Shown piece after piece: positions 1 through 39,787 of a stretch of DNA of 39,787 bases. Position 1 is the first letter of the stretch. Every line of letters starts with the position of its first letter. Both the position numbers and the translations under genes were made by a program. The stretch comes from Candidatus Parcubacteria bacterium (GTDB lineage: Bacteria; Patescibacteriota; Patescibacteriia; PEXW01), in assembly GCA_003597955.1 (NCBI GenBank), contig QZJU01000001.1, positions 1 to 39,787 of the forward strand, read 5' to 3'. The notes beneath the pieces are model-generated. The model saw nothing but the letters and a program-made list of their open reading frames with translations, did not search any database and was not told the origin of the DNA.

Positions 1-90
1 CCTGGCAAGAGAGGTTCCATTCATCCCCGCACTTAAAGCGGCTAAAAGACTACTCCTGACGCCGCTTCCGTGCGGGGTTTCCTGGATTAG
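1..90 (+). other. possible 3' end of a structured RNA, cut by the window edge
   Basis: No coding frame is evident here. Positions 25-32 (CCCCGCAC) pair perfectly with 70-77 (GTGCGGGG), and inside this stem 37-42 (AGCGGC) pairs with 61-66 (GCCGCT). A terminator hairpin follows at once, as expected for the end of a small RNA transcribed rightwards. I do not find the signatures of tmRNA, SRP RNA or RNase P RNA. The CCCCGCAC core is also the core of the palindromic elements at 10.7 and 23.8 kb, so a diverged copy of those is the main alternative. Confidence 0.25.
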
Positions 91-122
91 AAAAAAGGGA
101 GAATGAATTTCTCCCTTTTTTT
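91..122. terminator. bidirectional intrinsic terminator
   Basis: A12-bp perfect stem (AAAAAAGGGAGA paired with TCTCCCTTTTTT) has a short loop and T-runs on both strands. It closes the minus-strand copper operon, overlapping the copA stop codon, and can also end whatever enters from the left edge. Confidence 0.8.
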
Positions 123-2334
123 AATTCAATCTGGTTCGTTTTAACAAAAGCGAATTACTGACCACGGAAACGCTGGACAGAGCCATGGCCAAGCCGGCTA
201 ATTCGGGCCGCAAGGTCAATCCTGCCCAAGCAAAAACACCCGCGGCAATCGGAATGCCTGCGACATTGTAGACCAAAGCCCAAAAAAGATTCTGCACTAT
301 TTTTCGAAAAGTCACCCGAGCCAACTTAATAGCGCGGATTACATCCAATAAATCACTCTTTACCAAAACAATTTGCCCAGCTTCCAAAGCTACATCTGTA
401 CCCGTACCCATGGCAATGCCCAGATTCGCTTGGGCTAATGCCGGGGCGTCATTAATTCCATCGCCGACAAAGGCGACTTTTAAACCCATTGCTTGCAAAA
501 TTTTGACTTCTTGGGCTTTGTGTTCTGGAAAAACTTCCGCTCGAAAATCCGTTAAACCGATCGCTTTCGCTATTGCGCTGGCGGTTTTCTGGTTGTCGCC
601 AGTAAGCATCCAGGCTTGGATACCCAGCTTTTGCAAAGCCTGAATCGCCGTTTTTGTCGAAGGCTTTAATGTGTCTGCCACAGCCAAAGCCCCACTTAAC
701 TTTTGATCAACCGCTAAAAGCATAACGGTTTTGCCTTGGGTTTCCAAATCTAGAACCTTTTGCTCAAATTCTGAAAAATCGACTTCTTGATTGCGCAACA
801 ATGCCCGATTGCCGAGGAAAATCTTCCGGTCGTCATATTGGGCGATAACACCCTGGCCAGAAACATTTTTAAAATCTTGAACCGGTTCGAATTCCATTTT
901 TTTAACTTTTGCCGCATCAACAATCGCTTCAGCTAAAGGGTGTTCGGAATTTTTTTCAACCGAGGCGGCGATTTGCAGAATCTGTTCCTTGGAAAAATCT
1001 TCGGAAAATCTCAAGATATCAGTCAAGCCAGGTTTACCAACAGTCAAAGTCCCAGTCTTATCAAAAACCACGATATCAATTTTCCGCGCGGCTTCCAGCG
1101 CTTCCCCGCCCTTAATCAAAATCCCTTTTTGCGCGCCCAAACCAGTGCCAGTAATTATGGCGGTTGGCGTCGCTAACCCCAAAGCGCACGGGCAGGCAAT
1201 GACTAAGACGGCAATAAAAGCCAAAAGGCTTGGCACAAAAGGTTCGCCGGCCAGGAAAAACCAACTGATAAAAGTGATAAACGCCAGGGCAATAACCGTA
1301 GGCACGAAATACGCCGAGACCCTGTCTGCAAACCTTTGGATTGGTGCTTTGCTAGCTTGGGCTTGCTCCACTAATTTTATAATCCCAGCCAAAAGTGTTT
1401 CCGCTCCGATTTTGGTGGCTTCGAAGACAAAGGTTCCAGAAGTATTGATGGTTGCACCAATTACCCTATCTCCTTTCTGTTTTTCGACTGGCAAACTTTC
1501 ACCTGTCACCATAGATTCGTCAACGCTAGAATGGCCTTCAACCACCTGCCCATCCACAGGAATTTTCTGCCCAGGCTTGACCCGTATCTGATCCCCAACC
1601 TTAACTGCTTCAATCGGGGTTTCCGTTTCCACACCGTTTTTGATGACCAGAGCGGTTTTAGCCTGCAGTTTTGCCAAAGCACTGATAGCTTCGCTAGCTT
1701 TGCCTTTGGCCCTGGCTTCCAGCCATTTACCCAGCAAAACGAACATAATCAATATCCCGGCAATTTCGTAATACAGTTCGCCCGAAACTAAATCAATTGT
1801 CACTAAAAAGGAATACAAAAACGCGGCTGATGTGCCAATGGCAATCAAGGAATCCATATTGGCCGTACGGGCTTTTAAAGCGCCCCAAAAGCCTCGGTAA
1901 AATTGCCAACCGGCATAAAATTGGATCGGGGCGGCAAGAAAAAATTGCAGCCAGGTCCGGCCAGGTATATTTTCAATCGGCGGAAAAACCAACATGCCCA
2001 TGCTAAAAATCAGCAATGGAATTGAAAAAACTAGCGCAAAAAGAAATTTCTGTTTTATTTTCCGGATAGCTTTTTTGCGGGTTTGAGTTTCTTGCTCGGA
2101 GTTCTGCGAATTTTGAGCTGAATACTCGCTGGCCCCATACCCAACCTTTTTTACTTCTGTTTCCAATCTTTTTACATCCACGATCCGATCATCATATTCC
2201 ACGCTGGCTTTCTCTGTACCCACATTCACGCTAGCTGAAATTACGCCCGGCGTTTTTTTCAGAGCCATTTCAATCAGCTGACTGCAGCTGGCGCAGTGCA
2301 TTCCCGTTAATGACAAGGTTGTGATTTTAGACAT
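121..2334 (-). CDS. copA: copper-exporting P1B-type ATPase
   Basis: Cytoplasmic-membrane pump that uses ATP to move Cu(I) out of the cell. It has 737 residues. One N-terminal HMA domain carries the metal site GMHCASC (C14, C17). The ATPase core shows TGES (277-280), the membrane metal site CPC (381-383), the phosphorylated Asp in DKTGT (D425), the P1B-specific HP dipeptide (465-466) and GDGIND (624-629). The last helices hold YN (689-690) and MxxSS (M717, S720, S721), which with CPC are the Cu(I)-type (P1B-1) signature and argue against a Zn/Cd pump. It is the last gene of the operon started at the BlaI-type regulator, 68 nt after the cupredoxin gene, and its stop codon lies in a terminator. 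Confidence 0.95.
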
Positions 2335-2402
2335 ATTTCTTCAGATTAATCAAGGTTTTTTGAAAAATTTTTCGCCGCTTAAGAAAAATGCAAGTGCCAT
2401 AT

Positions 2403-2765
2403 CTATTCCACGATAATTTTGCCTTGGTACATACCCATGTCGCAGCTGAAATTTATTTCGCCTTTGGCACGGGGCGTGAAAGTTATCTCGGTTTTTTTGA
2501 AAGCTGGCAAATCTTTGCGGAGTTTCAGCTCGGCAAAAGTGACGAATCTTGAACATTCCGCATCTTCTTGCCGGTCAAAAGTTAATCGCAAAGGCAGATT
2601 AATGCTGGCTTTGATGATTTTGGGGTTATAAGCGCCTTTGATCAGAATCGTCGCTGATTGACTACCGGCAGAAGCGACGGCTTTTTCTTGCCGAAGTTGA
2701 AATTTAAGCCAAAGCCAGAACAGAACGATGACTAAAAAGATTAGTAAAATTCCAAAAATTTGCAT
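2403..2765 (-). CDS. membrane-anchored cupredoxin-like copper protein
   Basis: 120 residues. A single N-terminal membrane helix (about 3-21) is followed by a cupredoxin-type beta domain facing outside. The C-terminal motif is FSCDMGMYQG (C108, M110, M112), and another Cys is at C71; Cys and Met are typical copper ligands. The same SCxMGMYQG ending occurs in the fusion protein at 3174-4817, so the two domains are related and probably handle the same metal. It sits 5 nt after the HMA gene. I infer an extracytoplasmic copper chaperone or buffer feeding or relieving the export pathway; an electron-transfer role is less likely because no classical His/Cys/Met/His blue-copper set is visible. Confidence 0.8.
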   Translation of the reverse strand: MQIFGILLIFLVIVLFWLWLKFQLRQEKAVASAGSQSATILIKGAYNPKIIKASINLPLRLTFDRQEDAECSRFVTFAELKLRKDLPAFKKTEITFTPRAKGEINFSCDMGMYQGKIIVE

Positions 2766-2770
2766 ATATT

Positions 2771-2968
2771 TTAAGCGTTACCAAGATTTTTTAAAATTTG
2801 AATTAGTTTGTTTTTCTCAACTTTTGATTCGTCAAAATTAACTTTTACTTTAGTTGCATCCACTGACTCGACTTTTAAAACGCCATTTTCATTTTCCAAA
2901 GATAAACGGACAAGACTCTCGCAAGCCTGACAATGCATATTTTTTAGGGGTAAATCAATTGTCTGCAT
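2771..2968 (-). CDS. CopZ-like heavy-metal-associated (HMA) protein
   Basis: 65 residues, a single free-standing HMA domain with the metal-binding motif NMHCQACES (C13, C16). CopZ-type proteins carry Cu(I) in the cytoplasm and hand it to the HMA domain of CopA. An in-frame upstream extension of 22 hydrophobic residues is possible, but I chose the internal ATG because the HMA fold begins there (MQTIDLPLKN) and a GAGG ribosome-binding site lies 11 nt upstream. It sits between the small membrane protein and the cupredoxin in the copper operon. Confidence 0.88.
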   Translation of the reverse strand: MQTIDLPLKNMHCQACESLVRLSLENENGVLKVESVDATKVKVNFDESKVEKNKLIQILKNLGNA

Positions 2969-2972
2969 AAGT

Positions 2973-3167
2973 TTAATTTCCTCGATTTGAAAGCAAAAAA
3001 ATAACACCAAGAAAACAAATCGCGCCAAAACCAATGGCTAAACCAAACCAAAACGCCAATTTGCTTGACGCACCAGCAAATAATGAGGGTTTTAGGCTTG
3101 GCTTGATATCTTGATTCGCTTTTGGCTTATCAAAATCCGGATCAAATGGAATTTGCGCTTCGCTCAT
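2973..3167 (-). CDS. small single-helix membrane protein of the copper operon
   Basis: 64 residues. An acidic and proline-containing N-terminus (MSEAQIPFDPDFDKPK) is followed by a long hydrophobic helix at about 36-59 and a short NRGN tail. There are no Cys, His or Met clusters that would bind metal. I do not recognise a family. It lies 6 nt after the HMA-DsbD-cupredoxin fusion gene and 4 nt before the HMA gene, so it is almost certainly co-transcribed. A role as assembly or partner subunit of the membrane fusion protein is only a guess from position. Confidence 0.65.
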   Translation of the reverse strand: MSEAQIPFDPDFDKPKANQDIKPSLKPSLFAGASSKLAFWFGLAIGFGAICFLGVIFLLSNRGN

Positions 3168-3173
3168 ACTAAA

Positions 3174-4817
3174 TCAAGAATTAATTACATTAAAATTTCC
3201 TTGGTACATGCCCATGCCGCAGCTGAAAGACACGCGGCCGGCTTCGGTGGGCGTGAATTCGACAACATTAACGCCTTCTTTGATGTAGGTGCCCACTTTG
3301 TATTTCGGCACTTGAAAATACGACCGGCAGCCGCCACCATAACCAGCGCCATCAATTTCCCACCTAACAGGAATCCCGGCTTTTACCGTGAAAGTTTCGG
3401 GTGAATAACCCGAGGGCGTGAACTTGGTCTTTACCACTTGGGTCTGGCCGTCAAAAACCACATTTGTGTCTGCGCCGGCTGAGGATTGGGTGGCCGAATT
3501 TTTGGAAAAACTTGGCCAGGTTATGGGATGGCCGGTTATAGCCAGAGCATTATTAAAATTGTAAAGACCCAGAACGATCACGGCCGCCCCGGCAAAACGA
3601 AAAAATACTTGGCCGGCTTTGCCTTTTAAGGCGTTTGAAGCCCAGCCGAGCGCCAGCAAGGCCGGCGCCGTGCCCAGGGCAAAGGCAAACATGATCAAAG
3701 CCCCGGTTAAAACATTACCCGTGCCCAAAACATAAATCTGCAAAGCCTGGGTAAAACCGCAGGGCAAAAAGAAGGTCAAAGCCCCGAAAATTAGGGGCGA
3801 AAAATAGTGATTGTGCTTCTGGTCAGCCAAGACTTTCCGGCCTAAAAATTTTGGCGTGCGGGGCATCAGAGCTTTTAACCAGCGAGGCGCAATGTGAAGC
3901 ATGTCTAAACCCATTATCAACATAAAAACAGCGGCAGCCATGGTAATTAAGCCAGTTACCAAAGGCGAAGGCGACAAGGCTTTACCCAAGCCTGCCACTA
4001 AACCACCAAAGACCGCATAGCCAACAATCCGGCCGCTCACAAATAAACTAACTGGGAGCATTCTCGCTCGGCCAGGCAAAAGCTTATACCGATCACTCAC
4101 CCGCTCCACCACTGACAACAACAAGCCGCCGGAAACCGCTATGCAGGAACTGCTAGCCGCCACTAAGCCCAAAATAAAAATGGCGAAAAACCCGGCGGTG
4201 CCGTCAACTTGCTTGTTGAGCTGCAAAAGTCCCAGCTTGGAAAGCAGAAAGCCTATAATCAGCACCACGACAAACGCTCCTAGCAGCTGAGAAAAGCTTG
4301 GCCGCTGGGCGTGTTCCACTTGGGTTTCCGAAGCCTGACGGTTCTTGCCGGCGACATGGTAGCCGTGCTTTTCTAATTTTTCGTTTAAAACTCGACGGGT
4401 CGGCAAATTCGAAGCATCGCATAAAATTCGCACCTGGCCGCGGTCGGCATCGGCTGTCACTTTCTGTACGCCCGGGATTTGTTTAAATTCATTCTCAATT
4501 AAAAGTTCGCAGCTCCGGCAGTGCATGCCCACGATGCCGACTTCCAGTTCTGTTGTCTGCCCCGTAAGGCTGGGGGCTTGCTGGTCAATTAAGTTGATTT
4601 CAAAATTGTAATTTTTGGCTAAATTCAGCAAATCGGTAAACTGGATTTGGGCTTGCGCCACGACCCGAGCTAATTGCTTTTCGGCGTTAAAATCAGCGCG
4701 TTCAACTCCGGCCAGGCTGCGCAGGGCGTTAAAAAAGCTTTCCGCCCGACTTGGATCTAAATTTGAAGGAAGGCGAAATTTATATATCCGTAATGTGTTT
4801 GAGATCGGTTCTGGCAT
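3174..4817 (-). CDS. HMA - DsbD/UreH-like membrane - cupredoxin fusion protein
   Basis: 547 residues. Residues 8-76 resemble an HMA fold without its CxxC; 91-157 form a second HMA domain with GMHCRSC (C100, C103). A six- to seven-helix membrane region (about 177-425) resembles the TauE/SafE, UreH and DsbD_2 family, with the paired Cys in SSSCIAV (C225) and LPCGFTQ (C353) that in DsbD-type proteins relay thiol electrons. The C-terminal cupredoxin domain (about 455-547) ends SCGMGMYQG (C533, M535, M537). The likely role is moving copper, or electrons for copper, from cytoplasm to outside. I chose the ATG 2 nt after the M56 stop codon; an earlier start adds 17 residues but would overlap the M56 gene by 49 nt. 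Confidence 0.85.
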   Translation of the reverse strand: MPEPISNTLRIYKFRLPSNLDPSRAESFFNALRSLAGVERADFNAEKQLARVVAQAQIQFTDLLNLAKNYNFEINLIDQQAPSLTGQTTELEVGIVGMHCRSCELLIENEFKQIPGVQKVTADADRGQVRILCDASNLPTRRVLNEKLEKHGYHVAGKNRQASETQVEHAQRPSFSQLLGAFVVVLIIGFLLSKLGLLQLNKQVDGTAGFFAIFILGLVAASSSCIAVSGGLLLSVVERVSDRYKLLPGRARMLPVSLFVSGRIVGYAVFGGLVAGLGKALSPSPLVTGLITMAAAVFMLIMGLDMLHIAPRWLKALMPRTPKFLGRKVLADQKHNHYFSPLIFGALTFFLPCGFTQALQIYVLGTGNVLTGALIMFAFALGTAPALLALGWASNALKGKAGQVFFRFAGAAVIVLGLYNFNNALAITGHPITWPSFSKNSATQSSAGADTNVVFDGQTQVVKTKFTPSGYSPETFTVKAGIPVRWEIDGAGYGGGCRSYFQVPKYKVGTYIKEGVNVVEFTPTEAGRVSFSCGMGMYQGNFNVINS

Positions 4818-4819
4818 AC

Positions 4820-5785
4820 TTATTCTGATTTCGGCGCACAGGTCTGCAGGGCTGACTGTTTGTTGCAAGCTTCTTTAAGCGGCTGGTTTTGGCTTAAGAA
4901 TGCTTGCTTGCAAATCTGCAATTCTTGGGCGGTGGAAGCGCTAGGGTGGTTCTGAAAAATCACAGCCAGACCCTTGGGCGCAAAAATCAACATACCCAAG
5001 GAAACTAAAAATACCCCGGCCAGGTATTTGTAAAGCCGCATTGGGCGGAATTTATAATTTTCATTCAGCAACCTTTCCACGCGCACGGCTAAGGGGCTAA
5101 AGCCAACCGCGCCGACTTGTGGCTCGGCCATTTTCAAAATCGCCTGACCCAGCTGAACTTGGTTCTTCGCCTGCTGGTCGGCCTCGATCTCGGCCGCCGA
5201 GATGTAAATATCCCGCAAGTTCCGCTTGGCAGCCTGGCCTGGCAGAAATACGGTTAAAAAATTCAGCCATAACCGGCGGCGCGGCTCCTGCTGGCGCAAG
5301 TGATGTTGCTCATGCTGCAAAACCGCTAACAACTCTAAATCCGTAAGTGCATTTAAAGCCCCAACCGACAGGAATATTTTCGGCCTTAATAGGCCGGCGG
5401 TTAAAGCAAAAGGCTTTTTATCCGCTACGACTTTTACCTCTGACCTTTCAAGCTTCAGCAAGGGCAATAAATTCTGAATTCGTTTTGTGGCAAATTGATT
5501 ATCCTTCGCTTTTAAATAATGTTTGGTAAAGGTTAAGTTCTGCCAGAATATCCTGACTGCGCGGCTGGCCAAAAAAATCAGCAAAGCGAAACCTAAACTG
5601 GCAGTTAAAATTTGCAGGGCGTTCAAATCACTTAAAACCGATTGGCAAGCATATTGGAAAGCGGAAAAAGTCTCCCTTAAGGTTTGCGAAATATGCGGCC
5701 AGATTTTTAAAACCACAAATCCCAGCGCTCCTAGGAAAGCGCTAAAGCCCAAACTTATTAAAATTAGAATGTTGCGGCTTTTCAT
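4820..5785 (-). CDS. M56-family (BlaR1-like) membrane metalloprotease
   Basis: 321 residues. Membrane helices lie at about 5-28, 57-77 and 254-278. The cytoplasmic zinc-protease part has HEQHH (H158, E159, H162) and a downstream EIEAD motif supplying the third ligand. BlaR1/MecR1 proteins sense a signal outside and trigger cleavage of the BlaI/MecI repressor. Here there is no penicillin-binding sensor domain: after the last helix only about 43 residues remain, with three Cys (C292, C307, C316). With copper genes downstream, I infer that this tail or the membrane part senses copper. Its start overlaps the blaI-like gene by 4 nt, the usual repressor-protease pairing. Confidence 0.87.
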   Translation of the reverse strand: MKSRNILILISLGFSAFLGALGFVVLKIWPHISQTLRETFSAFQYACQSVLSDLNALQILTASLGFALLIFLASRAVRIFWQNLTFTKHYLKAKDNQFATKRIQNLLPLLKLERSEVKVVADKKPFALTAGLLRPKIFLSVGALNALTDLELLAVLQHEQHHLRQQEPRRRLWLNFLTVFLPGQAAKRNLRDIYISAAEIEADQQAKNQVQLGQAILKMAEPQVGAVGFSPLAVRVERLLNENYKFRPMRLYKYLAGVFLVSLGMLIFAPKGLAVIFQNHPSASTAQELQICKQAFLSQNQPLKEACNKQSALQTCAPKSE

Positions 5786-6165
5786 GGTTTAGTGATTGGG
5801 TTATGAAATTTTTTTCGCAAAAGCGCCAAGCGCTTGGGATCGACTTCATCGAGAGCGTCCAAAAACTTCGCCAGAGCAAGATCGCCATAGCCTTCCAAAA
5901 GTTGGTTAAAGGTTTTGGCCACGGTTTGCTTAACGAATTTCTCTTTGGGCAAAGCGGCTTCGTAAAAATATGTATTATTTTTTAAACGCCGGCGAAGAAT
6001 GCCTTTATCAGACATTCTTTGCATGACCGTCATGACGGTTGTGTAAGCGCAATGCCGGTTAAGTCGGTCCAGCACCCCCCTGACTGTAATTGGGCTTTTT
6101 TGCCAAATGGTTTCTAGGATGGCGCTTTCCAGCTCGCCTAAGCCAGGCAATGATTTCCTGCTCAT
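5782..6165 (-). CDS. BlaI/MecI/CopY-family repressor
   Basis: 127 residues. A winged-helix DNA-binding domain (about 8-75: ELESAILETIW..., TTVMTVMQRMSDKGIL) is followed by a helical dimerisation tail, the normal size for the family. BlaI is inactivated by proteolysis through BlaR1; CopY is released by metal. No CxC metal hook like that of CopY is visible, and a protease gene follows with a 4-nt overlap, so the BlaI mode fits better. It is the first gene of the copper operon and should repress the promoter 37 nt upstream, where the family's TACA/TGTA palindrome is found. Confidence 0.9.
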   Translation of the reverse strand: MSRKSLPGLGELESAILETIWQKSPITVRGVLDRLNRHCAYTTVMTVMQRMSDKGILRRRLKNNTYFYEAALPKEKFVKQTVAKTFNQLLEGYGDLALAKFLDALDEVDPKRLALLRKKFHNPITKP

Positions 6166-6191
6166 AATTTGACAAAGTAAACTAAAAACTA

Positions 6192-6230
6192 CCTACTACA
6201 AAGTGTAGCAGGTTTAAAAAATCCAAGCAA
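6192..6230 (-). promoter_or_regulatory. copper operon promoter with BlaI/CopY-type operator
   Basis: Reading the minus strand, -35 TTGCTT (6225-6230) and -10 TACACT (6202-6207) are separated by 17 nt. An inverted repeat at 6192-6212 (CCTACTACA-AAG-TGTAGCAGG, 8 of 9 pairs) overlaps the -10 box. Its core TACA-N3-TGTA is close to the TACAnnTGTA box bound by CopY and BlaI relatives. A repressor there would block RNA polymerase directly. Confidence 0.8.
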
Positions 6231-6251
6231 GTCCCCTGTTTGAATTAGAGA

Positions 6252-7757
6252 TTATTGCCTGGTAATCGTGAAGACATGAATGTGTTTTAAGGCGGCGATA
6301 GCCAAATTTAGGCGGCTCTGGCTGCTGGCATAGCAAGTGTATAAAGCCTCGCCTGCCACGACTTTCTCGTGCAATCGCTTTTTTAAATGCAGACCTCCGA
6401 CTTTGTCTTCGGGTGCGCCCAGAGAACGCGCTAATTCGTCAATCGCGCGATTGTTAATCCGGGTCACGACACCGCCGTGCTTGGCATAAACCCGAAACCT
6501 TTTAGCGCCTAATGTCACATCTTCGGAATCCAAGCTTGGCCTGCCGCCCTGGCTTTTAATAATCCCCTGCATGGCTTTCCAAGCTTTACCGGAAACTAAT
6601 TGGTCCCGAGCCACGCTCGACCCTGTGCCTTTGCGAGCCACGCCAATCAGCTCAATCAGCATGCCCGCCAATTTCAAAGCTTTTTCTTCTAAGTCTTTCG
6701 GCCGATATTCTTTCTGCTGCAAAACCCGCAAAACATCCCGGGCTTCCAAGGCCGGCCCCACGCCTTTGCCGATCGGTTCTTTGGCTTCAATCATCGCTAC
6801 TCGAATTTTTATATTGAAGCGCCGGCCCAGATAACGAAATTTCGCCGCCAACCTTTTTGCCGAAGCCAAATCGGGAATTTTCGTGGAATCACCATACGGC
6901 ATATCCACGACCAAATGCGTGATACCCATGGCGACTTTCTTGGCCATAATGGAAACGATCATTTTGGAATACGGTTCCAAAGACAAAGGCCTCGAAACTT
7001 TAATAATCCGATCGTCAGCCGGCGCCAATTGCAAGCCTCCGCCCCAGACCAAGCAAGCATTATTTTTTTTAACGATTTTTAAAATTCTGTCTACCGGAAA
7101 AGCCACTGGCGCCAGCACTTCCATGGTGTCGGCCGTGCCTGAAGGGCTGGTAATGGCCCGGGAAGAAGTTTTGGGTATGCACACGCCAATGCTGGCGATT
7201 ATCGGCACCACGATCATGGTGGTACGGTTTCCGGCTAAACCGCCGACGGAGTGCTTATCCGCCACTATCTTTCTTTTAAAGCGAATTTGCTCCCCGTTTA
7301 AAGCAATCGCCTTGGTTAGATAATAAAGTTCGTCATTGGAATATTCCCGCACAAAACTGGAGGCGACGAAATAAGTCAGTTCAGTGGTGCCAAAGCGATT
7401 ATTGATGATGTCTTTGACGACGGCGTCGAATTCCGACTGATTCAGCTTTTTGCCCAAAAGCTTCTTTTTCACAGCTTCAATTGAAAGGGGTCGGGCAAAA
7501 GGTGAAATTTCCACGGCTTGCTGAGGTTGGATTCGGTTTTCTTTCCAGACTTCCCGAAACAAACCGATCTCGCCCGGTCGAACTCGCCGGTGGGTTAAAT
7601 CTGCCTGAACAATAATTTTCCGGCCGTCGCTTTGCAAAACCAAACGATCGCCGGCGCGGATGCCGAACCTCAGCCCGTCTTCGTTGCGAATCACCACGAC
7701 GAAAGGCTGACCGCCAGTGCTGAAATCAAAACGTTTTGCGCGTAAAACAAAAGCCAT
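6252..7757 (-). CDS. deoA: AMP phosphorylase (thymidine phosphorylase family)
   Basis: 501 residues. Catalyses phosphorolysis of AMP (and other nucleoside monophosphates) to the free base and ribose 1,5-bisphosphate. The length and the extra N-terminal domain (about 1-85, MAFVLRAKRFDF...) match the archaeal-type AMP phosphorylase rather than bacterial thymidine phosphorylase (about 440). The phosphate-binding segment ADKHSVGGLAGNRTT and the SSRAITSPSGTADTMEVL stretch are typical of the family. In archaea and some CPR genomes the product feeds R15P isomerase and form II/III RuBisCO; neither is in this window. The gene stands alone, cut off from the genes upstream by a terminator and with its own promoter very close to the ATG. 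Confidence 0.9.
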   Translation of the reverse strand: MAFVLRAKRFDFSTGGQPFVVVIRNEDGLRFGIRAGDRLVLQSDGRKIIVQADLTHRRVRPGEIGLFREVWKENRIQPQQAVEISPFARPLSIEAVKKKLLGKKLNQSEFDAVVKDIINNRFGTTELTYFVASSFVREYSNDELYYLTKAIALNGEQIRFKRKIVADKHSVGGLAGNRTTMIVVPIIASIGVCIPKTSSRAITSPSGTADTMEVLAPVAFPVDRILKIVKKNNACLVWGGGLQLAPADDRIIKVSRPLSLEPYSKMIVSIMAKKVAMGITHLVVDMPYGDSTKIPDLASAKRLAAKFRYLGRRFNIKIRVAMIEAKEPIGKGVGPALEARDVLRVLQQKEYRPKDLEEKALKLAGMLIELIGVARKGTGSSVARDQLVSGKAWKAMQGIIKSQGGRPSLDSEDVTLGAKRFRVYAKHGGVVTRINNRAIDELARSLGAPEDKVGGLHLKKRLHEKVVAGEALYTCYASSQSRLNLAIAALKHIHVFTITRQ

Positions 7758-7763
7758 ATAAAA

Positions 7764-7788
7764 AGTATATCACGAAGTCTTGCGTGAT
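7764..7788 (-). promoter_or_regulatory. deoA promoter -10 with adjoining palindrome
   Basis: On the minus strand a -10 hexamer TATACT (7764-7769) lies only 6 nt before the ATG, so the mRNA should be leaderless or nearly so. Directly upstream is a perfect inverted repeat ATCACG-N8-CGTGAT (7769-7788) in the place where a -35 box would be; no good -35 is visible. The palindrome is a candidate operator or activator site. Confidence 0.55.
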
Positions 7789-7826
7789 TACGCCCGCGGT
7801 TTTTTCGGTCTTTTTTTCGACGGAAC

Positions 7827-7873
7827 AAAAAACGCTTCTTCTTTTCGGATTAACCTTTAAAGAAGCGTTTTTT
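7827..7873 (-). terminator. intrinsic terminator after the Cys-rich peptide gene
   Basis: A 13-bp perfect stem (AAAAAACGCTTCT at 7827-7839 with AGAAGCGTTTTTT at 7861-7873) ends in a T-run on the minus strand. It lies 32 nt beyond the stop of the 25-residue gene and isolates deoA from it. Confidence 0.85.
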
Positions 7874-7904
7874 GAATTCGACTTATGGAATTCATAAACC
7901 CCGC

Positions 7905-7982
7905 TTAACTTCCGCAGGTGCAGCCTTCGACCGCGCAAGGCTCGCCGGGTTCGTGTTCGTGACCGCAATCTGGACAAGCCAT
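7905..7982 (-). CDS. 25-residue Cys-rich (zinc-ribbon-like) peptide
   Basis: The frame encodes MACPDCGHEHEPGEPCAVEG followed by CTCGS. Five Cys (C3, C6, C16, C21, C23) and two His (H8, H10) in 25 residues suggest binding of one Zn or other metal ion through CPxC and CxxxxCxC groups. It is supported by a near-perfect Shine-Dalgarno sequence (AAAGGAGGTGA, 5 to 6 nt before ATG), a stop followed within 32 nt by a strong terminator, and a position 32 nt after the cupredoxin lipoprotein gene, whose ribosome-binding site is almost the same. I do not recognise a named family. A metal-buffering or metallochaperone role is inferred only from composition and neighbours. Confidence 0.75.
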   Translation of the reverse strand: MACPDCGHEHEPGEPCAVEGCTCGS

Positions 7983-8014
7983 AGTTTTCACCTCCTTTGA
8001 TAATCGGGGAAAAA

Positions 8015-8539
8015 TTACTCCACGACCACGGTGCCTTTGACCGTCGGGTCAAAGTGGTCGTGATAACCCCAAGTTCCAAGTTTTGAAAAAGTGTAAGTAT
8101 AACTTGCGCCATTGGCGAGTGAGCCGGAATTCAAATCTGGCAAATCCGTGTGCGTCGGGTGCGGGTCGGACGCCACCTCAACCGTTCCGCCAGAAGAATT
8201 TTTCCAGGTGACGGCTGAGCCGGATTTGACGGTCAGGTTTTTGGGCGAAAAGCCCGAGCTGGTAATGGTTATGGTTGTGCTGGCCGGACTGGACGTATTA
8301 GTGTTGATGTTTTGATTCACAGCGTTGATGTTTGTGGCGTTAGTATTGGCGTTCAAATTCCCGCTGGCGTTCAAATTCTGATTTGCGGGCGACAGGTTTA
8401 CATTTAAATTTCCCCTTTCATTAATATTGCCAACCAAATCAATGGTCGCCACATTGGTATTGCTGTTGGTTGGGGCGCAAGCGGCTAAGGCTAAAGGCAG
8501 GGCAAGAATCACGGCAAAGCCTAAAAGTTTTTTTCGCAT
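8015..8539 (-). CDS. cupredoxin-domain lipoprotein with Asn-rich linker
   Basis: 174 residues. A lipoprotein signal peptide ends at LALAAC (C21 would be lipidated). An Asn-rich flexible stretch (about 24-85, NANTNATNINAV type) connects to a plastocyanin-like domain (about 88-174: SSGFSPKNLTVKSGSAVTW). At the usual C-terminal copper loop (YHCxxHP in plastocyanin-like proteins) it has YHDHFDP (H160, D161, H162), so the Cys ligand is Asp and a classical blue-copper site is not expected. The start was moved 12 codons inside the longest frame because the signal peptide begins there and AAAGGAGGTGACC precedes it. It is probably surface-anchored; function unknown beyond likely metal binding. Confidence 0.85.
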   Translation of the reverse strand: MRKKLLGFAVILALPLALAACAPTNSNTNVATIDLVGNINERGNLNVNLSPANQNLNASGNLNANTNATNINAVNQNINTNTSSPASTTITITSSGFSPKNLTVKSGSAVTWKNSSGGTVEVASDPHPTHTDLPDLNSGSLANGASYTYTFSKLGTWGYHDHFDPTVKGTVVVE

Positions 8540-8614
8540 TTTAATTTGGTCACCTCCTTTCGCTTTTTGGCGCAAACTTGCAAATTATTTAGAAAAAAAC
8601 CTAAAAACCCTTAT

Positions 8615-8833
8615 CTAGGGCACTAATTGCTTGCCATCTTCGCTAATGACGATTATCGCCTGGGTCGGGCAAGACTTAGCCGCTTCAATAATCGTCGCAT
8701 CGTCGTTGCCGGTTGCGTTTTTCACCACGGCTTTGCCTTCGCCGTCAAGTTCAAAGACTTCAGGTGCCACGGCCACGCAAGTGGCGGCGGAAATGCACTT
8801 TTCTCGGTCGACTGTAATGCTTTTAAAAGGCAT
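8615..8833 (-). CDS. single-cluster ferredoxin
   Basis: 72 residues, a short soluble electron carrier. The cluster ligands are C13 and C19 in CISAATC and C55 in SCPTQAI. In four-Cys relatives the motif is CxxCxxC; here the middle position is A16, so a [3Fe-4S] cluster, or a [4Fe-4S] with a non-Cys ligand, is expected. The APEVFELDGEGKAVV segment is typical of the single-cluster family that serves P450s and other oxygenases. It follows sufU by 73 nt on the same strand, so it may be made together with the assembly machinery that supplies its cluster. Confidence 0.9.
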   Translation of the reverse strand: MPFKSITVDREKCISAATCVAVAPEVFELDGEGKAVVKNATGNDDATIIEAAKSCPTQAIIVISEDGKQLVP

Positions 8834-8906
8834 AAATTTTTTTAAAAAAGATTAAGACGGTTTTAAAGATAAATAAAGAATATCGAAAATACTTTTAAGT
8901 GGCAAA

Positions 8907-9275
8907 TTACTTTTTGGTTAGAGCTTGCTTTAAAGCTTCAACGCTTAAGGTCGCGCATTTTTGTCTGGACGGATTCAGTTTTTCGCCCACGATTCTGTAA
9001 ATGTCCTTAACCCCAAGCTTATTTATCTCAGTTAATTTCTTACCAATCAACATTTCAGAAAGCAAAGAGGCCGAAGCTTGGGAAAGCGCGCAGCCTTCGC
9101 CCTGCCACTTCACCTCTTTCACCCGGCCGGCGGAATCCAATTTTAAAAACCATTCAACTCGATCACCGCAAACAATATTGTCTTCAGCGCCGTTTATATC
9201 TGGGTCTTTCAATTTGCCGAAATTCCTGGGGTTTTTATAATGGTCAATAATAATTTCGCGGTAAAGTTCGGACAT
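8907..9275 (-). CDS. sufU: SufU/IscU-type Fe-S scaffold or sulfur acceptor
   Basis: 122 residues. Receives sulfur from SufS in Fe-S cluster assembly. The three conserved Cys are present: C36 in NIVCGD (with D38), C62 in GEGCALSQAS and C107 in RQKCATLS. The extra residues between the second and third Cys are typical of SufU as against IscU, and fit a partner SufS next door. It follows sufS after 93 nt that hold a possible promoter of its own. Confidence 0.92.
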   Translation of the reverse strand: MSELYREIIIDHYKNPRNFGKLKDPDINGAEDNIVCGDRVEWFLKLDSAGRVKEVKWQGEGCALSQASASLLSEMLIGKKLTEINKLGVKDIYRIVGEKLNPSRQKCATLSVEALKQALTKK

Positions 9276-9302
9276 ATTTTAAAAAGGATATTTGTCTTTC
9301 CG

Positions 9303-9332
9303 AAAATAGTCGAGAAAAATCTTTTATGTCAA
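9303..9332 (-). promoter_or_regulatory. possible internal promoter for sufU
   Basis: In the sufS-sufU gap the minus strand reads TTGACA (9327-9332), 18 nt, TATTTT (9303-9308), giving a leader of about 20 nt. No Shine-Dalgarno is visible before sufU. Confidence 0.45.
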
Positions 9333-9368
9333 TCCAGAATTATAGCGCCAATCCGTATCTCCAAATAA

Positions 9369-10601
9369 TTACAGCTTAAAGACTTTTTTGGCTTTCTCAA
9401 TCGCGTCCAAAAACGCGTCAGCTTCGGCAAGGGTGTTGTAAAAGTAAAAACTCGCCCGGGTCGCGGCCGGTTTGCCCAGAGCTGACAGCATAGGCTGGGC
9501 GCACATATGCCCAGCGCGAATCGCAATTCCGGCTTCGTCGAAAATCGAAGCCAGGTCGTGGGGGTGCAAGCCATCAAGCCAAAAAGAAAAAATCGCGCCC
9601 CGATTTTTTGATACTTCGGAGATGCCAAAAATATTTAGCCCCGCAATGGCTTTTAATTTCGGGATGACATATTCCACCAGTTTTTGCTCATGCTGCCAGA
9701 TATTTTTCATGCCCAAATCATTCAAATAATCAATCGCCGCCGCTAAACCGATTGCGCCAACGACATTGGGCGTACCCGCTTCAAATTTCCAGGGCACTGC
9801 ATTCCAAGTCGCCTCGGTTTGGGTCACATTTTTTATCATATCGCCCCCGCCTAAGATAGGCTCTGTGGCTTCCAAAATTTCCTGTTTCGCCCACAAAACC
9901 CCGATGCCGGTCGGACCCAGCATTTTATGGCCAGAAAAAGCGTAAAAATCCGCGTTCAACTTCTGCACATCCACGGGCAGATGCGGTGCGGCCTGACAGC
10001 CGTCAACCAAAACCTTTGCGCCGACTTGGTGCGCTTGCCCAATGATTTCCACTAGCGGGTTGACAGTGCCCAAGAGGTTTGACATATGCCCCACGCAAAC
10101 CAACTTAAGCTTGGAGCTTAATAAATTCGGTAATTTGTTCAAATCCAAAATTCCTTTTTCGGGCAAAGTTGGCAGGAATTTTAATTCCAAACCGCGCTCT
10201 TTAGCCAAGATCTGCCAAGGCACGATATTAGAATGATGTTCCATTTCGGTCGTCAAAATTTCATCGCCGGCTTTCAGGTTCTGTCGCGCCCAAGTCAAGG
10301 CCACCAAATTAATGCTTTCCGTGGCGTTTCGCGTAAAAATAATCTCGCTTTCCGAACCCGCGTTTATAAATTTTGCCGCACTTTTTCTGGCATTTTCATA
10401 AAGCGCCGTAGCCTCCTCGCTTAAGGCGTAAATGCCGCGGTGGACATTGGCGTTGTGTTTAAGCAAAAAATCCTCCATGGCCCTAACCACGGTCAACGGT
10501 TTTTGCGAAGTCGCCGCATTATCCAAATACACCAATTTTTTCCCGTTAATTCGGCGAGCCAGAATTGGAAAATCCTTTTGGTATTTTTTAGGGTCCAACA
10601 T
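9369..10601 (-). CDS. sufS: SufS-type cysteine desulfurase
   Basis: 410 residues, PLP enzyme that takes sulfur from L-cysteine and passes it on as a persulfide. Visible marks are YLDNAATSQKP near the N-terminus, the PLP-lysine in FSGHKMLGPTG (K226), the His pair EHHSN (122-123) and the active-site Cys in RAGHMCAQP (C367). The group II (SufS) form is supported by the RAGHMCAQP loop and by the adjacent sufU. It is the first gene of the sufS-sufU-fdx run and has its own promoter, because the rest of the suf operon is separated from it by plus-strand genes. Confidence 0.95.
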   Translation of the reverse strand: MLDPKKYQKDFPILARRINGKKLVYLDNAATSQKPLTVVRAMEDFLLKHNANVHRGIYALSEEATALYENARKSAAKFINAGSESEIIFTRNATESINLVALTWARQNLKAGDEILTTEMEHHSNIVPWQILAKERGLELKFLPTLPEKGILDLNKLPNLLSSKLKLVCVGHMSNLLGTVNPLVEIIGQAHQVGAKVLVDGCQAAPHLPVDVQKLNADFYAFSGHKMLGPTGIGVLWAKQEILEATEPILGGGDMIKNVTQTEATWNAVPWKFEAGTPNVVGAIGLAAAIDYLNDLGMKNIWQHEQKLVEYVIPKLKAIAGLNIFGISEVSKNRGAIFSFWLDGLHPHDLASIFDEAGIAIRAGHMCAQPMLSALGKPAATRASFYFYNTLAEADAFLDAIEKAKKVFKL

Positions 10602-10609
10602 TGTTTCTC

Positions 10610-10638
10610 ATTCTAGCATTGGTTTTGGGGTAAAACAA
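10610..10638 (-). promoter_or_regulatory. sufS promoter, probably leaderless
   Basis: Minus-strand TTGTTT (10633-10638), 17 nt, TAGAAT (10610-10615). The -10 ends only 8 nt before the sufS ATG, so transcription would start at or next to the start codon. Confidence 0.6.
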
Positions 10639-10651
10639 ATTGCCTTTAGGC

Positions 10652-10764
10652 TTGACCCCGCACCACTTTCCAGTCAAATGCCGTTAGTGTTTTAAGATAT
10701 TCAACCTGGCAAATATCTTATAACTTTTTTAAAGTTTTATTTGGAAAGTGGTGCGGGGTTGACT
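10652..10764. repeat. palindromic repeat element, copy 1
   Basis: An 18-bp perfect inverted repeat (ACCCCGCACCACTTTCCA at 10655-10672, complement at 10742-10759) encloses two smaller hairpins: TAAGATATT/AATATCTTA (10693-10701 with 10712-10720) and AACTTT/AAAGTT (10722-10727 with 10731-10736). The outer ends differ: TTGACCCCGC on the left and, read inwards on the other strand, GTCAACCCCGC on the right. The same two ends occur in the element at 23783-23833. It resembles REP/RAYT-type palindromes or a miniature inverted-repeat element; no transposase is present in the window. Confidence 0.75.
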
Positions 10765-10787
10765 TTTTATGAAGACTGTGTTAATTT
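10759..10787 (+). promoter_or_regulatory. promoter of the plus-strand island, -35 inside the repeat element
   Basis: TTGACT (10759-10764) forms the right end of the palindromic element; 17 nt later is TAATTT (10782-10787), a weak -10 preceded by TGT (extended -10 type). The response-regulator gene starts 43 nt downstream. Confidence 0.5.
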
Positions 10788-10829
10788 TTCAGGAAACTAA
10801 TAAAGAACCTTCCAAAAAGGAGCAAACTT

Positions 10830-11207
10830 ATGTCTAAGCAAAGCCAACCAAAGGTTTTGATCATCGACGATGAACCGCTTCTGCAGGAAAGTGAAGCGGA
10901 ATTCGCCAAACTTTGCGGTTATGACACGGTCTGCGCGACCAGCGCGGACGAGGCAATACACCTATTTTTAATCCAAGGACCTTTTAAATTCATTGTCTGC
11001 GACTTCGACCTGCATGGGTTAAGCGGGGTGGATTTGGCCGTAAGGATTCAAAACATGGCTAACAATAAATGCCCGCGAATAATCATGACCTCGGGTTCTC
11101 TCCAGCTTTTACATGATGCCATTGAAAGATCGGGGCTTAGAGTTTTCAAAACTTTTGGCAAGCCTTACGACGCCCAGGAGTTTATGGCGGCTCTCGAGCC
11201 CTACTAA
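10830..11207 (+). CDS. stand-alone response-regulator receiver
   Basis: 125 residues, one CheY-like receiver domain with no output domain. The acidic pocket is D13-D14 (LIIDDEP), the phosphorylated Asp is D58 (IVCDFD), the switch Thr is T87 (IMTSGS) and the conserved Lys is K111 (FGKPYD), so phosphorylation should work. AAGGAG lies at a normal distance before the ATG. No histidine kinase is nearby. It is followed after 20 nt by a membrane protein gene, and the pair probably forms one transcript. Confidence 0.92.
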   Translation: MSKQSQPKVLIIDDEPLLQESEAEFAKLCGYDTVCATSADEAIHLFLIQGPFKFIVCDFDLHGLSGVDLAVRIQNMANNKCPRIIMTSGSLQLLHDAIERSGLRVFKTFGKPYDAQEFMAALEPY

Positions 11208-11227
11208 CCACAGCTAAAGGAGGAAAT

Positions 11228-11743
11228 TTGTTACAAGAAATTTACTCTTGGGTAATGCTGTTTATAAAATGGGAGGAATCCGTCCGGAATTGGAAAGCCA
11301 TGGACCGCAGCTATGAATACGTGGTCTTCGCCTGCATTCTCCACGGCTTTGTCTACATTGGCACGGTCTGGGGGCTGTTCGCTGGCTTTATCCGGGTCGG
11401 CCGTTTGCTGGTCAGGAAGGTTAGGGCGATTCTGTGGAAAAAAGGCTGGTGGCCAAAATTTTTCCCGCGCGGGAATTGGAACGGCAAAGCCAAAACTAAG
11501 CCTTCCCGGTTTCGGCAAAAAGCCCACAACCTCGCGGTCTGGCTGGCGCAGTCAAAAATAGGCACCTATTTCAGATATGTCGTGCTCTTCTTGATCGCCG
11601 CTACGCCGGTTTTGCCCCTGACCGAATATGTGGCCATTGCCTTTGCCAGACTCACTAAAACCAAATTCGGTTTTTGGGTGATCATGACGGGTTTAAGCAC
11701 CAAAGTCTTGGTGACAGTATGGTTCATGTATTACGCTATTTAA
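11228..11743 (+). CDS. membrane protein of unknown function
   Basis: 171 residues. I see hydrophobic segments at about 30-55 (FACILHGFVYIGTVWGLFAGF), 115-135 (YVVLFLIAATPVLPLTEYVAI) and 148-168, separated by a strongly basic cytoplasmic stretch (about 60-100). The frame starts with TTG just after AAAGGAGG, a close spacing; an ATG nine codons further in is the alternative. The TPVLPLTEY segment recalls half-sites of DedA/VTT-type membrane proteins, but the match is too weak for a call. It follows the receiver gene by 20 nt and ends in a terminator. Confidence 0.7.
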   Translation: MLQEIYSWVMLFIKWEESVRNWKAMDRSYEYVVFACILHGFVYIGTVWGLFAGFIRVGRLLVRKVRAILWKKGWWPKFFPRGNWNGKAKTKPSRFRQKAHNLAVWLAQSKIGTYFRYVVLFLIAATPVLPLTEYVAIAFARLTKTKFGFWVIMTGLSTKVLVTVWFMYYAI

Positions 11744-11777
11744 AAGGCATTTGTTTTTTTAAACAAATGCCTTTTTT
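11742..11777 (+). terminator. intrinsic terminator
   Basis: A 15-bp stem AAAAGGCATTTGTTT (11742-11756) with AAACAAATGCCTTTT (11761-11775) begins inside the stop codon of the membrane-protein gene and ends in a T-run. Confidence 0.85.
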
Positions 11778-11843
11778 GACAAAAAATTTTACGGTGATAA
11801 GTTGAGGCCATCAAAAATGCACTTTTTATCTTAAGGAGGCGGT

Positions 11844-12020
11844 ATGCAATTCTTAGAACCTGGGGTAAGTGAAAGAATCGAATTTATTTTAAAAGGCATT
11901 GCGATTGAAGCCGTGATCATTCTTGGTCTTGCCTGTGCCCTATTAATGGCTATGGAAATTTGGGATCGTTTTTTTGCCGAGCCCGATAGTTTGCAAACTA
12001 ATGAAAATAAGCCTTCCTGA
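11844..12020 (+). CDS. 58-residue single-helix membrane protein
   Basis: The frame begins MQFLEPGVSERIEF, has one hydrophobic helix (about 14-37, including IAIEAVIILGLACALLMAM) and ends with a polar tail (DRFFAEPDSLQTNENKPS). Evidence for a real gene: AAGGAGGCGGT directly before the ATG, and a strong terminator 20 nt after the stop. It is separated from the membrane protein upstream by a terminator, so it may have its own promoter, which I could not identify with confidence. No family recognised. Confidence 0.7.
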   Translation: MQFLEPGVSERIEFILKGIAIEAVIILGLACALLMAMEIWDRFFAEPDSLQTNENKPS

Positions 12021-12039
12021 CGAATGCATCTCAATTTCT

Positions 12040-12072
12040 AAAGACCGATTTTTAATTCGAATCGGTCTTTTT
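12040..12072 (+). terminator. intrinsic terminator
   Basis: An 11-bp perfect stem AAAGACCGATT (12040-12050) with AATCGGTCTTT (12060-12070) runs into T residues; it ends the 58-residue gene. Confidence 0.85.
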
Positions 12073-12153
12073 AAAAAATTTTTACAAATAGAAAACAAAA
12101 GGATAATGTCAATCTGCCTTTCAGAAGGACCCTCCGAAAGTCGTTTGAAGGCC

Positions 12154-12197
12154 GGGCTTAGTACAGGTCTTAATAACCTGGAACAGCCCTATTTTTT
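12154..12197 (+). terminator. terminator-like two-part hairpin at the end of sufD
   Basis: GGGCT (12154-12158) pairs with AGCCC (12185-12189) and CAGGT (12164-12168) with ACCTG (12176-12180); ATTTTTTATTTT follows. On the plus strand it would stop read-through into the convergent sufD gene. Confidence 0.5.
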
Positions 12198-12954
12198 ATT
12201 TTGGTAAAAATTTCTGGCAAAATGCTTTGGGCAAGCGGTTTAAGGCCGGGGTTAAAAAACCCACAATCAATAAATTCTTGGCATCGATTTGATTTAAACC
12301 CCGAGACTGCAGGTAAAATACCTGCTCGGCATTAATCTGGCTGGTGACCGAGCCGTGCGAAGCTTTCACATCATTGGCGGAAATTTCCAAGGTCGGGTTA
12401 GAAAGCGCCTGGGCTTGGTCCAATAAAAGGACTTCATCGCGGTAATAACTTTGGGTTTTCTGCGCATGCTTTTCAGTCTTAATCAATCCCGCAAAAGCAC
12501 CGCTGGCTTGGCCCTGGTAAACGCCTTTTACCAAAACATTTCCGGTGGTGTTGGGCGCGCGATGGTGCATGACAATTTCGCAAGCTTGGCGGGCCTGGTT
12601 CTCGCCCCGGTATAAGCCGGTCACCAGGCAGCTTGCGCCCGGCGCTAAAAAATTGATGGTTATACGCGTGCCGATTTCTTTGCCGCCGAAAAGGTTTTCC
12701 ACCAAATTTAATTCTGCCTCGGCCTGCAGATTAATCTGCAAATCTAAAAAATTCCGGGTTTTGGCTTTCTGAAACTCGCCCAAGATCAGCACTTCGGCTT
12801 TGGCGCCGGGCGCCAATTCTAGCCTAAAACTTTGCCAGCCGGAAGTTCTTTCCAAAATTCGAGTTGGTTTGTCTGCCCGGTTCAGATGAATCTGTTTCTG
12901 GCTTTTGGGCAGATCCGCCAGGCTTTCAAAAAATTTTTGAGTTAAGCTTGGCAT
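12196..12954 (-). CDS. sufD: SufD, Fe-S assembly scaffold subunit
   Basis: 252 residues, shorter than most SufD proteins. Forms the SufBC2D scaffold complex with SufB and SufC in the cytoplasm. The C-terminal part carries the family's beta-helix core: MHHRAPNTTGNVLVKGVY, SNPTLEISANDVKASHGS and EQVFYLQSRGLNQIDAKNLL. The N-terminal helical region is short (about 1-50), and the shortening lies there. It begins 8 nt after sufB and is the last gene of the rrf2-sufC-sufB-sufD unit; sufS and sufU, which usually follow, are 1.6 kb away beyond the plus-strand genes. Confidence 0.93.
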   Translation of the reverse strand: MPSLTQKFFESLADLPKSQKQIHLNRADKPTRILERTSGWQSFRLELAPGAKAEVLILGEFQKAKTRNFLDLQINLQAEAELNLVENLFGGKEIGTRITINFLAPGASCLVTGLYRGENQARQACEIVMHHRAPNTTGNVLVKGVYQGQASGAFAGLIKTEKHAQKTQSYYRDEVLLLDQAQALSNPTLEISANDVKASHGSVTSQINAEQVFYLQSRGLNQIDAKNLLIVGFLTPALNRLPKAFCQKFLPK

Positions 12955-12962
12955 ATGCTTTT

Positions 12963-14366
12963 TTAACCTACGCTGCCTTCCATTTCCAGCTTGATCAAGC
13001 GATTAAGCTCGATGGCGTATTCCAAAGGCAGTTCTTTGGCGATCGGCTCTATAAAACCCTGGACTATCAAATTCCGCGCTTCCGCTTCGGAAATGCCCCG
13101 GGACTGCAAATAAAAAAGCTGTTCTTCGCCCAATTTACCCACCGAGGCTTCGTGCGCAACGGAAACCCGGGGCTCTTTAATGTCCATGGTCGGGTAGGTG
13201 TCGGAGCGCGAGGTTTCATCCATAAGCAAGGCGTCGCACACCACCGAGGACCGACAATTTTTCATGCCTTTAGGCACCTTGACCATGCCGCGGTAGCTGG
13301 TCCGGCCAGTTTCTTTGGAAATGGATTTGGAAATTATGGTGGAGCTGGTGTTGGGCGCGCCGTGAATGGCTTTTCCGCCCGCGTCTTGGTGCTGCCCAGC
13401 TGAAGCAAAAGCGATTGAAAGTACATCGCCCTTGGCGCCTGGGCCAAGCAAATACACGCTGGGATATTTCATGGTCAGTTTGCTGCCTAAATTTCCGTCC
13501 ACCCATTCCATGGTGGCGTTTTCATAAACAAAGGCGCGTTTAGTCACCAGATTGTAAACATTTTTCGACCAATTTTGCACCGTGGTGTAACGAAAACGGG
13601 CGCCGGGTTTGACGATTATTTCTACCACAGCCGCGTGCAAAGAATCCGCCGCGTAAATCGGGGCAGTGCAGCCTTCCACATAATGCGCGAAGCTCCCCTC
13701 TTCCGCAATGATTAAAGTTCTTTCAAACTGGCCGACCTTTTCCGCGTTAATCCGAAAATAAGCCTGCAAAGGGATTTCCACATTCACGCCCTTGGGAATG
13801 TACACAAAGCTGCCGCCGCTCCACACTGCGGTATTCAGCGCGGCAAATTTATTGTCGCCGCTGGGGATGACGCGGCCGAAATATTCTTTAATAATCTCCG
13901 GGTGGGTTTTCAAGGCCGTGTCCATGTCCAAAAAAATCACTCCTTGCTTTTCCAGTTGTTTTTGCAGGGAATGGTAAACCGCCACGGATTCGTATTGAGC
14001 CATGACCCCGGCTAGGTATTTTTGTTCGGCTTGGGGTATGCCGATTTTTTCGTAAGTTTTTCGAATTGCGGCCGGCACATCAGACCAGGACCGCGCCACC
14101 CGGTCAGACGGAGTTAAAAAATAGCGAATTTGGTTAAAATCGATTTCCCGCAAATTCCCGCCCCATGCCGGTAGGGGTTTTTGTTTGAAAAATTCATAAG
14201 CCAAAAGCCGCTTTTCCAACATCCAAGCCGGTTCATTTTTTAGGTGCGAAATTTCTTTTATGACTTTTTCGGAAAGCCCTGGCTTAAGAATGTGCTTGTA
14301 TTCAATCTGGTCAGCGTTAAAAACCCGATCAATCTTTTGCGAAGCCGGATTTTTTTTAATTGGCAT
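12963..14366 (-). CDS. sufB: SufB, Fe-S assembly scaffold subunit
   Basis: 467 residues, the normal family length. SufB carries the nascent cluster in the SufBC2D complex. Typical segments are [21 protein letters not shown], the tract [19 protein letters not shown] and [18 protein letters not shown], followed by [20 protein letters not shown]. It starts 3 nt after sufC and precedes sufD by 8 nt, so the three genes are tightly coupled. Confidence 0.96.
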
Positions 14367-14369
14367 AAA

Positions 14370-15098
14370 TTACTTCAATAAATCCCCGTAGCCCCGGCTT
14401 TCAATTTGCCGGGCGAGTTTCCGATCGCCTGAGGCTATCAAGCGGCCATTGGCTAATATATGAGTGCGATCCGGCAAAAGGTGTTTAAGAATACGGAAAT
14501 AGTGCGTGATGACAATGCAGCCCGTCCCCTGTTTCTGCGCCAGCTTAATACCCTTGGCCACCAACTTCAAGGCATCGATATCCAGACCGGAATCGGTTTC
14601 GTCCAAAACCGCATATTTGGGTTTTAGCATCAATAATTGCAGAATTTCCATGCGTTTCTTTTCGCCGCCGGAAAAACCTTCGTTAATCGAACGACTTTGG
14701 AATTCGGGCTTAATCTTCAGTAGGTTCATAAGTTTTTCCAAACTCCTTTGGAATTTCAAAAGGTTCACATCGCCCTGCAGGGCTTTCAGGCTGGAACGCA
14801 AGAAATTTCTGACCGTCACTCCGTTTATTTCCACGGGATACTGAAAAGACAAAAATAGGCCGGCGCGGGCGCGTTCGTCCGGCGAAGCTTTGGTTATGAT
14901 TTTATTGTCCAAAATGACCTTACCCTGGCTTATGCTATAACGGGGATGGCCCATGAGCGCGTAAGCCAGCGTAGACTTTCCCGAACCATTCGGGCCCATG
15001 AGCGCGTGGATTTCACCTGGCTTAACTTCCAGGCTAAAATCCTGCAAAATCAATTTACCTTCAACTTTTACTTTCAGGTTGAGGATTTTTAAAGACAT
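14370..15098 (-). CDS. sufC: SufC, ABC-type ATPase of Fe-S assembly
   Basis: 242 residues. Soluble ABC ATPase that drives conformational change of SufBD. Walker A is GPNGSGKST, the signature is FSGGEKKRMEI (the SufC form of LSGGQ) and Walker B is YAVLDETDSGLD with the SufC-typical ETDSGLD. I chose the start MSLKILNLKV, 4 nt after the regulator's stop codon; the longer frame needs an ATT-type start inside the regulator gene. Confidence 0.96.
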   Translation of the reverse strand: MSLKILNLKVKVEGKLILQDFSLEVKPGEIHALMGPNGSGKSTLAYALMGHPRYSISQGKVILDNKIITKASPDERARAGLFLSFQYPVEINGVTVRNFLRSSLKALQGDVNLLKFQRSLEKLMNLLKIKPEFQSRSINEGFSGGEKKRMEILQLLMLKPKYAVLDETDSGLDIDALKLVAKGIKLAQKQGTGCIVITHYFRILKHLLPDRTHILANGRLIASGDRKLARQIESRGYGDLLK

Positions 15099-15102
15099 GG
15101 CT

Positions 15103-15495
15103 TTATTTAAAATCCGCAATAGTATAATGCTTTAACACATTCAGCAGCTGCTTTTGCATTATCACCCAGTTTCCGCGCATGCAACAGTCTTTTTCGTGCG
15201 GACAGTAACCATTCTTTTTAGTGCACCGCGTCGGCGCCATTTCGCCCTCAAAAAGTTCAATGATATCAATCACGCGAATGCTTCGGGGCGATTTAGCCAA
15301 AGCATAACCGCCCTGAATGCCCTCCCGGCTTTTTAGATAGCCGGCTTTTTTCAAACTCACGGCCAAACGGCTGACATAACGATAAGGCAAATGAAAGTCT
15401 TTGGCCAATAAACGGAGAGACCAAAAATCTTTTTGCCGAGCCAAAGCGACCAAAAGAATTAAAGCGTAATCGGTTCGGGTGGAAAAAAGCGCCAT
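15103..15495 (-). CDS. Rrf2/IscR-type Fe-S-responsive regulator
   Basis: 130 residues. A winged helix-turn-helix (about 1-65) is followed by the Cys motif C91, C98, C104/C105, close in spacing to the three Cys that hold the [2Fe-2S] cluster of IscR. It probably senses Fe-S status and controls the suf genes that follow: sufC starts 4 nt after its stop. A palindrome over its own -10 box points to autoregulation. SufR of cyanobacteria belongs to another family, so the IscR comparison is the better one. Confidence 0.92.
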   Translation of the reverse strand: MALFSTRTDYALILLVALARQKDFWSLRLLAKDFHLPYRYVSRLAVSLKKAGYLKSREGIQGGYALAKSPRSIRVIDIIELFEGEMAPTRCTKKNGYCPHEKDCCMRGNWVIMQKQLLNVLKHYTIADFK

Positions 15496-15520
15496 AAATT
15501 TTTTAAAACTCTAAAAATTA

Positions 15521-15559
15521 AACTCCCACTATTATAGAGGGAGTTAACCAAGGTGTCAA
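15521..15559 (-). promoter_or_regulatory. suf promoter with palindromic operator
   Basis: A perfect consensus promoter on the minus strand: TTGACA (15554-15559), 17 nt, TATAAT (15531-15536). The inverted repeat AACTCCC-N11-GGGAGTT (15521-15545) is centred on the -10 box, the expected place for repression by the Rrf2-type regulator encoded next. The leader is about 28 nt and has no clear Shine-Dalgarno sequence. Confidence 0.85.
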
Positions 15560-16071
15560 GTTTTTCGTGTTTGCCGGCTTATGTTTAATTTCTGCCAGCG
15601 CCGCCAGGCCAACCAGCCGAACGCTACGACTAACAGCAGCCAATTTGACCAGAAAATCCAGGGATTGGACCACATCACGCCATTTATGGAAAAATCCGAA
15701 AAAGGGAAAAGGGGTCGATTTGCATACACCCCGGCATGAGTGAACATGTCTAATAAAATATGCAAACTCCAACCGACCAGGAGCGGCCAGGGTAAACGTT
15801 TCTTAACCAACCAATAAAGCCCCGCAATTACCCAGGGGGTGATAAGCGAGTGAGTCAGGAAATAAGTGAACATCCAGCCCTCGGGAATAAAAAGCGTATC
15901 CCAGTTCTCGATGCTAAATAGATTTTTAATGCCGAAAAACTTAAGCAAATAATAGATCTGCGGTAATGTGCCAAGATCCGGAAACATGCCCCAACCCGCG
16001 GCCCACCAGCGCCAATTTTTCTTTCGATTGAAAATAAACCACGGCCACAAGCCGTGCGAAATGACATCCAT
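15556..16071 (-). CDS. YdjM/DUF457-like membrane-bound metal-dependent hydrolase
   Basis: 171 residues with about four membrane helices. The family's conserved metal-type residues appear in order: H6 in VISHGLW, D32 in MFPDLGTL, THSLITP, and HILLDMFTH. Activity of this family is poorly known; the best studied relative is E. coli YdjM, an SOS-regulated inner-membrane protein. The start ATG shares one base with the stop codon of the peroxiredoxin gene (TAATG), so the two are translationally coupled. Confidence 0.8.
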   Translation of the reverse strand: MDVISHGLWPWFIFNRKKNWRWWAAGWGMFPDLGTLPQIYYLLKFFGIKNLFSIENWDTLFIPEGWMFTYFLTHSLITPWVIAGLYWLVKKRLPWPLLVGWSLHILLDMFTHAGVYANRPLFPFSDFSINGVMWSNPWIFWSNWLLLVVAFGWLAWRRWQKLNISRQTRKT

Positions 16072-16538
16072 TAGCTTTGAGGCTTTTTAAGAGCGTTTAA
16101 AATCTCCGCATTTTCCGGCAGACCGGGCTGATAATAAATAATTTTCCCCGATTTCCCGATTGCCACCACGGTCCGCTTAACGATAACCGCTTTAAAAAAT
16201 TTTTTGATGGCGCCGTATTTCTGGGCCACGCGCTTGCCTTCATCCACTAGTAATTTAGCGGTCAAACCGTATTTGTGCTTGAAAGCGAAATGGCTTTGCC
16301 GGCTTCCCGGATTAACGCCAAAAACCGCGATTTTGAGCTTGGCAAATTCTTTAGCGTCGTCGCGGATAGCACAGAGTTGCTTGGTGCAGCCGGGCGTGTC
16401 GTCGCCGGGGTAAAAAATCAAAACCACCGGCTGTCTGCCGAGGTAATCACTCAATTTCACAAGCTTGCCATTTTCATCCGCAAGTTCAAAAACCGGCGCC
16501 GGCTGGCCAACCCAGGACTGGACATTAGCTTTCCGCAT
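16071..16538 (-). CDS. PrxQ/BCP-type peroxiredoxin
   Basis: 155 residues. Thiol peroxidase that reduces hydrogen peroxide and organic peroxides. The active site YPGDDTPGCTKQLC holds the peroxidatic Cys and, five residues on, the resolving Cys, the arrangement of alpha-2 PrxQ/BCP enzymes. The longest frame adds 12 residues that overlap the end of the lipoprotein gene; the ATG at MRKANVQSW, preceded by AAAAAGGG and lying 8 nt after that gene's stop, is the better start. An E. coli-type Bcp reductase partner is not in the window. Confidence 0.92.
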   Translation of the reverse strand: MRKANVQSWVGQPAPVFELADENGKLVKLSDYLGRQPVVLIFYPGDDTPGCTKQLCAIRDDAKEFAKLKIAVFGVNPGSRQSHFAFKHKYGLTAKLLVDEGKRVAQKYGAIKKFFKAVIVKRTVVAIGKSGKIIYYQPGLPENAEILNALKKPQS

Positions 16539-16546
16539 ATCCCTTT

Positions 16547-17581
16547 TTAGGTTTTGGAAACTTTCAGATTCCAACTGGACAAACCCGTAGTCGTTAAAGT
16601 GATGATATGTAACCCCTCAGTCACATCGGCTTTGATGGTCTTGCTTAAAATGGTTTCGTACTCCTGAAAAACCCGATCCCCCACGACGAGGTCTGTATTT
16701 TCGACTTTCATTTTAACTTTGCCTTTCAGCACCCCAAGCTCAAAAGTGTAACCGCCGCTTTTGGGGAAATCCACGATAATTTGGTTGTCGTAAGTGACAT
16801 TGGCGTCTTCCACGCCGCCTTCGCCGCGGCCGTCAATAGCAATCGGGGGCGTGGGCGCGGGAAATACCGTCAAAGTTCCGCTCATGTTCGAGGTCGCGGC
16901 AAAATGCGCGCCCTTGGTAAAATCCTTACCCGTTTGCCAGACTTTGCCTTTATCATAAGTGCCTTTTAAAATTTGATATTTGCTGTCCATCAAAAAACTA
17001 GGGCCTTTGTTGTTTTCGCCGCCGGCAAAATCCATGGCAAAATTCACGCTCGAAAGGGCTTTGATGGCTTCCATTCTTAAAGTCACCGTGCCTTCATCTT
17101 TTCGCACGCGAATGGGAAAACTCTGCACGGCTTTCAGGGGTGTGGAGCGCACGATTGGCGCGGGAATTCCGGGTGTGTTAACGGGCTGCAATTGGCTGAT
17201 GACTTTGGGGTCTTCGGCCGGAATTTTCGTGGGGTCATAACCCGCGGCGACTTCATCCCCGTCACGGAAACCATCATGGTCCGTATCCGCATTTAGCGGA
17301 TCAGTTTTGTAAATCAACTCTTCATCGTTCGTCAGACCGTCATTATCCAAATCCACATTGCCGTTTATGTTTTCATTGATATTTGCGTTGACATTCAAAT
17401 TACCGTTCTGGTTCTCATTGGCATTTGCATTAGCGTTCCCGTTAACATCCGGCACATTCACATTTAGATTTTCGTTCGCGTTTTGGTTGGCGTTCGCGTT
17501 GCTGGCCGGTTGGGGCCCGCAAGCCGAAAGACTAATTGCGATTCCCAGGATTAACACGCTAAAAAGTAAGACCTTTTTCAT
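16547..17581 (-). CDS. lipoprotein with Asn-rich linker and calcium-binding-type Asp repeats
   Basis: 344 residues. The signal peptide ends in a lipobox (SLSAC), so the protein is lipid-anchored outside. A long low-complexity part (about 26-75) alternates Asn with Ala, Val, Glu and Gly. It is followed by thrombospondin type 3-like repeats (DLDNDGLTNDEE, DTDHDGFRDGDE), which bind calcium in relatives, and by a C-terminal beta-rich part (about 150-344) that I do not recognise. The start used is 12 codons inside the longest frame, where MKKVLLF begins the signal peptide. It follows metK by 45 nt but has a promoter-like sequence of its own. Confidence 0.8.
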   Translation of the reverse strand: MKKVLLFSVLILGIAISLSACGPQPASNANANQNANENLNVNVPDVNGNANANANENQNGNLNVNANINENINGNVDLDNDGLTNDEELIYKTDPLNADTDHDGFRDGDEVAAGYDPTKIPAEDPKVISQLQPVNTPGIPAPIVRSTPLKAVQSFPIRVRKDEGTVTLRMEAIKALSSVNFAMDFAGGENNKGPSFLMDSKYQILKGTYDKGKVWQTGKDFTKGAHFAATSNMSGTLTVFPAPTPPIAIDGRGEGGVEDANVTYDNQIIVDFPKSGGYTFELGVLKGKVKMKVENTDLVVGDRVFQEYETILSKTIKADVTEGLHIITLTTTGLSSWNLKVSKT

Positions 17582-17587
17582 GCCTAT

Positions 17588-17617
17588 AAAATAGCATTTT
17601 CTCTTTAGTTCCGGCAA
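17588..17617 (-). promoter_or_regulatory. possible leaderless promoter of the lipoprotein gene
   Basis: Minus-strand TTGCCG (17612-17617), 18 nt, TATTTT (17588-17593); the -10 ends 6 nt before the ATG. It is weaker than the others and sits in the metK-lipoprotein gap. Confidence 0.4.
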
Positions 17618-17626
17618 TGGCTTAAT

Positions 17627-18652
17627 TTAAACCTCCCAAGGAAATTCCGGATTGCCAAAATGGCCGTTCATCGCGGTTTTCCGATAGATCGGCCGCTTCA
17701 GATCAAGGCGCTCAATCATGGCCTGGGGCCGAAAATCAAACTCTTGTTTAACTAATTCTGTCAGCCCTCCATTATGCTCGCCTTCCACTTCAACCATCAA
17801 TGGCTCGGCCCGGCCAATGGCATAAGCGACTTTTACCAAAGCCTGCTTGGATAAACCGCGTTTAACTAACTGCCTGGCGACGAAACGGCAAAAATACGCG
17901 GCTGAACGATCGACTTTGGAGGGGTCTTTTCCCGAAAAAGCACCCCCACCGTGCAGAATTAAGCCGCCGTAAGTGTCGACCATAATCTTCCGACCGGTTA
18001 ACCCCGTATCCGCAAAAAATCCACCCCTCACAAATCTTCCAGTCGGATTAACCAAAATTTCCAAATTTTTCAAATCCCCCAGTAAAGGTTCTAGCAAATG
18101 CTTTCGCAAGCGCTTTTCAATCTCTTGCTGGGAGAAATTTTCGGCGTGCTGGCAGGAAATTAAAACCGTTTTCAGTTCCGCGCCCTTAAATGTCACTTGG
18201 GCTTTGCCATCGGGCTTTAGCCATTCGAAACCGGACTGAACTCTAAGCTCGGTCAGACCGCGCGTCAGGGCATGGGCTAAGACCACGGGTTCAGGCAACA
18301 TCGCGGGTGTGGCATTAGTAGCAAAGCCGTACATAATCCCCTGATCGCCGGCGCCGCCCGTGTCCACGCCCAAGGCGATGTCTGGCGATTGTGGCACGAC
18401 ATTCACATTAATTTTCAGCTCATCGTCATAACCGATATCTTTATACAGATCCCTGGCAATTTGAGAGTGATCAACCTGACCCCGAGAAGTGACTTCCCCG
18501 CCGATAAAAAGCGTCCCGTGAGCACCCATGCAATTCACTGCCACCCGGGAATCCGGATCGTTTGCCAGATAAGCGTCAACGATCGCATCGGAAATTTGAT
18601 CGCAAATTTTGTCTGGGTGGCCGATGGTGACGGATTCGGTGGTTGTATACAT
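17627..18652 (-). CDS. metK: S-adenosylmethionine synthetase, compact form
   Basis: 341 residues, shorter than the usual 380-400 of bacterial MetK. Makes SAM from methionine and ATP. Seen are TTESVTIGHPDKICDQISDA at the start, GGAGDQGIMYGFA (usual GAGDQG), VNPTGRFVRGGF with DTGLTGRK, GGGAFSGKDPSKVDRSAAY (phosphate-binding loop) and a C-terminal GHFG. A longer frame of 403 residues exists but its first 62 residues translate the riboswitch and are rejected; MYTTTESV is the family start. A SAM-I riboswitch lies upstream. Confidence 0.95.
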   Translation of the reverse strand: MYTTTESVTIGHPDKICDQISDAIVDAYLANDPDSRVAVNCMGAHGTLFIGGEVTSRGQVDHSQIARDLYKDIGYDDELKINVNVVPQSPDIALGVDTGGAGDQGIMYGFATNATPAMLPEPVVLAHALTRGLTELRVQSGFEWLKPDGKAQVTFKGAELKTVLISCQHAENFSQQEIEKRLRKHLLEPLLGDLKNLEILVNPTGRFVRGGFFADTGLTGRKIMVDTYGGLILHGGGAFSGKDPSKVDRSAAYFCRFVARQLVKRGLSKQALVKVAYAIGRAEPLMVEVEGEHNGGLTELVKQEFDFRPQAMIERLDLKRPIYRKTAMNGHFGNPEFPWEV

Positions 18653-18674
18653 AGCGTGGAAAATTAAGATTTGG

Positions 18675-18699
18675 AAAAATCTCTTCTGATTATGAGAAG
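18675..18699 (-). terminator. possible expression-platform hairpin of the SAM riboswitch
   Basis: Between aptamer and metK the minus strand reads CTTCT-cataatc-AGAAG then AGATTTTT. The 5-bp stem is short but the placement, just after the aptamer and before the gene, is that of a riboswitch terminator. Confidence 0.4.
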
Positions 18700-18713
18700 C
18701 TGATAATTTAGAA

Positions 18714-18885
18714 TGCATCTTCCCATTAAAACGGGCTCGATTTGGCACCATGCACCAGTCGCTTCGCTTCGGTGCATGGCTAGCCCTAAAGCTTAGGACT
18801 GGTAGGTTGTCGGCTGGCTTCCGCCGCCGCCAAGACAATGGCGGACGAGCTACGGGCGAGTTCCCTGTCCAGCGCTCTTGATACA
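18714..18885 (-). promoter_or_regulatory. SAM-I (S-box) riboswitch aptamer upstream of metK
   Basis: The minus strand has the SAM-I landmarks in order: P1 5' side TGTATC, the kink-turn segment AAGAG, GGACAGGGAA, then CGACAACC, and the 3' core GGTGCCAAATC (from the complement of 18735-18749), ending with GATGCA, which pairs with TGTATC to close P1. P3 and P4 hairpins are visible (CCTAA/TTAGG; CCATGCACC/GGTGCATGG). P2 carries an additional GC-rich hairpin (GTCCGCC...GGCGGC). SAM binding should turn off metK. Confidence 0.9.
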
Positions 18886-18904
18886 GTTATTAAATTGTGA
18901 TTTT

Positions 18905-18933
18905 AGTATAACAAAACGCTCTTAGGCCGCCAA
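18905..18933 (-). promoter_or_regulatory. metK promoter
   Basis: Minus-strand TTGGCG (18928-18933), 17 nt, TATACT (18905-18910). Transcription would start about 12-15 nt before the riboswitch aptamer. Confidence 0.75.
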
Positions 18934-19050
18934 TCAGTGTTTTTTAGCTTTTGTCTTTTGAATCCTGGCGAGTTTACGCAAACGAAAACTTGCCGGCGTG
19001 CGGTAGCTCGGCCGGGTGGAAAAACTTTTTTGGGCTTTAAAATTCCTCAC
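18934..19050 (-). CDS. possible 38-residue basic protein
   Basis: The GTG start overlaps the TGA stop of the glycosidase-domain gene (GTGA), which would couple translation. The frame then runs (M)RNFKAQKSFSTRPSYRTP and continues with a Lys/Arg-rich helix-like end (LRKLARIQKTKAKKH). About a third of the residues are Lys or Arg, as in small ribosomal or RNA-binding proteins, but I do not recognise a family. Its stop codon is immediately before the metK -35 box. It may be an accidental frame: it also overlaps a hairpin (GGCGAGTTT/AAACTTGCC). Confidence 0.35.
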   Translation of the reverse strand: MRNFKAQKSFSTRPSYRTPASFRLRKLARIQKTKAKKH

Positions 19051-19916
19051 GGCCGGTAAAAATCATATTCGGAAAACACCAAGACATTCGGCAGGTTTCG
19101 GCCTGGCCCCAAGCGATAGCGGCCGTCAAATACCATTGCGGCAGAACCGCCGCCGTCTTGATTGATGGCATAAGCCATGCCCAAAGCCTTCATGATGTAG
19201 GCCAAGTCCATAACCGTGGCTCGGATGGCGCACAACTCATAAACATTCACGCCTTTAAAAGCCGTACCACAGCGCGGACCTTTGACGGTCCGCTGTTTGG
19301 CGTCCAACTCGCTCGCTTTAAGCACCAATTTTCCGGCCACAACTAAAGCCGGCCCGCTGGAAAACAAAGCGCGCAATTTGGTTTCATACTGTTTTTCAAA
19401 TTGCGGCCGGCCAGGCCAGTCCTTGGCTTGCCGCCAAAAATGCCAGTGGTTTTCCGAATCAAAGGCAATGAGCGGTCCGGAATTAAATTTATTTTGATAG
19501 GAATTTACAAAAGTCTTGGTTAAGGAATTATAAACCATCCAATAGTAAGAATTGGTTTGGCCTTTGCAGCTGGCGTATTCGGCTGGACAAAAATAAGTGC
19601 CGTTAATGCCCGCAAAACCCCTGACCCGATCCACATAGGCTTTCAAAGGCGCCACGCGGCAATTGGTTTTACAATCAGTTGGGTTTCCGGTCAGAGTGTA
19701 AATTTTCAGCTTCGGATTCGTTAAATTTACGGTGATAATCTGGGTTTCGAATCTGCCCACGCTGGTATTAACCGTTATCTTTTGCCAGGAGGCGTTTTTC
19801 TTGACTATCCGCGTGGGTTCGGCTGCGCTGGCCTCGGAAAAATTAAAAACCGAAACCAAAATCAACACGCCAAGACTTAAGCCGAATAATTCTTTGGACT
19901 TGAGAGTTTTTAACAT
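19047..19916 (-). CDS. secreted phosphodiester glycosidase (NAGPA-domain) protein
   Basis: 289 residues. A signal peptide or anchor helix (about 9-31, ending SEASAAEP) precedes a NAGPA-type domain (about 60-289). Characteristic parts are AGINGTYFCP near the start of the domain and AINQDGGGSAAMVFDGR near its end, which matches the family's D-G-G-G-S-S/A motif. Members hydrolyse phosphodiester-linked sugars in cell-wall or glycan material; the substrate here is unknown. Several Cys (in PTDCKTNC, FCPAEYASC) may form disulfides outside. ATG at MLKTLKSK was preferred over an upstream TTG that overlaps the transporter gene. Confidence 0.83.
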   Translation of the reverse strand: MLKTLKSKELFGLSLGVLILVSVFNFSEASAAEPTRIVKKNASWQKITVNTSVGRFETQIITVNLTNPKLKIYTLTGNPTDCKTNCRVAPLKAYVDRVRGFAGINGTYFCPAEYASCKGQTNSYYWMVYNSLTKTFVNSYQNKFNSGPLIAFDSENHWHFWRQAKDWPGRPQFEKQYETKLRALFSSGPALVVAGKLVLKASELDAKQRTVKGPRCGTAFKGVNVYELCAIRATVMDLAYIMKALGMAYAINQDGGGSAAMVFDGRYRLGPGRNLPNVLVFSEYDFYRP

Positions 19917-19929
19917 AGGCTTTTTTAGG

Positions 19930-21033
19930 CTAAACTCTTTTTTCTTCAAAACCGAAAGTGAAAACCGAAAGCCCCACCAAGATCACGGCCCAACCAGCCA
20001 TCCAATAAATGTGATGGGCAATGGCTACCCAGCCGGCGCCGTCACCCATAACTTCCCGCAAGGCCGTGGCAAAATGCGTCAAAGGCAGATAATTGACAAC
20101 GTGCTGCAACCATTCAGGCATGGCCGTGGTTGGAAAAAACACGCCCGAAAGGAATAACATTGGAAAAACAATCAGGTTGGCGATGGCTGGGACAGCTTCC
20201 ACAGTTTTTGCCAAACCAGATATGGTAAAGCCCAAACCCAAAAACATAATGCCGCCCAGGACAGAAATCAAAAATACCAAAGGATAGCTGCCGATCACCT
20301 GGGCGTGATAAGCCATAATGCCAATGGCCATAAGAATGGCGGTTTGCACCAGGGCAACGAATAAGCGCACAATTACTTGGGCGGTGACGAATTGCCGCGG
20401 TTTCATGGGCGTAGCAATAAGGCGCTTGAGAATGCCTTTTTCTTTGTAATCCGCAAAAACAAAAGCCACGGAAAAAACCGCCATTTGCATGATGGACATG
20501 GCCACGATGCCCGGCAGCAAAAAGTCAATGTATTTGGCATTGCGGGCATTGGTGTCTTTTATTTCCAACTGAAAAATATCCGGGGCTTGGGTAATGGCCA
20601 AACGCGTTTTGTCCAACAGCTGACTGATGACGGAAATGGCGGTTTGGGCTTGTTGCGCCTGGCCGATATTTTGCAGAATCGTTACGGTCTGCTTTGTCGG
20701 CACTTTTTTTGCCGCGGGGTCAGGAATTAAAGCGTTAGGAATTTGAATAACCACAGCTCTTTCGCCTTTGCTAAGCGCTGTCTGTTCATCGTCCAATTTG
20801 CCGAGAGTCACTTCAAAAGCGCTGATGTTTTTTATCTGCTCGATAAATTGCTGCGTGGCTGGCGTGGGATTTTCGGCTACCAGCCCGACTTTAGTCTTCG
20901 GCACCCGGTCAAAACCAATCAGCCCAAAAATCGTCATGATTAAAACCGGCATAAATAACGTGAAAAACAAAGCCTGCCGATTCCGGACGAACATTTTAAA
21001 CACCGAAGAAGTCAATTTTAAGGTGGTCTTCAT
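19930..21033 (-). CDS. ABC-2-type exporter membrane subunit
   Basis: 367 residues. One N-terminal helix (about 20-40), a large extracytoplasmic part (about 45-170) and five more helices (about 175-355) give the ABC2_membrane_3 (YhgE/DrrB-like) plan. Family marks include KEKGILKRLIATPMKP before the second helix group and PMLFLSGVFFPTTAMPEWL near the end. It probably exports a drug, lipid or other small hydrophobic molecule together with the ATPase encoded 4 nt upstream; the substrate cannot be told from sequence. Confidence 0.9.
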   Translation of the reverse strand: MKTTLKLTSSVFKMFVRNRQALFFTLFMPVLIMTIFGLIGFDRVPKTKVGLVAENPTPATQQFIEQIKNISAFEVTLGKLDDEQTALSKGERAVVIQIPNALIPDPAAKKVPTKQTVTILQNIGQAQQAQTAISVISQLLDKTRLAITQAPDIFQLEIKDTNARNAKYIDFLLPGIVAMSIMQMAVFSVAFVFADYKEKGILKRLIATPMKPRQFVTAQVIVRLFVALVQTAILMAIGIMAYHAQVIGSYPLVFLISVLGGIMFLGLGFTISGLAKTVEAVPAIANLIVFPMLFLSGVFFPTTAMPEWLQHVVNYLPLTHFATALREVMGDGAGWVAIAHHIYWMAGWAVILVGLSVFTFGFEEKRV

Positions 21034-21037
21034 AAAA

Positions 21038-21955
21038 TTATTCCCGCAGTTTTTTACCGGTAAGTTTCAAAAACACATCTTCCAGGGTGGCCTGTTGAAG
21101 CTGGAGGTCAAAAAGCCTGAAACTACAATCACTTTCGTGTTTAAATAACGCCGGTAAGGTTAATTCGGGATTACTGGATATCAAACGGTAACCATGATCC
21201 TCCTGAACGGCTTTTTCGACAGCCGGAAGTTTTTGAAAATGCTCCACCGTGCACTGCTTGTCCACTCGAAAAGTTATGCTCGTGCCGACCCCGGCGTTCC
21301 GCAATAAATTTATGGGCGTATCTAAAACCATGATTTTAGCGTGATCCATTATGGCGATCCGATCGCATAATACTTCGGCTTCTTCCATGTAGTGAGTGGT
21401 TAACACAATGGTTTTACCCTGTTTTTTTATCTTGGTGATTAAATCCCACATATTTCGGCGGGCTTGGGGGTCAAGTCCGGTGGTAGGCTCGTCCAAAAAC
21501 AAAACCTTGGGATCGTTAACTAAGCCCACGGCAATCGAAAGTCTTTGTTTTTGGCCGCCAGACAATTGTTTAACTTGGCTCTTCCATTTATCGTCCAATT
21601 CCACGCTTTTTAAAAGCCCCAATGCGTCGACTTTTCTGTCATACAGCGCCGCAAAAGTCTCTAATAGTTCTTTCAGATTCAGTCCGTCGAAAAAAGACGA
21701 GGCCTGCAGCTGCACACCGATTACCGCCTTCACCTCGTGCGGTTTTTCTTGAACATTCTTTTCGTCTAAATAAATCTCGCCGGCATTCAAGCTCTTTAGG
21801 CCTTCAATCATTTCCAGGGTGGTGGTTTTGCCCGCGCCGTTCGGACCCAAAATCCCGAAGGTTTCGCCGGTTTTTACCGAAAAGCTAATATTGTCAACGG
21901 CGATAAAATCCCCGTATTTTTTGGTTAAATTCTTAACTCGTATTATTTCGGTCAT
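21038..21955 (-). CDS. ABC exporter ATPase subunit (DrrA/CcmA-like)
   Basis: 305 residues. Walker A GPNGAGKTT, Q-loop near VQLQASSFFDGL, signature LSGGQKQRLS and Walker B VLFLDEPTTGLDPQ are intact, followed by a switch His in LTTHYMEEAE. The C-terminal 75 residues are the short regulatory tail of the DrrA-type group. It is the first gene of the exporter pair and is preceded by a good promoter; the glycosidase-domain protein follows the pair and may be co-transcribed. Confidence 0.93.
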   Translation of the reverse strand: MTEIIRVKNLTKKYGDFIAVDNISFSVKTGETFGILGPNGAGKTTTLEMIEGLKSLNAGEIYLDEKNVQEKPHEVKAVIGVQLQASSFFDGLNLKELLETFAALYDRKVDALGLLKSVELDDKWKSQVKQLSGGQKQRLSIAVGLVNDPKVLFLDEPTTGLDPQARRNMWDLITKIKKQGKTIVLTTHYMEEAEVLCDRIAIMDHAKIMVLDTPINLLRNAGVGTSITFRVDKQCTVEHFQKLPAVEKAVQEDHGYRLISSNPELTLPALFKHESDCSFRLFDLQLQQATLEDVFLKLTGKKLRE

Positions 21956-21978
21956 AGTTAAAATTCGCTTGAGTGTTT

Positions 21979-22007
21979 ATGATACTCGTTTTTTAAAGTC
22001 ATGACAA
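21979..22007 (-). promoter_or_regulatory. promoter of the ABC exporter genes
   Basis: Minus-strand TTGTCA (22002-22007), 17 nt, TATCAT (21979-21984); leader about 16-20 nt. Confidence 0.6.
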
Positions 22008-22050
22008 GGGTGAATGCCGGCCAGCGGCTGGCAAAACTCAAAAAAACTAT

Positions 22051-22470
22051 TTACTTCAGGGTCATTAAAATCGCGCCCGCTGTGAGGAGTGCCGCGCCCA
22101 AACCAGACTTCCAAGTCATACTCTGGCCCAAAAAAAGAATGGCTAAAATCAACACAAAAACCACGCTTAACCGATCTAATGCCGCCACCCCTGGCGCTGG
22201 ACCGTGTTTCAAGGCCACAAAATAAAAAAGCCAAGATATGGCGCCGGCCAAGCCGGAAAGCACGATAAACACCCAGGCTTTGCCGTGAATCGAATTAAAA
22301 AAATTAAACTTGCCCAAAGCGAATGAAATGAGAACCAAAACCAAGGCCATGACAATCGCCCGAACTGTTGTTGCCAAGGTGGAATCCACATTGGCGATGC
22401 CAATCTTCCCAAAAATGGCCACTAAAGCGGCAAAAAATGCGGAAAGGACTGCAAAAAGTATCCAGGACAT
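22051..22470 (-). CDS. EamA/DMT-superfamily half transporter
   Basis: 139 residues with five hydrophobic segments, the size of a single EamA repeat; full-length EamA proteins have two. Such half-size members act as dimers to move small metabolites. Recognisable are the N-terminal WILFAVLSAFFAALVAIFGK and the C-terminal ILFLGQSMTWKSGLGAALLTAG, typical of the second half of each EamA repeat. The ATG at MSWILF lies 4 nt after the stop of the gene upstream; a TTG four codons earlier is possible. Substrate unknown. Confidence 0.87.
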   Translation of the reverse strand: MSWILFAVLSAFFAALVAIFGKIGIANVDSTLATTVRAIVMALVLVLISFALGKFNFFNSIHGKAWVFIVLSGLAGAISWLFYFVALKHGPAPGVAALDRLSVVFVLILAILFLGQSMTWKSGLGAALLTAGAILMTLK

Positions 22471-22474
22471 ATTT

Positions 22475-22867
22475 TTAGTCAATTAAAAAATCAGTAATTA
22501 GGCCAAAGATCAGAGCAAGACCCGACATTATGAAAATAAAAATATAATTCCAGCGCTCGCGCGAAGAACCGAGGGTCTGAAAAACATACTGCATGGCTCT
22601 TTTCTCGGTTTCGCTCAAGCGATCAACGGCCGCGACTTTTTCCGCTAAATGCAATTCTTTGATTAAGCGCGCGCGGCGCGTGGAAATGACAAAACGGTGC
22701 GAAAAATAAATAATAAAACCGACCGTGCCAATATACCAAGAAATCTTCAGCCAAGCTGGGTTAAGCTCGTTAAAAAAAATTATCGCGCGGTAGGAAAAAG
22801 TCGCGACCACCCCGACCCAAAAGTAAAACAACCTTAAGGATTTTGGATTAGGTTTGGGCACTTCCAT
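22475..22867 (-). CDS. membrane protein of unknown function
   Basis: 130 residues. Hydrophobic segments at about 14-34, 42-62 and 104-126; between the second and third is a charged, probably cytoplasmic stretch (TRRARLIKELHLAEKVAAVDR) that looks helical. No family recognised. The ATG four codons inside the longest frame is preferred because the earlier ATG lies within the -10 hexamer. It is the first gene of a pair with the EamA-type transporter. Confidence 0.65.
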   Translation of the reverse strand: MEVPKPNPKSLRLFYFWVGVVATFSYRAIIFFNELNPAWLKISWYIGTVGFIIYFSHRFVISTRRARLIKELHLAEKVAAVDRLSETEKRAMQYVFQTLGSSRERWNYIFIFIMSGLALIFGLITDFLID

Positions 22868-22874
22868 AAATATA

Positions 22875-22902
22875 AGCATAACATTTTTTAAAAGTACGCC
22901 AA
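22875..22902 (-). promoter_or_regulatory. probably leaderless promoter of the 130-residue membrane protein
   Basis: Minus-strand TTGGCG (22897-22902), 16 nt, TATGCT (22875-22880), 7 nt before the chosen ATG. The -35 hexamer is the same as at metK. Confidence 0.5.
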
Positions 22903-22925
22903 AATAAAAAGGCCTTTTTCCACAT

Positions 22926-22954
22926 TTGACTGAAAGCTAGATTTCCGATAAAAC
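22926..22954 (+). promoter_or_regulatory. promoter of the 60-residue plus-strand gene
   Basis: TTGACT (22926-22931), 17 nt, TAAAAC (22949-22954). It faces away from the minus-strand membrane-protein promoter 24 nt to its left (divergent pair). Confidence 0.55.
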
Positions 22955-22997
22955 CTATGTAGAGCAACTGGAAACCCGTACGCACCAGGAGGTAAAA

Positions 22998-23180
22998 ATG
23001 GGTAAAATTGCCGATCAAAATCAATTGACTTTCGACCAAAAACAAAAAATTTGGGCGGCCATCAACGCCCTCACTACAAGCGACGATCGTGACCCGCAAG
23101 AGGTTATTCAAAAAGACTATCAAGGAAATGAGGAAAAATACCTCCGGGACATGGCCCGACATCTTCAAATCCAGGTTTAA
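22998..23180 (+). CDS. 60-residue soluble protein of unknown function
   Basis: The protein is polar and probably helical (TFDQKQKIWAAINALT, QGNEEKYLRDMARHLQ), with no Cys and no membrane segment. AGGAGG stands 5 nt before the ATG, a promoter lies upstream and an intrinsic terminator downstream, so it forms a complete single-gene unit. The minus-strand frame of 106 codons over the same region has no such signals and is rejected. No family recognised. Confidence 0.72.
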   Translation: MGKIADQNQLTFDQKQKIWAAINALTTSDDRDPQEVIQKDYQGNEEKYLRDMARHLQIQV

Positions 23181-23217
23181 ACCGAAACGAAAAAATTTAC
23201 CCCGCCACGAAAGTCCA

Positions 23218-23247
23218 AGCGCCGCACAAATTGTGCCGCGCTTTTTT
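23218..23247 (+). terminator. intrinsic terminator
   Basis: AGCGC pairs with GCGCT and, across a C/C mismatch, GCACAA with TTGTGC; six T residues follow. It ends the 60-residue gene. Confidence 0.85.
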
Positions 23248-23338
23248 AATAAAGGATATTAACCCCAAGGCAAGCCCTGGACCCCCTCGGCTACGCCAAG
23301 AGAAGGAAACGCTACAAGCTATAAGGTATCAACCTTTG

Positions 23339-23401
23339 TTGCCTGCGTCGCTTGCATTCGTAACTCACTTTGCGGTTTCGAATGCTCGCTATCCTCGGCA
23401 A
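23339..23401. other. nested stem-loop of unknown function
   Basis: The outer stem TTGCC (23339-23343) pairs with GGCAA (23397-23401); the inner stem GCATTCG (23354-23360) pairs with CGAATGC (23379-23385). It lies in the 254-nt non-coding stretch between two convergent small genes, just before the terminator of the minus-strand one. It could be a small RNA, a repeat element or part of a 3' end. Confidence 0.35.
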
Positions 23402-23402
23402 T

Positions 23403-23433
23403 AAAAAAATGATCAGGTTTTCTACCTGATCAT
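23403..23433 (-). terminator. intrinsic terminator of the 90-residue gene
   Basis: A 10-bp perfect stem ATGATCAGGT/ACCTGATCAT with a 5-nt loop is followed on the minus strand by seven T residues, directly after the stop codon. Confidence 0.9.
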
Positions 23434-23434
23434 G

Positions 23435-23707
23435 TTAATCGATTAAACTGCCGTTTTTAAAGCGCCTTCGGACAGAACCATTGGTTGATTCCACAGTAAT
23501 GTGGTTGGTTTCGGCGCCAAAGGTCTTGGTAAAATCCTTAAGTATTAATTTTACTTTTTCGGCTTGGGCCGGTGAATGCACCAAGATTTTACACTTATTT
23601 TTATTTTTTAGAGCCTCCGTAATACTTAAGATCACTTGTCGGTGCCATTTCGGCCTGCCTCGATCGAGGTTAAAAAATTTTGGTTTACGGCGATTTTTAG
23701 TTGCCAA
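23435..23707 (-). CDS. 90-residue basic protein of unknown function
   Basis: The start is TTG; there is no ATG in the frame, and GGGAGG lies about 11 nt upstream, a rather long spacing. The N-terminus is basic (ATKNRRKPKFFNLDRGRPKW), the middle looks like an alpha-beta fold (KCKILVHSPAQAEKVKLILK) and the end is charged (GSVRRRFKNGSLID). No family recognised; nucleic-acid binding is possible from the charge. It has a near-consensus promoter and a strong terminator, so it is a single-gene unit. Its -35 box is the end of palindromic element copy 2. Confidence 0.68.
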   Translation of the reverse strand: MATKNRRKPKFFNLDRGRPKWHRQVILSITEALKNKNKCKILVHSPAQAEKVKLILKDFTKTFGAETNHITVESTNGSVRRRFKNGSLID

Positions 23708-23758
23708 ATCCGTGGCGGCCTCCCTGCTGTTTGAAGTTTATTTTTGTTTTGAGTTAAA

Positions 23759-23787
23759 AGTGTAAACGGAAAATAAAATTCTGTCAA
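23759..23787 (-). promoter_or_regulatory. promoter of the 90-residue gene, -35 inside the repeat element
   Basis: Minus-strand TTGACA (23782-23787), 17 nt, TACACT (23759-23764). The -35 hexamer is made by the outer end of the palindromic element (GGGGTTGACA). Confidence 0.75.
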
Positions 23788-23833
23788 CCCCGCACCACCC
23801 TGCACCATTTCGGTGCAGGGTGGTGCGGGGTCA
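23783..23833. repeat. palindromic repeat element, copy 2
   Basis: A 20-bp perfect inverted repeat (ACCCCGCACCACCCTGCACC at 23787-23806 and its complement at 23812-23831) with a 5-nt loop ATTTC. The first 12 bases of the arm equal those of copy 1 (ACCCCGCACCAC). The ends differ in the same way as in copy 1 but swapped: GTCAACCCC on the left, GGGGTCAA on the right, so the two copies lie in opposite orientation. Confidence 0.8.
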
Positions 23834-23901
23834 AAAATCCTAAAGCCATCATCAAAACCGCCGTTTCCCAAAAACTGGAAAACGCTTTGAGGCCTTAAAA
23901 A

Positions 23902-24207
23902 CTACTCTTCAACTTTGGGCGGGATTGAATTTGAATTCTCCCGTTTCTGGCGTCTCTCCTGCCAGAGTGGATAAAAATACATCCACGAGCCGGTCAGCAT
24001 CATGGCCAAAAGCACAACCGCAAAATACACGCTAAGTTTATTGTGCAAAAATCGGATAAAGTCCAGATCAATGAATTTCAAATAATTTTCAGTCAGGCTG
24101 GGGAATTTCAGGAGTAGACCGGTGATGCTCATGCACAGACCCAAAAATACAATAATCAAGACCAAAATCCGATGAAATTTTCTGGCGAAAGAATTTATCT
24201 TTGACAT
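23902..24207 (-). CDS. two-helix PepSY-type membrane protein, possible heme b subunit
   Basis: 101 residues. Helix 1 (about 13-34) is preceded by H12 in FHRILVL, and helix 2 (about 57-78) by H55 in FLHNKLSV; the tail is charged. This HR...LTG and LH...LTG pattern is that of PepSY-associated membrane helices, which in larger relatives belong to ferric-reductase-like or cytochrome-containing proteins. Two His on the same membrane side could hold a heme, but this is inference. It lies 16 nt after a cytochrome b5-domain gene, which supports a small electron-transfer pair. Confidence 0.65.
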   Translation of the reverse strand: MSKINSFARKFHRILVLIIVFLGLCMSITGLLLKFPSLTENYLKFIDLDFIRFLHNKLSVYFAVVLLAMMLTGSWMYFYPLWQERRQKRENSNSIPPKVEE

Positions 24208-24223
24208 AAAGGATTACGTGTTG

Positions 24224-24634
24224 CTAAAAAGCTTCGGCGCTGGTATCAGCCAGGAGTTCGCCGACATACAAGTTTTGAAGCTGCTCCCAGGCCGCGTCTG
24301 AATGTTCGCCTTGGCCGCCTTGGGTATTGAAGGCCTCGTTTGCGTCCTTGCCGCAGAAGGGAATGATTTTGTCTCTGCCGCCCGGGTGCTGATCAAGATA
24401 ATTAGTCACTTCGTAAACTTGATTTTCTATGATCACCCAGCAATCATTGGCCTGATTGTGCTTGGCCAGCGTGGGCAAATCGATAAGATTTATCTCGTCA
24501 GTGGCTTGGATTAATTCCGGGCTTAGCTCGGCCTCTAGATCTTGGCTCTCGCGGCGATATTCCCAAACATAAAAGCCGATCAAAAGAATCAGCAAGAGTA
24601 CGCCAAGCAAACCGATTTTATTCTCTAGTTTCAT
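24224..24634 (-). CDS. membrane-anchored cytochrome b5-like heme protein
   Basis: 136 residues. An N-terminal membrane helix (about 7-24) anchors a cytochrome b5 domain (about 52-127). The heme ligands are H83 in the canonical HPGG motif (LDQHPGGRDKI) and H111 in GEHSDAAW. WVIIENQVYEVTNYL is the family's beta-sheet core. Two Cys (C65, C94) are unusual and might form a disulfide, which would fit an extracytoplasmic domain. It lies 3 nt after mgtA and 16 nt before the PepSY-type gene, so all three are probably one transcript. Electron donor and acceptor are unknown. Confidence 0.9.
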   Translation of the reverse strand: MKLENKIGLLGVLLLILLIGFYVWEYRRESQDLEAELSPELIQATDEINLIDLPTLAKHNQANDCWVIIENQVYEVTNYLDQHPGGRDKIIPFCGKDANEAFNTQGGQGEHSDAAWEQLQNLYVGELLADTSAEAF

Positions 24635-24637
24635 GGG

Positions 24638-27136
24638 TTAGTCTGAGTTTTTATGCTGATCGACATACTGTTTGAAAAAAAGCCTTTTGGTTATTTCCAC
24701 GACTACCAGATATATTATCACAATGCCAAAGATTACGGCCAACACCCGGCTGGGTAGGACGACGAATTGGAAAGCCCGGGCGAGGGGCGTGAAGGGAATC
24801 AACCATGCCACCAAAATTCCGACAATCACGCTTAAGAACAGGGCTCGGCTGGGTCGACTTTGCACAAACGGCATTTTGCGAGTGCGAATGATGAAAATTA
24901 CCAAGATCTGCGTGGTCAGGGATTCGATAAACCAACCGGTCTGAAAATGGCGGTGCGCTAAACCAAAACCCAAAAACAAAACCGCAAAAGTCACGAAGTC
25001 AAAGAATGAGCTGACCAAGCCAAAAACGACCATGTACCGCTTTATGAAATTCAGACGCCAACGCGGCGGCCGGTTTAAGGCACTGTTATCAACCTGATCG
25101 CTCGGCAAAGTTACCTGGGAAGTGTCGTAAATAAAGTTATTTAGCAGGATTTGCGAAGGCAGCATTGGTAAAAATGGCAGCAACATTGAGGCTGCCATCA
25201 TGGAAAACATATTCCCGAAATTCGAGCTCAAGCTCATCATCATGTATTTCAGGGTATTTTGAAAAGTCCGACGGCCCTCAATCACGCCGGCGCGCAGAAC
25301 TTCCAAGCTTTTTTTTAACAAAATGATGTCCGCGGCGTCTTTCGCCACATCAACGGCATTATTCACGGAAATTCCCACATCCGCGGCAATCAGGGCCGGA
25401 GCATCATTAATCCCGTCGCCTAAATACCCCACCACCCTTCCGCTTTTTCTTAGTATTTGAATAATCCGTTCCTTTTGACTAGGACTGAACCGCGCAAAGA
25501 TGGTGGTTTTAGCCGCTTTGACTTTCAGCGCCTCGTCGGTCAGATGCCCGATTTGGCTGCCGATAAGCACGCCTTTAATCGGCAGATCTATTTCCTGGCA
25601 AATTTTTTGGGTTAGGATTTCGTTGTCGCCCGTTAAAATTTTCACTTCCACGCCTTTGGCTTCCAACTCGTTAATGGCTTCCAAGGCTGAATCTTTAGCC
25701 GGATCCAAAAAACACATAAAGCCTTCAAAAACCATATTTTTTTCTTCAGTGTTTTCATAAACCACTCTCTGCTCCAATGGCAATTCCCGGACAGCGACGG
25801 CCAACACCCGAAAACCGTTGGCGCTCAAACCGTTAAAAACCTCCTTTATTTTCTGCTCCAAATCTTGATCAAGCCGAACCGGCTTTTCGCCCAGCCGGCA
25901 AAAAGCCGTGACTTTCAACATGTCTTCAGGCGCGCCTTTAGTTATCATCAATCGCTGGCCTCGGCTTTCAACCACGACGGATTGCCGCCGGCGCGTAAAG
26001 TCAAAGGGAATTTCGTCAATTTTCTGGTAGCTTTCGATGTTTAGTTTTCGAAAATTCTTAATCGCCGAATCCAAAGGATTTTGTACACCTGTATGAAAAA
26101 CGCTGCTTAAGTAGGCGTGCACCAAAACCCGCTCGGAATTCTCTCCGCCGCTGTTTAAATGCTTGACCAGGACAATCTTATCTTCGGTTAAGGTGCCGGT
26201 CTTGTCAGTGCACAGAACATCCATTGTGCCCAGATTCTGGATGGCTGGCAGATTTTTTACGACCACGGCTTTTTTGGCCATGGCCAGCGAACCTCGGCTT
26301 AATGAAACCGAAAGAATAACCGGGAGCAATTCCGGGGTCAGGCCCACGGCAATGGCAATAGCGAAAATAAAGGAATCCAAAACGCCTTTGTTTAAAAGGG
26401 CGTTGACCAAAAACACCAAGGCCACCAGCACGAAAGTGATTTTCATGATGAACAAGCTGAATTTTTTAATCCCGCGATCGAATTCAGTTTCGCTTTTTGT
26501 GTTCTTCAGCTTCTCGGCGATGACCCCGAATTCCGTGGCTTTGCCGGTTTTTAAAACCCGCGCCGTGGCAAAACCAGTCACCACATTCGTGCCCATAAAA
26601 ATTCGGTTCCGCTGTTCAACCAAAGCGCCGGTTTGCGAAAAAATTTCTGGGCTGGCGTGCTTTTCAACCGGAAATGATTCGCCAGTCAAAGCCGACTGGT
26701 TTACGAAGAAATCATCAGCCGCCAAAACCTGCGCGTCGGCCGGCACGACATTGCCCGGCACTAAATACACGATATCGCCGGGCACAATTTCCTTCAAAGG
26801 CAAATTGACTTTTTGGCCGTTGCGATAAACTGTGGCCGTGGTTATTATTCGCTGGAACAGGGCGTCTTCAGCTTTTTGGGATTTATGACTGTTAACAAAA
26901 TCCAAAATGCCCGAAACCAAAACCATGGCCAGAACGATAATGGCATTGGTCTGCTGACCGACAAAAAACGCGATCACCGCCGCGACAATAAGCATCAAGA
27001 GCAAGGGGCTGGTGAATTTCTTCAAAAAGAAAACGATGGGTTTAAGTTTTTGTTTTTTGTAAACCAAGTTTTCCCCATATTTCATCAATCTCTTTTGGGC
27101 TTCCTGGGTTGTTAAACCGCCGATTTGGTTAGGCAT
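24638..27136 (-). CDS. mgtA: MgtA/MgtB-type P-type ATPase (magnesium import)
   Basis: 832 residues. P3B-type ATPases bring Mg2+ into the cell. Marks: TGES (151-154), GLTPELLP in helix 4 (265-272), phosphorylated D311 in [22 protein letters not shown], and the C-terminal membrane part with NFGNMFSMMAAS and LPSQILLNNFIYD, which are typical of MgtA. The lack of CPC excludes a heavy-metal pump. E. coli MgtA has 898 residues, so this is slightly short at the N-terminus. No M-box riboswitch was recognised in the 175 nt upstream, which hold one 6-bp hairpin (27218-27235). Confidence 0.92.
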   Translation of the reverse strand: MPNQIGGLTTQEAQKRLMKYGENLVYKKQKLKPIVFFLKKFTSPLLLMLIVAAVIAFFVGQQTNAIIVLAMVLVSGILDFVNSHKSQKAEDALFQRIITTATVYRNGQKVNLPLKEIVPGDIVYLVPGNVVPADAQVLAADDFFVNQSALTGESFPVEKHASPEIFSQTGALVEQRNRIFMGTNVVTGFATARVLKTGKATEFGVIAEKLKNTKSETEFDRGIKKFSLFIMKITFVLVALVFLVNALLNKGVLDSFIFAIAIAVGLTPELLPVILSVSLSRGSLAMAKKAVVVKNLPAIQNLGTMDVLCTDKTGTLTEDKIVLVKHLNSGGENSERVLVHAYLSSVFHTGVQNPLDSAIKNFRKLNIESYQKIDEIPFDFTRRRQSVVVESRGQRLMITKGAPEDMLKVTAFCRLGEKPVRLDQDLEQKIKEVFNGLSANGFRVLAVAVRELPLEQRVVYENTEEKNMVFEGFMCFLDPAKDSALEAINELEAKGVEVKILTGDNEILTQKICQEIDLPIKGVLIGSQIGHLTDEALKVKAAKTTIFARFSPSQKERIIQILRKSGRVVGYLGDGINDAPALIAADVGISVNNAVDVAKDAADIILLKKSLEVLRAGVIEGRRTFQNTLKYMMMSLSSNFGNMFSMMAASMLLPFLPMLPSQILLNNFIYDTSQVTLPSDQVDNSALNRPPRWRLNFIKRYMVVFGLVSSFFDFVTFAVLFLGFGLAHRHFQTGWFIESLTTQILVIFIIRTRKMPFVQSRPSRALFLSVIVGILVAWLIPFTPLARAFQFVVLPSRVLAVIFGIVIIYLVVVEITKRLFFKQYVDQHKNSD

Positions 27137-27311
27137 AATTATCTGGCCGGCATTCGTCGCTTAAAAAAATGATGCGCTGGTTTAAGTATATTATCTTATA
27201 ATCATAAAATGAAGCTTCGCCAGCGGGACCTGGCGACATCTGTATAGCTTTAGTGCGCAAACAAAATCCCTGCTTCAGTAAGCGGCGATTTTTTAAATTT
27301 AATAATTTGAG
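27137..27311. other. gap between mgtA and the beta-helix gene
   Basis: Contains a terminator-like hairpin after the beta-helix gene (GCTT/AAGC within an AAAATC/GATTTT stem, about 27270-27297), a 6-bp hairpin CGCCAG-N6-CTGGCG at 27218-27235 and a -10-like TATACT at 27186-27191 on the minus strand with no good -35. Confidence 0.4.
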
Positions 27312-30300
27312 TTATTCGCCAGTGGCGACTCTTACACCCGCCCGAAAACTACTGGGAAATGCCCGGAAAATTTTTACCACCCGCTGGCTGCTGGCGTTAA
27401 AAATCCTCACGATTGCGTCACTGCCCGAGGCCGGCGCCACGATGATTTCGTCGGTGCCATTCATATCGGTGTCAGCTGCGGCCACGCTTAAGCCGCCGCG
27501 GAATCTGGTATCGTATGGCCGGAAACCTCGGTTAATGGTATTAAGGCGATTTTGGCTGGTGCGATTGAAAACCTTAGCCAAAGCATTTGGACCCAACAAC
27601 GGCCCAATGAGAATTTCTTCCGCAGCTGAAGCGTTTATTTGAGCCTGGGCCAGGCTTAAACCGTTTCGATAATTACTGGCATACACGCCTCGGCCGATTA
27701 AAGTCCGAAAGAAACCGCTGCCGCGAAATTTAAAAAACCGAATTTCCGTGGAAATTCCGCTAAGCGGGGCGGCAACAATCTCATCTCGGTTATCGCCGTC
27801 AACATCAACTAATGCGACTGCAACCCCGCCTCTAAATTTTGCATCAAAGGCGTTAAACCGACGGTAGATCTCCACAAATTTGCCGTTGCGATAACCATAA
27901 ATTCGTATTTCCGGACCCGCTCCCGCCATTGGGGCGGTAATTATTTCCTCTAAACCGTCGCCGTCGACATCGCCCGCAGCAACCATTACGCCCTTTTTCA
28001 TGCCGGCGGAATACGCCAAGAAACTTCCAATTAGGCTGCCGTCGCGCCTGAAAATTCTCACTTCTGGTCGGCGGCCAGGACCAGGGCTCGTGACAACTTC
28101 ATCCACGCCGTCATTCCCCAAATCACCCAAAGCGACCGAAACCCCGCCCGTGAATCTCCATTCGTAAGCTCGGAAAGACTTCAAAAGCCGACCGATGCGG
28201 TTAAATAGCCTAACTTGCGAACCGCCCTGTTTTTGGGCCACGGCAATAATCGGCTCTTTTTGAACCCGGAAATTCAAACTGGCCGGAGTTGGATCAATGT
28301 TGCCGGCTTGATCGCGTGTGCGGACCTGCAAAGTGTGTTGGCCATTTCTTAAATTCTTCAAAGAAACATTGCCTAATTTTGACCAGGCCGACCAGGGTTG
28401 GTTATCCAATTTGTAAGAAAATTCCAAATCTCCAGTCTGCGTCTGATCATCAACGCCGGTCCATTCAAACTCGGCCGTATGGCTGGAGATCACGCTGGGC
28501 GGCGCATTGGAAATTTGAGTGTTGGGTGACACTGTATCTGCGGGCGCTTGGCCGGCCGTGCAATTAAAAGTCTCGCTGGGACGATTTTGAGTCGTGCCGC
28601 AGCTGTTTTGGTCCGCGCAAGTGCGGGTCTGTTGACCAGCCGTGCAAGCCGACCAAGGCTGACAAGACCAATTTTCCAAACAATCAGGCGCTTGCTGACA
28701 AGCCTGGATAGTGGCTGGCCGATCTAAAATTGAGCCGCACTGATTCGTGTCTTCACAGGTTCGGCTTCTTTGGCTGGCCGAGCAAGCTGACCAAGGTTGA
28801 CAAGACCAATTAGGCAAGCAGCTTTGACTACTAGAACCGCCAGAACCAGTTAAAATAAAATTCCAATTTTCCGAAGTATTTAAGTTCACGATCTGGTCGA
28901 CCGAGCCAAAACCGCTTTTACCCACGGTGACGGTAAAGGGCGCGTAATTGGTAACTACCACGGGCTTGGCGACTACATCCGCAATGGTCACGCTTAGGCT
29001 CGCGTCGCCGGCGACATTCGAGCTGTCGGTATTTACGGTCGTTCCGTTTTTATCCTTAACTACGATCTCGGCGCCGCTTATCGCGTTGCCGTTTTGATCT
29101 TTGACGTTGACGCGCAGATAATTTTGAACTTTATAGCTAAAACCCGCCCCCGCCGTCCGGTAGGAGGGATTAAGCAGAGAATTATTTGACCCGAGCGCTG
29201 AATCCAAAAATATCGAATTCGCGGAAGCCCGCGTGCCTGTGTAAAATCTTAGAGCATTAAAATTTATTGGGTTACTGGGCGCTTCAAAAGTGTTAGAACG
29301 GAGTAAAACCTCACTGGCGCTTTCGTAATCAAGCATCACCTGGTAGTTATTGGAACGAAAAGTATTGTGATGAATGTTGATGTTGTTGGCCGCCAGCACG
29401 CCCACCAAGTGCACGGCCGCGGCCGTACGATCAGTTTGTGGGGTGACGGCGGTGAAAGTGTTATTGTAAATCTCGGAATTTGAGGGCACATAATTGCTCG
29501 GGTCATGACTGATATCCAAAGCGTAAGCGTGGCCAAAACCATTTCCAGCCAGGGCAGTCACGGTGTTATTATAAATTTTGGCATTCTTTCCGTTTTCCAG
29601 TTTTATACCTTGGGCCCAGCCCGGACTATACTCCGGATTAGCACCTTCTTTAACGGTAATGGTGTTATTGTATACTTCGGCCCCAGTCACCCCGGCAACA
29701 TGAATGCCACGACCGTTCTGGGGTTCGATTACATTGTTATAAACTTTTGCGTTATTGAGAGATATACCGATCGCATACGGATTAGCGACTTTACCGTTAT
29801 TTTTGATTGTGTTTGAAAAAATGGAAGCTGGGCCTACCGCCGAACCTTGACGAATGCGGATGCCGTACTGCGGCCCGCCGTTAATCACATTATTGCTAAT
29901 GGTCAAATACCCCAAACCACCCTCGAAACCTATCACATCTCGGCCAGAATGCCGGTTAGACACAACCGTGGATGTGTTATTTAAAGTATTGTTTGTGATG
30001 GTCGCCCAACCGCTGTAATTAAAATAAATATTACCGGTATCATCGCCGTTCACAGTCGTGGTGGTATTAGTGATAGTCATGTTGTCCGTGCCCCAGGCGT
30101 AAATCGCGTAAGATTCCGTGCCTGTGCCGCCCTGCACGATGCTGCCGTTACGGATGGTGACATTGTCAGCGCCAACAAATGCACTGTCAGGAATGCTGGA
30201 ATCCGGAAACCAAGGACGCCGGCTGGTACTGGAGGAAGGAATGGCAATGCCGTAACGACGGGTTTCCGAGGCCGTGCCATAGGTCACCGTGTGACCATTT

Positions 30301-30500
30301 AGATCCAAAACAACGCCGTGCGCGCCAATAGTTAAACAATTGCCGCTGGAAGTAATATCTTGAGTTAAATAGTAAGTTTCGTTTGTCTGATTCAAAACCC
30401 CGCAGCTTGAAATGTTGGTAGCGGCTTTAGCAGGTTTGAATAAAAATAAACTTAAACCGGCTCCGAGTAAAATTAAGGGGAGTTGAGTATTAATCCTCAT
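27312..30500 (-). CDS. large secreted beta-helix / TSP-like / FG-GAP-like surface protein
   Basis: 1062 residues. Signal peptide about 1-26 (ends KPAKAA). A right-handed beta-helix of NosD type (about 30-435) has many turns of the form YNNT(I/V). Next come a small beta domain (about 455-545, VNVKDQNGNAISGAEI), two Cys-rich TSP1-like repeats (WSCQPWSAC and CxDxNxCG patterns, about 550-640), a Y_Y_Y/Ig-like domain (about 650-745) and five to six FG-GAP-like repeats of a beta-propeller kind (DVDGDGLEEIITAP and variants) to the end. This is an architecture of outer-surface or secreted proteins of CPR-type genomes, suggesting glycan binding or cleavage or attachment to another cell. No catalytic residues can be assigned by eye. 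Confidence 0.82.
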   Translation of the reverse strand: MRINTQLPLILLGAGLSLFLFKPAKAATNISSCGVLNQTNETYYLTQDITSSGNCLTIGAHGVVLDLNGHTVTYGTASETRRYGIAIPSSSTSRRPWFPDSSIPDSAFVGADNVTIRNGSIVQGGTGTESYAIYAWGTDNMTITNTTTTVNGDDTGNIYFNYSGWATITNNTLNNTSTVVSNRHSGRDVIGFEGGLGYLTISNNVINGGPQYGIRIRQGSAVGPASIFSNTIKNNGKVANPYAIGISLNNAKVYNNVIEPQNGRGIHVAGVTGAEVYNNTITVKEGANPEYSPGWAQGIKLENGKNAKIYNNTVTALAGNGFGHAYALDISHDPSNYVPSNSEIYNNTFTAVTPQTDRTAAAVHLVGVLAANNINIHHNTFRSNNYQVMLDYESASEVLLRSNTFEAPSNPINFNALRFYTGTRASANSIFLDSALGSNNSLLNPSYRTAGAGFSYKVQNYLRVNVKDQNGNAISGAEIVVKDKNGTTVNTDSSNVAGDASLSVTIADVVAKPVVVTNYAPFTVTVGKSGFGSVDQIVNLNTSENWNFILTGSGGSSSQSCLPNWSCQPWSACSASQRSRTCEDTNQCGSILDRPATIQACQQAPDCLENWSCQPWSACTAGQQTRTCADQNSCGTTQNRPSETFNCTAGQAPADTVSPNTQISNAPPSVISSHTAEFEWTGVDDQTQTGDLEFSYKLDNQPWSAWSKLGNVSLKNLRNGQHTLQVRTRDQAGNIDPTPASLNFRVQKEPIIAVAQKQGGSQVRLFNRIGRLLKSFRAYEWRFTGGVSVALGDLGNDGVDEVVTSPGPGRRPEVRIFRRDGSLIGSFLAYSAGMKKGVMVAAGDVDGDGLEEIITAPMAGAGPEIRIYGYRNGKFVEIYRRFNAFDAKFRGGVAVALVDVDGDNRDEIVAAPLSGISTEIRFFKFRGSGFFRTLIGRGVYASNYRNGLSLAQAQINASAAEEILIGPLLGPNALAKVFNRTSQNRLNTINRGFRPYDTRFRGGLSVAAADTDMNGTDEIIVAPASGSDAIVRIFNASSQRVVKIFRAFPSSFRAGVRVATGE

Positions 30501-30551
30501 AAGCGCCTGGATATCTTAACAGATTTTTTTCGACTTTCAAATTTCTAATTT

Positions 30552-32888
30552 TCACTTGGCTAAAGGGGCCGGTTCTTCAAGACACACCAATCGCCCATTG
30601 ATTTTTTTACATTTCGAAGTGCTGGCGCAAACACCGTCGGCTCGACAAATCGTGCCCGATGGGCAAGTGTAACCACACAAGGAACAATTAGTCACCAAAT
30701 TTCCTTCATCACAATACTGTTTCTGTAGATTGCATAATTTATAGGCTGTTCCGTCAGCGCACTGCAGGGTCGGATTTAATTGTTGCCAGGTTCCGCCTTG
30801 AGCTGTAAACCAGATTTCGCTCCCTTCGGCGTTAAAAGTGCTCGCCCAAAGCTTATCGTTAAAAATCGCCAAACTGACCAATTCAATGTTTTGGCTGTTG
30901 CCAAATCCATTTTGATTAAACGGCTGCCAAATCATGCCGTCCAAACTTGACCAAATCTCCGCACCTGAGATATTCCGCGTGCCGGCGTAAAGCTGATTAT
31001 TAAAATCGGAAAAAACGGTGATTTCTTGATTTTGACTCTCGCCAAATCCGCCGCTTACAACTTCATACCAAATCTGACCGTCTGGCGAGCGCCAAATTTC
31101 CGCTCCTTGCGAATGGTAAGTGCCCACAAAAAGCTGCTGATTCAAAATTCCAAAAGCGCTAATCCATCTATTCTCTACATCATTAAAACCTTGATTAACA
31201 ACCTGCATCCAATTATTTCCATCGCTACTTCGCCAAATTTCCGCTCCCGTGGTTTTGTTAAAGGTTCCGGCATAAAGGTGATCTTGGAAAAAAAGAAGCT
31301 TGGTGATCTCCAAATTGGCTGAATTGCCAAAACCGTCTTGGTTTACTTGGCTCCAATTATTTCCATCGCTACTTCGCCAAATTTCCGCTCCCGTGGTTTT
31401 GTTAAAGGTTCCGGCATAAAGGTGATCTTGGAAAACGCCTAATGCCGTAATCCGTTCGTTGTGCGCATCGCCGAAGCCCTTAGCGCTAACCGAACTCCAA
31501 CCAGTGCCATTCGCTCGCCAAACTTGTGCGCCTTCATAAATTTGCCTGCCATAACTATCCAAACCATTCTGTGCAACCGTTGTACCGAGATATACCTGAC
31601 TCTTAAAAAACTCGATGTCATTAATTTTGTAGTTGTTAGGACTCGTTAAGATAAACTCATCAAGTTTTTGCCAATTTTGTCCGTCAGTAGTTATGTAATT
31701 TTTTGCACCGCTAGTGTTAAAAGTTCCGGCCAAAAATTGGCTGCCAGTAAAAAATAACCGCGTCACGGCATCATTGTGCCGAGTACCGAAACCTTGACTT
31801 GCAGCTGTCTCGGGATTTTTGGGCAAATTCGCTATACCTACCGCATAATCCGCGGTTAAATCGAAATACCTCAGGGCCTGTTTTTGTAAACTATAAACTC
31901 CGGCTTGAGCGCCCACTTTATCGGCGCCAACGAAAATCGCATCAGGCTTGGCGATCTGTCTCTTTACAATATATTGCTCAACGAATAAATCGTGATACAG
32001 ACTACCATTCCTTAAAAATGCGGCGATCTCGCCAGGCGTTCGATCTGGACCGACTGCGAACAAATTACTCAAACTGGTTTGACCATTAGTTAAATATTCG
32101 CTGACAAATTCAAACAATCCACCGCCTTGTTCTGCGGTGTTAACAACAACATCAACTTTAAAATTTTTCCAATTGTCCAAAAGTGAGTTATCGCTTTTTT
32201 CTGCACAAATTGTCGGCAGGACTGAAAAACTCTGACCGGAATGATTAGTTAATACGAACGGCTGCAAAGTGCCCGTGGGGGTCGTGTTCAAACCCTTTCT
32301 TTTCGCGCCAATAATTTTTCCTTCCTGATTTATAACTAAGGCCGAACTACCAATAAAATTGCCGTTGATGTCAACTTCAACAAAGGTCCCCAGGACCATA
32401 CTGGTTTGATACTGAGCTGCTAAACTCTTTAAAGCCTGCAGGGTTGAAGTGAGCGAATACCAACTATGGATGATCGGCTCATTAATCACTGCCTGACATT
32501 CGCCATTTAAGCAGTTTAAAAAGATGCTACGAATTTGTGTGTAATCAAAAAATTGAAATTCGTGAGTAACGATTAAATCGGTGTCTGGATGCGCCAACAA
32601 GAGATTATTAATCTTAGTTAGCAAAGCCGCCATCTTATCGCTAAAATTCGAATAAGCTGAATCGTTAATTCGAATGCCGGCTAATTTTAACTCCCCCGTC
32701 GTGGCAGAGACCGATCCGCTGGTTAATGCGGCTGTGGCCAAATTTGATAATTTAAATTTTGAAAAAGCCGAACCGATCAGGGTGGCGATAATACCAAAGG
32801 TGGTTATTAGCAAAAAAGCAAAAAATAACTTGAGCACATTTTGCCTAAGGTTTTGCAGAGAAATCGGTAAGGTTACTCCTTTTGACAT
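30552..32888 (-). CDS. membrane-anchored nitrilase-like domain fused to exported repeat domain
   Basis: 778 residues. One membrane helix (about 20-42) is followed by a carbon-nitrogen hydrolase-like domain (about 60-355) in which a Glu-Lys-Cys triad can be placed: E110 (VTHEFQFF), K198 (GAKRKGLN) and C228 (PTICAEKSD). The rest consists of about seven repeats of 45-50 residues with the form LYAGTxNxxGAEIWRSSDGxxW (about 360-715), probably a beta-propeller, and a Cys-rich C-terminal part (CxxGTAYKLC onwards). The nitrilase family includes Lnt lipoprotein acyltransferase, but Lnt has many membrane helices. Substrate unknown. Start chosen at MSKGVTLP. Confidence 0.75.
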   Translation of the reverse strand: MSKGVTLPISLQNLRQNVLKLFFAFLLITTFGIIATLIGSAFSKFKLSNLATAALTSGSVSATTGELKLAGIRINDSAYSNFSDKMAALLTKINNLLLAHPDTDLIVTHEFQFFDYTQIRSIFLNCLNGECQAVINEPIIHSWYSLTSTLQALKSLAAQYQTSMVLGTFVEVDINGNFIGSSALVINQEGKIIGAKRKGLNTTPTGTLQPFVLTNHSGQSFSVLPTICAEKSDNSLLDNWKNFKVDVVVNTAEQGGGLFEFVSEYLTNGQTSLSNLFAVGPDRTPGEIAAFLRNGSLYHDLFVEQYIVKRQIAKPDAIFVGADKVGAQAGVYSLQKQALRYFDLTADYAVGIANLPKNPETAASQGFGTRHNDAVTRLFFTGSQFLAGTFNTSGAKNYITTDGQNWQKLDEFILTSPNNYKINDIEFFKSQVYLGTTVAQNGLDSYGRQIYEGAQVWRANGTGWSSVSAKGFGDAHNERITALGVFQDHLYAGTFNKTTGAEIWRSSDGNNWSQVNQDGFGNSANLEITKLLFFQDHLYAGTFNKTTGAEIWRSSDGNNWMQVVNQGFNDVENRWISAFGILNQQLFVGTYHSQGAEIWRSPDGQIWYEVVSGGFGESQNQEITVFSDFNNQLYAGTRNISGAEIWSSLDGMIWQPFNQNGFGNSQNIELVSLAIFNDKLWASTFNAEGSEIWFTAQGGTWQQLNPTLQCADGTAYKLCNLQKQYCDEGNLVTNCSLCGYTCPSGTICRADGVCASTSKCKKINGRLVCLEEPAPLAK
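31208..31435 (-). repeat. two identical 84-bp direct repeats inside the repeat-domain gene
   Basis: 31208-31291 and 31352-31435 are identical over 84 bp with an offset of 144 bp, exactly one 48-codon module. They encode the same 27-28 residues (LYAGTFNKTTGAEIWRSS region). Other modules of the gene differ in DNA, so this pair was duplicated or converted recently. Confidence 0.9.
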
Positions 32889-32926
32889 ATTGATAACGGT
32901 GGTTTTATTTTTATTTTCTAAATAAT

Positions 32927-32955
32927 ATTGTAGCATATTCTTTAAGTTTTGTAAA
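32927..32955 (-). promoter_or_regulatory. promoter of the nitrilase-repeat gene
   Basis: Minus-strand TTTACA (32950-32955), 17 nt, TACAAT (32927-32932), each one base from consensus. Leader about 32 nt without Shine-Dalgarno. Confidence 0.7.
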
Positions 32956-33077
32956 TAGTTTGCATGAATTTAATGACAACAAGACTTTATTACAAGATTT
33001 AAAAAAATTCAAATGCTTTGGCTGGGATTTTTTAGTTAAGCCTGAACAGCTAAAAAAAGCCGATGGATTGGCAGCTT

Positions 33078-33107
33078 TTGACAAAACCTAGACCCGACTG
33101 TTAAACT
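33078..33107 (+). promoter_or_regulatory. promoter of the dCTP-deaminase-like gene
   Basis: TTGACA (33078-33083), 18 nt, TAAACT (33102-33107), 31 nt before the ATG. Confidence 0.65.
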
Positions 33108-33138
33108 GCGATGAAACCAAACACCCGAAGGAGGAAAA

Positions 33139-33852
33139 ATGTCCCTTAAAACCGAGGGTTCGCCCTTGACCCGGGATAAAATCCTGGAACACAAGAAAGC
33201 GGAAAATATCTTCATCCACCCTTTTAATCTACAGAATTTAAAAACCACTTCGTACGATGTCCGTCTAGGCAACATTTTTTATCGGGAAAATACTTTTCGG
33301 GGCGAAAGAAATGTCTTTAATCCTTTTGACGAACAGCATGTCAGAAAATTCTGGGGTGAGCCCCAGCAGGCTACCCCGGCTTCGGAGTGGATGCGGGAAA
33401 ACGGTGAACTGAAAAACATCCGTTCGGATGATTTGCTAATCGTCATCGGCCCGAACGAAACCATCTTGGCCCACACCGTGGAATTTATCGGCGGCCGCAA
33501 TTGCGTCAGCACGGAAATGCGAGCCCGCAGCACCATGGGCCGCATCGGCATAACCGTATGCAAATGCGCGGGCTGGGGCGACCTGGGTTATATCAACCGC
33601 TGGACCATGGAAATGACCAACCATTTAACCAACGCTTCCATTCCGCTGGTGGTCGGCATGCGGGTCGCGCAAATAATTTTTTACAATGTTGAACCTATCC
33701 AGGCCGGAACTTACGCGAGCGAGCAGGGCAAATATCAGGACACTGACGATATTGAAGCGCTGATTAAAAACTGGACACCCGACAAATTCATGATCCCGAA
33801 ATTGTATAAGGATGAAGACATCGGCAGCTTCCGGAAATTCGCCAAAATTTGA
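33139..33852 (+). CDS. dCTP deaminase / dUTPase-family protein
   Basis: 237 residues. Members convert dCTP to dUTP or dUTP to dUMP, supplying thymidylate precursors and keeping uracil out of DNA. The core motif MRARSTMGRIGI corresponds to the family's R-S-S-x-x-R/G substrate loop, and GDLGYINRWTMEMTN to the G-x-x-D-x-G...LE region with the catalytic Glu. VGMRVAQIIFY is the usual PGMKIGQLVF segment. It is longer than typical Dcd (about 190) through an insertion at about 50-95 and a C-terminal tail. GGAGG precedes the ATG, and the gene has its own promoter and terminator. Deaminase versus dUTPase cannot be decided by eye. Confidence 0.82.
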   Translation: MSLKTEGSPLTRDKILEHKKAENIFIHPFNLQNLKTTSYDVRLGNIFYRENTFRGERNVFNPFDEQHVRKFWGEPQQATPASEWMRENGELKNIRSDDLLIVIGPNETILAHTVEFIGGRNCVSTEMRARSTMGRIGITVCKCAGWGDLGYINRWTMEMTNHLTNASIPLVVGMRVAQIIFYNVEPIQAGTYASEQGKYQDTDDIEALIKNWTPDKFMIPKLYKDEDIGSFRKFAKI

Positions 33853-33864
33853 GCTTCTTTAATT

Positions 33865-33897
33865 AGCCCTAGTTTTTTTAAAACTAGGGCTTTTTTG
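33865..33897 (+). terminator. intrinsic terminator
   Basis: An 11-bp stem AGCCCTAGTTT (33865-33875) with AAACTAGGGCT (33881-33891) followed by a T-run, 13 nt after the dcd-like stop. Confidence 0.9.
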
Positions 33898-33941
33898 TTT
33901 TTGAATTTTTAATAAAACCCACCTCACTTCACGCACTAACA

Positions 33942-33970
33942 TTGACAATGCACAATGGACTAGATAGTAT
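33942..33970 (+). promoter_or_regulatory. promoter of the 171-residue gene
   Basis: TTGACA (33942-33947), 17 nt, TAGTAT (33965-33970). The ATG lies 33 nt downstream with GGAGG in between. Confidence 0.8.
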
Positions 33971-34003
33971 GTATACAAACTAATCTCAAACAATGGAGGC
34001 TAC

Positions 34004-34519
34004 ATGCACTTTAACTTTGGTGGGTTTGACACTTCGGCACTGTACGGAATCCTCGATGCAGTAGAAAAAAGCTTCATTGCACTGTTTGATCTGGATCTCC
34101 AAAATCCCCCGCTCAATCGAGGCGGCTTTTTCAGCTTACGGGACGGCAAAACCGGTGATATTCTGATTGCTATCCAAGTCGGTGAGGTGCCCCAGAAGGA
34201 GCGTATGAAACGCTACCACCTAAGCCTGGAGAAAGGCGACCGACTTTTTCGAACATGGCATAAAAGTAGAATCGAACGGCACATCTCAAGCTCAGAATCA
34301 CGAAACCTGGCGCAAAACAAATTCGGTGGTGCTGTCATCGCGATAGAGGGAAAGTATCCATACATTCTCTCGTTCGACGGTCTAGGTGAAGAATCCGATG
34401 AGGCACTTATGGTAGCAACAGCCCTGAAACTCAAGTGGATGTCTGCAAGCATGGCAAGGGAAATTGCTACAGCGTACAAAAACACCACAGTCCGCATTTT
34501 GCAAAAGGTTATTGCCTAA
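34004..34519 (+). CDS. hypothetical protein with weak GlcG/HbpS-like C-terminal part
   Basis: 171 residues, soluble. The second half (about 100-150: NKFGGAVIAIEGKYPYILSF, DGLGEESDEALMVATAL) recalls the GlcG/HbpS (haem-degrading-like) fold motif G-G-x-x-x...S-x-S-G...D-E-A, but only loosely. The N-terminal half (GGFFSLRDGKTGDILIAI) is unplaced. TGGAGG lies before the ATG, and promoter and terminator are clear, so it is a genuine single gene. Codon choice (more CTC, ATC, ACC) looks slightly different from neighbouring genes, a hint of separate origin. Confidence 0.68.
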   Translation: MHFNFGGFDTSALYGILDAVEKSFIALFDLDLQNPPLNRGGFFSLRDGKTGDILIAIQVGEVPQKERMKRYHLSLEKGDRLFRTWHKSRIERHISSSESRNLAQNKFGGAVIAIEGKYPYILSFDGLGEESDEALMVATALKLKWMSASMAREIATAYKNTTVRILQKVIA

Positions 34520-34544
34520 CACTAGGCTACCGAAAAAATACCTT

Positions 34545-34572
34545 AATCAGCCATTACTGGCTGATTTTTATT
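34545..34572 (+). terminator. intrinsic terminator
   Basis: AATCAGCC (34545-34552) pairs with GGCTGATT (34559-34566) across a 6-nt loop, followed by TTTATT. Confidence 0.85.
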
Positions 34573-34673
34573 GTCAGCACATCCCTACCCTGCCCTCTAG
34601 GCAACCAAACAACACCCCAAATTCCAACCACTAACCCTAACTGTCGCGACCCAGGGCTGTCGCCATATCCAAC

Positions 34674-34714
34674 AAAAAAACACACCGAAAGCTATGGCGA
34701 GGAGGTAGGGTGTG
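34674..34714 (-). terminator. terminator of the tRNA-Asn transcript
   Basis: On the minus strand CACACC and GGTGTG (34709-34714 with 34681-34686) enclose a 22-nt loop and are followed by seven T residues; it lies about 50 nt after the tRNA. Confidence 0.6.
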
Positions 34715-34762
34715 ATTTTTGTTGGCTCGCCCGCCGAGGCGGCTTACTTCCAACATACTATC

Positions 34763-34837
34763 TGGCTCCGGGGACAGGATTCGAACCTGCGACCAAGCGG
34801 TTAACAGCCGCCTGCTCTACCACTGAGCTACCCCGGA
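34763..34837 (-). tRNA. tRNA-Asn (GTT), CCA encoded
   Basis: A full cloverleaf on the minus strand: acceptor TCCGGGG/CCCCGGA, D-arm GCTC...GAGC, anticodon arm GGCGG-CTGTTAA-CCGCT with anticodon GTT, T-arm GCAGG-TTCGAAT-CCTGT, discriminator G and genomic CCA (34763-34765). Confidence 0.96.
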
Positions 34838-34861
34838 ACAGTCAACACCATGGCTCTTAGA

Positions 34862-34890
34862 AAAATACGCTATCACACTCATTTAGCCAA
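34862..34890 (-). promoter_or_regulatory. promoter of tRNA-Asn
   Basis: Minus-strand TTGGCT (34885-34890), 17 nt, TATTTT (34862-34867), about 24 nt before the tRNA 5' end. An overlapping pair TTGATT/TAGCGT is an alternative. Confidence 0.5.
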
Positions 34891-34932
34891 ATCAAGAATA
34901 TGGTTTTTCATTAAATAAAACTGCTTACGCTA

Positions 34933-36159
34933 TTAATAATCCTTCAATTTATTCATCACGGTGTGTTCCTTTATGCGCTCCAAAGCCTTGGCTTCAATTT
35001 GCCGAATGCGTTCCCGGGTGACGCCAAATTCCTGACCAACTTCTTCCAAAGTGTGCGCCACGCCATCGTGCAAACCGAAACGCATTTCCAGAATTTTTTG
35101 CTCCCGCGGACTTAAGCCGTCCAAAATGTCTTTCACGTGGTCTTTTAATAATTGCATAGCCGCGGCGCGATCAGGCGAAATAGTTTTTTGATCTTCGATA
35201 AAGTCGCCCAGCGTGGAATCTTCATCGTCTTCCCCAACGGAAGTTTCCAAAGATACGGTTTCCTGGGAAATTTTTATGATATGGTGAATTTTTTCCAAAG
35301 GCTCGCCCATTTCCGCGGCAATCTCTTCGGGTAAAGGTTCGCGGCCTAAGTCCTGAATCAGTTGCCTTTCGATCTGCTGAAACTTATTGATAGTTTCCAC
35401 CATGTGCACCGGAATCCGAATGGTGCGGGACTGGTCGGCTAAAGCCCGGGTGATGGCCTGACGGATCCACCAAGTGGCGTAAGTCGAAAATTTGTAACCT
35501 TTCCGATAATCAAATTTTTCCACAGCCCGAAACAAACCAATGTTGCCCTCTTGAATTAAATCCAAAAGCGATAAAGAACGGCCGGTAAATTTTTTGGCAA
35601 TGGAAACCACCAAGCGCAAATTCGCCTCAACCAGCTTTTTTTCCGCTTCCACATCCCCGGCTTCCTTTCTTTTGGCCAGAGTAATTTCTTCGCCAGGCCG
35701 CAATAAAGGTACTTTGCCGATTTCCCGCAAGTACATTTGGATGGAATCACCGGAAATGTCCGATAAATCCAACCGACTTAAATCCAAAGCGGTCCTTTCT
35801 TTCTCTTTTTCCTTCTTCGCCGGAATTTTGGGCACATCGATGCTGCCAAGCAAATTGGTGTTTTCAACCATCCTCAAACCCAATAAATCCATTTGTGCTA
35901 AAAAATCTTCAAACTCAGGCAGATATTCTTCCAAATCCGGAAAAGCGTATAAAACTTCGCCCTCGGTGACAAAACTCCGCTGCTTGGCTTTCTTTAACAT
36001 ATCTTTAACCGCCTCCTGGGGGAAAATTGGCTTTTTAGCTGTTTCTTTTTTCGCCACTTGTCGGAGGTGAGACCTTCTTGGCAACCGCTTAGGCTTGGGT
36101 TTTTTTGAAAATTTTTTCGAGCTAGTTTTCTTTTTTAGGTTCTTTATTCTTTTTGGCAT
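34933..36159 (-). CDS. rpoD: primary sigma factor (sigma-70 type)
   Basis: 408 residues. Directs RNA polymerase to -35/-10 promoters. A basic N-terminus (1-40) precedes region 1.1-like sequence (about 48-100), region 1.2 ([16 protein letters not shown]), the region 2 core ([36 protein letters not shown]), region 3 and region 4 ([23 protein letters not shown]). It lacks the long non-conserved insert of E. coli RpoD. It lies 72 nt after dnaG, the conserved dnaG-rpoD pair. The near-consensus promoters seen across the window fit its region 2 and 4 sequences. Confidence 0.97.
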
Positions 36160-36231
36160 AACTTAAAAAGGTTTTGACAAATCAAAGGCTTGCGGACCGG
36201 CTGGTCTGCTGGGAATGAATGTCTGAAAAAT

Positions 36232-38001
36232 TTACGACTGTTTGAATTTTTGAGTCAATTCTTGAAAAAGCGAGGTTAATTTCTGCACATTTTCCTTGTC
36301 GCCGCGACTTTCCGCCAGCCTTAGCTCTTGGGTAAGCTGAATTAGTTTTTTATTAAACCAAACCCGCTGTAATTCTTGGGTCACCGTTTCGATTTCTCGG
36401 TGTTTTTCCACTGAAGTTCCGGCACTTAAATCCGCGACTGCCATTGCGGAAATCGCCAGACCGTCGGCGAGGGACGGATCACGCTTGGCAGCTGCTTGCT
36501 GCCACTCGGATATGTTTAAAAGATTGTCTTCACTATACTGAAGTTGGACGAATTTGTAAAGATTCTGCCAGGCCCCGTTCAAAGCTTCGGTTGGCAATTT
36601 TTTGGCGATTTCCGGTATTAGGCTGGGTTCCAATTGTAGCAAACCCAGCAGGCGCTGACTCAAAGCTTCTTGGCGATCAACTTTTGACGGCTGTATCTTA
36701 AATTTTTCGTCAGCCGATTTCTGCGGCGTGAGTTTTCGCCGGAGCAAATTTTCTTCCACGCGCAGCCATTCGGCTAATTTTTGCAAGTAGTGCGTCTGTT
36801 CAATCGGATCAGTCACCCAGGAAAGAATGGGCAATAAAACTTTGGCCGCGGCTTTCTTGTCTTGGACATTTTTCGGATCCAAATTTCCCAAAGTCCGAGA
36901 AAAATAAAATTCTAAAATCGGCTGGGCTGCGGCCACTGCTTGGTGCCAAGCTTTCGGATCTTTATTTATGCACTCATCTGGATCCTTGCCAAAAGGCAAG
37001 GAAATAACCTTAACTTCCAGATTTTCTTTCCAGGCTTGGGTGATGCCGCGCTTAGCGGCATTTTCCCCGGCTGGATCCATGTCAAACGCTAAAGCCGCGG
37101 TGGACGCAAAGCGCTTTAAAAGCAAAACCTGGCCTTCGGTCAATGCCGTACCCGATGCGGCAACGACATTGCCAACCCCGGCCTGATACGAGGCCACGCA
37201 ATCCATATACCCCTCCACGACAATGGCAATTTTTTGTTTGCGGATTTCGGGTTTGGCTAAATCCAAATTGTATAAAACCTGACTTTTGTTATACACCAAA
37301 GTCTGCGGCGTATTTATGTACTTCGCGGGCTCGTTTTCAGCTAAAGCCCGGCCGCCAAAGCCAATGACGCTACCGTGCACATCCCGAATCGGAAACATAA
37401 TCCGGTTGCGAAAACGGTCATAGACGCCTTCGCCTTTTTCGCGTCGGACGGATACGCCCGCAGAAATCAAGTATGCTTCACTGATACCGCGTTTTTTCAA
37501 GGCTAAAGTCAGGCCGTCCCAAGCATCCGGCGCATAGCCGATTTTAAAGATTTCCAAAGTTTCAGGTTTTAATTTCCTGGCCTGGCTCAAATACTCCCGG
37601 GCAGATCTTGCGGCTTGGGCTTTTAATAAATATTCATGATAATAAGCGGCGGCTATTTTCAAAACATCCAAAAGCGCGGTTTTTTCTGTGGTTAGCTTAG
37701 GGTCATATTGCGGCAACTGCACATTCGCTTTTTTGGCCAGCAACCTTAAAGCCTCGGGAAATTCCAGACCTTCCATTTTTTGCACAAAAGTAATCAGGTC
37801 GCCGCCCTCGCCGCAGCCAAAGCAATGAAAAATCTGCCGATAGCGGGAAACCATAAAACTCGGCGTCCTTTCATTATGAAAAGGACACCGGGCCTTCAGG
37901 CGTTCGGGTCCGGCGGGTTTTAGGGGTATGTATTCCCCGATTACTTCCGCGATATCCAATTTATTTTTTATTTCCTCGACTGGTGAATTTACTAAAACCA
38001 T
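36232..38001 (-). CDS. dnaG: DNA primase
   Basis: 589 residues. Makes RNA primers at the replication fork. The N-terminal zinc finger is C39, H42, C60, C63 (CPFHNERTPSF and HCFGCGEGGD). The TOPRIM catalytic domain shows VVEGYMDCVASYQAG with the conserved Glu, and AFDMDPAGENAA with the metal-binding Asp pair. The C-terminal helicase-binding part (about 440-589) is present but divergent. rpoD follows 72 nt downstream. Confidence 0.97.
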   Translation of the reverse strand: MVLVNSPVEEIKNKLDIAEVIGEYIPLKPAGPERLKARCPFHNERTPSFMVSRYRQIFHCFGCGEGGDLITFVQKMEGLEFPEALRLLAKKANVQLPQYDPKLTTEKTALLDVLKIAAAYYHEYLLKAQAARSAREYLSQARKLKPETLEIFKIGYAPDAWDGLTLALKKRGISEAYLISAGVSVRREKGEGVYDRFRNRIMFPIRDVHGSVIGFGGRALAENEPAKYINTPQTLVYNKSQVLYNLDLAKPEIRKQKIAIVVEGYMDCVASYQAGVGNVVAASGTALTEGQVLLLKRFASTAALAFDMDPAGENAAKRGITQAWKENLEVKVISLPFGKDPDECINKDPKAWHQAVAAAQPILEFYFSRTLGNLDPKNVQDKKAAAKVLLPILSWVTDPIEQTHYLQKLAEWLRVEENLLRRKLTPQKSADEKFKIQPSKVDRQEALSQRLLGLLQLEPSLIPEIAKKLPTEALNGAWQNLYKFVQLQYSEDNLLNISEWQQAAAKRDPSLADGLAISAMAVADLSAGTSVEKHREIETVTQELQRVWFNKKLIQLTQELRLAESRGDKENVQKLTSLFQELTQKFKQS

Positions 38002-38111
38002 TGTTTGAGAAAGTTAGACTATAGGCTAATTTCCAGACTAGCACTGATATTGCCTTAAGTGAAGCTACGCCGATAAATATCGACGGCATGACACTAACGA
38101 AGCGAGACTTT

Positions 38112-39005
38112 TTAGACACGATTTAAAACTCCTTGATATTTTAGACGTCGTAAAACTGTCTGGATATTATTTTGGAAAGGCCCATGTTGTTCAATAGTCA
38201 AAGTCGCGACCATGGCTGCAAACTCGCCCTGTATTTTGGGATTTTGAAACATCTCTTGAGCTTTTAAAAAGCCAGCTAAAAACGAATCTCCGGCGCCAGT
38301 TGGATCGACTAGGTGTCTTGGCGAAAAGGCTTTTATTTTATATTTTTTGCCCGACAAAATCAGCCAAGAGCCTGACTTACCTAAAGTTACAAGCAGATTT
38401 TTTAAACCCGATCTGCGAAAGCAACTGAGCGCATTCTGAAAAGAATTTTTTTGGGAAATAAATTTTAACTCGAGTGCATCCAGTATTAAATAATCAAGGT
38501 ATTTTAAATACTTAAAAACTTTTCCTGGATTTTTCCAGACAATGCGAGATTTTTCGACATAGCGAATCAGGCCTTGCGGAGCCAAAACGATTTGGGTTTT
38601 AAACTTGCGTAAAAACTTAACCACGGATATTGACAAATTATCGTGAAAAAGCGGGCCCAACACCACGAAATCGTATTGATTAAAATTATGGTTTTTAAAA
38701 TCCTTTACGGTTAGGGAATTTTGAAAAATTTCTGCGTACTGTATTCGGAAATCTGAATCCTTGCGAGGATAAACATTTTTGAATTTCAAAGTTTTTTTTG
38801 CCGGAATGCATATTAGTTTATTTGCCTTGATCGCATTCAACCAGATTGGTTCTTCTTTACCAAAAGTTCCAAAAATCGTGGTTTTTACACCTAGATTAAA
38901 TAACGCGTTACCGCAATAATAAGTCAACCCGCCCATTTGTGAAACGTGTTGATTTTTAACAATATTCTCGTCTCGACTAACTGGGCCCAATATTGCTACC
39001 TGCAT
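38112..39005 (-). CDS. PfkB-family carbohydrate kinase
   Basis: 297 residues. Ribokinase-like fold; transfers phosphate from ATP to a sugar or nucleoside. The C-terminal signature VDPTGAGDSFLAGFL holds the catalytic Asp and anion hole, and GGLTYYCGNALFNLG near the start is the substrate-lid region. The substrate is unknown. The gene is richer in A+T than its neighbours (many AAA, TTT, ATT codons; Lys, Phe and Asn are frequent), which may point to transfer. It starts 4 nt after the stop of the DedA gene, so the two are probably one transcript. Confidence 0.87.
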   Translation of the reverse strand: MQVAILGPVSRDENIVKNQHVSQMGGLTYYCGNALFNLGVKTTIFGTFGKEEPIWLNAIKANKLICIPAKKTLKFKNVYPRKDSDFRIQYAEIFQNSLTVKDFKNHNFNQYDFVVLGPLFHDNLSISVVKFLRKFKTQIVLAPQGLIRYVEKSRIVWKNPGKVFKYLKYLDYLILDALELKFISQKNSFQNALSCFRRSGLKNLLVTLGKSGSWLILSGKKYKIKAFSPRHLVDPTGAGDSFLAGFLKAQEMFQNPKIQGEFAAMVATLTIEQHGPFQNNIQTVLRRLKYQGVLNRV

Positions 39006-39009
39006 AGTT

Positions 39010-39645
39010 CTATTCTTTTTTTGGTGGAAAAATGGTTGATGGTAAATTACGCTTGCGCCGGTAGATTAAGTAAGCAATGCCCACCAAAATCAAAACCAAG
39101 ATTGCATAATCAATCATCTCTGAATATTTTCTAATACTTTCCCAGCTTTTACCCAGCAAAAATCCTGCCCAGGTTAAAATCGCGTTCCAAATTCCCGCAC
39201 CCAAAACAGTATAAAGACAAAATTTACCCAATGGCATATTGCCAACTCCGGCGGGGATGGAAATTAAATGCCTGACCACGGGAATGAAGCGGCTGATAAA
39301 AATCGTTTTTTGGCCGTATTTCTGGAAAAAGTTTTCAGTTTGATCAAGGTGGTGTTCATTTAAAAGGAAGTATCGACCGAATTTTTTCACGAACGGCCGG
39401 CCGCCGTATTTACCGATAAAATAGGAGATTAGTGAGCCGATAATGCTCCCGACCGTGCTGGCCAAAACAATCAGCCAAAAATTCAATTTGCCATCGTACC
39501 ACAAAAACCCCGCAAAAGGCATAACGCCTTCACTGGGTACGGGAAAAACCATGCTTTCCATAACCATCAAAATGCCCATGCCAAAATAGCTGGTTTTTTC
39601 AATAATTAAAGTGGCGTAGTGGACAATGAATTCAGTCAAGCCCAT
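39010..39645 (-). CDS. DedA/VTT-family membrane protein
   Basis: 211 residues. DedA proteins are membrane proteins linked to lipid (undecaprenyl phosphate or phospholipid) transport across the membrane. Marks are VFPVPSEGVMPFAGFLWYDG, GSIIGSLISYFIGKYGGRP, the ISRFIPVVRHLISIPAG segment with conserved F/R-x-x-P-x-x-R, and about four further hydrophobic helices. Length is normal for the family. It is the first gene of the dedA-pfkB pair; the 142 nt to the window edge hold no gene that I can support. Confidence 0.93.
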   Translation of the reverse strand: MGLTEFIVHYATLIIEKTSYFGMGILMVMESMVFPVPSEGVMPFAGFLWYDGKLNFWLIVLASTVGSIIGSLISYFIGKYGGRPFVKKFGRYFLLNEHHLDQTENFFQKYGQKTIFISRFIPVVRHLISIPAGVGNMPLGKFCLYTVLGAGIWNAILTWAGFLLGKSWESIRKYSEMIDYAILVLILVGIAYLIYRRKRNLPSTIFPPKKE

Positions 39646-39787
39646 AAATTAAAATTTTATGCATTTTTAAATCCTGAATATTTTTGCGTGGCGGTGTTTT
39701 TTGATTGATGTTCGAACTTTTTTTGAGCAAAACCCCCAATAAGGAAGCCAGCCCCGCCACTGCTCGACAAGCTCGCCACACCGCAGA

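Follow-up and report, generated by a model that had tools for sequence, protein, structure and literature searches.

Bacterial mobile elements are usually viewed as breaking or creating promoters. The Rickettsia palindromic elements are palindromes of about 100 bp, some of which lie inside coding sequence. The Correia repeat enclosed elements of Neisseria are MITEs with promoters at their ends (PMC2649163; PMC10969869). REP palindromes are small repeats which are thought to be mobilised in trans by RAYT (Y1) proteins, and some of them are found inside genes (PMC3733652), while ISDra2, an element of the IS200/IS605 kind, inserts 3' of the pentanucleotide TTGAT (PMC2806898). Our search of the literature, which had few subscription papers in its scope, returned no report of the palindrome family described here. 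We place it with the MITE-like elements as a new variety, and we give a probability of about 75% to the reading that it is a non-autonomous element whose insertion target is the −35 hexamer and which generates a second copy of TTGAC, so that the core promoter is retained and the DNA upstream of it is displaced.

The window, that is the whole stretch of 39,787 nucleotides which was analysed, starts at the first base of contig C5 of a 990-kb patescibacterial genome (G000, the host genome). The initial annotation had noted two palindromic copies with unlike ends in it, each with a promoter-like sequence on one side, and we found both copies to be real, with a predicted promoter at each (TTGACT-N17-TAATTT for copy 1 and TTGACA-N17-TACACT, on the minus strand, for copy 2). 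Copy 1 is a 105-bp element on the plus strand (10655..10759) with perfect 18-bp arms (10655-10672 and 10742-10759) separated by approximately 69 nt, and a TTGAC is found at each of its ends (10652-10656 and 10759-10763). The upstream TTGAC (10652..10656, +), putatively one copy of a duplicated target and presumed to be the original −35 box, is positionally aligned with the native TTGAC of the empty site in a genome of the same genus (G001, the congener). The downstream copy gives TTGACT (10759..10764, +), the −35 hexamer of a predicted promoter; in the congener (L173), which has no element here, the corresponding hexamer is TTGACA. After a 17-nt spacer follows the predicted −10 hexamer TAATTT (10782..10787, +), then TTTCAGGAA, which is common to the host and L173, and then the gene for a response-regulator receiver domain protein (10830..11207, +; PF00072, E = 8.5e-12).

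Copy 2 belongs to a short subfamily and is a 45-bp perfect hairpin element (20-bp hairpin) on the minus strand (23787..23831). Its putative upstream target copy is TTGAC at 23830..23834 (−), and its downstream copy, TTGACA (23782..23787, −), is the −35 hexamer of a predicted promoter with a 17-nt spacer and a −10 hexamer TACACT (23759..23764, −). Downstream lies a 90-aa ORF without a Pfam match (23435..23707, −; TTG start at 23707). At the orthologous site in the congener (L243), TTGACA is found with a −10 box about 17 nt away and without the element. Written in a single reading direction, both copies take the form TTGAC-CCCGC...GCGGGG-TTGAC, and the unlike ends correspond to one half each of a direct repeat of TTGAC. 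Folding z-scores were −8.2 for copy 1 and −10.9 for copy 2. The sequence ACCCCGCACCAC was found exactly four times in the window, and seven times within 2 mismatches vs 1.97 expected.

The repeat family is dispersed through the host genome, as had been proposed from the two window copies. A genome-wide search gave 61 exact occurrences of ACCCCGCACCA vs 2 for the reversed control, and pairing of arm ends gave 40 elements with the terminal inverted repeat 5'-(A)CCCCGCACCACTTTCCA. These fall into two size classes with the same outer arms, one of ~105-113 bp, which includes most copies and has an 18-bp inverted repeat, ACCCCGCACCACTTTCCA, and one of ~45 bp. Eight long copies at unrelated loci share 90-97% identity over 107 bp, which marks them on sequence grounds as young copies which have recently dispersed; the remaining copies share ~60-80%. 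In the congener there are 16 paired elements, many of which carry the variant arm CCAGCACC/GGTGCTGG, with both sides changed together. Across the two genomes, arm positions 1-18 are paired in 92-100% of copies with a sharp fall at position 19, and two-sided changes which keep the pairing were found at positions 2, 5, 16, 17 and 18.

A further 68 loci with the same end pattern were found, mostly in other Patescibacteria and also in some Omnitrophota, Nitrospirota relatives and others. These include distinct families which have only the outer 11 bp in common and have other flanks (TTTAC, TGCTC). The family has the features of a MITE: a short size (45-113 bp), terminal inverted repeats (arms of 18-20 bp), no coding capacity, and both recent dispersal and presence/absence polymorphism. 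An Rfam search of the sequences matched only tRNA and rRNA, and no RNA family for the element. We also observed a related family of ~110 bp whose centre has a GGCGAAGCCGC-like motif and whose right flank is GGGGT-GCTCA instead of TTGAC (L079, L080, L084, L094, L113 and others), the hosts of which are Harrisonbacteria, Liptonbacteria, Jorgensenbacteria and relatives of Moranbacteria. At L033:2900-3070, L050:3372, L041:6070 and L064:641-773 we found relatives which share the arms of the element but are longer or have one end only, and whose interior consists of repeated units rich in GTTGTGG/CCACAAC.

We examined whether TTGAC belongs to the element. Among seven near-identical copies of the same subfamily, TTGAC was found at one end of the interior in four and at the other end in three; an eighth near-identical copy has TGTACA-N17-TATAAT, another predicted promoter, on one side. 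The two flanks covary, a left TTG going with a right TTGAC (16/0) and a left TTT with a right TTTAC (7/1; P = 2e-5), and this association was also found without the copies in pilin genes (P = 0.001). The left flank was other than TTG in 5 of the 21 TTGAC-ended copies (TTA, TAA, TAG or ACA), which may reflect either decay or looser targets. The variable end and the covarying flanks together argue that TTGAC is most likely a duplicated target, as is typical of MITEs, rather than a −35 box which the element brings with it. The duplication would be of 4 bp (TTGA, with an element of the form CCCC...GGGG) or 5 bp (TTGAC), both of which fit the sequence.

The same observations bear on a second reading, in which the elements would be single-strand elements of the HUH (Y1) type, of the IS200/IS605 or REP/RAYT kind, inserting 3' of TTGAC or TTTAC, with TTGAC also as the right cleavage site and with hairpin ends recognised in trans by a Y1 enzyme. 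Strong hairpins with compensatory arm changes are in keeping with such a mechanism, as is the resemblance of the target to the TTGAT of ISDra2, which also inserts 3' of its target (PMC2806898). However, a built-in right end should fix the orientation of the interior and leave no target duplication, yet both orientations occur (4 vs 3) and the flanks covary, and these fit an HUH element with its own right-end cleavage site less well than they fit a duplicated target. Compared with REP, BIME and REPIN sequences, which are likewise small palindromic repeats but are 20-40 bp long and carry GTAG or CGTC as a tag at one of their ends, the elements here have no tag, longer arms and direct repeats of TTGAC (or flanking TTTAC). 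The IS200/IS605 elements are similar in their specific pentanucleotide target and end hairpins, and differ in having an orientation fixed to the target and a linked Y1 or TnpB gene.

The initial annotation had also pointed to a REP-associated Y1 transposase, and this stood only in part. Three Y1_Tnp genes are present in the host genome, and others in the congener. None of these three genes was flanked by the element, nor were any of the 30 Y1 loci inspected in element-bearing genomes (0/30); a Y1 match was absent from 13 of 36 element-bearing genomes, and the presence of Y1_Tnp across relatives does not track that of the element. The sole exception was one locus in Zixibacteria, where a Y1 gene lies 8 bp from ACCCCGCACC palindromes; this locus and the Y1_Tnp genes of the host and congener speak for the HUH reading. 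On this evidence we rejected Y1_Tnp as a linked mobiliser, and we consider the HUH reading as a whole possible but doubtful. No TnpB-like gene was found in the flanks of the 68 loci or in the inspected viral-contig matches, nor was an autonomous relative or a transposase which shares these ends and could be the parent element, and the paired-end pattern itself was not found in viral contigs. GIY-YIG endonucleases were rejected as mobilisers, as most such genes in the host genome have no adjoining element and none was found near the 68 outside loci. The arms had also suggested integron attC sites, which we rejected as no core site pattern was seen by eye. It should also be noted that all three Y1_Tnp genes of the host contain a hairpin inside the reading frame, 3' of the HUH motif (L058:1760-1825, L059:1537-1570 and L060:1352-1473).

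To return to the MITE-like element with a duplicated TTGAC target, we compared orthologous sites at which the host genome or the congener has a TTGAC-ended element and the other is empty. There were 8 such sites, with the congener sites L180 and L211 left out of the comparison. Five are empty in the congener (both window copies, C3:18338, C17:25056 and C20:9290) and three are empty in the host and occupied in the congener (L179:3623, L204:4353 and L252:5688). All 8 empty alleles already have TTGAC and a −10 box at the same place with a spacer of ~17 nt (15-17), the exceptions being a spacer of 16 at C17:25056 and a choice of 15 or 17 for copy 2. At the site of copy 1, for example, TTGACA-N17-TAGTTTTTCAGGAA in the congener corresponds to TTGACT-N17-TAATTTTTCAGGAA in the window. 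The promoter sequence downstream is often conserved between empty and occupied alleles (e.g. CGTGTTATTTTTGCAATTACT) and is plainly orthologous in several cases, while the left junctions could not be aligned base by base because the congener is only ~74% identical. Insertion rather than loss is the presumed origin of the polymorphism between these two genomes; the outgroup G003 has a different gene order at copy 1 and was uninformative there.

We scored the association with promoters by orienting copies by their TTGAC end and searching for the simple −10 consensus TAnnnT 16-18 nt downstream. In the host genome 21 of the 40 elements end in TTGAC, and TAnnnT was found at this distance in 20 of these 21, at exactly 17 nt in 14. 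By comparison, it was found at 50 of 133 other intergenic TTGAC sites (Fisher P = 3e-7), at 12 of 525 coding TTGAC sites and at 5.4% of random intergenic positions. The corresponding counts were 8/8 in the congener and 9/12 in other lineages, giving 37/41 over the three genome sets with a sharp peak of spacing at 17 in each, and the base following TTGAC was A in 28 of the 41, completing TTGACA. These counts are biased toward functional promoters, as only intact TTGAC ends were scored and copies which do not serve a promoter could lose the motif by drift; all seven TTGAC-ended young copies, which have had little time for drift, have a −10 box. An ORF start was found within ~110 nt of 18 of the 21 host copies. 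The promoters at the element ends, which are predicted from sequence, may well be active.

This family-wide orientation of the TTGAC end toward a −10 box and a gene agrees with the initial annotation, which had proposed, from the two window copies, that one end of the element forms an outward TTGAC and that each insertion could create a promoter on that side. Such an element would be comparable to the Correia elements or to IS ends bearing an outward −35 box. The direct contact of TTGAC with the element in copies which face a −10 box would favour promoter creation. However, since the empty alleles already have −35 and −10 boxes, the −35 box was not brought by the element at the 8 sites compared, and promoter creation is refuted there; TTGAC is also not confined to one end of the interior, and it varies together with the opposite flank. 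We regard promoter creation as improbable for the family. One part of it is left: in the five copies in which the upstream flank is not TTG, the downstream TTGAC could have improved a weaker −35 box. The Correia elements remain the closest known system in their working, and are similar in being short with terminal inverted repeats, many intergenic copies and promoters at their ends. They differ in that their promoter sequence is element-borne, whereas here the −35 box is an apparent duplicated target and the −10 box is that of the host, and the arms are not obviously related.

Least probable, in our estimate very much so, is an immobile palindromic operator or insulator upstream of the promoters of a regulon, for which the strict placement just upstream of −35 and the compensatory conservation of the arms could be cited, but which is at odds with presence/absence in congeners, with the near identity of 107-bp copies beside unrelated genes, with the use of one set of arms in elements of two lengths, and with the absence of a common function among the downstream genes (response regulator, BipA, ribosomal L21, peptide deformylase, asparaginase, phosphoribosyltransferase and unknowns).

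The preferred reading, insertion of a MITE-like element into −35 hexamers, would work as follows. An enzyme acting in trans, which may be of the DDE type or another, would insert the element at TTGAC, the −35 box of a sigma-70-type promoter, and the target would be duplicated (4-5 bp) so as to leave TTGAC on both sides. The copy nearest to the −10 box would still serve as the −35 box with the 16-18 nt spacing retained, and the DNA upstream of −35, including any upstream element or regulator site, would be shifted ~45-105 bp away. Insertions in genes, or at sites not repaired in this way, would be eliminated, and those in promoters would persist because the core promoter is preserved. The presence of housekeeping genes downstream (BipA, ribosomal L21 and peptide deformylase) is what would be expected if insertion spares the promoter. 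With somewhat less confidence, we think it probable that mobile palindromes targeting the −35 hexamer are widespread in Patescibacteria, and that the TTGAC duplication, by self-repair of the core promoter, permits sites upstream of essential genes and replaces their upstream regulatory DNA. If so, an element which both targets and restores −35 could spread in a small, gene-dense genome without death of the host, and genes would be repeatedly severed from upstream control. The element may also serve as a sequence-only promoter marker for uncultured Patescibacteria, in which few transcription starts have been mapped.

Some elements were found in coding sequence. In this they resemble the Rickettsia palindromic elements, from which the family differs in that most of its copies lie at promoters, outside genes. 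Several type IV pilin-like genes (L047:3458-8555, on host contig C16, and L057:6704-6916, on C20) have the element as their 5' end; the start codon lies inside it, and its right arm AAAAGTGGTGCGGGGTTTAC encodes KSGAGFT of the GFTLIE motif. This arrangement is kept in the congener (L235), where both arms have changed together (CGC/GCG to AGC/GCT). In the pilin cluster, a GIY-YIG endonuclease gene lies between two element copies, intact at L047:4410-4904 and broken at 5863-6360, and the L047 pilin genes have a copy resembling their own leader directly at the stop codon. Another element-like palindrome (L038:3236-3339; G000:C4:85235) has coding sequence as its right arm: a 16-bp arm upstream of an epimerase gene shows complementarity to the codons of the VTGGAGF motif.
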